Assembly (NCBI GenBank): GCA_023383015.1
Contig: JAHDXW010000019.1
Location: 1-64,000, forward strand
Length of the DNA stretch: 64,000 bases
Direction: 5' to 3'
Source: Paracoccaceae bacterium
GTDB taxonomy: Bacteria; Pseudomonadota; Alphaproteobacteria; Rhodobacterales; Rhodobacteraceae
Under the pieces are notes generated by a model. The model did not search any database and was not told the DNA's origin. It was given only the letters and a program-made list of their open reading frames with translations. The first letter of the stretch is position 1. Each line of letters begins with the position of its first letter. Below, in pieces: positions 1 through 64,000 of the stretch. The position numbers were made by a program, and so were the translations under genes.

Positions 1-54
1 AGTACCGGCCTGTCACGCCGGGGGTCGCGGGTTCGAGCCCCGTCAACCGCGCCA
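1..54 (+). tRNA. tRNA-Asp (GTC), 5' truncated by window edge
   Basis: The first 54 bases match the 3' part of the complete tRNA-Asp that follows, base for base, from just before the anticodon stem to the encoded CCA. The anticodon loop carries GTC and the T-loop reads GGTTCGAGCC. The 5' acceptor strand and D-arm lie before the window. It forms a tandem pair with the next tRNA, separated by 27 bases. Confidence 0.93.
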
Positions 55-81
55 TGCCTGCCCCGGGACTGCCCCGCCAGC

Positions 82-158
82 GCGGTTGTAGCTCAGTCGG
101 TTAGAGTACCGGCCTGTCACGCCGGGGGTCGCGGGTTCGAGCCCCGTCAACCGCGCCA
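82..158 (+). tRNA. tRNA-Asp (GTC)
   Basis: This is a complete 77-base cloverleaf. The acceptor strand GCGGTTG pairs with CAACCGC at 148-154, followed by discriminator G and an encoded CCA. The anticodon stem CCGGC/GCCGG at 109-113 and 121-125 encloses a loop with anticodon GTC at 116-118. The T-loop TTCGAGC is standard. It decodes the Asp codons GAC and GAT. It is identical over the shared length to the truncated copy at 1-54, so the pair is probably one recent tandem duplication. Confidence 0.97.
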
Positions 159-235
159 TTGCCCTTCCCCGGCCAGCACCCGCACCGCGGTCCCGGCGTC
201 GACGGCGAGATGCGGGGCCGGCACGCCGCGCGGCC

Positions 236-256
236 CGAGCCCCAATCAACCGCGCC
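236..256 (+). repeat. Decayed copy of tRNA-Asp 3' end
   Basis: A 21-base segment repeats the last part of the tRNA-Asp genes upstream: CGAGCCCC, then TCAACCGCGCC. In place of the GT between these blocks it has AA plus T, one extra base and one change. No cloverleaf can be formed around it. It may be the relic of a third tandem tRNA or of an integration event that duplicated a tRNA end. In a GC-rich genome part of the match could be chance. Confidence 0.45.
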
Positions 257-330
257 GCGTCCCGCTTCCGGGCAGGCTGGGCGAACGGCGGGGGAACCCG
301 GCCGCATTGATGCGTGTCAATGTCACCAAT

Positions 331-342
331 GCAGATATCTGC
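331..342. promoter_or_regulatory. 12-base perfect palindrome upstream of secreted-protein gene
   Basis: GCAGATATCTGC is a perfect inverted repeat in a locally AT-richer stretch, 61 bases before the GTG start at 404. It could be the binding site of a dimeric regulator acting on the downstream secreted-protein gene. No matching regulator can be named. The rest of 159-403 shows only the tRNA relic and no gene. Confidence 0.3.
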
Positions 343-403
343 GAACGTTTCCTGCTGAGCCCGCGGCACCGGAGTCGAGCCGCGGGAAGAGGGGGGTGAT
401 GCC

Positions 404-1396
404 GTGAGAAGAGCCGAAACAGGGCTGGCGATGCGCCGCCCGGTTGCACCTTGCGCCGGTCCTTTGCGCCGGCTGGCCGCCGCCGCCATCCTCGCGGCGG
501 CAGCGGCCCTGCCGGCGACGGCCGACACCGTGCTCGAGGCCGTCTATCCCGCCCGCAGCGGCGGCGGCAGCGAGATCTGCGGCCCGACCGTCGAGACCGC
601 GTTCACCGTCGCGGGGGCAGGACCCGTGACCATCAGGGTGGAGTGGACCAGCCCCTGGTGGTTCCACCGCCGACGCTGGGCGCGCTACTCGGAATTCCTT
701 TTCTGGAACTGCGAGGGGCGCGGCTGTGTAGGCTATTCGGGCTATGCACCGAATCTCCAGGGCCTCGTCTGCTCGACGCGGGATCCCGATCCGCATGTGC
801 CGAACCTGCCCGCGGTGATCGAGTGGGTGTTCGAGCACACCCGGACCGAGCCTGCGACCCTCTCCACCGCGATCGCCCCGGTCTGCGACTGCCGCTGGAT
901 CGGCGACACCGAGCGCTGCGTCCAGACCGCCGAGCAGTTCCGCGTCACGGTCGATGCCGGTGCCGGCGTCGTGCTCACGCTCGACCGGCCCGGCAGCTAT
1001 CTGCCCGAACCGGTGCCGCCCGATCCCGCCGAGATCGTCGCAGCCGCCACCGTCGCCAACGGCGCCACGGTTCGGAACGGGCCGACGGCGGTCACCACCT
1101 TCACGCTCGACCGCGCCCTCTACCTGGCCCGGATCACCACCTACCACTGGAACGGCGGGCGCGGCGCGCCGGCCGGCACGATCACGCTGGTAGCGCCCGA
1201 CGGCAGCCTCCTCGGCCCCTGGCAGGCCGAGGGGCGGCCCGGTTCGGGCGCCCAGAACGTCAACTGGGTGGCCGAGCCGGGCATCCTCCTGCAGCCGGGA
1301 ACCTATGGCGTGATCGACTCCGACCCCGCCACCTGGTCGCAGAACGCCGGCAGCGGCGGGCGGGGTTTTGTCTGGGTCGAGGGCGTCTGGCGCTAG
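404..1396 (+). CDS. Secreted cysteine-rich protein with C-terminal HWN/WSQN domain, unknown function
   Basis: A 330-residue protein of unrecognised function. The first ~40 residues form a basic start plus an Ala/Leu-rich stretch ending in a plausible ALPATA signal-peptidase site, so export to the periplasm or beyond is likely. The middle part, about residues 42-210, contains seven cysteines (EIC, WNC, RGC, LVC, PVCDC, ERC), suggesting disulfide bonds. Residues ~217-330 form a second domain shared with the protein at 1886: both have NGPT, then TT.HWN.GRG, LQPG.Y and SWSQN/TWSQN ending in GF..VEG.W. The GTG at 404 was chosen because a GAGGGGGG Shine-Dalgarno stands seven bases upstream; an ATG at 431 would also keep the signal peptide. 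No enzyme motif was seen. Confidence 0.8.
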   Translation: MRRAETGLAMRRPVAPCAGPLRRLAAAAILAAAAALPATADTVLEAVYPARSGGGSEICGPTVETAFTVAGAGPVTIRVEWTSPWWFHRRRWARYSEFLFWNCEGRGCVGYSGYAPNLQGLVCSTRDPDPHVPNLPAVIEWVFEHTRTEPATLSTAIAPVCDCRWIGDTERCVQTAEQFRVTVDAGAGVVLTLDRPGSYLPEPVPPDPAEIVAAATVANGATVRNGPTAVTTFTLDRALYLARITTYHWNGGRGAPAGTITLVAPDGSLLGPWQAEGRPGSGAQNVNWVAEPGILLQPGTYGVIDSDPATWSQNAGSGGRGFVWVEGVWR

Positions 1397-1575
1397 GGCG
1401 GCCCCCGGACGGGGGACCGAGGAACGCCCTGCCCGAGGTCATCGCCGGCCCCGGGGGGCGTCGCCCGGCCGCGGGCGGCTTCGGGCGCGCGCGGACGCGT
1501 GCAGGGGGGGCCGTGGCCGCGCTGCGTCCGGGCAGGCCCGCTGAACGGCTCCGCGCGGCCGGTCAGGGTGGACGG

Positions 1576-1756
1576 GCGTGGAATGGGGTCGGCCGCGGGT
1601 CCACCGGGTCGGGCGCGGAGAACCTCATGCGTGGCCGCACCCGGCGTCGGGATCTCCGCCGGCACCTGCGGGGCGGTCGGGTCCGGTCCCCCCGCATGGT
1701 TGCGCAACGACGCGAGCGGCGGGGCCGGCCTCGAGCGGATCGAGGGGGTCTGGCGG
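1576..1756 (+). pseudogene. Relic of a third copy of the HWN/WSQN domain
   Basis: This stretch has no intact gene of its own but carries a recognisable C-terminal piece of the neighbouring secreted-protein family. From 1631 to 1753 the translation aligns without gaps over 41 residues to the end of the 404-1396 protein, with 19 identities by my count (VA.PG, GT, then N..SGG.G and EGVW). Just upstream the match continues in another frame (WNG.GRG at ~1579, then GSGA.N), and about two bases are missing near 1630, so there is a frameshift as well as an internal deletion. The reading frame runs open into the next gene, but the relic lacks a signal peptide. The rest of the 490-base gap 1397-1885 shows nothing else. 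Confidence 0.6.
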
Positions 1757-1885
1757 CCGGCCGGCGCCGGGCATGGCCACGCAGGACCGCGGTGTTGCGC
1801 GCACGGTGTCTTTTCCGGCGGGCCGGGATGCGGCACACTCCCCTTGCCGCGCAGGCGGCGCAATGGCAGCAGGGGGATCGGGGTC

Positions 1886-2410
1886 ATGACGGGACGATGG
1901 CTGGGCTGGTTCGTGGCGGCAGTCGCGGTGGCGGCCTCCGTCGCGCTGCCCGTGCCGGCGCAGGCGTCGGCGGACGGGCAGGGCAGGGCGGCAGGCGATG
2001 CCCGGCCCGTTCCCCACCGGCGCGTGGTGGCGCCGCCGCGGCCGACCCTGACGATCTTCGACACCACCAATCCTGCGCTGCCGGCAAACGGGCCGACCGA
2101 CTACGCGCTGTTCGACATCGACCGCCCTCTGCTTGTCACCCGGCTGACGACGATGCACTGGAACTTCGGCCGCGGCGCCTCGCCGGGGCTCGTCGGCCTT
2201 TACGGCAGCGACGGGGAATACTACGGGCCGTTCCTGTCGGAGGGGCTGCCCGGCCCGCAGGGCATCTCGGACGTCTACTGGTACAGCGAGCCCTACATCA
2301 TCCTCCAGCCCGGTCAGTATGTGGTGTTCGTGTCCGAGCCGGAGAGCTGGTCGCAGAACGACGCCAGCAGCGGCGTCGGCTTCGTGCGGATCGAGGGCGC
2401 CTGGTGGTGA
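1886..2410 (+). CDS. Secreted single-domain paralogue (HWN/WSQN domain), unknown function
   Basis: A 174-residue exported protein of unknown function. Residues 1-27 form a textbook signal peptide: basic MTGR, a hydrophobic V/A core, then PAQA. After a low-complexity linker, residues ~54-174 repeat the C-terminal domain of the protein at 404: NGPT, LTTMHWNFGRG, LYGSDG, IILQPGQY, ESWSQN, SGVGFV and EGAW. The Cys-rich N-terminal half of the larger paralogue is missing. The ATG at 1886 was preferred over an in-frame start at 1499 because only it gives a signal peptide, and GGGATCGGGG precedes it. The spacing of aromatic and Gly residues suggests a beta-sandwich; that is inference. Confidence 0.78.
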   Translation: MTGRWLGWFVAAVAVAASVALPVPAQASADGQGRAAGDARPVPHRRVVAPPRPTLTIFDTTNPALPANGPTDYALFDIDRPLLVTRLTTMHWNFGRGASPGLVGLYGSDGEYYGPFLSEGLPGPQGISDVYWYSEPYIILQPGQYVVFVSEPESWSQNDASSGVGFVRIEGAWW

Positions 2411-2453
2411 ACCCCGCCACCGGTGCACGGCGCCGGGGGCAGGGGCGGGCAGT

Positions 2454-3827
2454 TCAGCGGGAGATCGCGTCGAGCACCCTGGCCCAGGAGCGGATGCCCT
2501 TGTGGAAGCAGGCCACGTCGTACTTCTCGTTCGGCGAGTGGATCTGGTCGTCGTCGCGACCGAAGCCGGTCAGCAGCGAATCCATGCCGAGGATCGACTG
2601 GAAGTAGCCCGCCACGGGGATCGAGCCGCCGGCGCCGACGAAGGCGGCAGGCCTGCCCCACTCGGCCGACAGCGCCGTGCGCGCGCCCTCGAAGGCCGGG
2701 TCGGCAGTGTTCATGTGGCTTGCCGGGCTTGCCCCGTGGCTCCGGAAGGCGACCTTGCAGTCGGCCGGGACCATCGCGCGCACCATGGCGCGGAAGCTCT
2801 CCCGGATGCGCAGCGGGTCCTGACGCGACACCAGCCGGAAGCTCACCTTGGCGCTCGCCCGCGCCGGCAGCACGGTCTTGAAGCCCTCGCCGGCGTAGCC
2901 GCCCGAGATGCCGTTGAACTCGCAGGTCGGGCGCGACCACAGCATCTCGAGCACGTCGCGACCCGCCTCGCCGGCCGGCAGCGACAGCCCGACCGCGCCG
3001 AGGAACGCCCTGGCGTCGAAGGCCAGCCCCCGCCACTGCGCCCGCAGCGCCGGCGCGATCTCGTCCACCCCGTCGTAGAAGCCCGGCACCGTCACCCGGC
3101 CGTCGGCATCGTGCAGGGCGGCGAGGATGCGCGTCAGCACCCGTACCGGGTTCATCGCGGCGCCGCCGTAGTGCCCCGAATGCAGGTCCATGTCGGGCCC
3201 GGTGACGGTGATCTCCTCGCCGAGGAGACCGCGCAGCTGGGTGGTGATGGCGGGCGTGTCGTCGCCGAACAGTCCGGTGTCGCAGATCAGCGCGAGCTCC
3301 GCCCGCAGCTCGGCGGCGTTCTCCCTCAGGAACGGCACCAGCGAGGGCGAGCTCGATTCCTCCTCGCCCTCGAAGAACATCGTCAGTCGCGCGGGCAGGG
3401 TGCCGTGGACGCCGACCCAGGCGCGGCAGGCCTCCACGAAGGTCATCAGCTGGCCCTTGTCGTCCGAGGCGCCGCGGGCGCGAATCACGCGCCCGCGGGG
3501 GCTGTCCTCGATCGCCGGCTCGAAGGGCGGCCGCGACCACAGTGACAGCGGATCGACCGGCTGGACGTCGTAATGGCCATAGAACAGCAGGTGCCGGCGG
3601 CCCGCGCCGCCATGGCCCACGACCATCGGGTGGCCGGGCGTGGGCCGCACCGCGGCATTGAAGCCGATCGCACGCAGGTCCGCGGCGAGCCATTCGGCGG
3701 CCCGCGCGCAGTCGGCCGCATGGGCGGGGTCGGTCGAGATCGAGGGTATGCGCAGCAACGCCATCAGGCGGTCGAGCGCCGCCGGCAGGGTGGCGTCGAT
3801 CCGGGCAAGGACGGGGTCAAGCGACAT
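2454..3827 (-). CDS. M20/M25/M40 family metallopeptidase (dipeptidase)
   Basis: A 457-residue cytoplasmic zinc peptidase of the M20 family, CNDP-like subgroup, which hydrolyses dipeptides or N-acyl amino acids. Metal ligands are visible in GHYDVQPVD (His, then Asp), GASDDKGQ (the bridging Asp), EGEEESSS (catalytic and ligand Glu), ICDTG (Asp) and the C-terminal FHKGI His. A dimerisation-domain sequence, including HSGHYGG, interrupts the two catalytic halves, as usual. The ATG at 3827 has GGAGA seven bases before it. A further in-frame start 24 bases upstream is less likely. The gene stands alone, divergent from hemA, and the exact substrate cannot be read from sequence. Confidence 0.9.
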
Positions 3828-3859
3828 GGGCGGTCTCCGGGGGGTCTGCAACCGCGGGC

Positions 3860-3888
3860 AGCCTAGTGTGCTGGGCGGAAAAAGGGAA
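3860..3888 (-). promoter_or_regulatory. Promoter for the M20 peptidase gene (CTAGGCT type)
   Basis: On the minus strand TTCCCT (3883-3888) is followed after 17 bases by TAGGCT (3860-3865), about 32 bases before the start codon. The same two hexamers with the same spacing stand in front of the amidase gene at 11250, which is why I call it. It fits a TTGACA/TATAAT-type sigma-70 promoter only loosely. Confidence 0.5.
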
Positions 3889-3953
3889 ACGGGTTCGGCG
3901 GCGGGACGAAGGGCGGTTGCGCAGCGCCGCCCGGGGCGACATCATGCCCCCTG

Positions 3954-3981
3954 TTGCCGGCACGCCGGCCGCGCATATGAC
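3954..3981 (+). promoter_or_regulatory. Possible hemA promoter
   Basis: TTGCCG (3954-3959), a 16-base gap and TATGAC (3976-3981) match four of six bases at each sigma-70 element. This would start transcription about 60 bases before the hemA ATG. No FNR-type TTGAT-N4-ATCAA box was seen in this intergenic region, although hemA of related phototrophs is oxygen-regulated. Confidence 0.3.
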
Positions 3982-4045
3982 GGAACCGTACTCCGGGTGC
4001 CCCAGCGCCCGCCGCCAGCCAAAGCGCCCGCCGAGGAGACACCTC

Positions 4046-5269
4046 ATGGACTACGCCGCAGCCATCGACGCCGCCCTCGGCCGGCTTCATGCGGAGGGCC
4101 GCTACCGTGTGTTCATCGACATTGAGCGCCAGCGCGGCCGCTTTCCCCGTGCCCTCTGGCGCCGGCCCGACGGCACCAGCCGCGAGATCGTGGTCTGGTG
4201 CGGCAACGACTACCTCGGGATGGGGCAGCATCCGGCGGTGATCGAGGCGATGCACGCCGCGCTCGACGCCGGCGGGGCGGGGTCGGGGGGGACGCGGAAC
4301 ATCTCGGGCACCACCGTCTGGCACCGGGCGCTTGAGGCCGAACTGGCCGACCTGCACCGCAAGGAGGCGGCGCTTCTCTTCACCTCGGCCTATGTCGCCA
4401 ACGACGCGACGCTGTCGACGCTGCCGCGGCTGTTCCCCGGGCTGATCATCTATTCCGACGCGCTGAACCATGCCTCGATGATCGAGGGCATCCGCCGCAA
4501 CGGCGGGCAGAAGCGGGTGTTCCGGCACAACGACGTGGCGCATCTGCGGGCGCTGATGGCGGCCGACGATCCCGCCGCCCCCAAACTCGTCGCCTTCGAA
4601 TCGGTCTATTCGATGGACGGCGACTTCGGCCCGATCGCCGCGCTCTGCGATGCGGCCGAGGAGTTCGGGGCGCTGACCTATCTCGACGAGGTTCACGCCG
4701 TCGGGATGTACGGTCCGCGCGGTGGCGGGGTGGCCGAGCGCGACGGGCAGTTGCACCGCATCGACATCGTCAACGGCACGCTCGGCAAGGCCTTCGGCGT
4801 GATGGGCGGCTACATCGCCGCCTCGGCACGGATGGTGGACGCGATCCGCAGCTATGCGCCGGGCTTCATCTTCACCACCTCGCTGCCGCCGGCGATCGCC
4901 GCCGGGGCTGCCGCCTCGGTGTGCCACCTCAAGGGCGACCAGGCGCTGCGCGACCTTCACCAGGCCCGGGCGAAGGCGCTGAAGCTGCGGCTCAGGGGGC
5001 TTGGCCTGCCATTCATCGACCACGGCAGCCACATCGTGCCGGTGCATGTGGGCAACCCCGTTCACTGCAAGATGCTGTCGGACCGGCTGCTCGATGACCA
5101 CGGAATCTATGTTCAGCCGATCAACTACCCGACCGTGCCGAAGGGCACCGAGCGGCTGCGCTTCACCCCGTCGCCCGTGCATGACGGGCCGATGACCGAT
5201 GCGCTGGTGCGGGCCCTCGACGGGCTCTGGTCGGGATGCGCGCTGAACCGCACGCTGGCCAGCGCGTGA
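4046..5269 (+). CDS. hemA: 5-aminolevulinate synthase
   Basis: Condenses succinyl-CoA and glycine to 5-aminolevulinate, the first step of haem synthesis by the C4 (Shemin) route of alphaproteobacteria. The 407-residue length equals that of classical Rhodobacter enzymes. The N-terminus [11 protein letters not shown], the glycine-rich [10 protein letters not shown] region, [10 protein letters not shown] (PLP-contacting Asp and His) and [14 protein letters not shown] with the Schiff-base lysine at residue 248 are all present. The ATG at 4046 has an ideal GAGGAG seven bases upstream; a longer in-frame extension to 3866 was rejected. It is monocistronic, flanked by the divergent M20 peptidase gene and the RodZ-like gene. 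Confidence 0.96.
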
Positions 5270-5389
5270 CAGCATCTCCGGGTGCATGGGCGCTTGCCCT
5301 GTGTTAGTTTTGCCTCAATAGGAGCGCTGCGGCCGAATCGCCACGGGGCCGCGGTCGAGAAGCGGAACGGGCGGGACGAAGGCAGGGGC

Positions 5390-6604
5390 ATGATCGGGCG
5401 GCGGGGTTCTCCGTCCTACGGGTCAATCGGGTCGGGCCCGGGTGCGCCCGAGGCCGATTCCCAGCCCCGGGGGTTCGACGATTTCGAGTTGCGCCTCGGC
5501 GACCTGATGCGGGGCGAGCGTGCGACGCTGGGCAAGAGCCTGCTCGACGTCCAGCGCGACCTCAAGATCAAGGCCTCCTACGTCGCCGCGATCGAGAACT
5601 GCGACGTCAGCTGCTTCGAATCGCCGGGCTTCGTGCCGGGCTACGTGCGCTCGTATGCGCGTTACCTCGGGCTCGACCCCGACGAGACCTTCGCGCGCTT
5701 CTGCGCCGAGTCCGGCTTCATGCCGGCCCACGGCCTGCCGCTCGGGGGCGGGCGCGGCGCGTCGGTGCCCTCGCGTCAGGCCGGGCCCGAGCTGACCGAC
5801 CCCTTCGGCAATCCGCGGGCTCCCTTCGTGCCGCGCGGCGAGGGGCTGTTCGCGCGGGTGGAGCCGGGGGCGCTCGGCTCGCTGTTCGTCCTGGCGCTGC
5901 TGATCGCGGGCGTCGGCTACGGCGGATGGTCGGTGCTGCAGGAGGTCCAGCGCGTGCAGGTTGCACCGGTCGACCAGGCGCCCGGCGTGGTGGCCGACCT
6001 CGATCCGCTCGCCGGGGTTGCGCCGGTGGCTCCGGTGCCGTCGGATGTGGCGGGCTTCGCGGCGCCCGACCCCGATGCGGTGGACCGGCTCTACCGGCCC
6101 GCGGCGCTGGATGCCCCGGTGCTGGTCGCGCGTGACGGCCCGATCGCGGCGATCGACCCGCGGTCGTTCGGCGCGCTTGCCGGCGAGGAGGGCGAGGAAG
6201 GCGCGGCCACGGCGATCGCCGAGGCCACCGCCGACCCCGGCGACACGCCCGTCAAGGTGGTCGAGGACCAGCGCCCGCATGTCGAGATCCTCGCCGTGCG
6301 CCCGGCCTGGGTGCGCGTCCAGTCGGCCGACGGCACTGTGCTGCTGGAGAAGATCCTCGACGCGGGCGAGCGGTATGTGGTGCCGCAGACAGAGGTGCCC
6401 GCACGGCTGCGCGCCGGCAACTCGGGAGCGGTGTATTTCGTTGTCCATGGCGACGTGCGGGGCCCCGCCGCGCCCGGGGCGCAGGTGGTGCGCAACGTGG
6501 CGCTGTCGGCCGAGGCGCTGGCAGAGGCCTTTGCCGTGGCCGACCCCGCCCGCGATGCCGACCTGCGGCGGATGGTTGCGGTCGCAGAGGCGCGGACACC
6601 CTGA
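5390..6604 (+). CDS. RodZ-like helix-turn-helix membrane protein (DUF4115)
   Basis: A 404-residue single-pass membrane protein with the architecture of the cell-shape factor RodZ, which links the MreB cytoskeleton to the wall-synthesis machinery. An N-terminal HTH_25 domain lies at about residues 30-105 ([20 protein letters not shown], then [17 protein letters not shown]). One hydrophobic helix follows at about 163-183 ([16 protein letters not shown]). After a periplasmic linker comes the DUF4115 domain at ~300-370 ([26 protein letters not shown]). The ATG at 5390 was chosen because residues upstream of it are unlike the family. ispG follows 76 bases later; a rodZ-like gene next to ispG is a widespread pairing in proteobacteria. 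Confidence 0.88.
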
Positions 6605-6680
6605 CCGCATGCGTTGCCGGCCGGGGGCGCGCGGCCTATCTTGCCCGGAAGGCGCCGCGCATCCCTGCCCCCGAGGTCCC

Positions 6681-7811
6681 ATGTCGCTGAACCACGTCCG
6701 CCCCTGGCGCAACATCCATCGCCGCCGGTCGCGCCAGATCCGCGTCGGCAAGGTCGCCGTGGGCGGTGATGCGCCGATCTCGGTCCAGACCATGACCAAC
6801 ACGGTCACCACCGACATCGCGGCGACGATCAGGCAGGTGCAGCGCTGCGCGGCCGCGGGCGCCGACATCGTCCGCATCTCCACCCCCGACGAGGAATCGA
6901 CGCGCGCCCTGCGCGAGATCGTGGCCGAGAGCCCGGTGCCGATCGTCGCCGACATCCACTTCCACTACCGCCGCGCGATCGAGGCCGCCGCGGCGGGGGC
7001 GGCCTGCCTGCGCATCAACCCGGGCAACATCGGCGACGCGCGGCGGGTGCGCGAGGTGGTGCAGGCGGCGCGTGACCACGGCTGTTCGATCCGCATCGGC
7101 GTGAACGCCGGCAGCCTCGAGAAGGATCTGCTTGAGAAATACGGCGAGCCCTGCCCCGAGGCGATGGTGGAAAGCGCCCTCGACCACATCCGCCTTCTGC
7201 AGGACAACGACTTCCACGAGTTCAAGATCAGCGTGAAGGCGTCCGACGTCTTCCTTGCCGCCGCCGCCTACCAGCAGCTGGCCGAGGCCACCGACGCCCC
7301 CCTGCACCTCGGCATCACCGAGGCCGGCGGGCTGGTCACCGGCACGGTGAAATCGGCCATCGGGCTTGGCAACCTGCTGTGGATGGGCATCGGCGACACC
7401 ATCCGCGTCTCGCTCTCGGCCGATCCGGTCGAGGAGGTGAAGGTCGGCTTCGAGATCCTCAAGGCGCTCGGCCTGCGCCACCGCGGCGTGACGATCATCT
7501 CCTGCCCCTCCTGTGCGCGCCAGGGTTTCGACGTCATCCGCACGGTCGCTCTGCTCGAGGAGCGGCTCGCCCATGTCACCACGCCGATGTCGCTGTCGAT
7601 CATCGGCTGCGTCGTCAACGGCCCGGGCGAGGCGCTGATGACCGACATCGGCTTCACCGGCGGCGGCGCCGGCAAGGGTATGGTCTATCTCGCCGGCCGG
7701 CAGAGCCACACCATGACCAACGAGCGCATGGTCGATCACATCGTCGAACTGGTTGAGCGCAAGGCGGCGGAACTGGCGGCGGCGGACGCCCCGCCGGCCG
7801 CCGCCGAATAG
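6681..7811 (+). CDS. ispG: 4-hydroxy-3-methylbut-2-en-1-yl diphosphate synthase (flavodoxin/ferredoxin)
   Basis: Penultimate enzyme of the MEP isoprenoid pathway, a [4Fe-4S] protein that reductively opens methylerythritol cyclodiphosphate. The protein has 376 residues, the normal short bacterial form. The cluster ligands Cys275, Cys278 ([13 protein letters not shown]), Cys310 and Glu317 ([10 protein letters not shown]) are all present and match the spacing of E. coli IspG (270, 273, 305, 312). The N-terminal TIM barrel begins with [12 protein letters not shown]. The start was set at the ATG with GAGG upstream. The gene is co-directional with, and close to, the RodZ-like gene. It converges on the DsbA-like gene with only 23 bases between stop codons. 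Confidence 0.96.
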
Positions 7812-7834
7812 GGCGCCCGCCGGCCGCCCCGCGC

Positions 7835-8614
7835 TCAGTCGGTGCGCAGCTCGGCCACGAGGTTGCGCATGGTCGCCAGCGGCACCTGCCCGCGCACCAT
7901 CCGGTCGTCGAAGACGAAGGTCGGCGTGCCGTTGATCTGCAGGCGGATCGCGAGGTCACGGGTGGCGGCGATGCGCCGCTCCACCTCGGGGTCGGCCGTC
8001 CGCGCCAGGATGGCCTCGCCGTCGAGGTCCAGCGCCTGGGCAAGGCGGACGAGCGTCGGCCCGGTCGCGTTGCCCTCGAGGGCCATCAGCGCCTCGTGCA
8101 TCGCGCCGTAGGCCTCAGGTCCGGCCTCGAGCAGGGTGGCGATGGCGAAGGCCGAGGACAGGTCCGACTGCGGCCCGAGGATGGGGAATTCCTTGACGAT
8201 GTAGCGGACATTGCCATCCGAGCGGACCAGCTCCTTGACGTCGGGATGGGCGCGCCGACAGACGCCGCAGCGGTAGTCGAGGAACTCCACCAGCGTCACG
8301 TCGCCGTCGGGGTTGCCGCCGACCCAGGAGAAGCCGTCGGCGAAGATCTCGTCGCGATGGGCCGCGACCAGCGCCGAATCCGCTCCTGCCTGCTCGGCCG
8401 CCTGCCGGGCGTTCAGCACCTCCACCGCCTCGAGCAGCACCTCGGGGTTCTCGAGCAGATAGGCCCGCACGGCGGCACCGAAGGCGGCGCGCTCGACGTC
8501 GCTCATCGCACCGAGATCGAGCGCCGGCGCCGGGCCGGCGAGGGCGACGGCGGCGGCGGCCGCGGGAATGGCCCGGCGCAGAGCGCCGGCAGGGGCAGCA
8601 AGCCAGGTCGTCAT
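7835..8614 (-). CDS. DsbA-family thiol:disulfide oxidoreductase (Com1-like)
   Basis: A 259-residue periplasmic thioredoxin-fold protein. A signal-peptide-like Ala-rich segment ends near residue 31. An N-terminal helical extension (residues ~35-90) precedes the fold, which has the redox motif C116-G-V-C119 in FLDYRCGVCRR and a cis-proline loop in NGTPTFVFDD. This is the bacterial Com1/ScsC-like DsbA branch, which oxidises or isomerises disulfides in exported proteins. Its start overlaps the stop of the upstream M48 gene by four bases (ATGA), so the two are translationally coupled and probably serve envelope protein quality control together. Confidence 0.9.
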   Translation of the reverse strand: MTTWLAAPAGALRRAIPAAAAAVALAGPAPALDLGAMSDVERAAFGAAVRAYLLENPEVLLEAVEVLNARQAAEQAGADSALVAAHRDEIFADGFSWVGGNPDGDVTLVEFLDYRCGVCRRAHPDVKELVRSDGNVRYIVKEFPILGPQSDLSSAFAIATLLEAGPEAYGAMHEALMALEGNATGPTLVRLAQALDLDGEAILARTADPEVERRIAATRDLAIRLQINGTPTFVFDDRMVRGQVPLATMRNLVAELRTD

Positions 8615-9990
8615 CCGCGTCGCCTCCGGTTCTCAACGGCCTCGGCCGCCCTTAGCACATCCTGCGCCCGGTTCCACCCCGGCGTGCCGCGCGCCAGCAG
8701 GCCCTCCGCCCGCCGGGCGTGCAGTGCGGCATCCTCCATCCGCCCGGCAAGCGCATAGCGCTCGGCGGTGACCACCGAGGCCATGCCGGCGTTGCCGGCC
8801 TTGGCGTAGGCCACCGCGAGGTCGCGCAGGAGCCGCGGGTCGGCCTGGTCGCGGGCGCGCGCGGCCTCGAGCACGGTCAGCGCTTGGCGCTCGGAGTCGG
8901 GCGTGCCAATCGCCAGCAGCGCGCGGCCCTGCCCGGCCAGCATCAGCGGCTCGCCCGGGGCCAGAGCGGCGGCCCGCCCGTAGGCCTGTGCGGCGGCCGC
9001 GAACTGGCGCGATTCGAGCAGGATCTGGCCGCGCAGCTCGTGCGCGTAGGGGTCTTCGGGGCGCCGCGCGATCAGCGCGTCGATGGCCGCGAGCGCGGCG
9101 CCGAGGTCGGCCTGCCGGTGATGGGCGACCGCGCGCCGGATCAGCGCGGCATCCGATCGGTCGTCGGCGCGGACGGCGCGCAGCGTCGCGGCAGGGTTGT
9201 TGACGAAGGCCGACAGCTTGCCGTGGGCGCGCGCGTACCAGTAGGCCGCCGTGTCGCCGCCGCGGCCGCCGCCTCCGGCTGCGGCGGCGGCAAAGCCCTC
9301 GAGCGCGCGGATGCGGTCGCGGGTCAGCGGATGGGTGCGCACATAGGGGTCCTGCCGGCCCTCCGACAGCGCCTCCTGGCCGCGAAAGACCTCGAGCACC
9401 CGCAGCATTGCGGCGGGGTCGATTCCGGCGCGGACGAGGTAGCGCACCGCCGCCTGGTCGGCGGAGGACTCCTCGGCCCGGGTGTGCGAGAGGAACACAC
9501 CCATGGCCGAGCTTGCGATGCCGGTGGCCAGCCCGCCAGCGGCGTCGGCCCGGCCCGAGGCCGCCCCGACCGCGAGCGCGATCAGCACGCCCATCGCCGC
9601 GGCCGTCCTGGCGTTGTCGAGGTTGGATATCCGCCGGGTGATGTGGCCGTTGGCGATATGCGCCGCCTCATGCGCGATCACTGCCTGCATCTCGGCCGCG
9701 CTGGCCAGCCGCAGCATCAGCCCGGTGGTCAGGAAGATGTGTCGGCCGTCGATCACAAAGGCGTTCAGCCGCCGATCGTCCACCAGAAGCACACGCACCT
9801 GGGCGGGTGACAGGCCGGCCTCGGCCAGGACCGGGCGGGCAAGTTCGCGCAGCCCGTGCTCGATGTCGGGGTCGCGGATCAGGCCCTGCGCGGCCGCCGC
9901 GGCGGGCGCGAGCAAGACCGCCGCGCCGGCGATCATCAGAACCGCCCGGCGCAGGAGTGCCGCACCGGCCCCCGGGAACCATCCCGCCAT
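8611..9990 (-). CDS. Periplasmic M48 metalloprotease with TPR repeats (BepA-like)
   Basis: A 459-residue exported zinc protease. A hydrophobic N-terminal signal (residues ~12-35) precedes the M48 domain with H107-E-A-A-H111 in AVIAHEAAHIANGH and the downstream zinc-binding Glu in RAEESSADQAAVRYL. The C-terminal half (~270-459) is made of tetratricopeptide-like helix pairs. This is the layout of BepA/YfgC, which handles misfolded outer-membrane proteins, and coupling to a DsbA-like gene supports such a role. The ATG at 9990 has GGAAG just upstream. A CTAGGCT-type promoter lies about 38 bases further upstream. Confidence 0.9.
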   Translation of the reverse strand: MAGWFPGAGAALLRRAVLMIAGAAVLLAPAAAAAQGLIRDPDIEHGLRELARPVLAEAGLSPAQVRVLLVDDRRLNAFVIDGRHIFLTTGLMLRLASAAEMQAVIAHEAAHIANGHITRRISNLDNARTAAAMGVLIALAVGAASGRADAAGGLATGIASSAMGVFLSHTRAEESSADQAAVRYLVRAGIDPAAMLRVLEVFRGQEALSEGRQDPYVRTHPLTRDRIRALEGFAAAAAGGGGRGGDTAAYWYARAHGKLSAFVNNPAATLRAVRADDRSDAALIRRAVAHHRQADLGAALAAIDALIARRPEDPYAHELRGQILLESRQFAAAAQAYGRAAALAPGEPLMLAGQGRALLAIGTPDSERQALTVLEAARARDQADPRLLRDLAVAYAKAGNAGMASVVTAERYALAGRMEDAALHARRAEGLLARGTPGWNRAQDVLRAAEAVENRRRRG

Positions 9991-10024
9991 TGACTTCCGC
10001 TCCGGTCCTGTCTGTGTGCCCGCG

Positions 10025-10054
10025 AGCCTAGGGAGAAGCCGATGCAGACATCAA
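10025..10054 (-). promoter_or_regulatory. Promoter for the M48/DsbA-like operon (CTAGGCT type)
   Basis: On the minus strand TTGATG (10049-10054), 18 bases, then TAGGCT (10025-10030) lies about 35 bases before the M48 start codon. The -35 region falls within the first codons of the divergent aminotransferase gene. The -10 hexamer is identical to those before the M20 peptidase, amidase and hydrolase genes. Confidence 0.45.
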
Positions 10055-11187
10055 GGCGCGGCCGCGTCGATCCCTTCATTGTGATGGACGTGCTGGCAGC
10101 GGCCGCCGCGGCCGAGGCCGCCGGCCGGCGCATCGTCCACATGGAGATCGGCCAGCCCGGCACCCCCGCGCCAGCCGCGGCCCGGGCCGCGCTTGCGCGC
10201 GCGATGGCCGAAGGCCCGCTCGGCTACACCCAGGCACTCGGGCTGCCGGCGCTGCGCGCGCGCATCGCCGGCCTCTATGCCGACCGCCACGGCATCGCGC
10301 TGGACCCCGCGCGGGTGGTGGTGACGGCCGGTGCCTCGGGGGCCTTCGTGCTGGCCTTCACGGCGCTTTTCGACGCCGGGGCGCGGATTGGGCTGGCGAT
10401 GCCGGGCTATCCCTCCTACCGCCAGATCCTGACCGCGCTGAGCCTCGCGCCGGTGGGGATTCCGGCCGCCGCCGAGTGCGGATACCAGCCGGTCCCGGCC
10501 GACCTCGAGGCCCCCGGACTGGCCGGCATGATCCTCGCCTCGCCGGCCAACCCGACCGGCACGATCCTGCCGCGCGACCGGCTGGCGGCGCTGCTCGGCG
10601 CGGCGCGCGACCGCGGCATCGCCGTCGTCTCGGACGAGATCTACCACGGGCTGCACTACGGCGCCCCAGCCGTCTCGGCGCTCGAGATCGACCCGGGGGC
10701 GATCGTGGTCAACTCCTTCTCCAAGTACTTCTCGATGACCGGCTGGCGGCTGGGATGGCTGGTGGTGCCCGAGGGGATGGTGCGCACCATCGAGCGGCTG
10801 CAGCAGAACCTGTTCATCTGCCCGCCGCATGCCAGCCAGGTGGCGGCGCTTGCCGCGTTCGAGGCAATCGACGAACTCGAGGCCAACCGCGCCGTCTATG
10901 CCGAGAACCGGCGCCTGCTGCTCGATGCGCTGCCGCGGATGGGTCTGGCGCGGATCGCACCGCCCGACGGCGCGTTCTACATCTATGCCGATGTCTCGGC
11001 ATTCACCTCCGACAGCCGGGCGCTGGCCGCAGCGATCCTCGATTCCGCGGGGGTCGCGGCGACGCCGGGGCTCGACTTCGATCCCGACCGCGGCGGGCGG
11101 ATGCTTCGCCTCTCCTACGCCGGGGCGACCGCCGACATCCGCGAGGGAATCGACCGGCTCGCGCGGTTCTTCGCGCGGGGCGGCTGA
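10042..11187 (+). CDS. PLP-dependent aminotransferase, class I/II
   Basis: A 381-residue fold-type I aminotransferase. Signature elements in order are HMEIGQPGTPAP, GYTQALGLPALR, the pyridoxal-contacting ASPANPTGT (Asn), SDEIYHGLHY (Asp and Tyr), the Schiff-base lysine in NSFSKYFSMTGWRLGW, and a C-terminal Arg in RLSYAG that would bind the substrate carboxylate. It belongs to the aspartate/alanine/aromatic aminotransferase superfamily, but the amino-acid specificity cannot be read. GGGAGAAG stands just ahead of the ATG. The gene is divergent from the M48 protease with only 51 bases between starts, so the two must share promoter space. Confidence 0.9.
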   Translation: MQTSRRGRVDPFIVMDVLAAAAAAEAAGRRIVHMEIGQPGTPAPAAARAALARAMAEGPLGYTQALGLPALRARIAGLYADRHGIALDPARVVVTAGASGAFVLAFTALFDAGARIGLAMPGYPSYRQILTALSLAPVGIPAAAECGYQPVPADLEAPGLAGMILASPANPTGTILPRDRLAALLGAARDRGIAVVSDEIYHGLHYGAPAVSALEIDPGAIVVNSFSKYFSMTGWRLGWLVVPEGMVRTIERLQQNLFICPPHASQVAALAAFEAIDELEANRAVYAENRRLLLDALPRMGLARIAPPDGAFYIYADVSAFTSDSRALAAAILDSAGVAATPGLDFDPDRGGRMLRLSYAGATADIREGIDRLARFFARGG

Positions 11188-11195
11188 CCGGGCGG

Positions 11196-11224
11196 TTCCC
11201 TGCCGGGCGCGGATCGGCTAGGCT
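11196..11224 (+). promoter_or_regulatory. Promoter for the amidase gene (CTAGGCT type)
   Basis: TTCCCT (11196-11201), 17 bases, TAGGCT (11219-11224), ending 25 bases before the ATG at 11250. The same hexamers and spacing stand before the M20 peptidase gene on the other strand. Confidence 0.5.
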
Positions 11225-11249
11225 GCGCGGCACAACAGGCAGGCAGGAC

Positions 11250-12521
11250 ATGGGCAGGCCTACGGGCATCACGCGCGCCCGCGCGTTGCGGCGCATCATT
11301 TGCGTCCTTTCGCTGCTGGCCGGGCTGGCGGTCCTGCCGGCCACGGCCGGCGACCCGACGGCGCTGGCCCGCCTTGATCCGGCCGCCTCGGGTGTGGCGG
11401 CCGCGGGGCCCGATGTGCGGGTCACGCTGGCCATCAGCCAGCCGGTGCCGTGGCGGGCGGGGCTTATGGCGACACCCCCGCGGCTGGTGCTCGACTTTCG
11501 CGAGCTTGCATTCGACGGCATCGACCGGCCGGGATTCGTGACCAGCCCGCGGGTGCGGGCGCTGCGCAGCGGGACGCTGCAGCCGGGCTGGACAAGGCTG
11601 GTGCTCGAACTCGACGGGCCGGTGCGCATCGCCGAGGCCGGCATGGCCCGCCGGGCCGAGGGGCCCGGGGCGGTGCTTTCGCTGCGGCTCGCCGCGGTCG
11701 ACGAGGCAGGCTTCGCCGAGGCGCTCGCCGCCGCCCCCCCGCCCCAGACGCCGGGCCTTGCCCTGCCCGAAGCCGCCGCCGCGGAGGCGGCGCCGAAGCG
11801 GCGGCAGACCGGCGAAGGGCCGCTTGTCGTCGTGCTCGACCCCGGCCATGGCGGCATCGACCCGGGCGCCGAGCGTGACGGCCTGCGCGAGGCCGACCTG
11901 ATGGTCGCCTTCGCGCGCGAGCTGCGAGAGGCGCTGATCCGCGCCGGCGGCTTCAGGGTGGTGCTGACGCGCGAAGAGGACGTGTTCGTGCCGCTCGAGG
12001 CGCGCATGTCGATCGCCCGCGCCGCGGGGGCGGATGTGCTGCTGTCGCTGCATGCCGACGCGCTTGATGCCGGCGTCGCCACCGGCGCGACCGTCTACAC
12101 CCTCGCAGCCGAGGCCTCCGACGAGGTCGCCGCCGTGCTGGCCGAACGCCACGACCGCGCCGACCTGCTGGCCGGCGTCGATCTGTCGGGGCAGGGCGAC
12201 CTGATCGCCGAGGTGCTGATGGACCTCGCCAGGACCGAGACCGCGCCGCGCAGCGACCGTCTGGCGCGCCATCTCGTCGGCAGCATCCGCACGGCCACCG
12301 GCCGGATGCACAGGCGGCCGCACCAGATGGCCAACTTCACCGTTCTGCGGGCGCCCGACATCCCGTCGGCACTGGTCGAACTCGGCTTCCTGTCCAGCCC
12401 GCGCGACCTGGCCGAACTGCGTGATCCGGCCTGGCGGGAGCGGCTGGCGGGGGGCATCGTGGAGGCGCTGCGGGCCTGGGCGGTCGAGGATGCCGCCGAG
12501 GCCGCGCTCCTGCGCCAGTAG
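11250..12521 (+). CDS. N-acetylmuramoyl-L-alanine amidase (AmiC type)
   Basis: A 423-residue exported peptidoglycan amidase that cuts the bond between muramic acid and the stem peptide, usually at cell separation. A signal peptide covers residues ~1-33 (IICVLSLLAGLAVLPATAG). An AMIN-type beta domain follows (~50-150: VRVTLAISQPVPW, PRLVLDFREL). The Amidase_3 domain (~190-410) shows the zinc His in LDPGHGGIDPGA, Glu in LREADL, His in LLSLHADAL and the catalytic Glu in LVELGFLSS. PBP1A and prfB follow on the same strand, a conserved Rhodobacterales order, though PBP1A has its own promoter here. Confidence 0.93.
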   Translation: MGRPTGITRARALRRIICVLSLLAGLAVLPATAGDPTALARLDPAASGVAAAGPDVRVTLAISQPVPWRAGLMATPPRLVLDFRELAFDGIDRPGFVTSPRVRALRSGTLQPGWTRLVLELDGPVRIAEAGMARRAEGPGAVLSLRLAAVDEAGFAEALAAAPPPQTPGLALPEAAAAEAAPKRRQTGEGPLVVVLDPGHGGIDPGAERDGLREADLMVAFARELREALIRAGGFRVVLTREEDVFVPLEARMSIARAAGADVLLSLHADALDAGVATGATVYTLAAEASDEVAAVLAERHDRADLLAGVDLSGQGDLIAEVLMDLARTETAPRSDRLARHLVGSIRTATGRMHRRPHQMANFTVLRAPDIPSALVELGFLSSPRDLAELRDPAWRERLAGGIVEALRAWAVEDAAEAALLRQ

Positions 12522-12573
12522 CCGCCTTCAAGCCATCGTGACGCCGGGCCGGGGCACCGGCGGGACTGTCGTT

Positions 12574-12602
12574 TTGACCGGCCGGCCGGCGCCGGCTATA
12601 AG
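12574..12602 (+). promoter_or_regulatory. Sigma-70 promoter for PBP1A
   Basis: TTGACC (12574-12579) and TATAAG (12597-12602) are separated by exactly 17 bases. Each hexamer matches the sigma-70 consensus at five of six positions, making this the best promoter in the window. The GTG start of PBP1A lies 30 bases downstream. Confidence 0.75.
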
Positions 12603-12632
12603 CGGTGCGGCGCAACCCGGGGGCCAGCGGGC

Positions 12633-15194
12633 GTGATCGGTTTCATCCTTGCCGCACTGGGCGGCCTGTTCAGCTTCTTGATCACCGGCATGTTCTTTGC
12701 GGCGGTGATGGTGGGCGGGCTGTTCTGGGCCTATTCGCGCGACCTGCCCTCGCACGAGCAGCTTGCCCAGTACACGCCGCCGACGATCAGCCGCATCTAT
12801 TCAGGCGAGGGCCGGATGATCGACGAGTTCGCGGTCGAGCGGCGCATCTTCGCCCCGGTCGAGGAAATCCCCGACCTTGTCAAGGCGGCCTTCATCTCGG
12901 CCGAGGACAAGAACTTCTACATCCACAGGGGCTATGACGTCCGTGGCATTGCCGTGGCCGGCTACGAGGCAGTGCGTTCGCGCGGCCAGAACGTCCGCGG
13001 CGCCTCGACCATCACCCAGCAGGTGACGAAGAACTTCCTGCTGTCCTCCGACCGCACCGGCGAGCGCAAGATCAAGGAGATCATCCTGGCCTCCCGCATC
13101 GAGGAGACGCTGTCGAAGGACCGCATCCTCGAACTCTACCTCAACGAGATCTTCCTCGGCCAGAACAGCTTCGGTGTCGCCGCGGCCGCCCAGACCTACT
13201 TCAACAAGACGCTCGGCCAGCTCAGCGTCGCCGAGGCGGCCTTCCTTGCCGCACTTCCGCAGGCGCCCTCGAACTACCATCCCGTCCGCGCCCGCGAGCG
13301 GGTGACCCAGCGGCGCAACTGGATTCTCGGTCAGATGCTCGAGAACGGCTACATCGACGAGGCTGCCTTCGAGGCCGCGCGCGACGAGCCGCTCCTGACG
13401 GTGCAGGCCGGCGACTTCCCCGCGTTCCGCGAAAGCCTGCCGCCGCGCGACTATTTCACCGACGAGATCCGCCGCCAGCTGTCGGGCACCTTCGGTGAGC
13501 AGGAGTTCTTTGGTGGCGGCCTAACCATCCGCGCCACCGTCGAGCCCGACCTGCAGGAGGAGGCGGCGCGGGCGCTGCGGGCGGGGCTCGAGCGCTACGA
13601 CCGCGGGCTCGGCGTCTGGCGGGGCAGCCGCAAGACGGTCGCGCGATCCGAACTGGCCGGCGAGGAGCGCTGGCGCACGGCGCTCGCCGCCGTCGACATC
13701 GCCCGCGACATCGACGGCTGGTATGTGGCCGTCGTGCTCGAGGCCGACCGCGGCTCGGCCCGCATCGGCATCGAGGGCGTTGCCGAGGCCGAGGGCGGGC
13801 ATCGGGTGCCCGCCGAAGACGTCACCTGGGCCCGCAAGCGGCAGGCCGACGGCCGGCTTGGCCGCCGGGCGCAGGGGCCCTCCGACCTCGTCGAGCTCGG
13901 CGATGTCGTGCATGTGCGCCCCGAACTTGGCCGCGACGGCGCGATCAGCCACTGGTCGCTGCGGCAGGTGCCCGAGGTGCAGGGCGCCTTCATGGCGATG
14001 GACGTCAACACCGGCCGCGTTCTGGCGATGCAGGGCGGCTTTTCCTACCAGGATTCGGTGTTCAACCGTGCCACCCAGGCGCAGCGCCAGCCGGGCTCGG
14101 CGTTCAAGCCCTTCGTCTATGCCGCCGCGCTCGACTCCGGCTACACCCCGGCGACGATCGTCATCGACGCGCCGATCGAGGTCGACACGCCGCAGGGCCT
14201 GTGGCGGCCCACCAATGCCTCCGACCGCTACTACGGGCCGACGCCGATCCGCACCGGGATCGAGCAGTCGCGCAACCTGATGACCGTCCGGTTGGCGCAG
14301 GAGATCGGGATGGATCTCGTCGCGCAGTATGCCGAGCGCTTCGGGGTCTACGACCCCATGGCGCCCTTTCTGGCCAATGCGCTCGGCGCGCAGGAGACGA
14401 CGCTGTTCAAGATGGTCGCTGCCTACGCCATGTTCGCCAACGGCGGCGTGCGGGTGGAGCCGACGCTCGTCGACCGCGTGCAGGACCGCTGGGGCCGCAC
14501 CGTCTACCGCCACGACAGCCGCCGCTGCGAGGACTGCCAGACCGCCTCGCTGGGCGCGGGCCTGCCGCCGCGCATCAGGGCCGACCGCGAGCGGGTGATG
14601 GACCCGATCACCGCCTACCAGCTGACCTCGATGATGGAGGGTGTCGTGCAGCGCGGCACCGGCCGGTCGATCCGGCTGCCGGTGCCGGTGGCCGGCAAGA
14701 CCGGCACCACCAACGAAAGCAAGGATGTCTGGTTCATCGGCTACACCTCGAACATCGTGGCGGGCTGCTACATCGGCTATGATCGCCCGCGCTCGCTCGG
14801 CTCCTCGGCCTCGGGCGGCGGGATGTGCGGCCCGGTGTTCTCGGGCTTCATGGAGAAGGCCGTGGCGCGCTACGGCGGAACCCGTTTCACCGTGCCGCCG
14901 GGCGGGCGGTTCGTGAAGATCGACCGGTTCTCCGGCGCCCGGCTGGCCGACAATGCCACCGGCGACCATGTCGTGGCGGAGTATTTCCGCGAGGGCGGCG
15001 AGGAGATCGCCGGCCTGTCGGCGTCGGTCGTCGACGGGGGGTTTGCCATCGGCTCCAACCTGCCGCTCTTCCAGCGCGGCGAATCCGACGGGCCGGAGGG
15101 CGGCGACCGGGTGGTCACCACCTCGACCGGGCAGCGGCGTGTGATCCCGCCGAAGGCAAGCTTCGGCACACTGTCGTCCGGCGGGCTTTACTGA
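12633..15194 (+). CDS. mrcA: Penicillin-binding protein 1A (bifunctional glycosyltransferase/transpeptidase)
   Basis: An 853-residue class A PBP that polymerises and cross-links peptidoglycan at the cytoplasmic membrane. One N-terminal transmembrane helix (residues ~3-32) precedes the GT51 domain, with the catalytic Glu in ISAEDKNFYIHRGYD and RGASTITQQVTKN. An OB-like insert is followed by the transpeptidase domain with the serine motif GSAFKP, the SRN motif in EQSRNLMT and GKTGTTNES near residue 690. The GTG start is set by the hydrophobic N-terminus. It lies between the amidase and prfB in a conserved order. The length is normal for mrcA (ponA) proteins. Confidence 0.95.
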   Translation: MIGFILAALGGLFSFLITGMFFAAVMVGGLFWAYSRDLPSHEQLAQYTPPTISRIYSGEGRMIDEFAVERRIFAPVEEIPDLVKAAFISAEDKNFYIHRGYDVRGIAVAGYEAVRSRGQNVRGASTITQQVTKNFLLSSDRTGERKIKEIILASRIEETLSKDRILELYLNEIFLGQNSFGVAAAAQTYFNKTLGQLSVAEAAFLAALPQAPSNYHPVRARERVTQRRNWILGQMLENGYIDEAAFEAARDEPLLTVQAGDFPAFRESLPPRDYFTDEIRRQLSGTFGEQEFFGGGLTIRATVEPDLQEEAARALRAGLERYDRGLGVWRGSRKTVARSELAGEERWRTALAAVDIARDIDGWYVAVVLEADRGSARIGIEGVAEAEGGHRVPAEDVTWARKRQADGRLGRRAQGPSDLVELGDVVHVRPELGRDGAISHWSLRQVPEVQGAFMAMDVNTGRVLAMQGGFSYQDSVFNRATQAQRQPGSAFKPFVYAAALDSGYTPATIVIDAPIEVDTPQGLWRPTNASDRYYGPTPIRTGIEQSRNLMTVRLAQEIGMDLVAQYAERFGVYDPMAPFLANALGAQETTLFKMVAAYAMFANGGVRVEPTLVDRVQDRWGRTVYRHDSRRCEDCQTASLGAGLPPRIRADRERVMDPITAYQLTSMMEGVVQRGTGRSIRLPVPVAGKTGTTNESKDVWFIGYTSNIVAGCYIGYDRPRSLGSSASGGGMCGPVFSGFMEKAVARYGGTRFTVPPGGRFVKIDRFSGARLADNATGDHVVAEYFREGGEEIAGLSASVVDGGFAIGSNLPLFQRGESDGPEGGDRVVTTSTGQRRVIPPKASFGTLSSGGLY

Positions 15195-15263
15195 GCTTGT
15201 CGGTCCCGGCCCGACCGGCTATCCCGCCCGCCTGAAGTGCGCCCGAAGACAGGGGGACAGCCC

Positions 15264-16391
15264 ATGCGCGCCGAAGCGCAGAACCTTGCCGAAGCCGTGC
15301 GGCGGTCGCTGGAACTGTTGGGCCAGCGGCTGGGAATCGACACCGCACCCCATCGGCTGGAGGAGCTGAACGTCCGCTCCGAGGACCCCGCGTTGTGGAA
15401 CGACCCCTCCCGCGCGCAGAAGCTGATGCGCGAGCGCAATGCGCTCGCCGCCGCCCTGGACACCTATCATGCGCTCGCGCGCGACCTCGACGACCTCACC
15501 GGACTGATCGAGCTCGGTGAACTGGAGGGCGATGCCGAGGTGGTCGCCGAGGCCGAGACGCAGCTGCGCGCGCTGCGCGCCCGTGCCGCCGAGAAGGAGA
15601 TCGAGGCGCTGCTCGACGGCGAGGCCGACGGCAACGACACCTTCCTGGAGGTGAACGCCGGGGCAGGCGGCACCGAAAGCTGCGACTGGGCGGCGATGCT
15701 GGCGCGGATGTACGTCCGCTGGGCCGAGCGGCACGGATGCAAGGTCGAACTGATCGCCGAGTCCCCCGGCGAGGAGGCCGGCATCCGCTCGGCCACCTAC
15801 CGGATCGCGGGGCCGAACGCCTATGGCTGGCTGAAGTCGGAATCCGGCGTGCACCGGCTGGTGCGCATCTCGCCGTTCGATTCCTCGGCCCGGCGCCACA
15901 CCTCATTCGCCTCCGTCTGGGTCTATCCGGTGGTCGACGACTCGATCGAGATCGACATCCAGGACAAGGACATCCGCATCGACACCATGCGCTCCTCGGG
16001 CGCCGGCGGCCAGCATGTCAACAAGACCGAAAGCGCGGTACGGATCACCCACCTTCCCACCGGGATCGTGGTGACGTCGTCGGAAAAGAGCCAGCACCAG
16101 AACCGGGCACTGGCCATGGCGGCGCTGAAGTCGCGGCTCTACCAGCTCGAGCTCGACCGGCGCAACGCCGTCATTGCCGCCCAGCACGAGGCCAAGGGCG
16201 ATGCGGGCTGGGGCAACCAGATTCGCTCCTACGTGCTGCAGCCCTACCAGATGGTGAAGGACCTGCGCACCGGCCATGAGACGTCCGACACTCAGGGCGT
16301 GCTCGACGGCGAACTCGACGCCTTCATGGCGGCCACGCTGGCCATGGACGTTGCCGGCAAGAGCCGCGCCGAGGCCCGAGCCGAGGGCTGA
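15264..16391 (+). CDS. prfB: Peptide chain release factor 2
   Basis: A 375-residue class I release factor that recognises UGA and UAA. The codon-recognition tripeptide SPF is seen in [17 protein letters not shown], which marks RF2 rather than RF1. The catalytic GGQ is at residues 248-250 in [16 protein letters not shown]. The gene reads in one frame from the ATG at 15264, which has AGGGGGAC upstream, so the autoregulatory +1 frameshift of enterobacterial prfB is absent. It lies downstream of PBP1A. Confidence 0.96.
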
Positions 16392-16473
16392 GCCCGACTG
16401 CCGCCGTCCGGGCACCGGCCGGCGATACCCGACCGGCGCGGGGTGCGCGTGAATGCCGCATCCGGGAAGTATC

Positions 16474-16502
16474 TTCACGGGCGCAGCGGTATTCTCTAGG
16501 GT
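16474..16502 (+). promoter_or_regulatory. Promoter for the DUF2189 gene (CTAGGGT variant)
   Basis: TTCACG (16474-16479), 17 bases, TAGGGT (16497-16502), 30 bases before the ATG at 16533. It is a variant of the CTAGGCT-type pattern seen repeatedly in this window. Confidence 0.4.
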
Positions 16503-16532
16503 GTCGCCGGACGGAGCATGGGAGTCCGACAC

Positions 16533-17312
16533 ATGTCCACGACCGACACGATGCCGGCCGCCGGCGTCCTGCCCCGCTTTCGCAAACTCGGCCCGGAGGA
16601 TGTCTCGGGCGCGCTGTCGGCCGGCTGGGCCGACTTCCGCCGAGCGCCGCAGTTCGGCCTGTTCTTCGCGGCCGTCTACATCGCCGGGGGGCTCGCCATC
16701 GGCTGGCTTCTGGGGGTGACCGGGCAGTTCTGGTGGATGATCCCCGCGGGCTTCGGCTTTCCGCTGATCGCCCCGTTCGTGGCGCTCGGGCTCTACGAGG
16801 CCAGCCGCCGGTTGGCGACCGGAGAGCCGCTGGAGTGGTCGGCAGTGATGCGCGCGCCGTTCCGCCACGGCAACGGCCAGATCCCTGCGCTCGCGGTGAT
16901 CCTCCTCGTGTTCTTCATGATGTGGTTCGTCGTGGCGCGGGTCGTCTTCGCCGTCTTCCTGGGCACCGGCAGCCTGCCCAACATCGCCAGCGACCCCTGG
17001 GTGCTGATTTCGGCCGAGATGGTGCCGCTCTACCTTGCCGGCGGCGCGATCGGGGCGGCCATCGCCTTTGGGCTGTTCGCGACCCAGGTCATCAGCCTGC
17101 CGCTGCTGCTCGACCGCGACATCGACTTCGTCAGCGCGATGATCGCCTCGGTTGGGGTCGTGCGCGACAACTTGGGCGTGATGGTCCGCTGGGGCCTGAC
17201 CATCGCGGTGCTGACGGTGCTTGCGATGCTTCCCGCGTTCCTGGGGCTGTTCGTCGTGCTGCCGCTCCTCGGGCACGCAAGCTGGCATCTCTACCGCCGG
17301 GCGCTGGCCTGA
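16533..17312 (+). CDS. DUF2189 family integral membrane protein
   Basis: A 259-residue polytopic inner-membrane protein. After a short cytoplasmic N-terminus, hydrophobic segments appear around residues 45-65, 70-90, 120-145, 165-195 and 215-250 (LFFAAVYIAGGLAIGWLLG, VILLVFFMMWFVVARVVF and others), giving about six helices. The DPWVLISAE and LPLLLDRDIDF segments are characteristic of DUF2189, a family with no assigned role. The second ATG (16533) was chosen over 16518 for its better-spaced GGGAG. Two GC-rich hairpins separate it from the convergent bactofilin gene. Confidence 0.82.
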   Translation: MSTTDTMPAAGVLPRFRKLGPEDVSGALSAGWADFRRAPQFGLFFAAVYIAGGLAIGWLLGVTGQFWWMIPAGFGFPLIAPFVALGLYEASRRLATGEPLEWSAVMRAPFRHGNGQIPALAVILLVFFMMWFVVARVVFAVFLGTGSLPNIASDPWVLISAEMVPLYLAGGAIGAAIAFGLFATQVISLPLLLDRDIDFVSAMIASVGVVRDNLGVMVRWGLTIAVLTVLAMLPAFLGLFVVLPLLGHASWHLYRRALA

Positions 17313-17326
17313 TGGGGCTTGCGCAT

Positions 17327-17354
17327 CCTGCCCGGCCCCCGGGGGCCGGGCAGG
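17327..17354. terminator. 28-base perfect palindrome, likely bidirectional terminator
   Basis: Two 14-base arms, CCTGCCCGGCCCCC and its exact complement, meet without a loop between two convergent genes. A very stable RNA hairpin would form on either strand. No U-tract follows, as is common in such GC-rich genomes. Confidence 0.5.
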
Positions 17355-17390
17355 GGTTCGGCCGGAGGCGCAGCGGGGCAAGAAGCGTAA

Positions 17391-17412
17391 CGGGCGCCCG
17401 AGGGGGCGCCCG
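17391..17412. terminator. Stem-loop between convergent genes
   Basis: CGGGCGCCC, loop GAGG, GGGCGCCCG form a perfect nine-pair stem just past the bactofilin stop codon. On the minus strand it would terminate the M23/bactofilin transcript. No U-run is present. Confidence 0.5.
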
Positions 17413-17444
17413 ATCTGCGTCTGCGGCGGCTGTGGCTGGCGTCG

Positions 17445-17954
17445 TCAGGCGGTCGCAGGCGCCGCCGGCTTGGGCGCGAGGCCGGCGCCGCCCTTGGGGG
17501 GGGTGCTCAGCGGGTCTTCCTGGCGCTGCACCGAGCCCTCGAAATGGGCGCCGGACTCGATCGCGATGGTCTTGTGGATGATGTCGCCCTCGACCCGCGC
17601 CGTCGCCGTCAGCCGCACCTTCAGGCCGCGCACCTTGCCGACCACCCGGCCGTTCACGACGATGTCGTCGGCCACGATCTCGCCGCGGACCGTCGCCCCC
17701 TCGCCAACCGTGAGGAGATGGGCGCGGATGTCACCGTCCACCGACCCCTCGATGAGGATGTCGCCGGTCGTCTTGAGGTTTCCGGTGATGGAGAGGTCGG
17801 CCGAGATCACCGAGGCCGGCGGCTTCGCCTTCGGGGCAGCGGCACCGTAGTCCATCGCAGGTTTCTGCATCGTGCTGGGGTCCTGGGTCTTGGGTTTTTC
17901 GGCCTCGGATGCCTGCTTCGGTCCGGGTTCGTTGATTCTGCTCTTAGAAAACAT
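17445..17954 (-). CDS. Bactofilin (polymer-forming cytoskeletal protein)
   Basis: A 169-residue bactofilin. The disordered, Pro/Lys-rich N-terminus (~1-45) is followed by the beta-helix core (~48-145) with repeated turns (ISADLSITGNLKTTGD, VDGDIRAHLLTVGEGATVRG, VVNGRVVGKVRG) and a short Pro/Ala-rich tail. Bactofilins self-assemble at the membrane without nucleotide and recruit wall enzymes to shape the cell. The gene starts inside the last 11 bases of the M23 peptidase gene upstream, a coupling found in many bacteria whose bactofilin works with that hydrolase. Two hairpins follow it. Confidence 0.92.
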   Translation of the reverse strand: MFSKSRINEPGPKQASEAEKPKTQDPSTMQKPAMDYGAAAPKAKPPASVISADLSITGNLKTTGDILIEGSVDGDIRAHLLTVGEGATVRGEIVADDIVVNGRVVGKVRGLKVRLTATARVEGDIIHKTIAIESGAHFEGSVQRQEDPLSTPPKGGAGLAPKPAAPATA

Positions 17955-19290
17955 CGCTTGCCGCCCTGATGTAGGTCATCGGGTTCACCGGACGCCCCTC
18001 GACATGCACCTCGTAGTGCAGATGGGTGCCCGTGGACCTGCCGGTACTGCCCATATCACCGATCCGGTCACCGCGCGAGACCCTTTGGCCCTCGCTCACG
18101 TGGATTCGCGTGAGGTGGGCGTAGCGTGTGGTGATGCCGAATTCGTGCTGGATGACGACCGAATTGCCGTAGCCGGAGTGCCAGCCGGCCTCCTTCACCA
18201 CCCCGCCGCCGGTGGCGAAGATGGGGGTGCCGTGGGGGCCGGCGAAGTCGATGCCCTCATGCATGCGCGCCCGGCCGGTCTTGGGGTCGCGCCGCACCCC
18301 GAAGCCCGAGGTGAAGCGGACCGCCGCCCGCACCGGGGTGGCGAACGGCAGCCGCTGCATGGCCAGACGGTAGAGGTTGATCCGCTCGAACCCCTCCAGG
18401 ATGCCCTGGGCGCGGACCTCCTCGGACGAGGGGTCGGCGCCGCGGCTCGACCTCCCGATCGGGGTCAGCCCCGCCTCGCGTGCCGCCCTGCTGTTGCGCA
18501 GGTCGTCAAGCAGCGCCGCCGGCGAGATGCCGGCATCGCGGAACACGCGGTCGAGCGGCGCCATCGACACCGACACCGCCTCCTCCAGCCGCGCAAGGAT
18601 CATGTCGGTCCGCTGTTCGTGCAGCCGGTGCTCCAGCGCCAGATGCTCGGCCTCCTGCCGGGCCTGCACGGCCATCGCGGCAAAGGCGTCGCGCTCCAGC
18701 GCCGCGGCACCCAGCGCCGAGGCCAGCATGTCGAGGGTCACCTGGGTGTCGCGGACCTGCCCGGCCTCGGTGGCGGCGGCGACGCCGGCGCCGGGGACGG
18801 CGGCAAGCAGGGAATCGCGCTCGCCGCGGGCGGCCTCGCGCTCGGCAAGCGTGCGGCGGAGGGTCGCCTGGATGACGTCGATGCCGGTTTCAAGCTCGCG
18901 GTTGCGTTCCTCGGCGGCAAGCAGGGCGGTCTGCATCTCGGAGATGCGCCCCAGCGCCACGTCGAAGCGCGCCTGCGCCTCGGCGGCCTCGGCCGCACGC
19001 GCGTCGCGCTCGGCGGCCGTCAGCGCAAGCCGGCTTTCGTAGAGCACCTTCTCGCGGGCCGCCTGGGTGCGCAGGTTGCCCGAGCCGATCGAGTCCATGA
19101 TCAGGATCGAGGTGGCGATGATGCACCAGCCGAGAATGACCGCCGTCCCCGCAAACCCTACCGCCTGCGTCAGCGGGCGCAGGCGCACGAAGCGCGTCTC
19201 GGCATCCGTCTTGAGGAACACCCGCCGCTCCGGGAAGAACCGGGCGAGGGCGGCATCAAGCCGGTCCGTGAATCCTCCGGTGACGTCCAC
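17944..19290 (-). CDS. Membrane-anchored M23 family peptidase with coiled coil
   Basis: A 448-residue LytM-type endopeptidase. A cytoplasmic N-terminus of ~45 residues leads to a transmembrane helix (~46-68: VGFAGTAVILGWCIIATSILI), then a long Ala/Glu/Arg coiled coil (~75-235) and the C-terminal LytM domain (~320-440). Zinc ligands are His and Asp in MHEGIDFAGPHGT and the HxH of GTHLHYEVH. It would cut peptidoglycan cross-links in the periplasm. A GTG start was used. Its overlap with the bactofilin gene, and a cytoplasmic tail that could bind it, argue for a wall-shaping pair. Confidence 0.92.
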   Translation of the reverse strand: MDVTGGFTDRLDAALARFFPERRVFLKTDAETRFVRLRPLTQAVGFAGTAVILGWCIIATSILIMDSIGSGNLRTQAAREKVLYESRLALTAAERDARAAEAAEAQARFDVALGRISEMQTALLAAEERNRELETGIDVIQATLRRTLAEREAARGERDSLLAAVPGAGVAAATEAGQVRDTQVTLDMLASALGAAALERDAFAAMAVQARQEAEHLALEHRLHEQRTDMILARLEEAVSVSMAPLDRVFRDAGISPAALLDDLRNSRAAREAGLTPIGRSSRGADPSSEEVRAQGILEGFERINLYRLAMQRLPFATPVRAAVRFTSGFGVRRDPKTGRARMHEGIDFAGPHGTPIFATGGGVVKEAGWHSGYGNSVVIQHEFGITTRYAHLTRIHVSEGQRVSRGDRIGDMGSTGRSTGTHLHYEVHVEGRPVNPMTYIRAASDVF

Positions 19291-19422
19291 TGCCCCGTGC
19301 GTTCCTTCCGCGGTTCCGCATCAGCCGGCCCCTGAGGCGCCGGACTGACATGATTCGTTAGCGGCAGGCCGGGGGTCGGGCAATCGTCCAGGGCGTCGCG
19401 GGTCGCCGCGGCAGGGGCGACG

Positions 19423-20285
19423 TCACCGATTTGCGCGAAATCCCGCCGATAGCGCCGGCCCGGAGGCCTCGCCACCGGCGACGGGCTCGGCGAGGGGCCA
19501 GTAGAAATCGGGCGGAAGTCCCGCCTCGGCGCGCTTGGCCTCGTTGAACGGCGGCTTGGTGCGGCCGCGGAAATGCGCGCGCACCAGTTCGTGAAACGTT
19601 TCCCTGGGATCGCGGTCGGCCCGCCCGCAGAGGAAGTTGAACCACTTGGCGCCGTAGGCGACGTGGCTTACCTCCTCGCGGTAGATCGTCTCCAGCGCCT
19701 CCACCGCCCGGGCCTCGCCGGCATCGCGGAAGATGCCGATCATCGCCGGCGTCACGTCAAGCCCCCGCGCCTCCAGCACCATCGGAACGACGGCGAGCCG
19801 GGCGAGGAGGTCATGGGCGGTGTCGCTGGCCGCCTGCCAGAGCCCGGCATGCGCATCGAGGTCGCCATATCTGCGGCCGCCGGCGGCCAGGCAGTCGTCG
19901 AGCAGCAGGAAGTGCCCCGCCTCCTCGCCAGCGGCGGCGACCCAGTCGTCGTGGAAGCTGCCCGGCATCTTCACATGCGCGAAGCGCGCGACGATGTCCC
20001 AGTGCAGGTCGACGGCGTTCAGCTCGATGTGGGCGATCGCATGCAGCAGCGCGGCCCGGCCTTCGGCGCTGCCGGGGCGGCGCCGCGGCACCTCGCGCGG
20101 GTCGACAAGCCGCGGGAGGGCCGGCCGCGCCGGCGAATCGGGCGGCCGCATGGTGCCCAGCGGCGGCGGTGCGCCGGTCGAGCGCGCCGCCGCCCAGGCC
20201 GCGGCATGCGCCCGCGCCAGTGTCGCCTTGCCGCGCGCGTCCGCCGTCGAGAGCACCTCGACGGCCATCTCCGTCAGGGTGGCGC

Positions 20286-20289
<4 letters not shown>
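19423..20289 (-). CDS. DUF455 family ferritin-like protein
   Basis: A 288-residue soluble protein of DUF455, predicted to fold as a ferritin-like four-helix bundle. Candidate metal ligands appear in helix motifs: HIELNAVDLHWD, AAGEEAGHFLLL and YREEVSHVAYG. Residues ~50-75 (LVDPREVPRRRPGSAEGR) are typical of the family. The function is unknown; a di-metal oxidase or hydroxylase activity is possible. The GTG start gives a reading frame that begins with four bases overlapping the stop of the bcp gene, so the peroxiredoxin and this protein are translationally coupled. Confidence 0.85.
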
Positions 20290-20747
<458 letters not shown>

Positions 20748-20842
20748 CGCGAAGTGATCCCTGATGAAGGCGAATTGCGCTTCTGTTCTAGTGCACGAGG
20801 GGCGAAGATAAAGCCTTGAGAAGGGGATCGGTCGGAGGCGTT

Positions 20843-23800
20843 TTGGCCCGGGAGCGGCGGCGCGATGGGCAGACGGCCATTGCCGGGGCGATCGTGCGGT
20901 TTGTGCGCGCCGTGGTCGGGACCGTGTCGGCCGTCCTGCTTCTGGCGGGCGGGCTGGTCGTGGCCTCCCTGGCCGGGCTGGCGGCGCTTGCGCTGTCGGG
21001 GCAGCGGCTGTCGCTGCCGGCCGCGGCCGTCGACTGGGTCGAGGCGCGGCTTGAACAGGCGGTGGGCGATGCCGCCACCCTGCGGCTCGGTGGGTTGGAC
21101 CTCTGGGTCGGCGAGGACCGTGTGCCGCGCGTGGCGCTGCGCGGGCTTGCGGTCTCCGGGGCCGGCGGCGGCGGGCGGGCCGAACTGCCGGAGCTCGAGG
21201 TCGGGCTGATGCGCGCGGCGCTGGCGCGCGGCGAGATCCGGCCCGAGACCCTGCGCCTTCCCGGCGCCCGGGCGACGCTGCGGCGCGAGGCCGACGGCAG
21301 CCTCGGGCTGGCATTCGGTGCGGCCGGTTCCGGCAGCCTCGTCGCCTCGGGCTCGGTGGCCGAGATCCTCGATGCGGTCGACCGGATGCTTGCGGCCGGC
21401 CCGCTGTCGGGGATCGACCGGATCGAGGCCGACGGTCTGTCGCTGGTCTTCGACGACCTCATGACGGGGCGGGCCTGGCGGCTTGTGGACGGACGCCTGG
21501 TGCTGTCGCAGACGCGCCGCGAGACCACGATGGAGCTGTCGTTTGCGCTTTCGGCCCCTGACGGCGGCCCGCCGGCGCGCGCCCAGCTCTGGTTCCGCAC
21601 CGCCAAGGGCTCGCCCGAGGCCGTGCTCTTCGCCGAGGTCAGCCGGATCGACGCGGCCGAACTGGCCGCCGAACTGCCGGCGCTGGCGGCCCTTGGCCTT
21701 GTCGATGCGCCGGTGTCGGCCGCCTTCCGCGGGGCGGTGGATGCCGAAGGGGCGCTCGCCGCCGTCTGGACGCGGCTGATGATCGGCCCCGGCGTCTTCG
21801 TGCCGCGACGCGGGCTCGACGCGGTGCCGTTCCAGCGCGCCGTCGTCGATTTCGAGTATGTCCCGGGGCAGGGACGGATCGAGCTGACCGAGATCGCCGT
21901 CGACAGCCGGATGCTGCGGCTGCGCGCGTCGGGCTGGGCCGATCCCGAGGGCGCGGGCGAGGGGGTGCCGCAGGCGGTGGTGGCCCAGTTGCGCCTGTCC
22001 GAACTTGCGGTCGATCCCGAGGGCATGTTCGCCGCGCCGCTGGCATTCGCGGGCGGGGCGGTCGACCTGCGGGTGGCGTTCTCGCCGTTCTCGGCGACGC
22101 TGGGGCAGATCTCCGCCTTCGGCTCCACCGGCGCGACGGCGGACGAACCGGCCCCGGCGCTGCGCGGCTCGGCCCGCGTGGCGGCCGCCGAGGCGGGCTG
22201 GGAGGTTGCGCTCGACGCCGAGATCGACGCGATCGAACACGACCGGCTGGTCGCCCTGTGGCCCCTCGGGCTGGCGCCGGGTACCCGCAGCTGGCTGTCG
22301 CGCAACGTGTTGACCGGCACGCTTCAGGACGTGCGCGCAGCGGTCCGGCTGCGCCCGGGGCAGGCGCCGGTGATCGCCGTAGGCTATGATTTCGGCGATG
22401 CCGAGGTGCGCGTGATGCCGTCGCTTCCGCCGGTCACCGGCGGGGCCGGCTATGCCGTGCTGCACGACAACGCCTACACAATGGTGCTCGACCGTGGACG
22501 CATCGATCCCGGCGCGGGCGGGACGGTGGATGTCGCCGGCTCGGTCTTCCGGGTCCCCGACGTCGCTGCCCGGCCCTCCCTCGCCGAAGTCGACCTCCAC
22601 GCCCGCGGCAGCCTCGAGGCGGCCCAGTCGCTGCTGCACCAGCAGCCCTTCGGCCTGCGCGGTCCGGACGGCGCGGCCCTCGATGTCGGAAGCGGCTCGG
22701 TGGCGGTCACGGCACGGGTCGTCCTGCCCCTGATCGCGGCGCTGCGCGGCCCCGATGTGACCTACACCGTCCGGGGCGAGATCGCGGGCTTCCGGTCGAC
22801 GACGCTGGTGCCGGGGCAGGTGCTGGCGGCCGACTGGCTTGACCTCGAGGCGACCAGCGGCGGCGAGCTGGCCGTCTGGGGCAGCGCGCGTCTGGGCGAG
22901 GTGCCGCTTGAGGGCCGGTGGGTCCGCCCGATGGCCGCCGGCGGCGGGGAGGGCGCAGTCGAGGGGACGGTCGAGTTGTCGCCGCGGTTCGCGCGCGCCT
23001 TCGGGCTGCCGGTCACCGAGGGGGCCGTCGAGGGCAGCGCCCGCGCCGCCTTCCGGGTCAGCCTTCCTGCCGATGCTCCGCCGCGGCTGCGCCTGACCTC
23101 CGATCTCGGCGGGCTGTCCCTGCGCCTGCCCGAGCTCGGCTGGTCGAAGCCCGCCGCCGCCCGCGGCCGGCTGGAGGTGGAGGGCACGCTTGGCCGGCCG
23201 GTGGCGCTGTCGCGCCTGGCCGCCGAGATGCCGGGGCTGTCGGCCGAGGGGACGGTGCGGCTGGCCGCCGACGGCACGCTCGCCCAGGCGCGCTTCGCCC
23301 GGCTGCGCGTCGGCGGCTGGCTGGACGGGACGGTCGAACTCGCCGGCCGCGGCCGCGGCAACGCGCCGGCCCTCACGCTGCGCGGCGGGACGGTCGACCT
23401 GCGGGGCATGCCCGCGGCGGCACCGGCGCCCGGCGGCCGGCCGGCAGGCCGCTCGCCGACCCCGGTGGAGGTCGCGCTCGACCGGCTCGTCGTCACCGAG
23501 TCCATCGGCCTGACCGACTTCCGGGCCGAGCTCGCCAGCGGCGGCGGCCTGTCGGGCAGCTTCCGCGGCCGGCTGAACGGGCGGACGCCGGTCGAGGGGC
23601 GGGTGACCCCGCAGGGCGGGGGCAGCGCGCTGCGCATCACCGCCGATGACGCCGGCGCGGTCCTGCGGGCGGCGGGGCTGTTCGGCCGTGCCCATGGCGG
23701 TGCGCTGGAACTCGTGCTGGCGCCGCGCTCCGACGGGCCGGGGCAGGAGGGCCGGCTGCGCGTCAGCGGCGGGCTGCGCGTCCAGGACGCGCCGGTGCTT

Positions 23801-24199
23801 GCGGAACTGCTCAACGCGATGTCGGTCGTGGGGCTGCTCGAGCAGCTTTCCGGCCCCGGCATCGCCTTCTCCGAGGTCGAGGCCGACCTGCGCTTGACCC
23901 CGGCAGGCATCGAGATCAGGAATGGCACCGCGGTCGGCCCGTCGATGGGCGTCTCGCTGGCCGGGGTCTACGCCGCCGCGAACGGCAGAGTGGAGTTCGA
24001 GGGTGTGGTCTCGCCGTTCTACGTACTGAATGCGGCGGCGGGGCTGTTCAGCCGCCGCGGCGAGGGGTTGTTCGGCTTCACCTACCGGGTGAGCGGCTCG
24101 GCCGACGAACCCCGGGTCGACGTCAACCCGCTCTCGGTGCTGACCCCGGGCATGTTCCGCGACATCTTCCGCACCGCGCCGCCGCGGCTGTCCGAGTAG
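20843..24199 (+). CDS. AsmA-like/DUF3971 protein (YhdP-type envelope lipid transport)
   Basis: A protein of about 1,118 residues with one N-terminal transmembrane helix (~15-50: [21 protein letters not shown]) and a very long periplasmic body of repeating beta-rich segments, ending in an AsmA-2/DUF3971 region ([52 protein letters not shown]). This is the YhdP/TamB-like superfamily, thought to form bridge-like grooves that carry phospholipids to the outer membrane. A TTG at 20843 is given because GGAGG stands four bases before it; another TTG at 20816 in the same frame is possible. queA begins five bases after its stop, so they share a transcript. Confidence 0.85.
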
Positions 24200-24204
24200 C
24201 CCGG

Positions 24205-25272
24205 ATGCGACCGGAGGACTTCGATTTCGATCTGCCCGAAGCGCTGATCGCCACCCGCCCGGTGCGCCCGCGCAGCGCCGCCCGGCTGCTGGTGGCCCGG
24301 GGCGACCGGCTGGAGGACCGCCATGTGCGCGACCTGCCGCAGGTGCTGCGGCCGGGCGACCTGCTGGTCTTCAACGATACCCGTGTCCTGCCGGCCCGGC
24401 TGTCGGGGCTGCGGCGGCGGCCCTCGGGGCAGGCCGCGGTACCGACGCCGGTCGAGATAACCCTGTCCCGGCCCCTTCCCGGCGGCGGCTGGCAGGTGCT
24501 GGCACGGCCACTGCGCCGGCTGAGGCCGGGTGACCACCTCGCCTTCGGCGACGCCCTCTCCGCCCGGGTGACCGCGGTCGACGGCGGATTTGCCCGTCTC
24601 GACTTCGACCGCGACGGCCCGGCGTTCGAGGCCGCCCTCGCCGAGGTCGGGGCCATGCCGCTGCCGCCCTACATCGCCGGCCGCCGACCGCCCGATGCCG
24701 CCGACCGCGAGGACTACCAGACCGTCTTCGCCCGGCGCCCCGGCGCCGTGGCCGCGCCGACGGCGGCGCTGCATTTCGATGCCCCGCTCCTTGCCGCGCT
24801 GGAGGCGCGCGGCATCGGCCGGGCCGTGGTGACGCTGCATGTCGGCGCCGGCACCTTCCTGCCGGTCAAGGTCGATGACATCCGCCAGCACCGGATGCAT
24901 GCCGAATGGGGCGAGGTCACGGCCGCGGTCGCCACGGCGATCAACGCCGCAAGGGCCGCGGGCCGGCGGGTGATCCCCGTCGGCACCACGGCGCTGCGGC
25001 TGATCGAGACTGCCGCCGCGCACGACGGCCGCCTCGCCCCCTGGGCAGGGGACACCGACATCTTCATCCATCCCGGCTACCGCTTCCGGGCCACGGATGC
25101 GCTGATGACGAACTTCCACCTCCCGCGGTCGACGCTGATGATGCTCGTCGCCGCCCTGATGGGGCAGGAGCGGATCCGCCGCATCTACGCCCATGCGGTG
25201 GCGGCGGGGTACCGCTTCTTCTCCTACGGCGACGCCTCGCTCCTGATTCCGCCTGCCGCGGACGGGGCCTGA
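24205..25272 (+). CDS. queA: tRNA preQ1(34) S-adenosylmethionine ribosyltransferase-isomerase
   Basis: A 355-residue enzyme that transfers the ribosyl part of SAM to preQ1 in tRNA, giving epoxyqueuosine at position 34. Family blocks present are [80 protein letters not shown] and [19 protein letters not shown]. The length is normal. The ATG is five bases after the AsmA-like stop codon. tgt, its usual pathway neighbour, is not in this window. The MFS gene follows 118 bases downstream. Confidence 0.95.
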
Positions 25273-25390
25273 AGGGTCGCCGGCGGGCGGGCGGACGGCG
25301 CGCGCAGGCGGAAGGAAGACTGGAACGGGGATGGCACCGGATCGGGGGCGCCGCCGGCACGGGCCGCACCCGCGGCAAGGGAAGCTGGAC

Positions 25391-26638
25391 ATGCTCAGGG
25401 TTCTCGCGACGTCCTGGCCGCTGCTGCTCGGGATGATGCTGCTGATGCTCGGCAACGGCCTGCAGGGCACGCTGCTGGGGATTCGTGGCGCGCTGGAGGG
25501 CTTCTCGACCACCGAGATGTCGGTGGTGATGGCCGGCTACTTCGTCGGGTTCCTGTTCGGCTCGCGGCTGACGCCCGAACTCATCCGCCGGGTGGGCCAT
25601 GTCAGGGTGTTCGCCGCCCTCGGCTCGCTGATCTCGGCGGCCCTCGTCCTGTATGCCATGTTTCCCGACTGGATGGCCTGGACGGCGCTGCGCGTGGTGA
25701 TCGGCTTCTGCTTCTCGGGGGTCTACGTCACCGCCGAGAGCTGGCTGAACAACTCGGCCACAAACGAGACCCGCGGCCAGGCGCTGTCGGCCTACATGAT
25801 CGTCCAGATGGTCGGCATCATCGCCGCGCAGGGGCTGATGAACGTCGGCGATCCCGGCGGCTTCGTGCTGTTCGCGGTGGCCTCGGTGCTGGTGTCGCTC
25901 GCCTTCACGCCGATCCTCCTGTCGGCCGCGCCCGCGCCGGGCTTCGGGGCCACGCGCCCGATGGGCCTGCTGCGGCTGTTCCGCGTCTCGCCGCTCGGCT
26001 GCGTCGGCATCTTCCTGATGGGCGGCGTGTTCTCGGCGATCTTCGCGATGGTGTCGGTGTGGGGTTCGCTGGCGGGGCTGTCGGTGCGGCAGATCTCGCT
26101 CTTCATCGCCACCATCTACATCGGCGGCCTGATCCTGCAGTTCCCCATCGGCTGGATCTCCGACCGGATGGACCGCCGAAGGCTGATCTTCGGCGTGGCC
26201 GCGGTCGGGGCGGTGGCGATGCTGCCGCCGGTGCTGGCCGATCCGGGGTTCGGCGCGCTCCTCGTGATCGCGCTGGTCATCGGGGGGGTGGCGAACCCGC
26301 TCTATTCGCTCCTGCTCGCGCACACCAACGACTTCCTCGACCAGGCGGACATGGCCGGGGCCTCCGGGGCGCTGCTGTTTCTCAACGGCATCGGCGCGAT
26401 CGCCGGGCCGCTGATCACCGGCTGGGTGATGGGCCAGGTGGGGCCGCGCGGCTTCTTCCTCTTCGTCGGGGCAATGCTGCTGCTGCTGGTCCTCTACTCG
26501 GCCTGGCGGATGACCCGCCGGCCGGGACCGGCGGTGGCCGACACCGGCGCCTTCGCGATCGTCGTTCCCACCGCCTCGCCGGTGGCGGTCGAGGCGGTGC
26601 TGTCCGGCCCGGGCGAGGGCCAGCCGCCGCGGGGCTGA
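25391..26638 (+). CDS. MFS transporter (YfkF/YwoG-like)
   Basis: A 415-residue twelve-helix permease of the major facilitator superfamily. Hydrophobic segments alternate with short loops throughout; GSRLTPELIRRVGHVRVF after helix 2 and GWISDRMDRRRLIFG between helices 8 and 9 are the classical MFS loop motifs. A Gly-rich RVVIGFCFSGVYVTAESWLN segment and a central loop of ~25 residues are typical. The ~30-residue C-terminal tail is cytoplasmic. The substrate is unknown; this branch is usually annotated as sugar or drug efflux. The ATG at 25391 has GGGAAG upstream. Confidence 0.87.
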   Translation: MLRVLATSWPLLLGMMLLMLGNGLQGTLLGIRGALEGFSTTEMSVVMAGYFVGFLFGSRLTPELIRRVGHVRVFAALGSLISAALVLYAMFPDWMAWTALRVVIGFCFSGVYVTAESWLNNSATNETRGQALSAYMIVQMVGIIAAQGLMNVGDPGGFVLFAVASVLVSLAFTPILLSAAPAPGFGATRPMGLLRLFRVSPLGCVGIFLMGGVFSAIFAMVSVWGSLAGLSVRQISLFIATIYIGGLILQFPIGWISDRMDRRRLIFGVAAVGAVAMLPPVLADPGFGALLVIALVIGGVANPLYSLLLAHTNDFLDQADMAGASGALLFLNGIGAIAGPLITGWVMGQVGPRGFFLFVGAMLLLLVLYSAWRMTRRPGPAVADTGAFAIVVPTASPVAVEAVLSGPGEGQPPRG

Positions 26639-26711
26639 TCCCGCCACGGGTTGCCATGCCCGCCCCGACCTGCAACCCTTGCGCCGCACCCGCAGGCACG
26701 GAGGACGACAG

Positions 26712-27290
26712 GTGGATCCCTCGGAGGTCGTGAGCTACTGGATCGAGACCGTCGGCCAGGGCGGCTGGTATGCGGGCGGCGAGGCGCTCGACCGCGAGGT
26801 GGCGCGGCGCTTCGGCAGCCTGTGGCAGGAGGCGCGCACCGGCGGGCTGGCCGGATGGCGGGTCTCGCCGGCCGGCAGCTTCGCCTACATCCTGCTGACC
26901 GACCAGTTCCCGCGCAACATGTTCAGGGACACCGCCGCGGCCTTCGCCACCGACCGGCACGCCCTCGCCTGCGCCCGCACCGCCGTGCACCATCGCTGGG
27001 ATCTGCGCTTCGCCGAACCCGGGCGCCAGTTCTTCTACCTTCCCTTCATGCATGCCGAGAACCAGTATGACCAGGACCGCTGCATCCGGCTGATGCTGAC
27101 ACGGATGCCCGAGACGGGTGCCGAGAACATCCTGCACGCCCGCGCCCATCGTGAGGTGATCCGCCGGTTCGGCCGGTTTCCCACCCGCAACGCTGCCCTC
27201 GGCAGGCCCACCACCCCGGCCGAGGCCCAATGGCTCGCCGCCGGCGGCTACGGCGCGACCGTCCGGGCATTGCGGCAGCCAGCCGGCTGA
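26712..27290 (+). CDS. DUF924 family protein
   Basis: A 192-residue soluble helical protein of DUF924. Family hallmarks are VVSYWI near the start, the [20 protein letters not shown] block, [11 protein letters not shown] and the arginine-rich [20 protein letters not shown] block. The function is unknown; structures of the family show a TPR-like helical fold. The GTG at 26712 was chosen because GGAGG stands seven bases before it and the resulting N-terminus matches homologues as I know them. It lies between the MFS gene and uvrA on the same strand, with no sign of shared function. Confidence 0.83.
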
Positions 27291-27322
27291 ACCGGGCGCC
27301 CGATCGGCTGCAGGCCGCTGGC

Positions 27323-27337
27323 GTTCACCTTGTGTTC
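27323..27337 (+). promoter_or_regulatory. LexA (SOS) box of uvrA
   Basis: GTTC (27323-27326), seven bases, GTTC (27334-27337) match the direct-repeat LexA site GTTC-N7-GTTC described for Rhodobacter, rhizobia and other alphaproteobacteria. It lies 69 bases before the uvrA start codon, as expected for a repressor site on an SOS gene. Confidence 0.75.
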
Positions 27338-27406
27338 ACATTTTGCAGTTGGCGCCGGCCGCACCGGCCGCTATCTGTGGACGGGCGCGGAAGGCGGGGG
27401 CTGGCC

Positions 27407-30261
<2,855 letters not shown>

Positions 30262-30265
<4 letters not shown>

Positions 30266-30639
30266 GCGCGATCCTCTGGCAGCGGATCGAAGGTGCGCTG
30301 GCCTTCGGGCTGGCCGCCGTGGCGGCGGTCCTGCTCGACCTTCCCGGGCTCATGGGCGGCTCGGTCGTGCTCTGCGCGGTTGTCGCGCTGGCGCCGGATG
30401 CGTCGTTCCTCGCCTACCTCGCCGGTCCGCGTGTCGGGGCAGCCTGCTACAACCTCGTCCACCTCTATGCCTGGGGGATGATCCTCGTCGTGCTCGGCCT
30501 CGGCCTCCCGGCCGCGCCGCTGCTCGGCATGGGCCTGCTGTGGATGGGACATGCCGGCCTCGACCGCGCGATCGGCTACGGCCTCAAGGAACCGACCGCC
30601 TTCTCCGACACGCATCTCGGCCGAGTGGGACGGCGCTGA
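30262..30639 (+). CDS. DUF4260 family membrane protein
   Basis: A 125-residue small membrane protein with about four hydrophobic helices. Its C-terminal half carries the DUF4260 pattern: [37 protein letters not shown] and FSDTHLG. The His and Asp in the helices are conserved in the family, but no function is known. Its ATG overlaps the uvrA stop (ATGA), so it is co-translated with uvrA and may share its SOS induction. It converges on the DUF2892 gene. Confidence 0.85.
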
Positions 30640-30661
30640 TCGCCTCCCCCGGTCCGGCGGG

Positions 30662-30868
30662 TCAGCCCCTCTTCAGCGGGCAGGTGCTGAGCCCCAGCAC
30701 CGAGTAGAGCGGGCAAGTCGACATCAGCCCGGTCGCCAGCGGCACGATGCCGATCAGGTACAGCCACCGCCAGGAGGCCGAGGAATCAAGGAAGAACAGC
30801 GCGATCAGCGCCAGGCCGACGACGATGCGCAGGATGCGGTCGATGCCACCGACATTGGTCTTGAACAT
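30662..30868 (-). CDS. DUF2892 inner-membrane protein (YgaP C-terminal-like)
   Basis: A 68-residue protein made of two hydrophobic helices (residues ~11-28 and ~33-50) joined by a short turn. The N-terminus MFKTNVGGIDRILRI and the Cys-containing end TCPLYSVLGLSTCPLKRG are typical of DUF2892, also found as the membrane part of the rhodanese YgaP. The role is unknown. It is probably separately transcribed, 110 bases after mmsB. Confidence 0.85.
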   Translation of the reverse strand: MFKTNVGGIDRILRIVVGLALIALFFLDSSASWRWLYLIGIVPLATGLMSTCPLYSVLGLSTCPLKRG

Positions 30869-30978
30869 GGGCGCCCCCTCTGGTTGCGTGCTGCGACCAT
30901 GACATATGAATGCACGGATGTCTCTACCAGCCCGCAGGCGGCGCCCGCGCGATCGGTCGCAGGCCGCAGCCGCCAGGC

Positions 30979-31854
30979 TCAGCCGCCCCGGTGCCGGCGC
31001 TCGAAGCGCGGCAGCATCGCCGAGAAGTCGCGGCCGCGGCCGTCCTCCTCCTCGACGAAGCGGCGGTAGAGGTCGGCGGCAAGCGCGCCCATCGGCGTCT
31101 CGGCATCGGCCGCCGCGGCCGCGGCCTGGGCAAGACGCAGATCCTTCAGCATCAGCTCGGCCGCGAACCCCGGGCGGTAGCCGTTGTCGGCGGGGCTCTG
31201 CGGGCCGACGCCGGGGGCGGGGCAGTAGGTGGTCATCGTCCAGGACTGCCCCGAGGAGGTCGAGACGACGTCGAAGAGCTTGCGCCGTTCCAGGCCCAGC
31301 CGGTCGGCCAGCGCGAAGGCCTCGCAGGTGGCGATCATCGTGACGCCGAGGATCATGTTGTTGCAGATCTTGGCCGCCTGGCCGGCGCCGGCGGCGCCGC
31401 AATGGACGATGCGCCGGCCCATCGCCTCGAGCAGCGGCCGGACGCGGGCGACATCCTCCTCCGTCCCCCCGGCCATGAAGGTCAGCGTGCCGGCGGCGGC
31501 GCCGGCGACGCCGCCCGACACGGGGGCGTCGACGAAGCCGAGCCCCGCCGATCCGGCCGCCTCCGCCACCGCCCGCGCCGCGGCGACATCGACCGTCGAG
31601 CAGTCCAGCAGCACCGTCTCCCTCGCCATCGCCGGCATCACCTCGGCCGCGACCCGGGCCAGGACCGCCCCGTCGGGCAGCATGGTGATGACAACCTCGG
31701 CCGCCGCTGCCGCCGCCGCGGCCGAGGCGGCGGGCACGACCCCGGCGGGGCAGGGGGCGGCGACGTCGAAGCCCGTCACCGAATGCCCGGCCGCGACGAG
31801 GTTGGCCGCCATCGGCGCGCCCATGTTGCCGAGCCCGATGAAGCCCACCTTCAT
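30979..31854 (-). CDS. mmsB: 3-hydroxyisobutyrate dehydrogenase
   Basis: A 291-residue NAD-dependent dehydrogenase that oxidises 3-hydroxyisobutyrate to methylmalonate semialdehyde in valine breakdown. The Rossmann motif GFIGLGNMGAPMA opens the protein. The substrate loop DAPVSGGVAGA and the catalytic Lys in GQAAKICNNMILG follow. The C-terminal helical domain with ELMLKDLRLA is normal. Its start overlaps the stop of the hydrolase gene by four bases. It is the last gene of the leftward operon headed by mmsA, whose product uses this enzyme's product. Confidence 0.94.
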   Translation of the reverse strand: MKVGFIGLGNMGAPMAANLVAAGHSVTGFDVAAPCPAGVVPAASAAAAAAAAEVVITMLPDGAVLARVAAEVMPAMARETVLLDCSTVDVAAARAVAEAAGSAGLGFVDAPVSGGVAGAAAGTLTFMAGGTEEDVARVRPLLEAMGRRIVHCGAAGAGQAAKICNNMILGVTMIATCEAFALADRLGLERRKLFDVVSTSSGQSWTMTTYCPAPGVGPQSPADNGYRPGFAAELMLKDLRLAQAAAAAADAETPMGALAADLYRRFVEEEDGRGRDFSAMLPRFERRHRGG

Positions 31855-32885
31855 GCCGTCTCCTCCCATTGCAGATCGTCCGGCCGCGGCGACAGCGCGG
31901 CGGCCACCTCGCCTTCGGGCACGGCCGCCGGGCCGGCGTGGCGCCAGCGCGGGCGGCGGTCCTTGTCGATGACCTGTGCCCGCACCCCCTCGAGGAAGTC
32001 GCCATGCTCGAGCGCGTGGCAGGTGGCGCGGTATTCGCGGGTGAGCGCGGGCTGCAGCCCCGGCGCCTCGCGGGCGGCGCGGACAAGGCGCAGCGTCACC
32101 TCGAGCGCAAGCGGCGAGGCGGCGTCGAGTGCCGCCGCAGCGGCCGCGGCCGCCGGCGCCGCCTCTGCCGAGAGCGCCGCGCGGATCGCCGCGATGCCGG
32201 CGCCGGCGAAGGCGCCGGCGGTCCAGCCGGGTTCGGGCGGTGCGTCCGGCGGCGGGGCGGGGGCCTCGGCGATGCAGCCGGCGTCGCCGTCGGCGGCGAG
32301 CCGCGCCTTCAGCCTCTCCCACTCGGCCTCGGGCACGAAGCGGTCGCCGAAGCCCGCCGCGATCGCCAGCGCCGGGCCCATGCGCACGCCCGCCAGCCCC
32401 AGCCACTCGCCCGTCCGTCCCGGCGCCCGGGCAAGCAGATGAGTTCCGCCGACGTCGGGCACCAGGCCGATGGCGCATTCGGGCATCGCCACCCGCGTGC
32501 TCTCGCCCAGGATGCGGTGGGCGGCATGGCAGCCGAGCCCGACACCGCCGCCCATAACGAAGCCATGGAGGAACGTCACCACAGGTTTGGGATAGGCGGC
32601 GATGCGGGCGTTCATCCGGTATTCGGCGCGCCAGAACGCGCGGGCAAGCCCGGTGTCGCCGGCGCGCGCGGCATGGTAGATGACGGCGACGTCGCCGCCT
32701 GCGCAGAAGGCGCGCGGGCCGGCCGCGTCGATCATCACGACCGCGACCGATGGGTCGGCCGCCCAGCCCGCCAGCGCCGCGTCGATCGCAGCCACCATCC
32801 CCGGCGTCAGCGCGTTCAGCTGGGCCGGGCGGTTCAGCGTGATCCGCCCGGCGCGTCCCTCGGTGCGGACCAGGACCTCGCTCAT
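31851..32885 (-). CDS. 3-hydroxyisobutyryl-CoA hydrolase (enoyl-CoA hydratase family)
   Basis: A 344-residue crotonase-fold enzyme. The oxyanion-hole segments are RAFCAGGDV (~59-65) and GFVMGGGVGLG (~108-118). PECAIGLVPDVGG supplies Glu136 and Asp144, the pair that defines the hydrolase (HIBCH) branch rather than true hydratases, and the ~80-residue C-terminal helical extension fits HIBCH length. It releases free 3-hydroxyisobutyrate for mmsB. It overlaps both neighbours by four bases, giving tight co-translation. It could be annotated simply as enoyl-CoA hydratase. Confidence 0.9.
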   Translation of the reverse strand: MSEVLVRTEGRAGRITLNRPAQLNALTPGMVAAIDAALAGWAADPSVAVVMIDAAGPRAFCAGGDVAVIYHAARAGDTGLARAFWRAEYRMNARIAAYPKPVVTFLHGFVMGGGVGLGCHAAHRILGESTRVAMPECAIGLVPDVGGTHLLARAPGRTGEWLGLAGVRMGPALAIAAGFGDRFVPEAEWERLKARLAADGDAGCIAEAPAPPPDAPPEPGWTAGAFAGAGIAAIRAALSAEAAPAAAAAAAALDAASPLALEVTLRLVRAAREAPGLQPALTREYRATCHALEHGDFLEGVRAQVIDKDRRPRWRHAGPAAVPEGEVAAALSPRPDDLQWEETA

Positions 32886-34027
32886 CCCCGCGCCCCGAGC
32901 AGGTGGCGCACGACGATCAGCCGCATGATCTCGTTGGTGCCCTCGAGGATCTGATGGACGCGCAGGTCGCGCACGGTCTTCTCGATGCCGTAGTCGGCAA
33001 GATAGCCGTAGCCGCCGTGCAGCTGCAGGCAGGCGTCGGCCACCCGGCTGCCGGCCTCGGTGACGAACTTCTTGGCCATGGCGCAATGGGCGGTGGCGTC
33101 GGGCGCGGCGCGGTCGAGCTTCCATGCCGCCTGTCGCAGGAAGACGCGCGCGGCCTGCAGGTCGATCTCCATCTCGGCAAGGCGGAACTGCAGCGCCTGG
33201 AATTCGTCCAGCCGCCGGCCGAAGGCCCGCCGCTCGCCCATGTAGGCCAGCGTGGCGTCAAGCGCCGCCTGCGCGGCGCCAAGCGAGCAGGCGGAGATGT
33301 TCAGCCGCCCGCCGTCGAGCCCGGCCATGGCATAGGCAAAGCCCTTGCCCTCCTCGCCCAGCAGGTTTCCCGCCGGCACCCGGCAGCCGTCCATCTGCAC
33401 CTGGCGGGTGGGCTGGCTGCGCCAGCCCATCTTGTCCTCGAGCCCGCCGAAGGAAAGCCCCGGCGTGCCGGCCTCGACGACAAGCGCCGAGATGCCGCGC
33501 GGGCCCTCGCCGCCGGTTCGGGCCATGACGATGTAGGCATCCGAGTAGCCCCCGCCGGAGATGAAGGCCTTGGTTCCGGCCAGTGTCCAGCCCTCGTTGC
33601 CGCGCTCGGCGCGGGTGCGCAGCGCCGCCGCGTCCGAGCCCGAGCCGGGTTCGGTCAGGCAGTAGGAAAACAGCGTCTCCATCGCCAGCGCCCCGGGCAG
33701 GAACCGCGCCCGCAGTGCCTCATCCCCGTGGCGGTCGATCATGGTGGCGCACATGTTGTGGATCGACAGGAACGCCGCGACCGAGGGACAGGCCATGCCG
33801 AGCGCCTCGAACACCAGCGTCGCGTCCAGCCGCGACAGCCCCGCGCCGCCCGTCGCCTCGCTGACGCAGAGCCCGCCGAAGCCGAGCGCGGCCATGTCCG
33901 TCCACAGCGTCCGCGGGATGGTGCCGGCACGCTCCCAGGCGCGGGCGTGGGGCGCGATCTCGGCGGCGCCGAAGGCGCGCGCGGTCTCGAAGATGGCGTC
34001 CTGTTGCTCCGATAGGGCGAAATCCAT
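32882..34027 (-). CDS. Acyl-CoA dehydrogenase (probable isobutyryl-CoA dehydrogenase)
   Basis: A 381-residue flavoprotein that introduces the alpha-beta double bond in a short branched acyl-CoA and hands electrons to ETF. The FAD-binding YCLTEPGSGSDAAALRT motif lies near residue 125, and the C-terminal ELHGGYGYL-type motif here reads QLHGGYGYLADYGIEKTVRD. The catalytic Glu is in QILEGTNEIMR near the end. Operon context between mmsA and HIBCH assigns the substrate as isobutyryl-CoA from valine. The four-base overlap with the hydrolase gene and three-base gap to the upstream gene show a single transcript. Confidence 0.92.
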   Translation of the reverse strand: MDFALSEQQDAIFETARAFGAAEIAPHARAWERAGTIPRTLWTDMAALGFGGLCVSEATGGAGLSRLDATLVFEALGMACPSVAAFLSIHNMCATMIDRHGDEALRARFLPGALAMETLFSYCLTEPGSGSDAAALRTRAERGNEGWTLAGTKAFISGGGYSDAYIVMARTGGEGPRGISALVVEAGTPGLSFGGLEDKMGWRSQPTRQVQMDGCRVPAGNLLGEEGKGFAYAMAGLDGGRLNISACSLGAAQAALDATLAYMGERRAFGRRLDEFQALQFRLAEMEIDLQAARVFLRQAAWKLDRAAPDATAHCAMAKKFVTEAGSRVADACLQLHGGYGYLADYGIEKTVRDLRVHQILEGTNEIMRLIVVRHLLGARG

Positions 34028-34030
34028 GGC

Positions 34031-35113
34031 TCAGCTCCGCGACAGGGCGGCCGCGGTCTCGGCCGCAAGGCGGGCGACAAGCGCGGCGGCGGGCAGCGGC
34101 CGGCAAAGCGGCGCTGCCTGACCATAGAGGTGGAAGGCGTAGTCGTCGATGCCGCGCGCCGCCGCGGCGGCCACCAGCGGCCGCGTCAGCTCCCGCGGCA
34201 GGGGGTAGCCGGCAACGGGGGCGCTCTGGAAGGCGGAACCGAATGCGGTGATGCGTGCCCGTGCCGGCCGGCCCGAATAGGCCGCCGTCAGATGGGTGTC
34301 GCAATCGGTCGCGGCGGCAAGCACGGCACGGTGGGCGGGCGCCGTCGCAGCCTCGGGGCAGGACAGGAAGGCGGTGCCAAGCTGCACCCCCTCGGCTCCG
34401 AGCATCAGCGCCGCGGCGATGCCGCGGCCGTCGCCGATCCCGCCGGCAGCGATCACCGGGATGGCAACGGCGTCGACGACCTGGGGGACAAGAGCCAGAA
34501 GCCCCACGCCGCGGTCGGCAGGCTCGAGGCGGAAGGCGCCGCGGTGGCCGCCGGCCTCCCACCCCTGGGCGATGACGGCGTCGCAGCCCGCCGCCTCGAC
34601 AGCCCGCGCCTCGGCCACGGTGGTCGCGGTGGCGATCACCGCCGATCCGGCCGCCTTCAGCCGCGCCACCGCATCGCCGGGCGGCAGGCCGAAGTGGAAG
34701 CTGACGACGCGCGGGGGATGGGCCAGCAGCCAGTCGAGCCGCCCGGCATCGAAGCCGGGCACCGGAGGTGCCAGCACCGGGGCCGGCGGCGGCAGGCCCA
34801 GGGCGACGTGGTGGGGGGCAAGCGCGGCCGCCGCCGCCGCTTCCGCCGCGGCGCCCGCCACCGGCGCGGGATGGCAGAAGAAGTTCAGGTTGATGCCGCC
34901 GCTGGTGGCTGCCCGCACCGCCGCCACCTCGGCCGCCAGCGCCGGCAGCGGCAGCATCGCCGAGCCGAGCGCGCCCAGGGCGCCGGCATTGCTGACCGCC
35001 GCGGCCAGCGCCGGCGTCGCCGCCATCGCCATCGGCGCCTGCAGGATCGGCAGCGCGATGCCCAGCGCCCGCGCCAGCCGGGTCGCCGGCCAGGCCGCGG
35101 CCGGGGCGGTCAT
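34031..35113 (-). CDS. Nitronate monooxygenase family FMN protein
   Basis: A 360-residue TIM-barrel flavoprotein of the nitronate monooxygenase/2-nitropropane dioxygenase family. The N-terminal PILQAPMAM, the phosphate-binding AQGWEAGGHRG, VIPVIAAGGIGDGRGIAAALMLGAEGVQLGT pattern (read in pieces) and the C-terminal LYGQAAPLCRPLPA are present. These enzymes detoxify propionate 3-nitronate and related alkyl nitronates. It sits inside the valine-degradation operon, 28 bases after mmsA and three bases before the acyl-CoA dehydrogenase gene. Its link to valine catabolism is not obvious. Confidence 0.87.
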   Translation of the reverse strand: MTAPAAAWPATRLARALGIALPILQAPMAMAATPALAAAVSNAGALGALGSAMLPLPALAAEVAAVRAATSGGINLNFFCHPAPVAGAAAEAAAAAALAPHHVALGLPPPAPVLAPPVPGFDAGRLDWLLAHPPRVVSFHFGLPPGDAVARLKAAGSAVIATATTVAEARAVEAAGCDAVIAQGWEAGGHRGAFRLEPADRGVGLLALVPQVVDAVAIPVIAAGGIGDGRGIAAALMLGAEGVQLGTAFLSCPEAATAPAHRAVLAAATDCDTHLTAAYSGRPARARITAFGSAFQSAPVAGYPLPRELTRPLVAAAAARGIDDYAFHLYGQAAPLCRPLPAAALVARLAAETAAALSRS

Positions 35114-35141
35114 CGCCGCACCGGTCGAGGTGCGCGGCGCA

Positions 35142-36641
35142 TCACTCCATCGCCCTGAAGTGGAACTCGCCGCCTTCCTTCAGCCCCGACGGCCAGCGCG
35201 CCGTCACCGTCTTGGTGCGGGTATAGAAGCGGAAGGCGTCCGGCCCGTGCTGGTTGAGGTCGCCGAAGCCCGACCGCTTCCAGCCCCCGAAGGTGTGGTA
35301 GGCAAGCGGCACCGGGATCGGCACGTTGATGCCGACCATGCCGATGTTGATGCGGCTGGCGAAGTCGCGGGCGGTGTCGCCGTCGCGGGTGAAGATCGCC
35401 GTGCCGTTGCCGTACTCGTGGTCCATGGCCAGCGCCAGCGCCTCCTCGTAGCTGCGGGCGCGCACCGTCGACAGCACCGGTCCGAAGATCTCGGTGCGGT
35501 AGATGTCCATGTCCGGGGTCACCCGGTCGAACAGGTGGGGGCCGACGAAGAAGCCCTTCTCGTAGCCCTGCAACATGAATCCGCGGCCGTCGACGACCAG
35601 CTTCGCGCCCTGGGCGATGCCGCTCTCGACCAGGCCGAGCACGCGCCGCTTGGCCTCGGCCGTCACCAGCGGGCCGAAGTCGACTTCGCTGCCGGCGGTG
35701 TAAGGGCCGACCTTCAGCTTCTCGATCCGCGGCACGAGCTTGGCGATCAGCGCATCGGCCGTCCGCTCGCCCACCGGCACGGCGACCGAGATCGCCATGC
35801 AGCGCTCGCCCGCGGCGCCGTAGCCGGCGCCCACCAGCGCATCCGCCGCCTGGTCCATGTCGGCGTCGGGCATGACGATCATGTGGTTCTTGGCGCCGCC
35901 GAAGCACTGGGCGCGCTTGCCGGTCGCCGCGGCGCGCGAATAGATGTACTGCGCGATCGGGGTCGAGCCGACGAACCCCACCGCCTGGATCACCGGGCTG
36001 TCGAGGATGGCGTCCACCGCCTCCTTGTCGCCGTTGACGACCTGCAGGATGCCGTCGGGCAGCCCCGCCTCGCGGAACACCTCGGCAATCAGCAGCGGCG
36101 CCGAGGGGTCGCGCTCGGAGGGCTTCAGGATCATCGCGTTGCCGGCCGCGAGCGCGGGGCCGATCTTCCACAGCGGGATCATGGCGGGAAAGTTGAAGGG
36201 CGTTATTCCCGCCACCACGCCGAGCGGCTGGCGCATCGAGTACATGTCGATGCCCGGGCCGGCCGAATCGGTGAACTCGCCCTTCAGCAGATGCGGCGCG
36301 CCGGTGCAGAACTCGATCACCTCGAGGCCGCGCTGGACGTCGCCCTTGGCGTCAGGGAAGGTCTTGCCGTGCTCGCGCGAGATCGCCTCGGCGATGCGGT
36401 CCATGTCGCGGTTGAGCAGCCGCACCGCCTCCATCATGACCCGCGCCCGCCGCTGGGGGTTGGTGGCGGCCCATTTCGGCTGCGCCTCGGCGGCGGCGGC
36501 CACGGCGGCATCGAGCTCGGCTGCCGAGGCGAGCGCCACGCGCGCCTGCACCTCGCCCGTCGCCGGGTTGAAGACGTCGGCGAAGCGGCCTGACGTTCCC
36601 GCCACCCGCCGGCCGCCGATCCAGTGGCCAATCTCCTGCAT
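35142..36641 (-). CDS. mmsA: CoA-acylating methylmalonate-semialdehyde dehydrogenase
   Basis: A 499-residue NAD-dependent aldehyde dehydrogenase that converts methylmalonate semialdehyde and CoA to propionyl-CoA, the exit step of valine (and thymine or inositol) breakdown. The N-terminus HWIGGRRVAGTSGRFADVFNP, the nucleotide-binding ITPFNFPAMIPLWKIGPALA region, GFVGSTPIA and the catalytic Cys in GERCMAISVAV identify the MmsA branch, which lacks the general-base Glu of other ALDHs. The start at 36641 fits homologues. It is first gene of the leftward operon and divergent from a LysR regulator across a 95-base gap. Confidence 0.95.
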   Translation of the reverse strand: MQEIGHWIGGRRVAGTSGRFADVFNPATGEVQARVALASAAELDAAVAAAAEAQPKWAATNPQRRARVMMEAVRLLNRDMDRIAEAISREHGKTFPDAKGDVQRGLEVIEFCTGAPHLLKGEFTDSAGPGIDMYSMRQPLGVVAGITPFNFPAMIPLWKIGPALAAGNAMILKPSERDPSAPLLIAEVFREAGLPDGILQVVNGDKEAVDAILDSPVIQAVGFVGSTPIAQYIYSRAAATGKRAQCFGGAKNHMIVMPDADMDQAADALVGAGYGAAGERCMAISVAVPVGERTADALIAKLVPRIEKLKVGPYTAGSEVDFGPLVTAEAKRRVLGLVESGIAQGAKLVVDGRGFMLQGYEKGFFVGPHLFDRVTPDMDIYRTEIFGPVLSTVRARSYEEALALAMDHEYGNGTAIFTRDGDTARDFASRINIGMVGINVPIPVPLAYHTFGGWKRSGFGDLNQHGPDAFRFYTRTKTVTARWPSGLKEGGEFHFRAME

Positions 36642-36678
36642 GCCGTCCTCCTGTCGCTGCCGGGGGAGAGGATAGCCT

Positions 36679-36703
36679 TGCGCCTTTGCCCGGCAAAGAG
36701 GCA
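36679..36703. promoter_or_regulatory. LysR-type operator between mmsA and the regulator gene
   Basis: A 25-base dyad: CTTTGCC, C, GGCAAAG (36684-36698) is a perfect 15-base inverted repeat containing the T-N11-A geometry of LysR-type sites. A further TGC...GCA match lies two bases outside each arm. It stands 38 bases from the mmsA start codon and about as far from the LysR start, so it could control both directions. Confidence 0.65.
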
Positions 36704-36736
36704 TCTTTCCCGTCGCGTCCTGCGTTTCTGCAGGAC

Positions 36737-37654
36737 ATGGAAGGGGGAAGGAACGTGGAGGGCTTCGACTGGGACGATCTGAGGCTGTTTCTTGCCGTCG
36801 CCCGCGCCGAAAGCCTCGCCGGCGCCGGCAAGGCGGTCAGGCTCGACCCCGCCACCGTCGGCCGCCGCATCGCCCGCTTCGAGGAGCGGGCGTCGGCACG
36901 GCTCTTCACCCGCTCGCCGCAGGGCTACGCGCTGACCGCCGAGGGCCAGCGGCTGCTCGATCACGCCGTGCACGCCGAACTGGCGATGCAGGAGGCGGCG
37001 GCAGCGCTGAAGGGCACCGAGGCGGGGCTCTCGGGGCAGGTGCGGGTCGGCGCGCCCGACGGCTGCGCGACCTACGTCCTGCCACAGGTGCTGGCGGCGA
37101 TCGCCGCCGACCACCCCGGCCTCGAGGTCCAGATCGTCGCCCAGCCCAGGGTGTTCAACCTCTCCAAGCGCGAGGCCGACATGGCCATCGCGGTCAGCCG
37201 GCCGAGCGCGGGGCGGCTGGTGGTGCAGAAGATCACCGACTACCACCTCTCGCTGGCGGCGGCGCGCGTCTATCTCGCCGGACACCCGCCGGTCGGCGCG
37301 CGGGCCGATCTCGCCCGGCACCGCGCGGTCGGCTACATCCCCGACATGATCTTCGACCGCGAGCTGGACTACCGCGCCGACACCGGACTGCCGCTGCCCG
37401 CGCTCGCCTCCAACGCCATGCCGGTGCAGCTTGCGCTCCTGCGCGAGGGGGCGGGCATCGGCGTCGTCCACGACTTCGCGCTGCCCTTTCTGCCCGAACT
37501 CGTCCGCGTGCTGCCCGGCGAGGTGCGGCTGGTGCGCAGCTTTCACCTCGTCCGCCACGCCGACGACCGCCGCGTCGAGCGGCTGAACCGCTTCGCCGCG
37601 CTCCTTGCCGCCGGCGTGCGCCGCGAGGTCGCCCGGCTGGAGGTGCCGGGCTGA
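36737..37654 (+). CDS. LysR family transcriptional regulator
   Basis: A DNA-binding protein of about 305 residues. An N-terminal winged helix-turn-helix (FDWDDLRLFLAVARAESLAGA, DPATVGRRIARFEERASARL) is followed by a periplasmic-binding-like effector domain (~95-295). The ATG at 36737 is given; a GTG at 36755 with a purine-rich leader is a close alternative. Its divergent position to mmsA and the shared dyad suggest that it senses a metabolite of valine or isobutyrate degradation, but the ligand is inferred only from position. Confidence 0.88.
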   Translation: MEGGRNVEGFDWDDLRLFLAVARAESLAGAGKAVRLDPATVGRRIARFEERASARLFTRSPQGYALTAEGQRLLDHAVHAELAMQEAAAALKGTEAGLSGQVRVGAPDGCATYVLPQVLAAIAADHPGLEVQIVAQPRVFNLSKREADMAIAVSRPSAGRLVVQKITDYHLSLAAARVYLAGHPPVGARADLARHRAVGYIPDMIFDRELDYRADTGLPLPALASNAMPVQLALLREGAGIGVVHDFALPFLPELVRVLPGEVRLVRSFHLVRHADDRRVERLNRFAALLAAGVRREVARLEVPG

Positions 37655-37688
37655 GCCGCCGCCGCCCCCGCAACCGCCCGCGGCCGCG

Positions 37689-37717
37689 TTGCCCGGGACG
37701 GCGGAATCGTCTAGGCG
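37689..37717 (+). promoter_or_regulatory. Promoter for lpdA (CTAGGCG variant)
   Basis: TTGCCC (37689-37694), 17 bases, TAGGCG (37712-37717), 30 bases before the GTG start. It has the same architecture as the other CTAG-type promoters of this window. Confidence 0.45.
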
Positions 37718-37747
37718 GGAGGCGACGACCAGACCGGGGAGGCGCGC

Positions 37748-39142
37748 GTGGCGGACAGGACCTTCGACATGGTGGTGATCGGTGCCGGGCCGGGCGGCTA
37801 CGTCTGCGCCATCCGCGGCGCCCAGCTCGGCCTTTCGGTGGCGGTGGTCGAGCGCGAGAGCCTCGGCGGCATCTGCCTGAACTGGGGCTGCATCCCCACC
37901 AAGGCGATGCTGCGCTCGGCGGAGGTCTACCACCTGATGCACCGCGCCAGGGAGTTCGGGCTGTCGGCCGGGACGATCGGCTTCGACCTCGATGCCGTGG
38001 TCAAGCGCTCGCGGGGGGTGGCGCGCCAGCTGTCCTCGGGCGTCGGCCACCTTCTGAAGAAGAACAAGGTCACGGTGGTGATGGGCCAGGCACGCCTCGC
38101 GGGCGGCGGGCGCGTGGCGGTGACCACCGAGAAGGGCGAGGAGACGCTCGCCGCGCGCGCCGTCGTGCTGGCCACCGGGGCCCGTGCGCGCGAGCTTCCG
38201 GGGCTTGAGGCCGACGGCGACCGGGTCTGGACCTACCGTCACGCGCTGCAGCCCGGGCGCATGCCGAACGACCTCCTGGTGATCGGCTCGGGTGCGATCG
38301 GGATCGAGTTCGCGAGCTTCTTCAACACCCTCGGGGCAAAGACCACGGTTGTCGAGGTGATGGACCGTATCCTGCCCGTCGAGGACGCCGAGATATCGGC
38401 CCTGGCGGCGAAGGCCTTCCGCAAGCAGGGCATGACGATCCTCGAGAAGTCCACGGTCCGGGCCCTCGAGCGCGACGGCGGGGGCGTGACCGCCCGGATC
38501 GAGACCGGCGGCAAGCTCGAGTCGCGCCGCTTCGACACCGTCATCTCGGCGGTCGGCATCGTCGGCAACACCGAGGGGCTCGGGCTCGAGGCGGCCGGGG
38601 TCAGGGTCGAGCGCACCCATGTCGTCACCGACGCCCACTGCCGCACCGGGGTCGAGGGCGTCTATGCCATCGGCGATCTCGTCGCCGGCCCCTGGCTGGC
38701 CCACAAGGCCAGCCACGAGGGCGTGATGGTGGCCGAACTGGTCGCCGGGCTTCACCCCCACCCGGTGCGCCCCGAGGACATCCCCGGCTGCACCTACTGC
38801 CACCCGCAGGTGGCCAGCGTCGGGCTGACCGAGGAGAAGGCGAAGGCCCGCGGCCACAATGTCAGGGTCGGCCGCTTCCCCTTCATCGGCAACGGCAAGG
38901 CGATCGCGCTGGGCGAGCCCGAGGGGATGGTCAAGACCGTCTTCGACGCGGCGACGGGCGAGCTGCTCGGCGCCCACATGATCGGCGCCGAGGTGACCGA
39001 GCTCATCCAGGGCTACACCGTCGGCAAGGCGCTCGAGACCACCGAGGCCGAGCTCATGCACACCGTCTTCCCCCACCCGACGCTGTCGGAGATGATGCAT
39101 GAGTCGGTGCTCGACGCGTGGGGGCGCGTGCTGCACATCTGA
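37748..39142 (+). CDS. lpdA: Dihydrolipoyl dehydrogenase (E3)
   Basis: A 464-residue FAD-dependent enzyme that reoxidises dihydrolipoamide of 2-oxoacid dehydrogenase or glycine-cleavage complexes with NAD. The FAD motif VVIGAGPGGYVCAI, the redox pair C43 and C48 in GGICLNWGCIPTK, the NAD motif VIGSGAIGIEFASFF and the C-terminal His/Glu base in HPTLSEMMHES are all seen. A GTG start with GGGGAGG upstream was used. No E1 or E2 gene is nearby, so this is a stand-alone E3 copy; it may serve branched-chain oxoacid dehydrogenase, but the neighbourhood does not prove it. Confidence 0.94.
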   Translation: MADRTFDMVVIGAGPGGYVCAIRGAQLGLSVAVVERESLGGICLNWGCIPTKAMLRSAEVYHLMHRAREFGLSAGTIGFDLDAVVKRSRGVARQLSSGVGHLLKKNKVTVVMGQARLAGGGRVAVTTEKGEETLAARAVVLATGARARELPGLEADGDRVWTYRHALQPGRMPNDLLVIGSGAIGIEFASFFNTLGAKTTVVEVMDRILPVEDAEISALAAKAFRKQGMTILEKSTVRALERDGGGVTARIETGGKLESRRFDTVISAVGIVGNTEGLGLEAAGVRVERTHVVTDAHCRTGVEGVYAIGDLVAGPWLAHKASHEGVMVAELVAGLHPHPVRPEDIPGCTYCHPQVASVGLTEEKAKARGHNVRVGRFPFIGNGKAIALGEPEGMVKTVFDAATGELLGAHMIGAEVTELIQGYTVGKALETTEAELMHTVFPHPTLSEMMHESVLDAWGRVLHI

Positions 39143-39567
39143 GCATGCCTCCGCGGGGACCTGGCCGGAATCGGGCATTTTGGCGATTGTGTTTGGCGCC
39201 GCTTCGCCCTTAAGGTGGCGCCACTGACGCCTTCGGGGCGGTGACCCCGGGGATCTCAGGGAATTTCACCGTTGCCTGCGCGGTCCGGGCGGTCTTCCGG
39301 CGGCGCGACGCGGCGGAATGGGCCGCAAGGCCGTCCATCCGCCCGGCCCGTGGCATGCGTCACGCCGGGCAAGAAGCGGGCGCCGTCCTGGCGCCGGAGT
39401 CGAACCGCGATGCTGGGCGCAAGGTCGGGAACGGGCTGGAACGGGGTGCATGGCGCCGCCGTCCGGTGTGGCCCCGCCGTGCCCCGCCTCGCCCCAACCG
39501 ATCGCCGCGGCGGCGGCGTCCGGGCCAGGTGGTCCGTGGCGCGCCCGACGGCACAGCGAAAGTTCAC
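39143..39567 (+). other. Non-coding interval of 425 bases, probable rne leader
   Basis: No credible gene lies in this gap. The frame of rne stays open back to 39241 but without homology. TGGCGCC at 39194-39200 is repeated as its complement at 39217-39223 around a short locally AT-richer stretch, where transcription could start. A long leader before rne is known in other proteobacteria, where it mediates autoregulation by RNase E. Confidence 0.5.
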
Positions 39568-42273
39568 ATGTCCAAGAAGATGCTCATCGATGCCACCCAC
39601 CCGGAGGAGACCCGGGTCGTGGTGGTGGACGGAACCAAGGTCGAGGAGTTCGACTTCGAGACGGCCGCCAGGCGGCAGCTGTCCGGCAACATCTACCTCG
39701 CCAAGGTCACGCGGGTAGAGCCATCGCTCCAGGCCGCCTTCGTCGATTACGGCGGCAACCGGCACGGCTTCCTCGCGTTTGCCGAGATCCATCCCGACTA
39801 CTACCAGATCCCCGTTGCCGACCGGCAGGCGCTGCTGGCCGAGGAGCGCGCCTATGCCCGCTCGCTCGACGACGATGACGGCGAGGGCCGCGGCCGCAAC
39901 CGCCGCCGCCCCCCCGCCCCGGCGCGGGCCGAGGGTGGCGAGACCGCGCGCGCGGCCGGGCCGGCGGGCATGGACGTGGTCGACCTCGGCGGCGAGGAGG
40001 CGGCCGAGGCCGGCTCGCTCTACGAGGGCCCCGAGGCGGCGCCCGCCGCCGATGCCGAGGAGTCGCGCGAAAAGCCCTACCGCGCCGTCGACCATGCCGC
40101 CGACATCGACGACGAGATCGAATCGATCGCCGACGAGGACGTCACCGAGGAGATCCGGGCACCGCGCAAGCCGCGGGCGAGGAAGTACAAGATCCAGGAG
40201 GTGATCAAGGTCCGGCAGATCATGCTGGTCCAGGTCGTCAAGGAAGAGCGCGGCAACAAGGGCGCGGCGCTGACGAGCTATCTCTCTCTGGCCGGCCGCT
40301 ACTGCGTCCTGATGCCCAACACCGCCCGCGGTGGCGGCATCAGCCGCAAGATCACCGTCGCCGCCGACCGCAAGAAGCTGAAGGAGATTGCCTCGGAACT
40401 CGACGTGCCCGAAGGGGCGGGGCTGATCATCCGCACCGCCGGCGCCAAGCGCACCAAGGCCGAGATCAAGCGCGACTACGAGTACCTCCAGCGGCTGTGG
40501 GAGCAGATCCGGACGCTGACGCTGAAGTCGAACGCCCCCGCCCCGATCTACGAGGAGGGCAACCTGATCAAGCGGGCCATCCGCGACCTCTACTCGCGCG
40601 AGATCGAGGAGGTTCTGGTCGAGGGTGAGTCCGGCTACCGCACGGCCAAGGACTTCATGAAGATGATCATGCCGTCCCACGCCAAGAACGTGCGGATGCA
40701 TGCCGAGCCGATGCCGCTCTTCGCCCGCTTCCAGGTCGAGACATTCCTCGCCTCGATGTTCAACCCGGTGGTGCAGCTGAAGTCGGGCGGCTACATCGTC
40801 ATCGGCGTGACCGAGGCGCTGGTGTCGATCGACGTCAACTCCGGCCGGGCGACACGCGAGGGTTCCATCGAGCAGACCGCGCTCAACACCAACCTCGAGG
40901 CCGCCGAGGAGATCGCCCGGCAGCTGCGCCTGCGCGACCTTGCCGGGCTGATCGTCATCGACTTCATCGACATGGAGGAACGCAAGAACAACGCCGCCGT
41001 CGAGAAGCGCCTGAAGGAGAAGCTCAAGACCGACCGTGCCCGCATCCAGGTCGGGCGCATCTCGGGCTTCGGGCTCCTGGAGATGAGCCGCCAGCGGCTG
41101 CGCCCCGGCATGCTCGAGGCGACGACGCGGCCCTGCCCGCACTGCCACGGCACGGGCCTGCTGCGCTCGGACGACAGCCTGGCGCTGGCGGTGCTGCGCC
41201 AGATCGAGGAGGAGGGCACGCGCAAGCGCTCCAAGGAGGTGTTGCTGAGGGCGCCGGTGGGGATCGTCAACTTCCTCGTCAACAACAAGCGCGAGCATGT
41301 CGCCGGCATCGAGGTGCGCTACGGCATGGCGGTGCGGCTCGAGGCCGACCCGGCGCTTGTGTCGCCCAACTTCACGCTCGAGAAGTTCAAGTCCGCGACC
41401 CGCAAGGTGGCCGAGCCGCCGCCGGCGGTTGTGGTGACGGTGGACGCCACGCCGATGCCCGAGCCCGATGACGAGGAGGAGGCCGAGGAGGCGCTCGACC
41501 TCGCCGGCGAGGAGGGCGAGGAGGGCGAGGGTGCCGAGGCCGGCGATTCCCGTCGCGAGGCTGGCGCCGAGGGCGGCGATGGCGAGGGCGGGGCCAAGCG
41601 CCGGCGGCGCCGCCGCCGGCGGCGGCGCGGCGGTGCCGGCGGCGAGGGGGCCGCCGGACGGCGCGCGGGCGAGGCAGACGCCGGGGACGAGGCAGGGGAA
41701 GAGGGCGCGCAGGCCGGGGCCGGGGAAGAGGACGCCGCGCCGGCGGCGGAGCCGGTGGCGGCGGCGCCGGTGGCGGCGGCAGGGCCTCCGGGCCCGTCGG
41801 CCGAACCCGTCGCGGCCGCGGCGGCAACGCCGGAGGCCCCCCGGGTCGAGGCGCCGGAGTCCGCCGCAGCGGCGGATGAAGCCGCCGCAGCGGGGGATGG
41901 AGCCGCCGCCGCTGGTGCCGCAGGCGAACTCGAGGCGCCGGCAAAGCCGCGGCGGACGCGGGCTCCGCGCAAACCGTCGACCCGCAGCCGCAAGCCGGCC
42001 GCAGCCGCCGCCGCGGCCGAGGCAGCGCCGGCCCCCGAGGCGGCCCCCGATGCGGCGGCCGAACCGGTGGCCGGGCCGGCGCCGGAGGCCGGGCCGGAGC
42101 CCGCGCCGGCCCCGGCCGCGCCGGAGGGAGGCAACGGCACGGAGCCACCCGCGGCAACCCCTGTCGGGGCCACGCCGGGCGAGGGTGCGGCGGCCCCCGG
42201 CGAGGCAGCGCCGCCGCCCGACGCGGGCCCTTCTCGGCCCCGCCGGCGGGGCTGGTGGTCGGGCCTGCGCTGA
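39568..42273 (+). CDS. rne: Ribonuclease E/G
   Basis: A 901-residue endoribonuclease central to mRNA decay and rRNA processing. The S1 domain starts with SGNIYLAKVTRVEPSLQAAF and is interrupted at ~95-205 by an acidic, low-complexity insert. The catalytic aspartates are D422 (SIDVNSGRATREG) and D465 (IVIDFIDMEE), and the Zn-link cysteines are C523 and C526 (CPHCHGTG). These sit about 119 residues later than in E. coli, which is the size of the insert. From ~620 onward the tail is disordered, rich in Ala, Glu and Pro, with a run of arginines near residue 680 that could bind RNA. The ATG follows a long leader. Confidence 0.95.
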   Translation: MSKKMLIDATHPEETRVVVVDGTKVEEFDFETAARRQLSGNIYLAKVTRVEPSLQAAFVDYGGNRHGFLAFAEIHPDYYQIPVADRQALLAEERAYARSLDDDDGEGRGRNRRRPPAPARAEGGETARAAGPAGMDVVDLGGEEAAEAGSLYEGPEAAPAADAEESREKPYRAVDHAADIDDEIESIADEDVTEEIRAPRKPRARKYKIQEVIKVRQIMLVQVVKEERGNKGAALTSYLSLAGRYCVLMPNTARGGGISRKITVAADRKKLKEIASELDVPEGAGLIIRTAGAKRTKAEIKRDYEYLQRLWEQIRTLTLKSNAPAPIYEEGNLIKRAIRDLYSREIEEVLVEGESGYRTAKDFMKMIMPSHAKNVRMHAEPMPLFARFQVETFLASMFNPVVQLKSGGYIVIGVTEALVSIDVNSGRATREGSIEQTALNTNLEAAEEIARQLRLRDLAGLIVIDFIDMEERKNNAAVEKRLKEKLKTDRARIQVGRISGFGLLEMSRQRLRPGMLEATTRPCPHCHGTGLLRSDDSLALAVLRQIEEEGTRKRSKEVLLRAPVGIVNFLVNNKREHVAGIEVRYGMAVRLEADPALVSPNFTLEKFKSATRKVAEPPPAVVVTVDATPMPEPDDEEEAEEALDLAGEEGEEGEGAEAGDSRREAGAEGGDGEGGAKRRRRRRRRRRGGAGGEGAAGRRAGEADAGDEAGEEGAQAGAGEEDAAPAAEPVAAAPVAAAGPPGPSAEPVAAAAATPEAPRVEAPESAAAADEAAAAGDGAAAAGAAGELEAPAKPRRTRAPRKPSTRSRKPAAAAAAAEAAPAPEAAPDAAAEPVAGPAPEAGPEPAPAPAAPEGGNGTEPPAATPVGATPGEGAAAPGEAAPPPDAGPSRPRRRGWWSGLR

Positions 42274-42377
42274 GCGCCGGGCGTCATCGGCACGGGCCGT
42301 GACGGCTGCGCCGGCAACGGCGCGGTCGCTGGCGGCCGGGCAAGACCTTGGACGTGACCCGGGAGGGCGTGGCAGCG

Positions 42378-43133
42378 ATGTTCGGGATCGACCTGTTCGA
42401 CGCGGGCTTCCTGCCGGCGGCGCTGGTTGCGCTGGCGGCCGGGGTGATCTCGTTCCTCAGCCCCTGCGTGCTGCCGATCGTGCCGCCCTATCTGGCCTAC
42501 ATGGGCGGCATCAGCATGGCCCAGATGGCCGAGGGCGGGGCGGCGGCGCGGCGGCGGATGGTGCTGCCGGCGCTGTCCTTCGTCCTGGGGCTGTCGACGA
42601 TCTTCCTTCTGCTCGGCTTCACCGCCTCGGCCTTCGGCATGTTCTTCCTGCGCCACCAGGAGCTGTTCGTGCAGGTCGCGGGCGCGGTGGTGATCGTGTT
42701 CGGGCTGCATTTCCTCGGCCTCCTCCGCATTCCGCTGCTCGACCGCGAGGCGCGGTTCGATGCCGGCGACCGCGGCGGCTCGGCGCTCGGGGCCTATGTG
42801 CTGGGGCTCGCCTTCGCCTTCGGCTGGACGCCCTGCATCGGGCCCCAGCTTGGCGCGATCCTGACGCTCGCGGCCTCGGAGGGGTCGGTGGGAAGGGGGA
42901 CGGCGCTTCTGGGCATCTATGCGCTCGGCCTCGGGCTGCCGTTCCTGGCCGCGGCGGTGTTCGTCGACCGCTCGGCGGCGGTCCTGGCGCGGCTGAAGCG
43001 CCACATGCGGCTGATCGAGCGGGCGGCCGGGGTGCTGCTGCTGGTGGTCGGTGTGGCGCTGGTGACGGGGGCCTTCACCGACTTCTCGTTCTGGCTGCTC
43101 GAGGCCTTCCCGATCCTCGGCCGGCTCGGCTGA
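42378..43133 (+). CDS. ccdA: Cytochrome c biogenesis protein CcdA
   Basis: A 251-residue inner-membrane protein of the DsbD/CcdA family that carries reducing equivalents from cytoplasmic thioredoxin to periplasmic apocytochrome c. Six hydrophobic helices are visible. The two redox cysteines lie in helix 1 (ISFLSPCVLPIVPPYLAYMGG) and helix 4 (FAFGWTPCIGPQLGAIL), with the flanking prolines of the family. The ATG at 42378 was preferred over a GTG at 42369 and a TTG at 42348, since it gives the usual CcdA N-terminus. A hairpin follows the stop codon. Confidence 0.94.
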   Translation: MFGIDLFDAGFLPAALVALAAGVISFLSPCVLPIVPPYLAYMGGISMAQMAEGGAAARRRMVLPALSFVLGLSTIFLLLGFTASAFGMFFLRHQELFVQVAGAVVIVFGLHFLGLLRIPLLDREARFDAGDRGGSALGAYVLGLAFAFGWTPCIGPQLGAILTLAASEGSVGRGTALLGIYALGLGLPFLAAAVFVDRSAAVLARLKRHMRLIERAAGVLLLVVGVALVTGAFTDFSFWLLEAFPILGRLG

Positions 43134-43164
43134 CGCCCGGCGGGGCGGCCCGGGGGCGGCCTGC

Positions 43165-43182
43165 CGTCCCATGCGTGGGACG
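43165..43182 (+). terminator. Stem-loop after ccdA
   Basis: CGTCCCA, loop TGCG, TGGGACG form a perfect seven-pair stem 32 bases past the ccdA stop codon. It lacks a U-tract. It would separate rne-ccdA transcription from the hydrolase/P450 unit. Confidence 0.4.
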
Positions 43183-43280
43183 CGGCGAGGTCGACGTGAC
43201 ATCAATGCCTTGGCATCGCGCGTCAAGAACGCGGAAACCATCTTTTCCGGCCCCGGGCGGGGTCGGGGGAGCGAGCGCGA

Positions 43281-43309
43281 TTCCATCGGCGGCGGTCATG
43301 CACTAGGCT
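43281..43309 (+). promoter_or_regulatory. Promoter for the hydrolase/P450 operon (CTAGGCT type)
   Basis: TTCCAT (43281-43286), 17 bases, TAGGCT (43304-43309), 28 bases before the ATG at 43338. Confidence 0.5.
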
Positions 43310-43337
43310 TCCGCGGCGCGGCGCGGCGGGGGAGGCG

Positions 43338-44579
43338 ATGGTCGAGGCCGGGGCAGGCGGGGTGCGGCGGCGGCGGGTGCTCTACCTGCCCGGCTACGAC
43401 CCGCTGCATCCCCGCCGCTACCGCGAACTCTACCGGCGCGAGGCGGCGGCCCAGGCTGCCCACAGCGGCCACCGCATCCGGCTGACGGCGCGGCCGGCGG
43501 GGGGCGTCTACGGCTGGCGCGTGGATGCGGTGATCGAGGGCGCGGCCGTGACCACCGAGGTCGACGTGCTGGTGTGGACCGACATCGTCCGCGATTCGAT
43601 GCACCGTGGCCTCCTGACGCCCTACCGCCAGCTTCTGCGCGCGGCGGCGGTGTTCTTCGGGACCGGTGCGTTCTTCCGCCTTGCCCGGCTGCGCAAGGGG
43701 CCGATGATCGCCGGGCTGTTCCCGGCGCTGTTCCTGGCCGCGACGCTGATGCTGGCGCTGCTGGCCGGGGGCGGGCTGGCGGTATGGGTCGCGTCCGTGT
43801 CGGGGGGCGGGCCTTCGGCGCAGGCCGCGGGGGCGGCCGCGGGCATCGCGGCGGGCTGGGGGGTGCTGGCGGCCGCGGCACGGCTGCATGCGCCGCTCTA
43901 CGTCGACTACCTGATGAACGATTTCGCCTTCTGCACCAGCCACCGCGGTGCCTATCCGCCCGAGATCGCGGTCCGGCTTGAGGACTTCGCGACCCATGCC
44001 GCAGCGGCGCTCGCGGAGGATGTCGACGAGCTGCTGGTCGTCGGTCATTCGATCGGCACCCATCTCGCGGTGTCGCTGGTGGCAGCGCTGCTGCGCGGAG
44101 GGCATGTGCGCCCCGGCGGGCCGGCGCTGGGGCTGCTGACGCTGGGCCAGACGATCCCGATGATGTCGTTCCTGCCCGCGGCCGGCCGGCTGCGGGGCGA
44201 CCTGAGGCTGCTGGCCGCGGAGAGGAGGATCACCTGGGTCGATGTCTCGGCGCCTGCCGACGGCGCCTGTTTCGCGCTCTGCGATCCGGTGTCGGTCTCG
44301 GGAGTGGCGCCTGCAGGCAAGCGCTGGCCGCTGGTGCTGTCCTGCACGCTGTCGCAGACGCTGGCGCCGGCCACCTGGGCGCGGCTGAAGCGGCGCTTCT
44401 TCCGGGTGCACTTCCAGTACCTCTGCGCCTTCGACGCCATCGCCGGCCGGCCGCAGGCCTATGACTATTTCGCGATCACCGCCGGGCCGCAGTCGCTGGC
44501 GGCGCGCCATGCCGGCCGCAGCCCGTCGCAAAGCCGGATCGAGCGGCCGGCCTCGGGCCACACCGCGGTGGCGGCGTGA
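43338..44579 (+). CDS. Membrane-anchored alpha/beta-hydrolase-like protein
   Basis: A 413-residue protein with two long hydrophobic segments (~118-140 and ~155-175) between an N-terminal region RRRRVLYLPGYDPLHPRRY and a C-terminal alpha/beta-hydrolase-like domain. The latter has the nucleophile-elbow motif G236-H-S238-I-G240 in ELLVVGHSIGTHLAVS and candidate acid and His residues further on (VDVSAPADGACFA; RVHFQY). It is probably an esterase or lipase-like enzyme at the inner membrane; the substrate is unknown. Its stop overlaps the GTG start of a cytochrome P450 by four bases, so the two work together, perhaps on one hydrophobic substrate. Confidence 0.78.
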   Translation: MVEAGAGGVRRRRVLYLPGYDPLHPRRYRELYRREAAAQAAHSGHRIRLTARPAGGVYGWRVDAVIEGAAVTTEVDVLVWTDIVRDSMHRGLLTPYRQLLRAAAVFFGTGAFFRLARLRKGPMIAGLFPALFLAATLMLALLAGGGLAVWVASVSGGGPSAQAAGAAAGIAAGWGVLAAAARLHAPLYVDYLMNDFAFCTSHRGAYPPEIAVRLEDFATHAAAALAEDVDELLVVGHSIGTHLAVSLVAALLRGGHVRPGGPALGLLTLGQTIPMMSFLPAAGRLRGDLRLLAAERRITWVDVSAPADGACFALCDPVSVSGVAPAGKRWPLVLSCTLSQTLAPATWARLKRRFFRVHFQYLCAFDAIAGRPQAYDYFAITAGPQSLAARHAGRSPSQSRIERPASGHTAVAA

Positions 44580-45943
44580 TCCCGCCCAAGCCGCCGGCGC
44601 GCCCGGACCGCGTCTCGCTGCTGCGCTACCTGCGGCTGTTCCGTGCCGACATCCTGTCGGCCCAGCCGGCGCGGCTTTACCGCGCCTGGATGGCCGAGTT
44701 CCGCACCCCCTTCTTCCGGTCGTTCCTGTGCAACGACCCCGCGCTGGTGCGCCTGGTGCTGCAGGAGCGCCCCGCCGACTTTCCCAAGTCGGACCGCATC
44801 CGCGAGGGGCTGGCGCCGCTGCTGGGCCGGTCGGTGTTCGTCACCAACGGCGCGGAGTGGGAGCGGCAGCGGCGCATCATCGACCCCGCCTTCGAGGGCG
44901 GGCGCCTGCGGGGCAGCTTCGGGGCGATGTGGGCGGCGGCCGAGGGGGCCGTGGCGCGGATCGTGCCGGGGGAGGTGGAGGTCGAGGCGCAGGCCAGCCA
45001 CGCCGCCGCCGACGTGATCTTCCGCGCGCTGTTCTCGATCCCGATCGAGGACGCGGTCGCGCAGGCCGTCTTCAGCGCCTTCCTGGCGCACCAGAAGACC
45101 CAGCCGATCCTGAACCTGGCCGCCTTCCTGCGGCTGCCGCGCTGGTTTCCGCGCCTGCACCGGCGCCGGACGCTGGACACGGCGCGCGAGATCCGGCGGC
45201 TGATCGAGGGCCTGGTGGCCGACCGGGACGCGGCGATCGCGGCCGGCACCGCACCGGCCGATCTCGCCACGCGGATCATGACGACCGCCGATCCGGTGAC
45301 CGGGGCGTGCTTCGGGCCGGCCGAGATGGTCGACCAGGTGGCGATCTTCTTCCTTGCCGGGCACGAGACCTCGGCCTCGGCGCTCGCCTGGGCGCTCATG
45401 CTGCTGGCGCTGGCGCCGGAGTGGCAGGAACGGGTGGCGGCCGAAGCCGCCGGGGCGCTGGCCGGCCGGCCCGACTTCGCCATGACGGGCCGGCTGCGGC
45501 TGGCGCGCGATGTCTTCCGCGAGGCGCTGCGGCTTTATCCCCCCGTGCCGATGATGGTGCGCGAGGCCGCCTGTCCGGCACGGTTCCGCGGCCGTGACGT
45601 GGCGGCGGGCGACCAGGTGGTGATCAGCCCCTGGCACCTGCACCGCAACGAGCGGCTCTGGCAGGACCCCGACGCCTTCGACCCCGCCCGCTGGAGCACC
45701 GAGGCGGGGCGCGCCGCGGCCCGCGATGCCTTCCTGCCGTTTTCGGCCGGCCCGCGTGTCTGCCCCGGCGCGGGCTTTGCCATGGTCGAGGGTCCGCTCC
45801 TGCTTGCCCATCTGGTGCGCGCCTTCCGCTTCGCCCCGGTGGCCGGGCGCGAGCCGGTGCCGGTGGCGCATCTGACGGTGCGGGCGAGGGATGGGATCAG
45901 GCTGCGGGTGGAGCGCAGGCCTATCGCCCCGCCCGGGCCATGA
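44576..45943 (+). CDS. Cytochrome P450
   Basis: A 455-residue soluble P450 monooxygenase. The I-helix motif AGHETS is at 261-266, the K-helix E316-A-L-R319 pair is intact, PMMVREA and the PERF-like FDPARW block follow, and the haem Cys396 lies in FSAGPRVCPGAGFA. It resembles the CYP4/CYP102-like bacterial fatty-acid branch more than the CYP101 branch. The GTG start overlaps the hydrolase stop. No ferredoxin or reductase gene is adjacent, so electrons must come from elsewhere. Its last 23 bases overlap the end of the convergent MoxR gene. Confidence 0.92.
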   Translation: MIPPKPPARPDRVSLLRYLRLFRADILSAQPARLYRAWMAEFRTPFFRSFLCNDPALVRLVLQERPADFPKSDRIREGLAPLLGRSVFVTNGAEWERQRRIIDPAFEGGRLRGSFGAMWAAAEGAVARIVPGEVEVEAQASHAAADVIFRALFSIPIEDAVAQAVFSAFLAHQKTQPILNLAAFLRLPRWFPRLHRRRTLDTAREIRRLIEGLVADRDAAIAAGTAPADLATRIMTTADPVTGACFGPAEMVDQVAIFFLAGHETSASALAWALMLLALAPEWQERVAAEAAGALAGRPDFAMTGRLRLARDVFREALRLYPPVPMMVREAACPARFRGRDVAAGDQVVISPWHLHRNERLWQDPDAFDPARWSTEAGRAAARDAFLPFSAGPRVCPGAGFAMVEGPLLLAHLVRAFRFAPVAGREPVPVAHLTVRARDGIRLRVERRPIAPPGP

Positions 45944-46760
45944 AGGCCAGCCGCTCGAGCAGGTGGACGTCCTGCTCGGTCTTCAGGAGGGCGCCGTGCA
46001 GCCTGGGCAGGAGCGACTTGCCGTCGCGCCTGAGGTCCTCGGGCGAGAGGTCCTCGGCGAGGATCAGCTTCAGCCAGTCCAGCACCTCGGAGGTCGAGGG
46101 CTTCTTCTTCAGCCCCGGAGCCTCGCGCAGCTCGAAGAACTGGGTCAGCGCGGTGGTCAGCAGCGCCTCCCTGATGCCGGGGTGATGGACCTCGACGATC
46201 TTCCGCAGCGTCGCCATGTCGGGGAAGCGGATGTAGTGGAAGAAGCAGCGGCGCAGGAACGCGTCGGGCAGTTCCTTCTCGTTGTTCGAGGTGATGATCA
46301 CCACCGGGCGGTGGCGGGCGCGGACGGTCTGGCCGGTCTCGTGGACATGGAACTCCATGCGGTCGAGTTCCTGCAGCAGGTCGTTGGGGAACTCGATGTC
46401 GGCCTTGTCGATCTCGTCGATCAGCAGCACGACCTTGCCCCCGGCCTCGAAGGCGCGCCAGAGCATCCCCTTGCGGATGTAGTTGGCGACGTCGCTGACG
46501 CGGGGGTCGCCGAGCTGGCTGTCGCGCAGCCGGCTGACGGCGTCGTATTCATAGAGCCCCTGCTGGGCCTTCGTGGTCGACTTCACGTGCCATTCCAGAA
46601 GCGGCAGTCCGAGCGCCCGGGCGACCTGGCGGGCGAGCTCGGTCTTGCCGGTGCCGGGCTCGCCCTTGACCAGCAGGGGCCGCTCGAGGGTGACCGCGGC
46701 GTTGACCGCATGGGTCAGCTCGTCGGTCGCGACATAGGCGTCGGTGCCATGGAAACGCAT
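45921..46760 (-). CDS. MoxR family AAA+ ATPase
   Basis: A 279-residue AAA+ ATPase. Walker A GEPGTGKT is at residues 33-40 and Walker B in KVVLLIDEIDKAD; the sensor region VVIITSNNEKELPDAFLRRC includes the arginine finger. MoxR proteins act as chaperones that insert cofactors or activate enzyme complexes, almost always with a von Willebrand A partner encoded beside them. No VWA gene is present here: downstream lies the convergent P450, upstream dksA. The start MRFHGTDAYVATDEL matches the family. It is a single-gene unit. Confidence 0.92.
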   Translation of the reverse strand: MRFHGTDAYVATDELTHAVNAAVTLERPLLVKGEPGTGKTELARQVARALGLPLLEWHVKSTTKAQQGLYEYDAVSRLRDSQLGDPRVSDVANYIRKGMLWRAFEAGGKVVLLIDEIDKADIEFPNDLLQELDRMEFHVHETGQTVRARHRPVVIITSNNEKELPDAFLRRCFFHYIRFPDMATLRKIVEVHHPGIREALLTTALTQFFELREAPGLKKKPSTSEVLDWLKLILAEDLSPEDLRRDGKSLLPRLHGALLKTEQDVHLLERLAFMARAGR

Positions 46761-46936
46761 TGCCCGTCCGTGGGTTTGCCGCGGGAATTCGCGCGCGACC
46801 TTAGCACGCGGGCGGCCGGCTTCAACCGGGCGAAGGCTAGTGACAACCGCCTGTCCATGGAGTAAGGCAGCGCCCAAGCGGCGCCCGGGGATGCGGCCGC
46901 CCTCGGCTGAACCCGGGGCCCGATCAGGGAGCACCT

Positions 46937-47359
46937 ATGAAAGCCGAGATTTTCCTGCCCGAGGATTACCGCCCTGCCGAAGACGAGCCGTTCATGAACG
47001 AGCGCCAGCTCGAGTACTTCCGGCGCAAGCTCCTGGCATGGAAGGCCGAGATCCTCTCGGAAAGCCGCGAGACGATCGAGGGGCTGCAGGACGCGGCGCG
47101 CAACATCCCCGACCTGACCGACCGTGCCAGCGAAGAGACCGACCGCGCGCTGGAACTGCGGACCCGTGACCGCCAGCGCAAGCTGGTGGCCAAGATCGAC
47201 TCCGCGCTGCGCCGGATCGAGAACGGCGAATACGGCTATTGCGAGGAGACCGGCGAGCCGATCTCGCTGAAGCGGCTGGACGCCCGGCCGATCGCCACCC
47301 TGAGCCTCGAGGCGCAGGAGCGCCACGAGCGGCGCGAGCGCGTGCATCGCGACGACTGA
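46937..47359 (+). CDS. dksA: RNA polymerase-binding transcription factor DksA
   Basis: A 140-residue DksA, which enters the RNA polymerase secondary channel with ppGpp and resets rRNA and amino-acid promoters. The coiled-coil tip shows the D59-L-T-D62-R-A motif needed for activity. Of the four zinc cysteines only the first remains: C102, T105, S123, A126 with normal spacing. This C-T-S-A arrangement is known from Rhodobacter sphaeroides, whose DksA works without zinc. The ATG at 46937 is given by the family N-terminus MKAEIFLPEDY. Confidence 0.95.
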   Translation: MKAEIFLPEDYRPAEDEPFMNERQLEYFRRKLLAWKAEILSESRETIEGLQDAARNIPDLTDRASEETDRALELRTRDRQRKLVAKIDSALRRIENGEYGYCEETGEPISLKRLDARPIATLSLEAQERHERRERVHRDD

Positions 47360-47392
47360 AGCGGCGGCGGGCCGCGGGGCGGCGGGCCGGCC

Positions 47393-48673
47393 ATGGGAGC
47401 ATTTGCACTCTGGGCCGCGGCGGCTGCAGGCGGCGGGCTGGCGGGGCGCGAGGCCATCGTCGTCGGCGCCGGCATCGCGGGTCTGTCGGCGGCCACGGCG
47501 CTGGCCCGGCGCGGCGCGCGGGTGCGGGTGGTCGAGCAGGCGCCGGCGCTGGGCGAGGTCGGCGCCGGCCTGCAGATCAGCCCGAACGGCACGGCGGTTC
47601 TTGACGCGCTCGGCCTCGGCCCGCTGCTGGCGCGCCATGCGATGGCCGGCGAGGGAGCGATCCTTCGGGAGGGGCGCGGCGGCGGCCGGCTCTTGCGGCT
47701 TGACATCGCCGCGCCGGCGGCGGCCGGGCAGCGGGGCTGGCTGTTCCACCGCGCCGACCTGGTCGCGCTGCTGGCCGAGGGCGCACGGGCTGCCGGAGTG
47801 GTGATCGAGCCCGGGCGGCGGGTGCGTGCCGTGGACCCGGGCGCCCGGCCCGAGGTCGCCTTTGCCGGCGGCACGCGCGTGGCGGCCGATCTGGTGGTGG
47901 GTGCGGACGGGCTGCACTCGGCCGTGCGCGCGGCGCTCGGCCCGGCGCCGGCGGCGCGCTTCACCGGGCAGGTTGCCTGGCGGGCGCTGATCCCCGGCGA
48001 GCCGGGCGCGCCGGCGGTGGCCGAGGTGTTCCTCGGTCCCGGCCGGCATCTGGTGAGCTATCCGCTCCGCGGCGGCCGGCTGCGCAACATCGTGGCGGTG
48101 GAGGAGCGCGCGGCCTGGGCGGCCGAGGGCTGGCACCACCGCGACGACCCCGCCGCCCTGCGCCGCGCCTTCCGCCACTTCGGCGGGCCGGTGCCGCGCT
48201 GGCTGGCGGCGGTGTCGGAGGTGCATCTGTGGGGGCTGTTCCGCCACCCGGTGGCGCAATGCTGGGGTGCCGGCGGGGTGGCGATCCTTGGCGATGCCGC
48301 CCATCCGACGCTGCCCTTTCTTGCCCAGGGGGCCTGCATGGCGCTCGAGGACGCCTGGGTGCTGTCGCATGCTCTTGCCACCGCGCCCGACCGCGAGGCG
48401 GGGCTTGCCGCCTACCAGCGCGCCCGCGAGGGGCGCGTCCGCCGGGTGGTGGCGGCGGCCTCGGCCAATGCCCGCGCCTACCACCTGCGCGGGCCGCTGC
48501 GCATCGCCGGCCACCTGGGACTGCGGCTGGCCGACCGGCTGGCGCCGGCGGCGCTGCGCGAGCGATTCGACTGGCTCTACGGCCATGACGTGGCGGCGGC
48601 GGAACGCGCGACACTTGAAGCCTCCCCGCCGCGGGGCGAAGATCACGACGGGCGGGCAGGGAGTGCATCATGA
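47393..48673 (+). CDS. FAD-dependent monooxygenase (salicylate-hydroxylase-like)
   Basis: A 426-residue class A flavoprotein hydroxylase. The dinucleotide fold motif [19 protein letters not shown] starts near residue 23, the middle DG motif is [15 protein letters not shown] and the second FAD motif is [20 protein letters not shown]. Such NAD(P)H-dependent enzymes hydroxylate aromatic acids or similar rings; the substrate is unknown. The first ~20 residues are extra relative to the fold, so a later start is possible, but I found no good alternative codon. Its last four bases overlap the start of the sugar-acid dehydratase gene, an unusual pairing. Confidence 0.86.
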
Positions 48674-50451
48674 AGCTGAGGTCGCAGGCGTGGTTCGACA
48701 ACCCGGACAATCCTGGAATGACGGCGCTCTATCTCGAGCGCTACCTCAACTTCGGCCTGACGCGGCAGGAACTGCAGTCGGGGCGGCCGATCATCGGCAT
48801 CGCCCAGACCGGGTCGGACCTGTCGCCCTGCAACCGCCACCACCTCGAGCTTGCCAGGCGCGTGCGCGCGGGCATCGAGGCTGCCGGCGGCGTGACCTTC
48901 GAATTCCCCGTCCACCCGATCCAGGAGACCGGGCGGCGCCCGACCGCGGCGATCGACCGCAACCTCGCCTATCTGGGGCTCGTGGAGCTTCTGCACGGCT
49001 ATCCCATTGACGGCGTCGTGCTGACGATCGGTTGCGACAAGACCACACCGGCCCTGCTGATGGCGGCCGCGACGGTGAACATCCCGGCAATCGCGCTGTC
49101 GGTCGGGCCGATGCTGAACGGCTGGTGGAAGGGCAGGCGCGCGGGCTCGGGCACGGTGATCTGGGAGGCGCGCGAGATGCTGGCGCGCGAGGAGATCGGC
49201 TACCAGGAGTTCATGGAGATCACCGCCGCCTCGGCACCCTCGGTCGGCTACTGCAACACCATGGGCACGGCGACGACGATGAACTCGCTGGCCGAGGGGC
49301 TGGGGATGCAGCTTCCCGGCTCGGCCTCGATCCCCGCGCCCTACCGCGAGCGCGGGCAGATGGCCCATGCCACCGGCGCCCGCATCGTCGCCATGGTGCG
49401 CGAGGGGCTGAAGCCGGCCGCGATCCTGACGCGCAAGGCGTTCGAGAACGCGGTTGTGCTGTGCTCGGCGCTGGGCGGGTCGACCAACGCACCGATCCAC
49501 CTGGCCGCCATCGCCCGCCACGCCGGCCTCGACCTTGCGGTCGAGGACTGGCAGCGGCTTGGCCTCGACGTGCCGCTGCTGGTCGACCTGCAGCCGGCCG
49601 GGCAGTACCTGGGCGAGGATTTCCACCGCGCCGGCGGCGTGCCGGCGGTGATGGCCGAGCTGATGGGTGCGGGGCTTCTGCCGCATCCCGACGCCCTGAC
49701 GGTGAGCGGCAGGACGGTGGCCGAGAACCTGGCCGGGGTCGCGGTGGCCGACGCCGAGGTGATCCGCCCGGTCGCCCGGCCGCTGAAGGCGCGGGCCGGC
49801 TTCGTGGCGATGCGCGGCAACCTGTTCGACAGCGCGATCATGAAGATGTCGGTGATCTCGGAGGAGTTCCGCGCCCGCTACCTCTCTGACCCCGCCGACC
49901 CCGAGGCATTCGAGGGCCGCGCGGTGGTGTTCGACGGCCCCGAGGACTACCACCACCGCATCGACGACGCGGCGCTGGCGATCGACGAGCGGACCATCCT
50001 GGTGATGCGCGGGGCCGGGCCGGTGGGCTACCCCGGCTCGGCCGAGGTGGTGAACATGCAGGCCCCCGCCGCCCTCCTGAAGGCCGGGATCGCCGATCTG
50101 CCCTGCATCGGCGACGGCAGGCAGTCGGGCACCTCGGGTTCGCCCTCGATCCTGAACGCCAGCCCCGAGGCGGCGGTGGGCGGCGGACTGGCACTGCTCC
50201 GGACCGGCGACCGGGTGCGGGTGGACCTGCGCAGGGGCCGGGTGGACGCGCTTGTGGACCCCGCCGAGTGGGAGGCGCGGCGCGCGGCGCTGGAGGCCGC
50301 TGGCGGCCATCCGGTGCCCCCCGCGCAGACCCCCTGGCAGGAGATCCAGCGCGGCATGGTCGACCAGCTCCACCGCGGCATGGTGCTGAAGCCGGCGGTT
50401 GCGTATCAGCGGGTGGCGGACGTCCATCCGGTGCCGCGGGACAGTCATTGA
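48670..50451 (+). CDS. IlvD/EDD-family sugar-acid dehydratase (L-arabinonate/D-xylonate type)
   Basis: A 593-residue [2Fe-2S] dehydratase that removes water from an aldonic acid to give a 2-keto-3-deoxy acid. Cluster cysteines are C54 ([12 protein letters not shown]), C122 ([11 protein letters not shown]) and C195 ([11 protein letters not shown]). [20 protein letters not shown] and the C-terminal [21 protein letters not shown] place it with L-arabinonate and D-xylonate dehydratases rather than with dihydroxyacid dehydratase. It overlaps the monooxygenase gene by four bases. A role in pentose or hexonate catabolism with the downstream SDR is plausible. Confidence 0.9.
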
Positions 50452-50667
50452 GGGCGACGAGGGGCCGTGGCGGCCCGCGCGCCCCGGGGCGACACGGCCG
50501 CGGAGCTGCGGCGAGGCGTTCCGGGCCGGCGCTGGCCGCAATCGCAACGGTGCCGGCCCCGGAGAGCGCCCTGCGGGAGGTCAATCTTCGGGCGAAGCCC
50601 GTTGCTGGCCCATTCCCGCGCGGTGATCCCGGTGCGGCCGACGGAATTCCGGAAGGGGACACGCGGC

Positions 50668-51081
50668 ATGATTGCCTATGTCACTGTCGGTGCCGATGAC
50701 ATCGCGCGCGCCAAACGGTTCTACTCCGCGTTCCTGCCGGCCCTCGGGTACGAACTGAAGGAGGGTCCGGAGGGCCTGAGCTACGCACTGCCCGCTCGGC
50801 CGGGTGAGCCGACCGTTCTGCCGGAATTCTATGTCAAGCCGACCTTCGATGGTCGTCCGGCCTCGGCCGGAAACGGCGCCATGATCGCGTTCGAGGCGGG
50901 CAGTCAGAGGCAGGTTCGTGATCTGCACTCCGCCGCGCTTGCCGCAGGTGGCTCTGACGAGGGCCAGCCCGGCTTCCGTGACGCGTATGGACCACACTTC
51001 TACGTTGGCTACCTTCGCGACCCCCAGGGCAACAAGATTGCCCTGTTTTCCAGCGATCCGGACGAACCCGGGCGCGGGTGA
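50668..51081 (+). CDS. VOC family protein (glyoxalase/bleomycin-resistance fold)
   Basis: A 137-residue vicinal-oxygen-chelate protein with two beta-alpha-beta-beta-beta modules: IAYVTVGADDIARAKRFYSA opens the first and HSAALAAGGSDEGQPGFR with HFYVGYLRDPQGNKIAL the second. Whether it is an enzyme or a binding protein cannot be told. The ATG at 50668 has GGAAGGGGA upstream. By eye it has more A/T at third codon positions than its neighbours, so it may have been acquired separately. It has a 216-base gap upstream, in which I see no other feature. Confidence 0.87.
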   Translation: MIAYVTVGADDIARAKRFYSAFLPALGYELKEGPEGLSYALPARPGEPTVLPEFYVKPTFDGRPASAGNGAMIAFEAGSQRQVRDLHSAALAAGGSDEGQPGFRDAYGPHFYVGYLRDPQGNKIALFSSDPDEPGRG

Positions 51082-51242
51082 CAACGCGCCCGAAGCGGCC
51101 GGCAGGAAGCCCTTCGCCGCATTGCCGGCGGCGGGCGGAATGTGCGCGTCGCGGGGCCTTCCGGTCGACTGCGGACATCCCCCTACCACCTTCCCCCGCA
51201 CCCGCTATCATCCTCCCGACCCAAACCACCAGGGAGGCCCCC

Positions 51243-51998
51243 ATGGACGGGCAGGCGGCGGTGTATCCCTCTCTCGCCGGGCGGCAGGTGTTCCTCACCG
51301 GCGGCGCCACCGGCATCGGGGCGGCGATGGTCGAGGCGTTTGCGGGGCAGGGGGCGGCGGTGGACTTCGTCGACCTCGACGCCGCCGCGGGCGCGGCGCT
51401 GGCCGCGCGGCTGCCCGGCGTCAGGTTCCACGCCGGCGACGTGACCGACACTGCCGGCCTGCAGGCGGCGATCGAGGCGGTGATCGCCCGCGAGGGCCGG
51501 CTCGACGTGCTGGTCAACAACGCCGCCAACGACCGTCGGCACGCCATCGAGACGGTGAGCCCCGAGCTGTGGGAGCGGGTGCTGGCGGTAAACGTCGGCC
51601 ATGCCTTCTTCGCCATCCAGGCGGCGATGCCTGTGATGGTGGCGGCGGGGCGGGGGGCGATCCTGAACTTCGGCTCGATCGCCTGGCGGGTGAAGATCGG
51701 GGCGATGCCGGCCTACACCACGGCGAAGGCGGCGATGCACGGGCTCACGCGGTCCTTGACGCAGGTGCTGGGCCGGTCGGGCGTGCGCATCAACACCATC
51801 GCCCCGGGATGGGTGCTGACCGAGCGCCAGCGCGCCGACTACCTTACCCCCGAGGCCGCGGCGCGGCTGGCCGAGGTGCAGGCCCTGCCGGGCGAGATCG
51901 CGCCCGCCGCCGTGGCGGCGCTGGCACTGTTCCTGGCCTCCGACGACGCCGCGATGATCACCGGCCAGGAGATCACCATCGACGGCGGCTGGACCTGA
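51243..51998 (+). CDS. SDR family oxidoreductase
   Basis: A 251-residue NAD(P)-dependent short-chain dehydrogenase. The coenzyme motif FLTGGATGIGAAM, the NNAAN motif in VLVNNAANDRR, the catalytic Ser in NFGSIAW, Tyr and Lys in YTTAK, and the C-terminal GQEITIDGGWT are all standard. The Asp after the second strand (VDLDAAAG) favours NAD. The ATG has GGGAGG upstream. Its place between a sugar-acid dehydratase and the LacI/ABC glycoside operon suggests oxidation of a sugar or sugar acid. That assignment rests on context only. Confidence 0.9.
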   Translation: MDGQAAVYPSLAGRQVFLTGGATGIGAAMVEAFAGQGAAVDFVDLDAAAGAALAARLPGVRFHAGDVTDTAGLQAAIEAVIAREGRLDVLVNNAANDRRHAIETVSPELWERVLAVNVGHAFFAIQAAMPVMVAAGRGAILNFGSIAWRVKIGAMPAYTTAKAAMHGLTRSLTQVLGRSGVRINTIAPGWVLTERQRADYLTPEAAARLAEVQALPGEIAPAAVAALALFLASDDAAMITGQEITIDGGWT

Positions 51999-52083
51999 GG
52001 GTACCGCGCCGGGCTTGCCCTTCGTCTGATCCGCCGTCGCCGGCTTCCCTGCGGCCGGGAGCATGCCGCGCCGCGGGCGGGGC

Positions 52084-52095
52084 GGAAACGTTTGC
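52084..52095. promoter_or_regulatory. LacI-family operator, upstream copy
   Basis: GGAAACGTTTGC has the AAACGTTT core of LacI/GalR-family sites. It is one mismatch from a perfect dyad. Its centre lies 22 bases from that of the second copy, about two helical turns, so two repressor dimers could bind the same face. Confidence 0.65.
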
Positions 52096-52105
52096 AGGTC
52101 TTGTC

Positions 52106-52117
52106 GCAAACGTTTGC
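52106..52117. promoter_or_regulatory. LacI-family operator, downstream copy
   Basis: GCAAACGTTTGC is a perfect 12-base palindrome with the central CG pair typical of LacI-family operators. It overlaps the likely -35 element of the operon promoter and lies 56 bases before the LacI start codon, which implies autorepression of the whole operon. Confidence 0.72.
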
Positions 52118-52141
52118 AGATTCGCCGCGCTGTGATATGAA
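52113..52141 (+). promoter_or_regulatory. Likely promoter of the LacI/ABC/glycosidase operon
   Basis: TTTGCA (52113-52118), 17 bases, TATGAA (52136-52141); four of six positions match consensus in each. The -35 element shares bases with the second operator, so a bound repressor would block polymerase. Confidence 0.42.
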
Positions 52142-52173
52142 GGTCTCCGACGGCAACCCGCGGGGAGGGGCAG

Positions 52174-53211
52174 GTGGCGCAGTCGGGCGCGACGCTCAAG
52201 CGGCTGGCGGCCGAGTTGCGGCTTTCGGTGGCGACGGTGTCGCGGGCGCTGGCCGGCCACCCGATGATCGCCGAGGACACCCGCGCGCGCGTCCGGCGGG
52301 CGGCGGAGGCGGCCGGCTACGTCCCCAACCGCGCCGCCAAGGCGCTGGTCTCGGGACGGTCGGGCTTCGTCGGCCTGGTGCTGCCGATCCGCGGCCACGG
52401 CCGCGAGGATCCGTTCCTGGGCGATTTCGTCACCGGCCTCGGGGCGGGGCTGGCCCGCCACGGAACCGACCTCTTCCTTTCGGCGGTGCCCGAGGGGCAG
52501 TCGGAGCTCGAGGTCATCCGCCACATCGTCGACGCCCGCCGCGCCGACGGGCTGGTGCTGGCCCGCACCACCGAGGACGACGCCCGCGTGGCCTTCCTGG
52601 CCGGGCGCCGCTTTCCCTTCGTCACCCACGGCCGCACCTTCCTGCCCGGCATCGCCCACGGCTGGCTTGACACCGACGGGGCCGCGGCCTTCGGCGAGGC
52701 CTTCGCACTGCTGCACGGGCTGGGCCACCGACGGTTCGCGCTGATGACGATCGCCGAGCCGATGACCTTCCGGCGGCACCGCGAGGAGGGGCTGGCCGCC
52801 GCGATCGCCGCCTGCGCCGACCCCGAGGTGCGGCTGGAGACGGTGGTCACCCCGCGCTTCGACCGGGCCGCGCGGGCGGCGGCGGTCGACCGGCTGCTCG
52901 GCCGGCCGGACCGGCCGACGGCGATCATCGGCCTGTTCGACGGGCTGGCGCTGGCGGTGATCGAGGGAGCGGCGCGGGCGGGGCTGGCGGTGCCGTCCGA
53001 TCTGTCGGTGACCGGATTCGACGACGTCTCGGCGGCCGCGCATGTGCCGCCGGGGCTGACGACCTTCGACGCCGCGGTGCGCGAGAGTGCAACGGCGCTG
53101 GCCGGGATGCTGGTCCGCGCGATCGCCGCGCCGGAGGGGCCGCCCGAGACCGGGCTGGTGACGCCGCGGCTGATCCTGCGCGGCAGCCACGGGCCGGCGT
53201 CGGGACGGTGA
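52174..53211 (+). CDS. LacI family transcriptional regulator
   Basis: A 345-residue repressor. The N-terminal helix-turn-helix with hinge (TLKRLAAELRLSVATVSRAL, then AAEAAGYVPNRAAKALVSGR) is followed by a sugar-binding-like effector domain (~62-340) with the usual GLVLPIR, HRRFALM and SVTGFDDVSAAAH segments. A GTG start after GGGGAGGGG was used. Two LacI-type operators lie just upstream, and the solute-binding protein gene starts 31 bases after its stop codon, so it probably represses its own operon until a glycoside ligand arrives. Confidence 0.92.
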   Translation: MAQSGATLKRLAAELRLSVATVSRALAGHPMIAEDTRARVRRAAEAAGYVPNRAAKALVSGRSGFVGLVLPIRGHGREDPFLGDFVTGLGAGLARHGTDLFLSAVPEGQSELEVIRHIVDARRADGLVLARTTEDDARVAFLAGRRFPFVTHGRTFLPGIAHGWLDTDGAAAFGEAFALLHGLGHRRFALMTIAEPMTFRRHREEGLAAAIAACADPEVRLETVVTPRFDRAARAAAVDRLLGRPDRPTAIIGLFDGLALAVIEGAARAGLAVPSDLSVTGFDDVSAAAHVPPGLTTFDAAVRESATALAGMLVRAIAAPEGPPETGLVTPRLILRGSHGPASGR

Positions 53212-53242
53212 GGCACACGGCAAACCACAGGGGAGGACGATC

Positions 53243-54502
53243 ATGAAGCCGAGACATCTTCTGGCCACGGCCCTCGCGGGGCTCCTTGCCGCGGCACCCC
53301 CGGCGCTCGGCCAGGCGCTGTTCTGGTCGACGCAGGCCCAGCCGATCGAAGAGACGCAGGCGATGCGCGAGATGGTGTTGAAGGGCTTTGCCGGCGGCGT
53401 CGACTACCAGGCCGCCGACGGCGGGCCGTGGCTGACGCGGCTGCAGGCCGAGGTGGCCGCCGGGCGCGGCACGATTGCGGTGCTGGGCGGGCTGCACGGC
53501 GATTTCGCCTCGGTCGCGGACGCGCTGGCCGACCTGTCGGATGTCGACGTCGCCGGGGTGAACGCCAACATGGTCGCGCTCGGCCGGCTCGGGGGGGCCG
53601 GGCAGAAGTACATCCCCTGGATGCAGGCGACCTACCTGATGGCCGCCAGCCGCGAGGCACTGGCCTACCTGCCCGAGGGCGCCGACCTCGAGGCGCTGAG
53701 CTACGACCAGCTGATCGCCTGGGCACGGGCAATGGCCGAGGCGACGGGAGGGCCGAAGTTCGGCCTGCCGGCGGGGCCGCGCGGCCTCAAGCACCGCTTC
53801 TTCCAGGGTTTCCTGTTGCCCTCCTACACCGGCTCGATGGTCACCGCCTTCCGCTCGGAGGAGGCCGAGGCGGCCTGGGAGGCGATGAAGGAGCTGTGGC
53901 GCTGGACCAACCCGGCCTCGACCAACTACGGCTTCATGCAGGAGCAGCTCCTGACCGGCGAGGTGTGGCTCGCCTTCGACCACACCGCCCGGCTGGCCGA
54001 CGCCTTCAACCAGCGCCCCGACGACTTCGTCGCCTTCCCCGCCCCGGCCGGGCCGAAGGGGCGGGCCTACATGCCGGTGATCGCCGGGGTGGCGATGCCG
54101 GTGACGGCGCCCGACCCGGCCCAGTCGCGGGCGCTGATCGCCTACATGCTGGCCCCCGAGACCCAGATCGCGACCCTGCGCGCCACCAACTTCTACCCCG
54201 TCGTCGAGGTCGGGCTGCCCGCGGACATGCCGGCGTCGGTGCGGGCATCGGGCCCGGCGATCGCGGCCATGACGACGGCGCCCGACGCGCTGCCGGCGCT
54301 GCTGCCGATGGGACTCGGCGCGCTCGGCGGGCAGTTCAACCAGGTCTATGTCGACACCTTCGAGCGCATCGTGTTGGGCGGCCAGCCGGTGCGCGCCGTG
54401 CTCGACAGCCAGGCCGAGGAGCTGCGGCGCATCCTCGCCGAGGCGGGCGCGCCCTGCTGGGCGCCCGATGCGCCGTCCGAGGGGCCCTGCCCGGTCGACT
54501 GA
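53243..54502 (+). CDS. ABC transporter extracellular solute-binding protein (family 1)
   Basis: A 419-residue periplasmic receptor. A clean signal peptide (residues 1-23, ending PALG) precedes a two-lobed binding fold with features of carbohydrate-binding family 1: WLTRLQAEVAAG, LPAGPRGLKHRFFQG, FMQEQLLTGEVWLAFDHTARLADAF and YMLAPETQIATL. It is somewhat diverged from maltose-type receptors. The ATG has GGGGAGGA upstream. It captures the substrate for the two permeases downstream. A strong stem-loop separates it from them, as in many sugar ABC operons where the receptor is made in excess. Confidence 0.9.
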   Translation: MKPRHLLATALAGLLAAAPPALGQALFWSTQAQPIEETQAMREMVLKGFAGGVDYQAADGGPWLTRLQAEVAAGRGTIAVLGGLHGDFASVADALADLSDVDVAGVNANMVALGRLGGAGQKYIPWMQATYLMAASREALAYLPEGADLEALSYDQLIAWARAMAEATGGPKFGLPAGPRGLKHRFFQGFLLPSYTGSMVTAFRSEEAEAAWEAMKELWRWTNPASTNYGFMQEQLLTGEVWLAFDHTARLADAFNQRPDDFVAFPAPAGPKGRAYMPVIAGVAMPVTAPDPAQSRALIAYMLAPETQIATLRATNFYPVVEVGLPADMPASVRASGPAIAAMTTAPDALPALLPMGLGALGGQFNQVYVDTFERIVLGGQPVRAVLDSQAEELRRILAEAGAPCWAPDAPSEGPCPVD

Positions 54503-54515
54503 CCGCGGGCCGCCT

Positions 54516-54541
54516 GCGGGGCGGGCGCGCGCCCGCCCCGC
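54516..54541 (+). terminator. 26-base palindrome between binding-protein and permease genes
   Basis: A perfect inverted repeat of 13-base arms, beginning GCGGGGCGGGCGC, lies 14 bases past the binding-protein stop codon. In RNA it would form a very stable hairpin that attenuates transcription or protects the upstream mRNA end, so that receptor exceeds permease. Confidence 0.5.
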
Positions 54542-54605
54542 CGGCGGCAGCGCCACCGCCCGGGGGCGCCTCTGCCCGCCCCGGGCCCCGACGGGAGAAC
54601 CGGCC

Positions 54606-55448
54606 ATGCCGCGGCTTCTGCCCTACCTGCTGCTCCTGCCCGCGACGGCGTTCCTTGTCGTCTTCTTCCTCTATCCCTTCCTGCTCGTGGCCATCGAGTC
54701 GGTGACCCGCCAGGGGGCCTGGTCGCTGGCCAACTACGAGCGCATGGCCGGTCACTGGAAGTTCTCCGCGGCGTTCTGGAACACGCTGCTGCTGGCCGGC
54801 ATCGTGGTGCCGATCCAGCTGGCGCTGGCCCTGACGATGGCCAGCGTCGTAACCGGGCTGAAGGCGGGCCGGGCGACCATCCTCTACATATTCGCGATCC
54901 CGCTTGGCATCTCCGATCTTGCTGCCGGGCTGGTGTGGCTGGCCATCTTCGAGCAGACCGGCTTCCTGAACTCGCTGCTCACGGGCTTCGGGCTGGTCGA
55001 GCGGCCGGTCCTGTTCCTCGGCTACCAGAACCCGTGGGCGATCCTGCTGGCGATCGTGCTGGCCGAGGTGTGGCGCGCGACGGCCATCATGATGGTCATC
55101 CTCGTCGCCGGCATGGGGCTGATCCCGCGCGAGTACGGCGAGGCGGCCGAGGTGTTCGGCGCCTCGCGGTGGCAGCGCTTCCTGCGCGTCACCCTGCCGC
55201 TGCTGCGGCCCTCGCTGCAGACCGCGCTGATCCTGCGCGTGATCCTTGCCTTCGAGGTCTTCGCCGTGGTGGCCGCGCTCGGCGGCACCCAGTTCCCGGT
55301 GCTGATGGGCGAGACCTACAACTGGCAGTTCACGCTGCAGGACCGCGGCGTGGCGGCGGCCCTTGCGATGGTGATTCTGGCCATTTCGATCGCCGCGACG
55401 CTGGTGCTGCTGCGGCTGCTGCATGTGCCGAAGGAGGCGCGGACATGA
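54606..55448 (+). CDS. ABC sugar transporter permease (MalF/UgpA type)
   Basis: A 280-residue inner-membrane permease with six hydrophobic helices. The EAA loop that docks the ATPase is seen in EYGEAAEVFGASRWQRFLRV (~180-200), with the conserved Gly. The N-terminus LLPYLLLLPATAFLVVFFLYP is typical. The ATG at 54606 follows GGGAGAA. It forms a heterodimer with the next permease, whose ATG overlaps its stop codon by four bases. Confidence 0.93.
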   Translation: MPRLLPYLLLLPATAFLVVFFLYPFLLVAIESVTRQGAWSLANYERMAGHWKFSAAFWNTLLLAGIVVPIQLALALTMASVVTGLKAGRATILYIFAIPLGISDLAAGLVWLAIFEQTGFLNSLLTGFGLVERPVLFLGYQNPWAILLAIVLAEVWRATAIMMVILVAGMGLIPREYGEAAEVFGASRWQRFLRVTLPLLRPSLQTALILRVILAFEVFAVVAALGGTQFPVLMGETYNWQFTLQDRGVAAALAMVILAISIAATLVLLRLLHVPKEART

Positions 55449-56311
55449 CCGCCGGATCCTCTCCCGCCGCCGCGCCGGCGCCTGCCGCGCCTGCGCCGGC
55501 CGCCGATGTCCGGCGGGCCGGGCGCTGGCTGTTCCGCGCCGGCGTCGTGTTCTTGTGCGCCTGGGTCCTGGTGCCGATCTACCTTCTGATGGTCAACGCG
55601 CTGTCGGCGCCGGCCGATGTCACCGGCTTTCCCAAGCGGCTGGTTCCCGGCTTCGACCCCGGATCGCTGGCCTTCTTCCTGCGCTTCCAGGGCGTCGCCG
55701 AGGCGCTGTGGAACTCGGTGCAGGTGGCGGCGGTGACGATGGTGCTGTCGATCGGCATCGGCGCGCCGGCGGGCTATGCGCTGTCGCGCTTCGACTTCCC
55801 GGGCAAGGGGATGTTCCGGCTTCTGGTGATCATGACGCGGGCCTTCCCGCTGCCGCTGCTGGCGCTGCCCCTCGCGGTGCTGTTCATCCGCACCGGGCTG
55901 GACGATTCGATCGTCGGGCTGGCGCTGGTGCACACGACGCTGGCGCTGCCGTTCGCGGTGCTGATCACCTTCTCGCTGTTCTCCGGCATCCCGGTGGAGC
56001 TCGAGGAGGCCGCCTGGACGCTGGGCTGCACGCGCCTGCAGGCGGTGCTGCGGGTGGTGATGCCGCTGGCCCTGCCGGGGATCGCGGCCTCGGCCGTCTT
56101 CGCCTTCGTCATCTCGTGGAACGAGGTGTTCGCGGCGGCAGTGCTGACCATCCAGAACCGGACGCTGACCGCCTTCCTGCTGCAGAGCCTCGACGTCTCG
56201 CCGCTGCCGCTGAAGTTCGCGGGCGGCGCCGCGCTCGTCATCCCCGCGCTCGTCTTCATCTTCGCCGTGCGCCGGTATCTCTTCGCGATGTGGGGCATCG
56301 CCAACCGCTAG
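55445..56311 (+). CDS. ABC sugar transporter permease (MalG/UgpE type)
   Basis: A 288-residue second permease. An Ala/Pro-rich cytoplasmic N-terminus (~1-28) precedes six helices. The EAA motif is in ELEEAAWTLGCTRLQAVLRV, and the WNEVFAAAVL segment before the last helices is typical of MalG-type proteins. Coupled to the first permease by an ATGA overlap and followed 15 bases later by the ATPase gene. Confidence 0.93.
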   Translation: MTAGSSPAAAPAPAAPAPAADVRRAGRWLFRAGVVFLCAWVLVPIYLLMVNALSAPADVTGFPKRLVPGFDPGSLAFFLRFQGVAEALWNSVQVAAVTMVLSIGIGAPAGYALSRFDFPGKGMFRLLVIMTRAFPLPLLALPLAVLFIRTGLDDSIVGLALVHTTLALPFAVLITFSLFSGIPVELEEAAWTLGCTRLQAVLRVVMPLALPGIAASAVFAFVISWNEVFAAAVLTIQNRTLTAFLLQSLDVSPLPLKFAGGAALVIPALVFIFAVRRYLFAMWGIANR

Positions 56312-56326
56312 GACAGGGAGGGGCCG

Positions 56327-57370
56327 ATGGCCGAGATCCGCATCAGGGGCGTCGCCAAGACCTTCGGCAGCTTCACGGCGCTGCATTCGGTCGACCTGAC
56401 GATCCGCGACCGCGAGTTCCTGGTGCTGCTCGGTGCCTCGGGCTGCGGCAAGACCACGCTGCTGCGCATCGTCGCGGGGCTCGAGACCGCATCGGCGGGC
56501 GAGGTCTGGATCGGCGAGCGCCGGGTGGACGGGCTTGCCCCGCGCGACCGCGGCATCGCCATGGTGTTCCAGAACTATGCCGTCTTCCCGCATCTGACGG
56601 TCTACGAGAACATCGCCTTCGGCCTGCGCATGAAGAAGCTGCCGCAGGCCGAGATCGACCGGCGCGTGACGCGCAACGCCGAGCTGATGCACATCGAGCA
56701 GCTGCTGAAGCGCTACTCCGGCCAGTTGTCGGGCGGCCAGCGCCAGCGGGTGGCGGTGGCTCGCGCGCTGGCGATGGAGCCCGCGGTGATCCTGATGGAC
56801 GAGCCGCTGTCGAATCTCGATGCGCTGCTCAGGCTCGAGATGCGGGCCGAACTCAAGGGCGTGCTGGCCGGCAGCCGGACCACCACGATCTACGTCACCC
56901 ACGACCAGGTCGAGGCGATGAGCCTGGCCGACCGCATTGCGGTGATGAACGCCGGCCGGATCGTGCAGGCCGACGACCCGGTGCAGGTCTACCGCAACCC
57001 CGCGGCGCGCTTCGTGGGCAGCTTCATCGGCAATCCGCCGATGAACTTCCTGCCCGCCACTCCCGCCGGGCCCGGCGCCTGGGAGGTGGCGGGGCTGCGC
57101 CTGGCCGGGCCGGCGGGCGCGGCGGGGCGCATCGAGTTCGCGATCCGCCCCGAGGATCTCGCCCCGGCGCCCGAGGGCCTTGCCGCCACCGTCCGTGTGG
57201 TCGAGCCGCTGGGGCCGCACACGCTGGTCACCGCCGAGGTCGCCGGCGCGCCGTTCCGCGCCGTGCTCGACAGCGACCTGCGCGTCGCCCCCGGCGACCG
57301 GCTGACGCTGGCCCCCGCTGCCGACCGCATCCGCTGGTTCGACCCCGAGACGCAGGAAGCCCTGACATGA
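56327..57370 (+). CDS. ABC sugar transporter ATP-binding protein (MalK/UgpC type)
   Basis: A 347-residue ATPase. Walker A GASGCGKTT is at ~37-45, the Q-loop in MVFQNYAVFPHLT, the signature LSGGQRQRVAVARAL, Walker B VILMDEPLSN and the switch His in YVTHDQVEAM. The C-terminal ~110 residues form the TOBE/OB-like regulatory domain of the carbohydrate CUT1 group. GGGAGGGG precedes the ATG. Its stop codon overlaps the start of the glycosidase gene by four bases, so transport and cleavage are co-translated. Confidence 0.94.
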   Translation: MAEIRIRGVAKTFGSFTALHSVDLTIRDREFLVLLGASGCGKTTLLRIVAGLETASAGEVWIGERRVDGLAPRDRGIAMVFQNYAVFPHLTVYENIAFGLRMKKLPQAEIDRRVTRNAELMHIEQLLKRYSGQLSGGQRQRVAVARALAMEPAVILMDEPLSNLDALLRLEMRAELKGVLAGSRTTTIYVTHDQVEAMSLADRIAVMNAGRIVQADDPVQVYRNPAARFVGSFIGNPPMNFLPATPAGPGAWEVAGLRLAGPAGAAGRIEFAIRPEDLAPAPEGLAATVRVVEPLGPHTLVTAEVAGAPFRAVLDSDLRVAPGDRLTLAPAADRIRWFDPETQEALT

Positions 57371-58635
57371 GCCAGACCGACCTTGCCGGCCACGCCGTCG
57401 CGATCCTGAGGGAGAACGACCGCGGCGGATACACCGTGCCGACGCGGGGCCTCTACCCGTTCCAGTGGAACTGGGATTCCTGCCTGACCGCGCTTGGCCA
57501 GCGGCATTTCGACGAGTCCCGCGCCTGGACCGAGATCGAGACGCTGTTCGCCCACCAGTGGCCCGACGGGATGGTGCCGCACATCGTCTTCCACCGCCCC
57601 GACGCGGGCTATTTCCCGGGCCCGGAGGTCTGGGCGACCGGGCGGCCGGTGCCGACCTCGGGCATCACCCAGCCGCCGGTGGCGGGCTTCGCGATCCGCC
57701 GGCTGTGGGAGCGCGCCGCCGACCGCGCCGCCGCCGATGCCCGCGCCGGGGCTCTGGTTGAGCGGGTTGCCGCCTGGCACCGCTGGTTCCACGCCGCCCG
57801 CGACCCCGACGGCGAGGGGTTGGTGGCGATCATCCACCCCTGGGAGTCGGGCCGCGACAACTCGGTGGACTGGGACATTCCCTTCGAGCGTGTGCCGGCC
57901 GACGGCATCGCCCCCTACACCCGCCGCGACACCCAGCACGCCGACCCCGCCCACCGGCCTACCAAGGCCCAGTACGACCGCTATCTGTGGCTGCTGGAGC
58001 GGTTCCGCGCGCTCGGCTGGGACAACGCGCGGCTGCACGACGCCTCGCCCTTCCGGGTGGTGGACCCCGGCTTCAACGCCATCCTGATCCGCTCGGCGGC
58101 CGACCTGGCCGAGCTGGCCGCGGCCCTCGGGATGGACGCTGCCGCGGCCGAGAGCCGCGCGCTGGCCGCCCGCGGGCTTGCAGCGCTCGAGGGGCTGTGG
58201 TCGGCCGCGCACGGCCAGTATCTCGCCCGCGACCGGGTGACCGGCCGGCTGATCGACAGCGCCTCCTCGGGCGGACTGCTGCCTGCCTTCGCGGCCATCC
58301 CGCCGGCGCGCGCGGCGGCGCTGGCGGCGCGGGTCGAGGCGCAGGGGCGGAGGGTGCGCTTCGTCGTGCCCAGCCACGACCCGGCCGATCCGCGCTTCGA
58401 CGCCCGCCGCTACTGGCGAGGGCCGGTGTGGCTGGTGGTCAACTACATGATCGCCGACGGGCTGGCCCGCGCCGGTCAGGCAGAGGCCGCGGCGCGCATC
58501 ACCGCCGATTCGCTCGACCTGATCCGTGCCTCGGGCTTTGCCGAGTACTACGACCCCACCGACGGCGCGCCGCTGGGTGGCGGCAGCTTCACCTGGACGG
58601 CGGCGATGGTGCTCGAGTTCCTGGCCCGGGCATGA
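57367..58635 (+). CDS. Cytoplasmic GH63-like glycoside hydrolase (MGH1/glucosylglycerate-hydrolase-like)
   Basis: A 422-residue (alpha/alpha)6-barrel glycosidase without a signal peptide, so it acts in the cytoplasm on imported substrate. Key segments are FQWNWDS (Asp37), PTSGITQPPVAGFAIRRLW, HPWESGRDNSVDWD (Asp164), YWRGPVWLVVNYMI and GFAEYYDPTDG (Glu393). As I recall, mycobacterial glucosylglycerate hydrolase uses Asp43, Asp182 and Glu419 in equivalent motifs. The substrate may be glucosyl- or mannosylglycerate or another small alpha-glycoside. It overlaps the ATPase gene upstream and the deacetylase gene downstream by four bases each. Confidence 0.85.
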   Translation: MSQTDLAGHAVAILRENDRGGYTVPTRGLYPFQWNWDSCLTALGQRHFDESRAWTEIETLFAHQWPDGMVPHIVFHRPDAGYFPGPEVWATGRPVPTSGITQPPVAGFAIRRLWERAADRAAADARAGALVERVAAWHRWFHAARDPDGEGLVAIIHPWESGRDNSVDWDIPFERVPADGIAPYTRRDTQHADPAHRPTKAQYDRYLWLLERFRALGWDNARLHDASPFRVVDPGFNAILIRSAADLAELAAALGMDAAAAESRALAARGLAALEGLWSAAHGQYLARDRVTGRLIDSASSGGLLPAFAAIPPARAAALAARVEAQGRRVRFVVPSHDPADPRFDARRYWRGPVWLVVNYMIADGLARAGQAEAAARITADSLDLIRASGFAEYYDPTDGAPLGGGSFTWTAAMVLEFLARA

Positions 58636-59324
58636 AGCTCCTGGCCGTTGCCGCCCATCCCGACGACCTCGAAATCCTCGCCTGGGGCAGCCTGTGCGCC
58701 TGGGCCGCGGCGGGCGCGCGGCTGGTGCTGTCAGTGGCCACCGACGGGGCGGCGGGGGGGGCGGCGCCGGGGCCGGGGCTGGCCCGGCGGCGCGCCGGCG
58801 AAGCGCGGGCGGCGGCGGCGGCGCTGGCGGTCGAGCCGCGGCTCCTCGGCTTTCCCGACGGCGGGCTGCTGCCCGACCGGCCGCTTGTCGAGGCGCTGGG
58901 GCGGCTGGTGGCCGAGGTCCGGCCCGACCTGGTGATGACCCACGACCCCGACGACTATCACGCCGACCACCGGGCGGTTGCGGTCGCGGTGCTGCATGCG
59001 GCCGGCTTCGCCGCGCCGGTCCTGCACATGGACGTCCTGGGCGGAACCGGATTCCGCCCGGGGCTGTGGGTGGACGTCACCGGCCACTGGCCGGCCAAGC
59101 TGGCCGCGATCCGCGCCCATGCCAGCCAGGATCCCGAGCGCTTCGTCGCGATGGCCGAACGGCAGGCGGCCTTCCGCGCCGGCGAGTGCAACGGCCCGCC
59201 GGGGGCGCGGGCCGAGGCCTTCCGCCACGCCCCGCGCTTTCCCTTCGCCGACATCCGGGCGCTTGTCCCGCCTCCGCCGCCGCTCAGGCCGGTGACAGCA
59301 CGGGCGGCCGGCGGGGGCGGCTGA
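58632..59324 (+). CDS. PIG-L (LmbE-like) family deacetylase
   Basis: A 230-residue zinc-dependent de-N-acetylase of the PIG-L/MshB/BshB family. The metal and base motif AHPDDLE (His9, Asp11, Asp12) and the second His in DDYHADHRAVAVAVLHAAG are intact. It has no signal peptide. Known members remove acetyl groups from N-acetylglucosaminyl conjugates such as GlcNAc-inositol or GlcNAc-malate. Translational coupling to the glycosidase implies that the imported glycoside carries an N-acyl sugar or yields one. It ends the operon, nine bases from the convergent ridA stop codon. Confidence 0.88.
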   Translation: MKLLAVAAHPDDLEILAWGSLCAWAAAGARLVLSVATDGAAGGAAPGPGLARRRAGEARAAAAALAVEPRLLGFPDGGLLPDRPLVEALGRLVAEVRPDLVMTHDPDDYHADHRAVAVAVLHAAGFAAPVLHMDVLGGTGFRPGLWVDVTGHWPAKLAAIRAHASQDPERFVAMAERQAAFRAGECNGPPGARAEAFRHAPRFPFADIRALVPPPPPLRPVTARAAGGGG

Positions 59325-59333
59325 GCGGCCGGT

Positions 59334-59681
59334 TCAGGGCAGTGCGGCCGAGACGATGATCTCGACCCGGTATTTCGGCGAGGCGAGCTTGACCTCGCCG
59401 GTCGCCCGCGCCGGGGTGGCGCCCGGCGAGACCCAGGCCTCCCAGACCGCGTTCATCTCGGCAAAGGTCGCGATGTCGGACAGCCAGATCTGGGTGGTCA
59501 GGAGCCGCGAGCGGTCGGTTCCGGCGGCGGCCAGCAGCGCGTCGATGCGGGCCAGCACCGCGCGGGTCTGCTCGGCCACCGTCGTGCCCTCGCCGACCTG
59601 GCCGGCAAGATGGACGACGCCGTTGTGGACCACGGCCTGGCTCATGCGCGGGCCGGCCTCGTGACGGACGATCTGGGACAT
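59334..59681 (-). CDS. RidA family protein
   Basis: A 115-residue trimeric-type RidA/YjgF/UK114 protein, which hydrolyses reactive enamine/imine intermediates from PLP enzymes. The family pattern is seen in VVHNGVVHLAGQVG, EQTRAVLARIDALLAAAG, SRLLTTQIWLSDI and the closing PKYRVEIIVSAAL. The conserved substrate-binding Arg of deaminating RidA near residue 105 is represented by ARATGEVKLASP, in which it does not sit in the usual PPAR context but as TPARA. AGGAGGAA stands just before the ATG. It follows tRNA-Gly on the same strand. Confidence 0.9.
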   Translation of the reverse strand: MSQIVRHEAGPRMSQAVVHNGVVHLAGQVGEGTTVAEQTRAVLARIDALLAAAGTDRSRLLTTQIWLSDIATFAEMNAVWEAWVSPGATPARATGEVKLASPKYRVEIIVSAALP

Positions 59682-59743
59682 CGCTTCCTCCTGGTTTCTG
59701 CGGCCCCCGCTTAGCAACGCGACCGGGGGGAGACCAGAGGGGC

Positions 59744-59817
59744 TGGAGCGGGTGAAGGGAATCGAACCCTCGTCGTAAGCTTGGGAAGCTTCTGCTCTGC
59801 CATTGAGCTACACCCGC
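59744..59817 (-). tRNA. tRNA-Gly (CCC)
   Basis: On the minus strand a 74-base cloverleaf runs from GCGGGTG to an encoded CCA. The acceptor GCGGGTG pairs with CACCCGC, followed by discriminator T. The D-loop is AATGGCA, the anticodon loop TTCCCAA gives anticodon CCC (59783-59785), and the T-arm is GAGGG TTCGATT CCCTT. It reads GGG codons. The base pair at the top of the anticodon stem (G27-A43) is a mismatch. Confidence 0.93.
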
Positions 59818-59851
59818 GCCCCCCGCCAGATACGGCAGCCGGCCCGGCCGG

Positions 59852-60712
59852 TCAAGGCCGGCCGCCGCGGCGGGCCAGAAGGCGCGACCACAGCCGCTTG
59901 GCGGGTGGCAGCAGGGTCTCGGCCAGCGTCGTCTCGAGCGGCCCGCGGCGGACCACGGGGCGGTGAAGCTGGGCGTAGTGGCGCCCGGCCGCGGTGTCGG
60001 AGAGATGCAGCCCGTCGGCGGCGCGGTAGCGGAAGCCGAGCTCCTCGAAGGCCACCATGCGGTGGGGATGGAGGTTGCGGACGGGGTGGATGGCGCGGGT
60101 GTAGGCGATCGGCCCGGTGACGGCGAGCACCCCCTTGGCGCCCACCCCGTCGCGGAAGCTGCGGTAGCCGGCGATGTTGGCCAGCACCCTGGCGATCGCC
60201 GCGCGCAGGAAGGGATGGCCCGGGGCGGCCACGATCACCCAGTTCAGGTACTCCCCGCCGGCGACGTGGCGCAGCTCCCGGAAGCGGCTGGCCCGGGCGG
60301 GCAGGCCGCGCTGGTCGGGCCACTGGCCCAGCAGGAATGCGTCCGCGGGCTCCAGGACGCTGTCGAGGGGGGCGAGCGCGGTCGACTTGACGTCGAGGTA
60401 GACGCCGCCGTCGCAGAACAGCAGCAGGTAGCGCAGGAGGTCGGCGCGGGCGGCGTAATAGGCAGGGTCGATCGCCTCCCAGAGCGCCAGCACCGCCTCG
60501 CCGTAATGGCCGGCGATGAAGGCCTGGGCCGCGCCGGTGTCGTGCATCCGCTGCTCCCAGCCGGGGTTGCGGGCGCCGAGCGCCGCGACCACCGCGCGCT
60601 CGGCGGCCGGCAGGGCGTCGGCCCCGGGCAGGTAGATCTGGTGGATGATCCGCGGGATGCCGCGGGCCTCGCGGGCGGGGGGAAGGGCGGGCAGGGCGGT
60701 GCGGGGCGGCAT
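59852..60712 (-). CDS. Glycosyltransferase family 32-like protein (OCH1/capsular type)
   Basis: A 286-residue putative glycosyltransferase. It opens the fold with IPRIIHQIYLPG, then ARNPGWEQRMHD, and the region around the nucleotide-sugar site reads ARADLLRYLLLFCDGGVYLDVKS. In classical GT32 enzymes this last block ends in a DxD; here it is D-V-K, so the second Asp is missing. The C-terminal third (VTGPIAYTRAIHPV) also fits the family. Activity is probable but unproven. The start at 60712 excludes a non-homologous upstream extension. It is a single gene beside tRNA-Gly. Confidence 0.75.
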   Translation of the reverse strand: MPPRTALPALPPAREARGIPRIIHQIYLPGADALPAAERAVVAALGARNPGWEQRMHDTGAAQAFIAGHYGEAVLALWEAIDPAYYAARADLLRYLLLFCDGGVYLDVKSTALAPLDSVLEPADAFLLGQWPDQRGLPARASRFRELRHVAGGEYLNWVIVAAPGHPFLRAAIARVLANIAGYRSFRDGVGAKGVLAVTGPIAYTRAIHPVRNLHPHRMVAFEELGFRYRAADGLHLSDTAAGRHYAQLHRPVVRRGPLETTLAETLLPPAKRLWSRLLARRGGRP

Positions 60713-60920
60713 CGGCGGGCGGGGTCCGGGCGGGTGGCGCGCGCAGTATGCCCCCGCCCGCCGGCGGATGCGAGCGCGCGACCGCCAGGGCCGGGCGCGG
60801 CGGCGCACGGGCTGCCATCGCCCGACTCGCCCGGCCCGTGCTAGTATCCCCGCGCAGGCCGACCCCGGCCTGTGTTCATGGCGCCCGTGGCTGCGCCAGA
60901 CGGATCGGTGGAGGTGTACG

Positions 60921-61325
60921 ATGAGGATTGGCGGCATTGCTGTTGCGTCGGCGATTGCCCTCGCGGTTGCTGCACCCGCTGCGGCGAGGGCGCCGGGGCA
61001 GGGGATCTGGACCTTCGGCGAGGTGCTGACGATCTGCATCAGCGCCGACGGCACCTGGTACAACATGAACCTGCCGATCGCGGGCCACTGGAAGCACATC
61101 GCGCCCTGGACGTTCTTCGCCGGCGATCTTGCCCCGGGCGGCAACCTTCAAGGCCACATCGCCGCCCGGGCCCATGTGGGGCGGCGCACCATCGACGTGA
61201 CCGACTGGGGCAAGGACGTGAGCGACGACAGCGAGTGGTTCGACGTCACCCTCGGCATGCGCTTCCAGCGGCTGTCGCGCAGCTGCGAGCTGGATTCGGC
61301 CGGCGCGGCGGCGTCGGGCCGCTAG
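60921..61325 (+). CDS. Small secreted protein, unknown function
   Basis: A 134-residue exported protein I cannot assign. Residues 1-23 form a signal peptide (MRIGGIAVASAIALAVAAPAAARA). The mature part is rich in Trp (IWTFGEV, GTWYNM, HWKHIAPWTFF, VTDWGKD, EWFDV) and has two cysteines (LTICIS, RSCELD) that could form one disulfide. GGTGGAGGT precedes the ATG. The upstream interval holds a CTAGTAT at 60841 but no clear -35 element. It converges on the ASKHA gene with 28 bases between. Confidence 0.7.
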   Translation: MRIGGIAVASAIALAVAAPAAARAPGQGIWTFGEVLTICISADGTWYNMNLPIAGHWKHIAPWTFFAGDLAPGGNLQGHIAARAHVGRRTIDVTDWGKDVSDDSEWFDVTLGMRFQRLSRSCELDSAGAAASGR

Positions 61326-61353
61326 CCGGGGGCCGGCCGCGGCCTGCCCGCCC

Positions 61354-63372
61354 TCAGCCCCGCCGCCTGCGGCGGCCGCCGGCCTCGCCGGCGTTGAAGG
61401 CGGGGGCGGGCAGGCTGACCTCGGCGGCCAGATGCGGGAAGGGGTCGGCGGCGTGGGGAATGGCGTTGGCGGCGACGAAATGCTCCTGGAAGCGGGGGGC
61501 GATTGCGGTCTCGACCTTCTCGATGCGGCCGACCAGCGCCTCGACCTGGCGGCGGGCGGCGCGGCTGACCAGCGCCATCCGCGCCCCGGTGCCGGCGGCG
61601 TTGCCGGCCGAGGTGACCGCATCGAGGGCGGCGTCGGGGATCATCCCCAGCACCATGGCGTGCAGGGGCGAGATATGGGCGCCGAAGGCGCCGGCCAGCA
61701 CGATGCGGTCGACCCGCTCCACCCCGAGCGCGTCCATCAGGAGGCGAGCGCCGGCGTAGAGCGCCGACTTGGCAAGCTGGATCGCCCGCACGTCGCCCTG
61801 GGTGACAAGGATCGGTGGCGTGCCGTCGTGCAGAAGGTAGGCGTGCGTGCGCCCCTCGGGCCGGCAGCGGGCGGTGCCGGTGGCCACGGCCGGGCCGACC
61901 AGCCCGGAGGCGTCGAGGATGCCGGCCATGCGCATCTCGGCCACCGCCTCGATGATGCCCGAGCCGCAGATGCCGGTGACGCCCGTGGCGGCGGTCGCCT
62001 CGGCAAATCCCGGCTCGTCGGACCAGAGCTCGCAGCCGATGACGCGGATGCGCGGCTCCTTCGTCACGGGGTCGATGCGGACGCGCTCGATCGCCCCCGG
62101 GGCGGCGCGCTGGCCGGCCGAAATCTGCGCCCCCTCGAAGGCCGGCCCGGTCGGCGACGAGCAGGCGAGCAGCCGGTCGCGGCTGCCGAGCAGAATCTCG
62201 GCGTTGGTGCCGACGTCGACAACCAGCATCAGCTCGCCGGACTGGTCGGGCGCGGTGGCCAGCGCCACCGCCGCGGCATCGGCGCCGACATGGCCGGCGA
62301 TGCAGGGCAGGACATAGGCCCGCGCCGCCGGCGCCAGGGCATCAAGCCCGAGCCCGGCCGCGGCGAGGTGCAAGGCCCCGCCGACGGCGAGCGCGAAGGG
62401 GGCGTGGCCAAGCTCGACGGGGTCGATGCCGAGCAGCAGGTGGTGCATCACCGGGTTGCCGACCAGCGTCACCTCGACCAGCGCCGCGCGCTCGACCCCG
62501 GCCGCGGCGGCAACCTCGCCGACCAGCCGGTTCAGCGCCTCGCGCACCGCCCGCGTCATCTCGGCGGCGCCGCCGGGATGCAACATCGCGTAGCTGACCC
62601 GGCTCATCAGATCCTCGCCGAAGCGGATCTGGGGGTTCATCAGCCCGGCCGAGGCGGCGACGCTGCCGTCGGCTAGGCTGACGAGATGGGCGGCGATGGT
62701 GGTCGAGCCGACGTCGATCGCCACCCCCCAGAGCCCGCCCTCGCGAAAGCCCGGCCAGACGCCGGTGATCTCGGGGGGCCCGCCGCGGCCGTCGTCGTGC
62801 ACCGCCACCGTCACCGCCCAGTTGCCGGCCCTGAGCGCCCCCTGCAGCCCCGCCAGCACCGCCGGCCCGGCCATGGGCCCCGCCACCCCCCAGTCGCGGG
62901 CCAGCGCCGCCGCCAGCCGCTCGAAGTCGCCCGAGGGCGCGTGCATGTCGGGCTCGGCGACCTCGACATAAAGGGCGCGGGTCGCGGCATCCATGGCCAC
63001 CGGCCTCGCGTCGGCGGCCTTGCGGATCACCTGCCGGTGCAGCTGGCTCTCGGGGGGCACGTCGAGCAGGCAGTCGCCGATGAGCTGTGCCTGGCAGCCC
63101 AGCCGCCGGCCGGCGGCCAGCCCGCGCTTGGCGCGGTAGCGCTCCTCGACCGCGTTCCAGGGCGACAGCGCATCGGCGGCGACGGTCAGCCCGAGCTTGG
63201 CAAACTCGCCCTCCATCGGTGCCACCTGGCATTTCGAGCAGATGCCGCGCCCGCCGCACACCGAATCGAGGTCGACCCCCAGCATGCGGGCCGCCGCCAG
63301 CACGGTGGTGCCGCGCGCCACCCGCCCCCGCCGGCCCGAAGGCGTGAACACCACCGCGACGTCGTCGGCCAT
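61354..63372 (-). CDS. RACo-like ASKHA ATPase with N-terminal 2Fe-2S domain (DUF4445)
   Basis: A 672-residue protein resembling reductive activators of corrinoid enzymes. The N-terminal ferredoxin domain has the cluster motif VCGGRGICSKCQ plus a distal Cys in RLGCQAQL. After a linker domain comes a DUF4445 ASKHA ATPase region (AIDVGSTTIAAHLVSL near residue ~245, VVDVGTNAEILLG, ICGSGIIEAVAEM, LAGAFGAHI). Such proteins use ATP to reduce inactive Co(II) corrinoids of methyltransferases. No corrinoid protein or methyltransferase gene is in the window. The ATG at 63372 was chosen for its GGGGGAC leader; 63405 is possible. Confidence 0.88.
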   Translation of the reverse strand: MADDVAVVFTPSGRRGRVARGTTVLAAARMLGVDLDSVCGGRGICSKCQVAPMEGEFAKLGLTVAADALSPWNAVEERYRAKRGLAAGRRLGCQAQLIGDCLLDVPPESQLHRQVIRKAADARPVAMDAATRALYVEVAEPDMHAPSGDFERLAAALARDWGVAGPMAGPAVLAGLQGALRAGNWAVTVAVHDDGRGGPPEITGVWPGFREGGLWGVAIDVGSTTIAAHLVSLADGSVAASAGLMNPQIRFGEDLMSRVSYAMLHPGGAAEMTRAVREALNRLVGEVAAAAGVERAALVEVTLVGNPVMHHLLLGIDPVELGHAPFALAVGGALHLAAAGLGLDALAPAARAYVLPCIAGHVGADAAAVALATAPDQSGELMLVVDVGTNAEILLGSRDRLLACSSPTGPAFEGAQISAGQRAAPGAIERVRIDPVTKEPRIRVIGCELWSDEPGFAEATAATGVTGICGSGIIEAVAEMRMAGILDASGLVGPAVATGTARCRPEGRTHAYLLHDGTPPILVTQGDVRAIQLAKSALYAGARLLMDALGVERVDRIVLAGAFGAHISPLHAMVLGMIPDAALDAVTSAGNAAGTGARMALVSRAARRQVEALVGRIEKVETAIAPRFQEHFVAANAIPHAADPFPHLAAEVSLPAPAFNAGEAGGRRRRRG

Positions 63373-63499
63373 CGTCCAGTCCCCCGCGGTGCTGCTGCCG
63401 TCCATCGGGCCCCTGTCTAGGCGGCTGCGGGCCGGGGTGCTGCCCGCGAGCGACGCCGCGGCGCCGGCCAGCGACACCCGCGCGTGGTCGCGGCAGGGG

Positions 63500-64000
63500 T
63501 CAGGCGGTGCGGCGTGCCGGCGAGCGGGCCAGAAGCCGCGTGCTCTCGATCAGCCCGACCGCAGCCCCCTCGCGTCCCCGGGCGCCGAGGCCGAGCGTGG
63601 CCGCGCGCAGCACGTCGGTCGCCTCCTGGGCGTTGGCCGGCAGCCGGTCGGCGGCGATCGGCCGGCCGAAGGTCATCCGGAACGGCTGGCGGCCCTTGTT
63701 CAGCGTCTCGTGGAAGAGGGTGATGTCGCGCAGCGTGGGGTGGATCAGGTCGAAGAGGTAGAAGAGCGCCGAGTTGCGCGCCCGGATGTTCAGCGGCACC
63801 ACCGGCACGTCGAACTTGCGCGCCAGCATCGCCGCCGAGGGCATCCACGGCCGCTCGTGCAGCTTCAGCCCGATCCGCTGCGCAAGCCGCCCGGAGGGGA
63901 AGATGACGCCAAGCCGCCCGGCCCCGAGCGCCGTCCGCGTCGCCTCCATCGTCTCGCGGGTCTTGGCGTGGGTGCGCTTCTCCTTGCGCCACTCCACGGG
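63500..64000 (-). CDS. Lysophospholipid/1-acylglycerol acyltransferase-like protein, partial
   Basis: The last ~166 residues of an acyltransferase whose N-terminus lies beyond the window's right edge. The retained core has GVIFPSGRLAQRIG, equivalent to the FPEG acyl-acceptor motif of PlsC-like enzymes, followed by PWMPSAAMLARKFDVPVVPLNI. The HX4D catalytic motif would be in the missing part. The C-terminal region (FRMTFGRPIAADRLPANAQEATDVLR) matches membrane-lipid acyltransferases. No start codon can be given. It ends 127 bases before the ASKHA gene's start on the same strand. Confidence 0.75.
   Translation of the reverse strand, partial: PVEWRKEKRTHAKTRETMEATRTALGAGRLGVIFPSGRLAQRIGLKLHERPWMPSAAMLARKFDVPVVPLNIRARNSALFYLFDLIHPTLRDITLFHETLNKGRQPFRMTFGRPIAADRLPANAQEATDVLRAATLGLGARGREGAAVGLIESTRLLARSPARRTA

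Follow-up and report, generated by a model that had tools for sequence, protein, structure and literature searches.

A possible undescribed family of extracellular domains with a predicted jelly-roll fold, found in two exported proteins of a Paracoccaceae bacterium and in other bacteria and archaea

What are the two exported proteins encoded near the start of a 64,000-nucleotide stretch of Paracoccaceae bacterium DNA (contig JAHDXW010000019.1, positions 1 to 64,000; hereafter the window), for which an earlier note proposed a common C-terminal domain unlike any described one? Both open reading frames were confirmed, and lie on the plus strand with all their parts given below. Protein 1 (404-1396) has 330 residues when read from GTG 404, which has AGAGGGGGG in front of it, and 321 residues when read from ATG 431; counted from the latter, GC at the three codon positions is 0.68/0.60/0.89. 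It comprises a signal sequence (431-523, ending ...LPATA), an N-terminal module (524-1024) and domain copy 1 (1025-1393), which matches the domain profile over positions 1-124 (E 2.7e-63, with the copy 1 row itself part of the profile). Protein 2 (1886-2410, 174 residues) contains, as the note had said of one of the pair, nothing but the domain after its export signal: a signal sequence (1886-1966, ending ...VPAQA), a short linker and domain copy 2 (2042-2407). Both signal sequences were recognized by a crude rule of our own, in protein 1 from a hydrophobic stretch, and both cleavage sites are our reading. ATG 1886 has AGGGGGAT upstream and a clear signal sequence after it, and protein 2 is best read from there because a longer listed ORF of 303 residues, starting at 1499, crosses a degenerate copy of the domain.

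The two domain copies are 47% identical (E 1.1e-30 in a genome search with copy 2 as query). Chance or low-complexity similarity is excluded by an E-value of this order (1e-30) together with the coherence of the family described below. The spaced sequence blocks pointed out earlier are present in both copies; the final W of VEG.W turned out to be a feature of the window pair only (2 of 17 alignment rows).

The pair is real, but the family is larger than the two proteins originally seen. The genome search found a third intact copy in the same genome (C7:24326-24694; the search match covers 24344-24688 at 43% identity), which sits in a 351-residue ORF that also has the N-terminal module (24% identity). 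In addition, a partial copy lies between the two intact window genes (1568-1756, plus strand), matching positions 58-124 of a three-copy profile (E 2.5e-7). It is without the half containing HWN, and the W80 and Y93 positions are altered. Over 73 residues it shares 41% identity with copy 1 (E 2.5e-10), and over 60 nucleotides its DNA is 80% identical to gene 2 at the 3' end of that gene (E 2.6e-11); GC at codon position 2 is 0.76, versus 0.60 in gene 1. We read this remnant as a probable decaying tandem duplicate.

The N-terminal module of protein 1 was described in the earlier note as a seven-cysteine module. The seven cysteines past the signal sequence are real (59, 103, 108, 123, 161, 163 and 172; an eighth, 17, is within the leader), but the C7 paralogue retains only C59 and C161 of them. 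It matched no Pfam family, and its best match among PDB sequences had an E-value of 0.2. Among 101 genomes it was present only in that of the window, being absent from the 100 relatives. Copies of the module were seen at window 524-1024 and at L003:970-1482, both in the same genome. A structure model of full-length protein 1 was unreliable (mean pLDDT 50.5).

We then compared the domain with known families, and use the word undescribed relative to Pfam, NCBIfam, PHROGs and PDB sequences only. In Pfam-A, the best E-value for 59 domain members was 0.0029, to the Topo VI all-beta model, which was matched by two members; no strong match to a characterised Pfam family, named beforehand as refutation, was found. 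The corresponding hit of the full-length L016 protein to PF20768 (Topo VI all-beta; E 0.017, 29 residues, 15.4 bits, below the cut-off of 23.6) was taken as chance, and a DUF5320 hit on the 303-residue ORF of gene 2 (E 0.4) lies outside the shared domain. The best NCBIfam E-value for the 59 members was 0.091, the best PHROGs E-value for 17 members was 0.045, and PDB sequence searches with the domain gave nothing below E 0.26. Scanning the window proteins and the 17-member set against Pfam-A and NCBIfam likewise gave nothing credible, in agreement with the original failure to recognize the domain. Neither the F5/8 type C (PF00754) nor the DUF4082 (PF13313) profile matched any of the 59 domains at E<=0.1, and a genome search for genuine DUF4082 members matched none. 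PF00754 matches were found in 3 of the 50 genomes of an archaeal family (Methanothrix-type); compared with the domain, PF00754 members gave hhalign probabilities of 0.4% and 0.1%, in an alignment of three archaeal rows only. No description of the domain was found in open-licence PMC papers. Relative to the libraries searched, this family of extracellular domains is undescribed; its structural kind is a known one.

A viral or phage origin was also considered. One query against 50,697 phage records gave no domain match. Of four scans of viral contigs, two gave no match, and the other two matched L032 and L118, one each. We read L032 as host DNA beside a Mu-like prophage, and the L118 match, of about 20 residues, was left uncounted. 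On L032, an IMG/VR contig, the domain (78-911) is at the left end, adjoined by ORFs that we take to be repressor-like and transposase-like.

Structure prediction and fold comparison, as proposed in the earlier note, yielded a confident all-beta model from which no family can be assigned. The AlphaFold2 model, made for copy 2 with 16 other rows (pLDDT 96.9, pTM 0.89), has short helical turns in the loops. Foldseek found no PDB match at E<=0.001; the top matches were thrombocorticin (7f9j, E 1.5e-3, TMq 0.50) and nucleoplasmin (E 2.0e-3), with the CBM6 structure 2cdp also among the matches (E 2.1e-2), and the best E-value in a library of viral structures was 2.2e-3. The VIA-align list contains capsid jelly-rolls, nucleoplasmins, discoidin, CBM35, CBM32, CBM36, a fucose-binding module and a collagen-binding domain. 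The highest Z was 7.9 (PBCV-1 capsid), and models that have no clear relative commonly reach values below 8. The best rows for factor VIII C2 and neuropilin b1 scored 6.2-6.3 (105-106 aligned residues, rmsd 3.3-3.5), a GH26-CBM35 chain 6.3, and CBM32, CBM36 and the fucose-binding module 5.8-6.0. The predicted architecture is that of a jelly-roll-type beta-sandwich, and the likeness to known structures is only at the level general to this architecture.

Three groups of known modules invite comparison. F5/8 type C (discoidin, PF00754) and CBM32-like modules are also extracellular, mobile jelly-roll beta-sandwiches of similar size, with a ligand site at one loop end. The fold match to discoidin (Z about 5.8-6.3, 105-108 residues, rmsd 3.3-3.7) is at a level shared by unrelated sandwiches, and, as stated, the PF00754 profile matches no domain member. 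The CBM6, CBM35 and CBM36 families are jelly-roll modules as well (Z 6.3 for the CBM35 chain, 5.8 for the CBM36 chain); in contrast to them, the 59 members have no Pfam match and the 32 proteins scanned whole have no glycoside hydrolase partner. Fucose lectins of the thrombocorticin/PA-IIL (LecB) type are likewise small and beta-rich and include the top Foldseek match, but identity is 14% and rmsd 8.1; PMC9700728 describes a two-calcium sugar site for such lectins, and the thrombocorticin matched here, 7f9j, is a Ca-dependent fucose lectin.

The domain is not confined to the genome of the window. Two short patterns were run against 84,980 species genomes, and 13 loci were confirmed from 125 candidate stretches, a floor because the patterns are strict. 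They include alphaproteobacteria (Roseovarius, Sediminimonas, one Rhodobacteraceae bacterium and one Phyllobacteriaceae bacterium), one 'Proteobacteria bacterium', three Chloroflexi, one actinobacterium, and four archaea (Methanothrix, Methanosaeta, Methanotrichaceae and a Euryarchaeota genome placed in the same family group). Two copies also stand side by side on plasmid unnamed2 of Picosynechococcus sp. PCC 7003 (L031:4028-5465), largely near-identical in the domain and different in their N-termini. Profile searches of the archaeal family around a Methanosaeta sp. genome found one to five matches in 31 of 50 genomes. Outside the archaea, the distribution is patchy: the domain was found in 7 of 121 genomes of the family of a Chloroflexi genome, in 2 of 60 of a Roseovarius genus and in 2 of 398 across the phylum of the window (the centre genome included in each case), and, with a single-sequence query, in 1 of 101 relatives of the window, namely the window genome itself. 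Of 289 genomes searched in the class, 10 matched, strongly only that of the window. The nine weak matches (17-19 bits, E 0.001-0.01) were counted as chance; one of them, L019, is presumably an aminotransferase ORF, and eight span profile positions of about 10-104, like L019, in frames of 404-530 residues.

In a 62-domain tree built on 123 columns, in which many forks are unresolved, copy 1 and a Chloroflexi sequence form a group (99/79), which copy 2 joins (98/89). The C7 copy is separate, though within the same ten-row group, and the three intact copies of the genome do not form a single clade. Horizontal transfer of the domain is likely.

Outside the window, the domain is carried by 59 ORFs (identical domains collapsed), of which 55 are complete; with the two window proteins, 57 complete ORFs were available. 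A signal-peptide-like start was found by our crude rule in 49 of the 57, compared to 196 of 1140 shuffled upstream segments, which bears out the designation as extracellular. The regions outside the domain fall into 24 similarity clusters, and by our own cut-offs the domain occupies the N-terminal end of 19 ORFs, an internal position in another 19 and the C-terminal end of 13, and makes up nearly the whole of the remaining 6. L093 has two tandem copies in one protein. Four Rhodobacter-group proteins (L011, L012, L013 and L110; 959-1499 residues) have long, uncharacterised and seemingly repetitive parts around the domain, and the three of them that were scanned (L011, L013 and L110) gave no Pfam match above cut-off.

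Partner domains are diverse. In whole-protein Pfam scans of 32 proteins (30 of the 55 outside ORFs and the two window ORFs), ten had a partner above cut-off: DUF6273 (L016), Cu_amine_oxidN1 (L017), 3keto-disac_hyd (L096), CarboxypepD_reg and PKD (L097), HEAT repeats with Peptidase_S8, the subtilase catalytic domain (the archaeal L101 and L102), S-layer (L107, E 2.1e-28), Laminin_G_3 (L109), ZU5 (L112, barely over cut-off) and FecR (L078). A signal-like start was seen in L101, and none was found in L102. In L107 (1012-4398, Methanothrix-family genome), the domain adjoins a C-terminal S-layer protein segment. Going by its sequence contexts, the domain is a mobile extracellular module well beyond the window pair. 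Archaeal sheath proteins offer a parallel: as described in PMC11576556, they are multi-copy Methanotrichales surface proteins with varied extra domains, and have Ig-like and carbohydrate-binding caps.

What does such a module do? We put at about even odds (roughly 0.5) the reading that this mobile extracellular jelly-roll domain is a ligand-binding attachment module, most likely glycan-binding. Ligand binding is preferred because export signals and modularity are combined with a fold class to which many lectins and carbohydrate-binding modules belong. The domain proteins would be exported, most likely by the Sec route judging from their signal sequences; near-invariant loop residues (H-W-N...S...W..N: H39, W40, N41, S98, W103 and N106) would shape a binding pocket, and the conserved ligand bound there would most likely be a cell-surface or extracellular-matrix glycan; and the domain would tether its partner (protease, S-layer segment, laminin-G or other) to the glycan matrix. 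Against the reading, fold scores stay below Z 8, and capsid and nucleoplasmin jelly-rolls score equal to or above the binding modules. Many carbohydrate-binding modules accompany glycoside hydrolase domains, and none of the 32 scanned proteins has one.

Residue conservation was scored over 62 sequences. H39, W80, Y93, G49, G91 and G113 are each found in 62/62 domains, S98 in 61/62, W40 and W103 in 59/62, N41, N106 and P18 in 57/62 and N16 in 51/62. The conservation ranking is led by W80, H39, W103, W40, Y93, column 64, S98 and N106. Four long loops (8-21, 39-49, 70-78 and 98-114 in copy 2 numbering) are expected together at one end of the modelled sandwich, since each follows an odd-numbered strand (60-65/67-69 and 86-88/91-97 being merged). 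These loops hold 14 of the top 20 conserved columns, compared to 51 of 119 columns overall (hypergeometric P 0.007), and their mean conservation is 0.553 versus 0.483 (Mann-Whitney P 0.016). The support is only moderate, because the loop mean is matched or exceeded in 11 of 118 circular shifts.

The same figures serve the chief rival, a structural spacer or cap in which conserved H, W, N and G residues serve for packing, in core and loops, and so stiffen a beta module without a specific ligand. The loop bias is unconvincing against the circular shifts; of the six columns ranked highest for conservation, the first, fifth and sixth (W80, Y93 and 64) are in strands; Gly, Trp and Tyr account for many of the invariant positions; and the partners include generic spacers, PKD for one. 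However, H39, N41, S98 and N106 are polar, predicted to be in loops, and kept across archaea and bacteria at a median pairwise identity of 42%. A domain standing alone after a signal sequence, as in protein 2 and the other ORFs of that kind, also fits a spacer poorly. We regard this explanation as doubtful, if a serious one.

Alternatively, the domain could serve protein-protein assembly or sorting, by oligomerising or by docking onto another envelope protein. Nucleoplasmin, the PBCV-1 capsid and other phage or virus jelly-rolls are among its best structural neighbours, it is terminal in many ORFs, and the archaeal S-layer fusion would suit this role. However, its position varies more freely than that of a sorting tag, and no recurring partner gene was noticed among the neighbours, which were viewed unsystematically; we consider this explanation unlikely. 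It is very improbable that the domain is a small secreted enzyme whose active site consists of the conserved histidine and asparagines. Invariant H39, near-invariant N41, S98 and N106, and enzymes such as 9kr1 and 7zgn in the structural list would suit this reading, but no acidic residue is invariant among the 62 sequences and the enzyme rows have no better Z than binding modules.

Copy 2 is a divergent member, with V97 for D, F64 for W and M38 for Y of the family majority, and has the longest end branch of the tree (1.18). Its ligand may be altered, or the copy may be relaxing.

A broader proposal is tentative: an unnamed lectin-like family with one conserved ligand site, horizontally shared among Methanothrix-type archaea, Chloroflexi, Alphaproteobacteria and others, may attach proteases, S-layer proteins and other proteins of the cell surface to glycans as an interchangeable module. 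The Methanothrix family comprises acetate-using, methane-making archaea central to anaerobic digestion. If the proposal holds, a lectin-like domain could mediate cell-cell or cell-matrix adhesion in methanogenic granules, and the domain is a small, testable candidate for surface adhesion in this family. It links bacterial and archaeal surface proteins and merits a Pfam entry; naming it would provide annotation for dozens of surface proteins, including the subtilases and the S-layer fusion of the Methanothrix family.

The neighbourhood of the window genes gave no hint of the ligand. No signs of an operon were seen at the locus, and a promoter and terminator scan around the genes was uninformative. 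Downstream ORFs presumably encode an M20-type peptidase, 5-aminolevulinate synthase, a RodZ-like protein and IspG. Upstream of protein 1, a complete tRNA-Asp(GTC) gene is found at window 82-158, and the near-identical 3' part of another at the window edge (1-54) indicates a tandem tRNA-Asp(GTC) pair.
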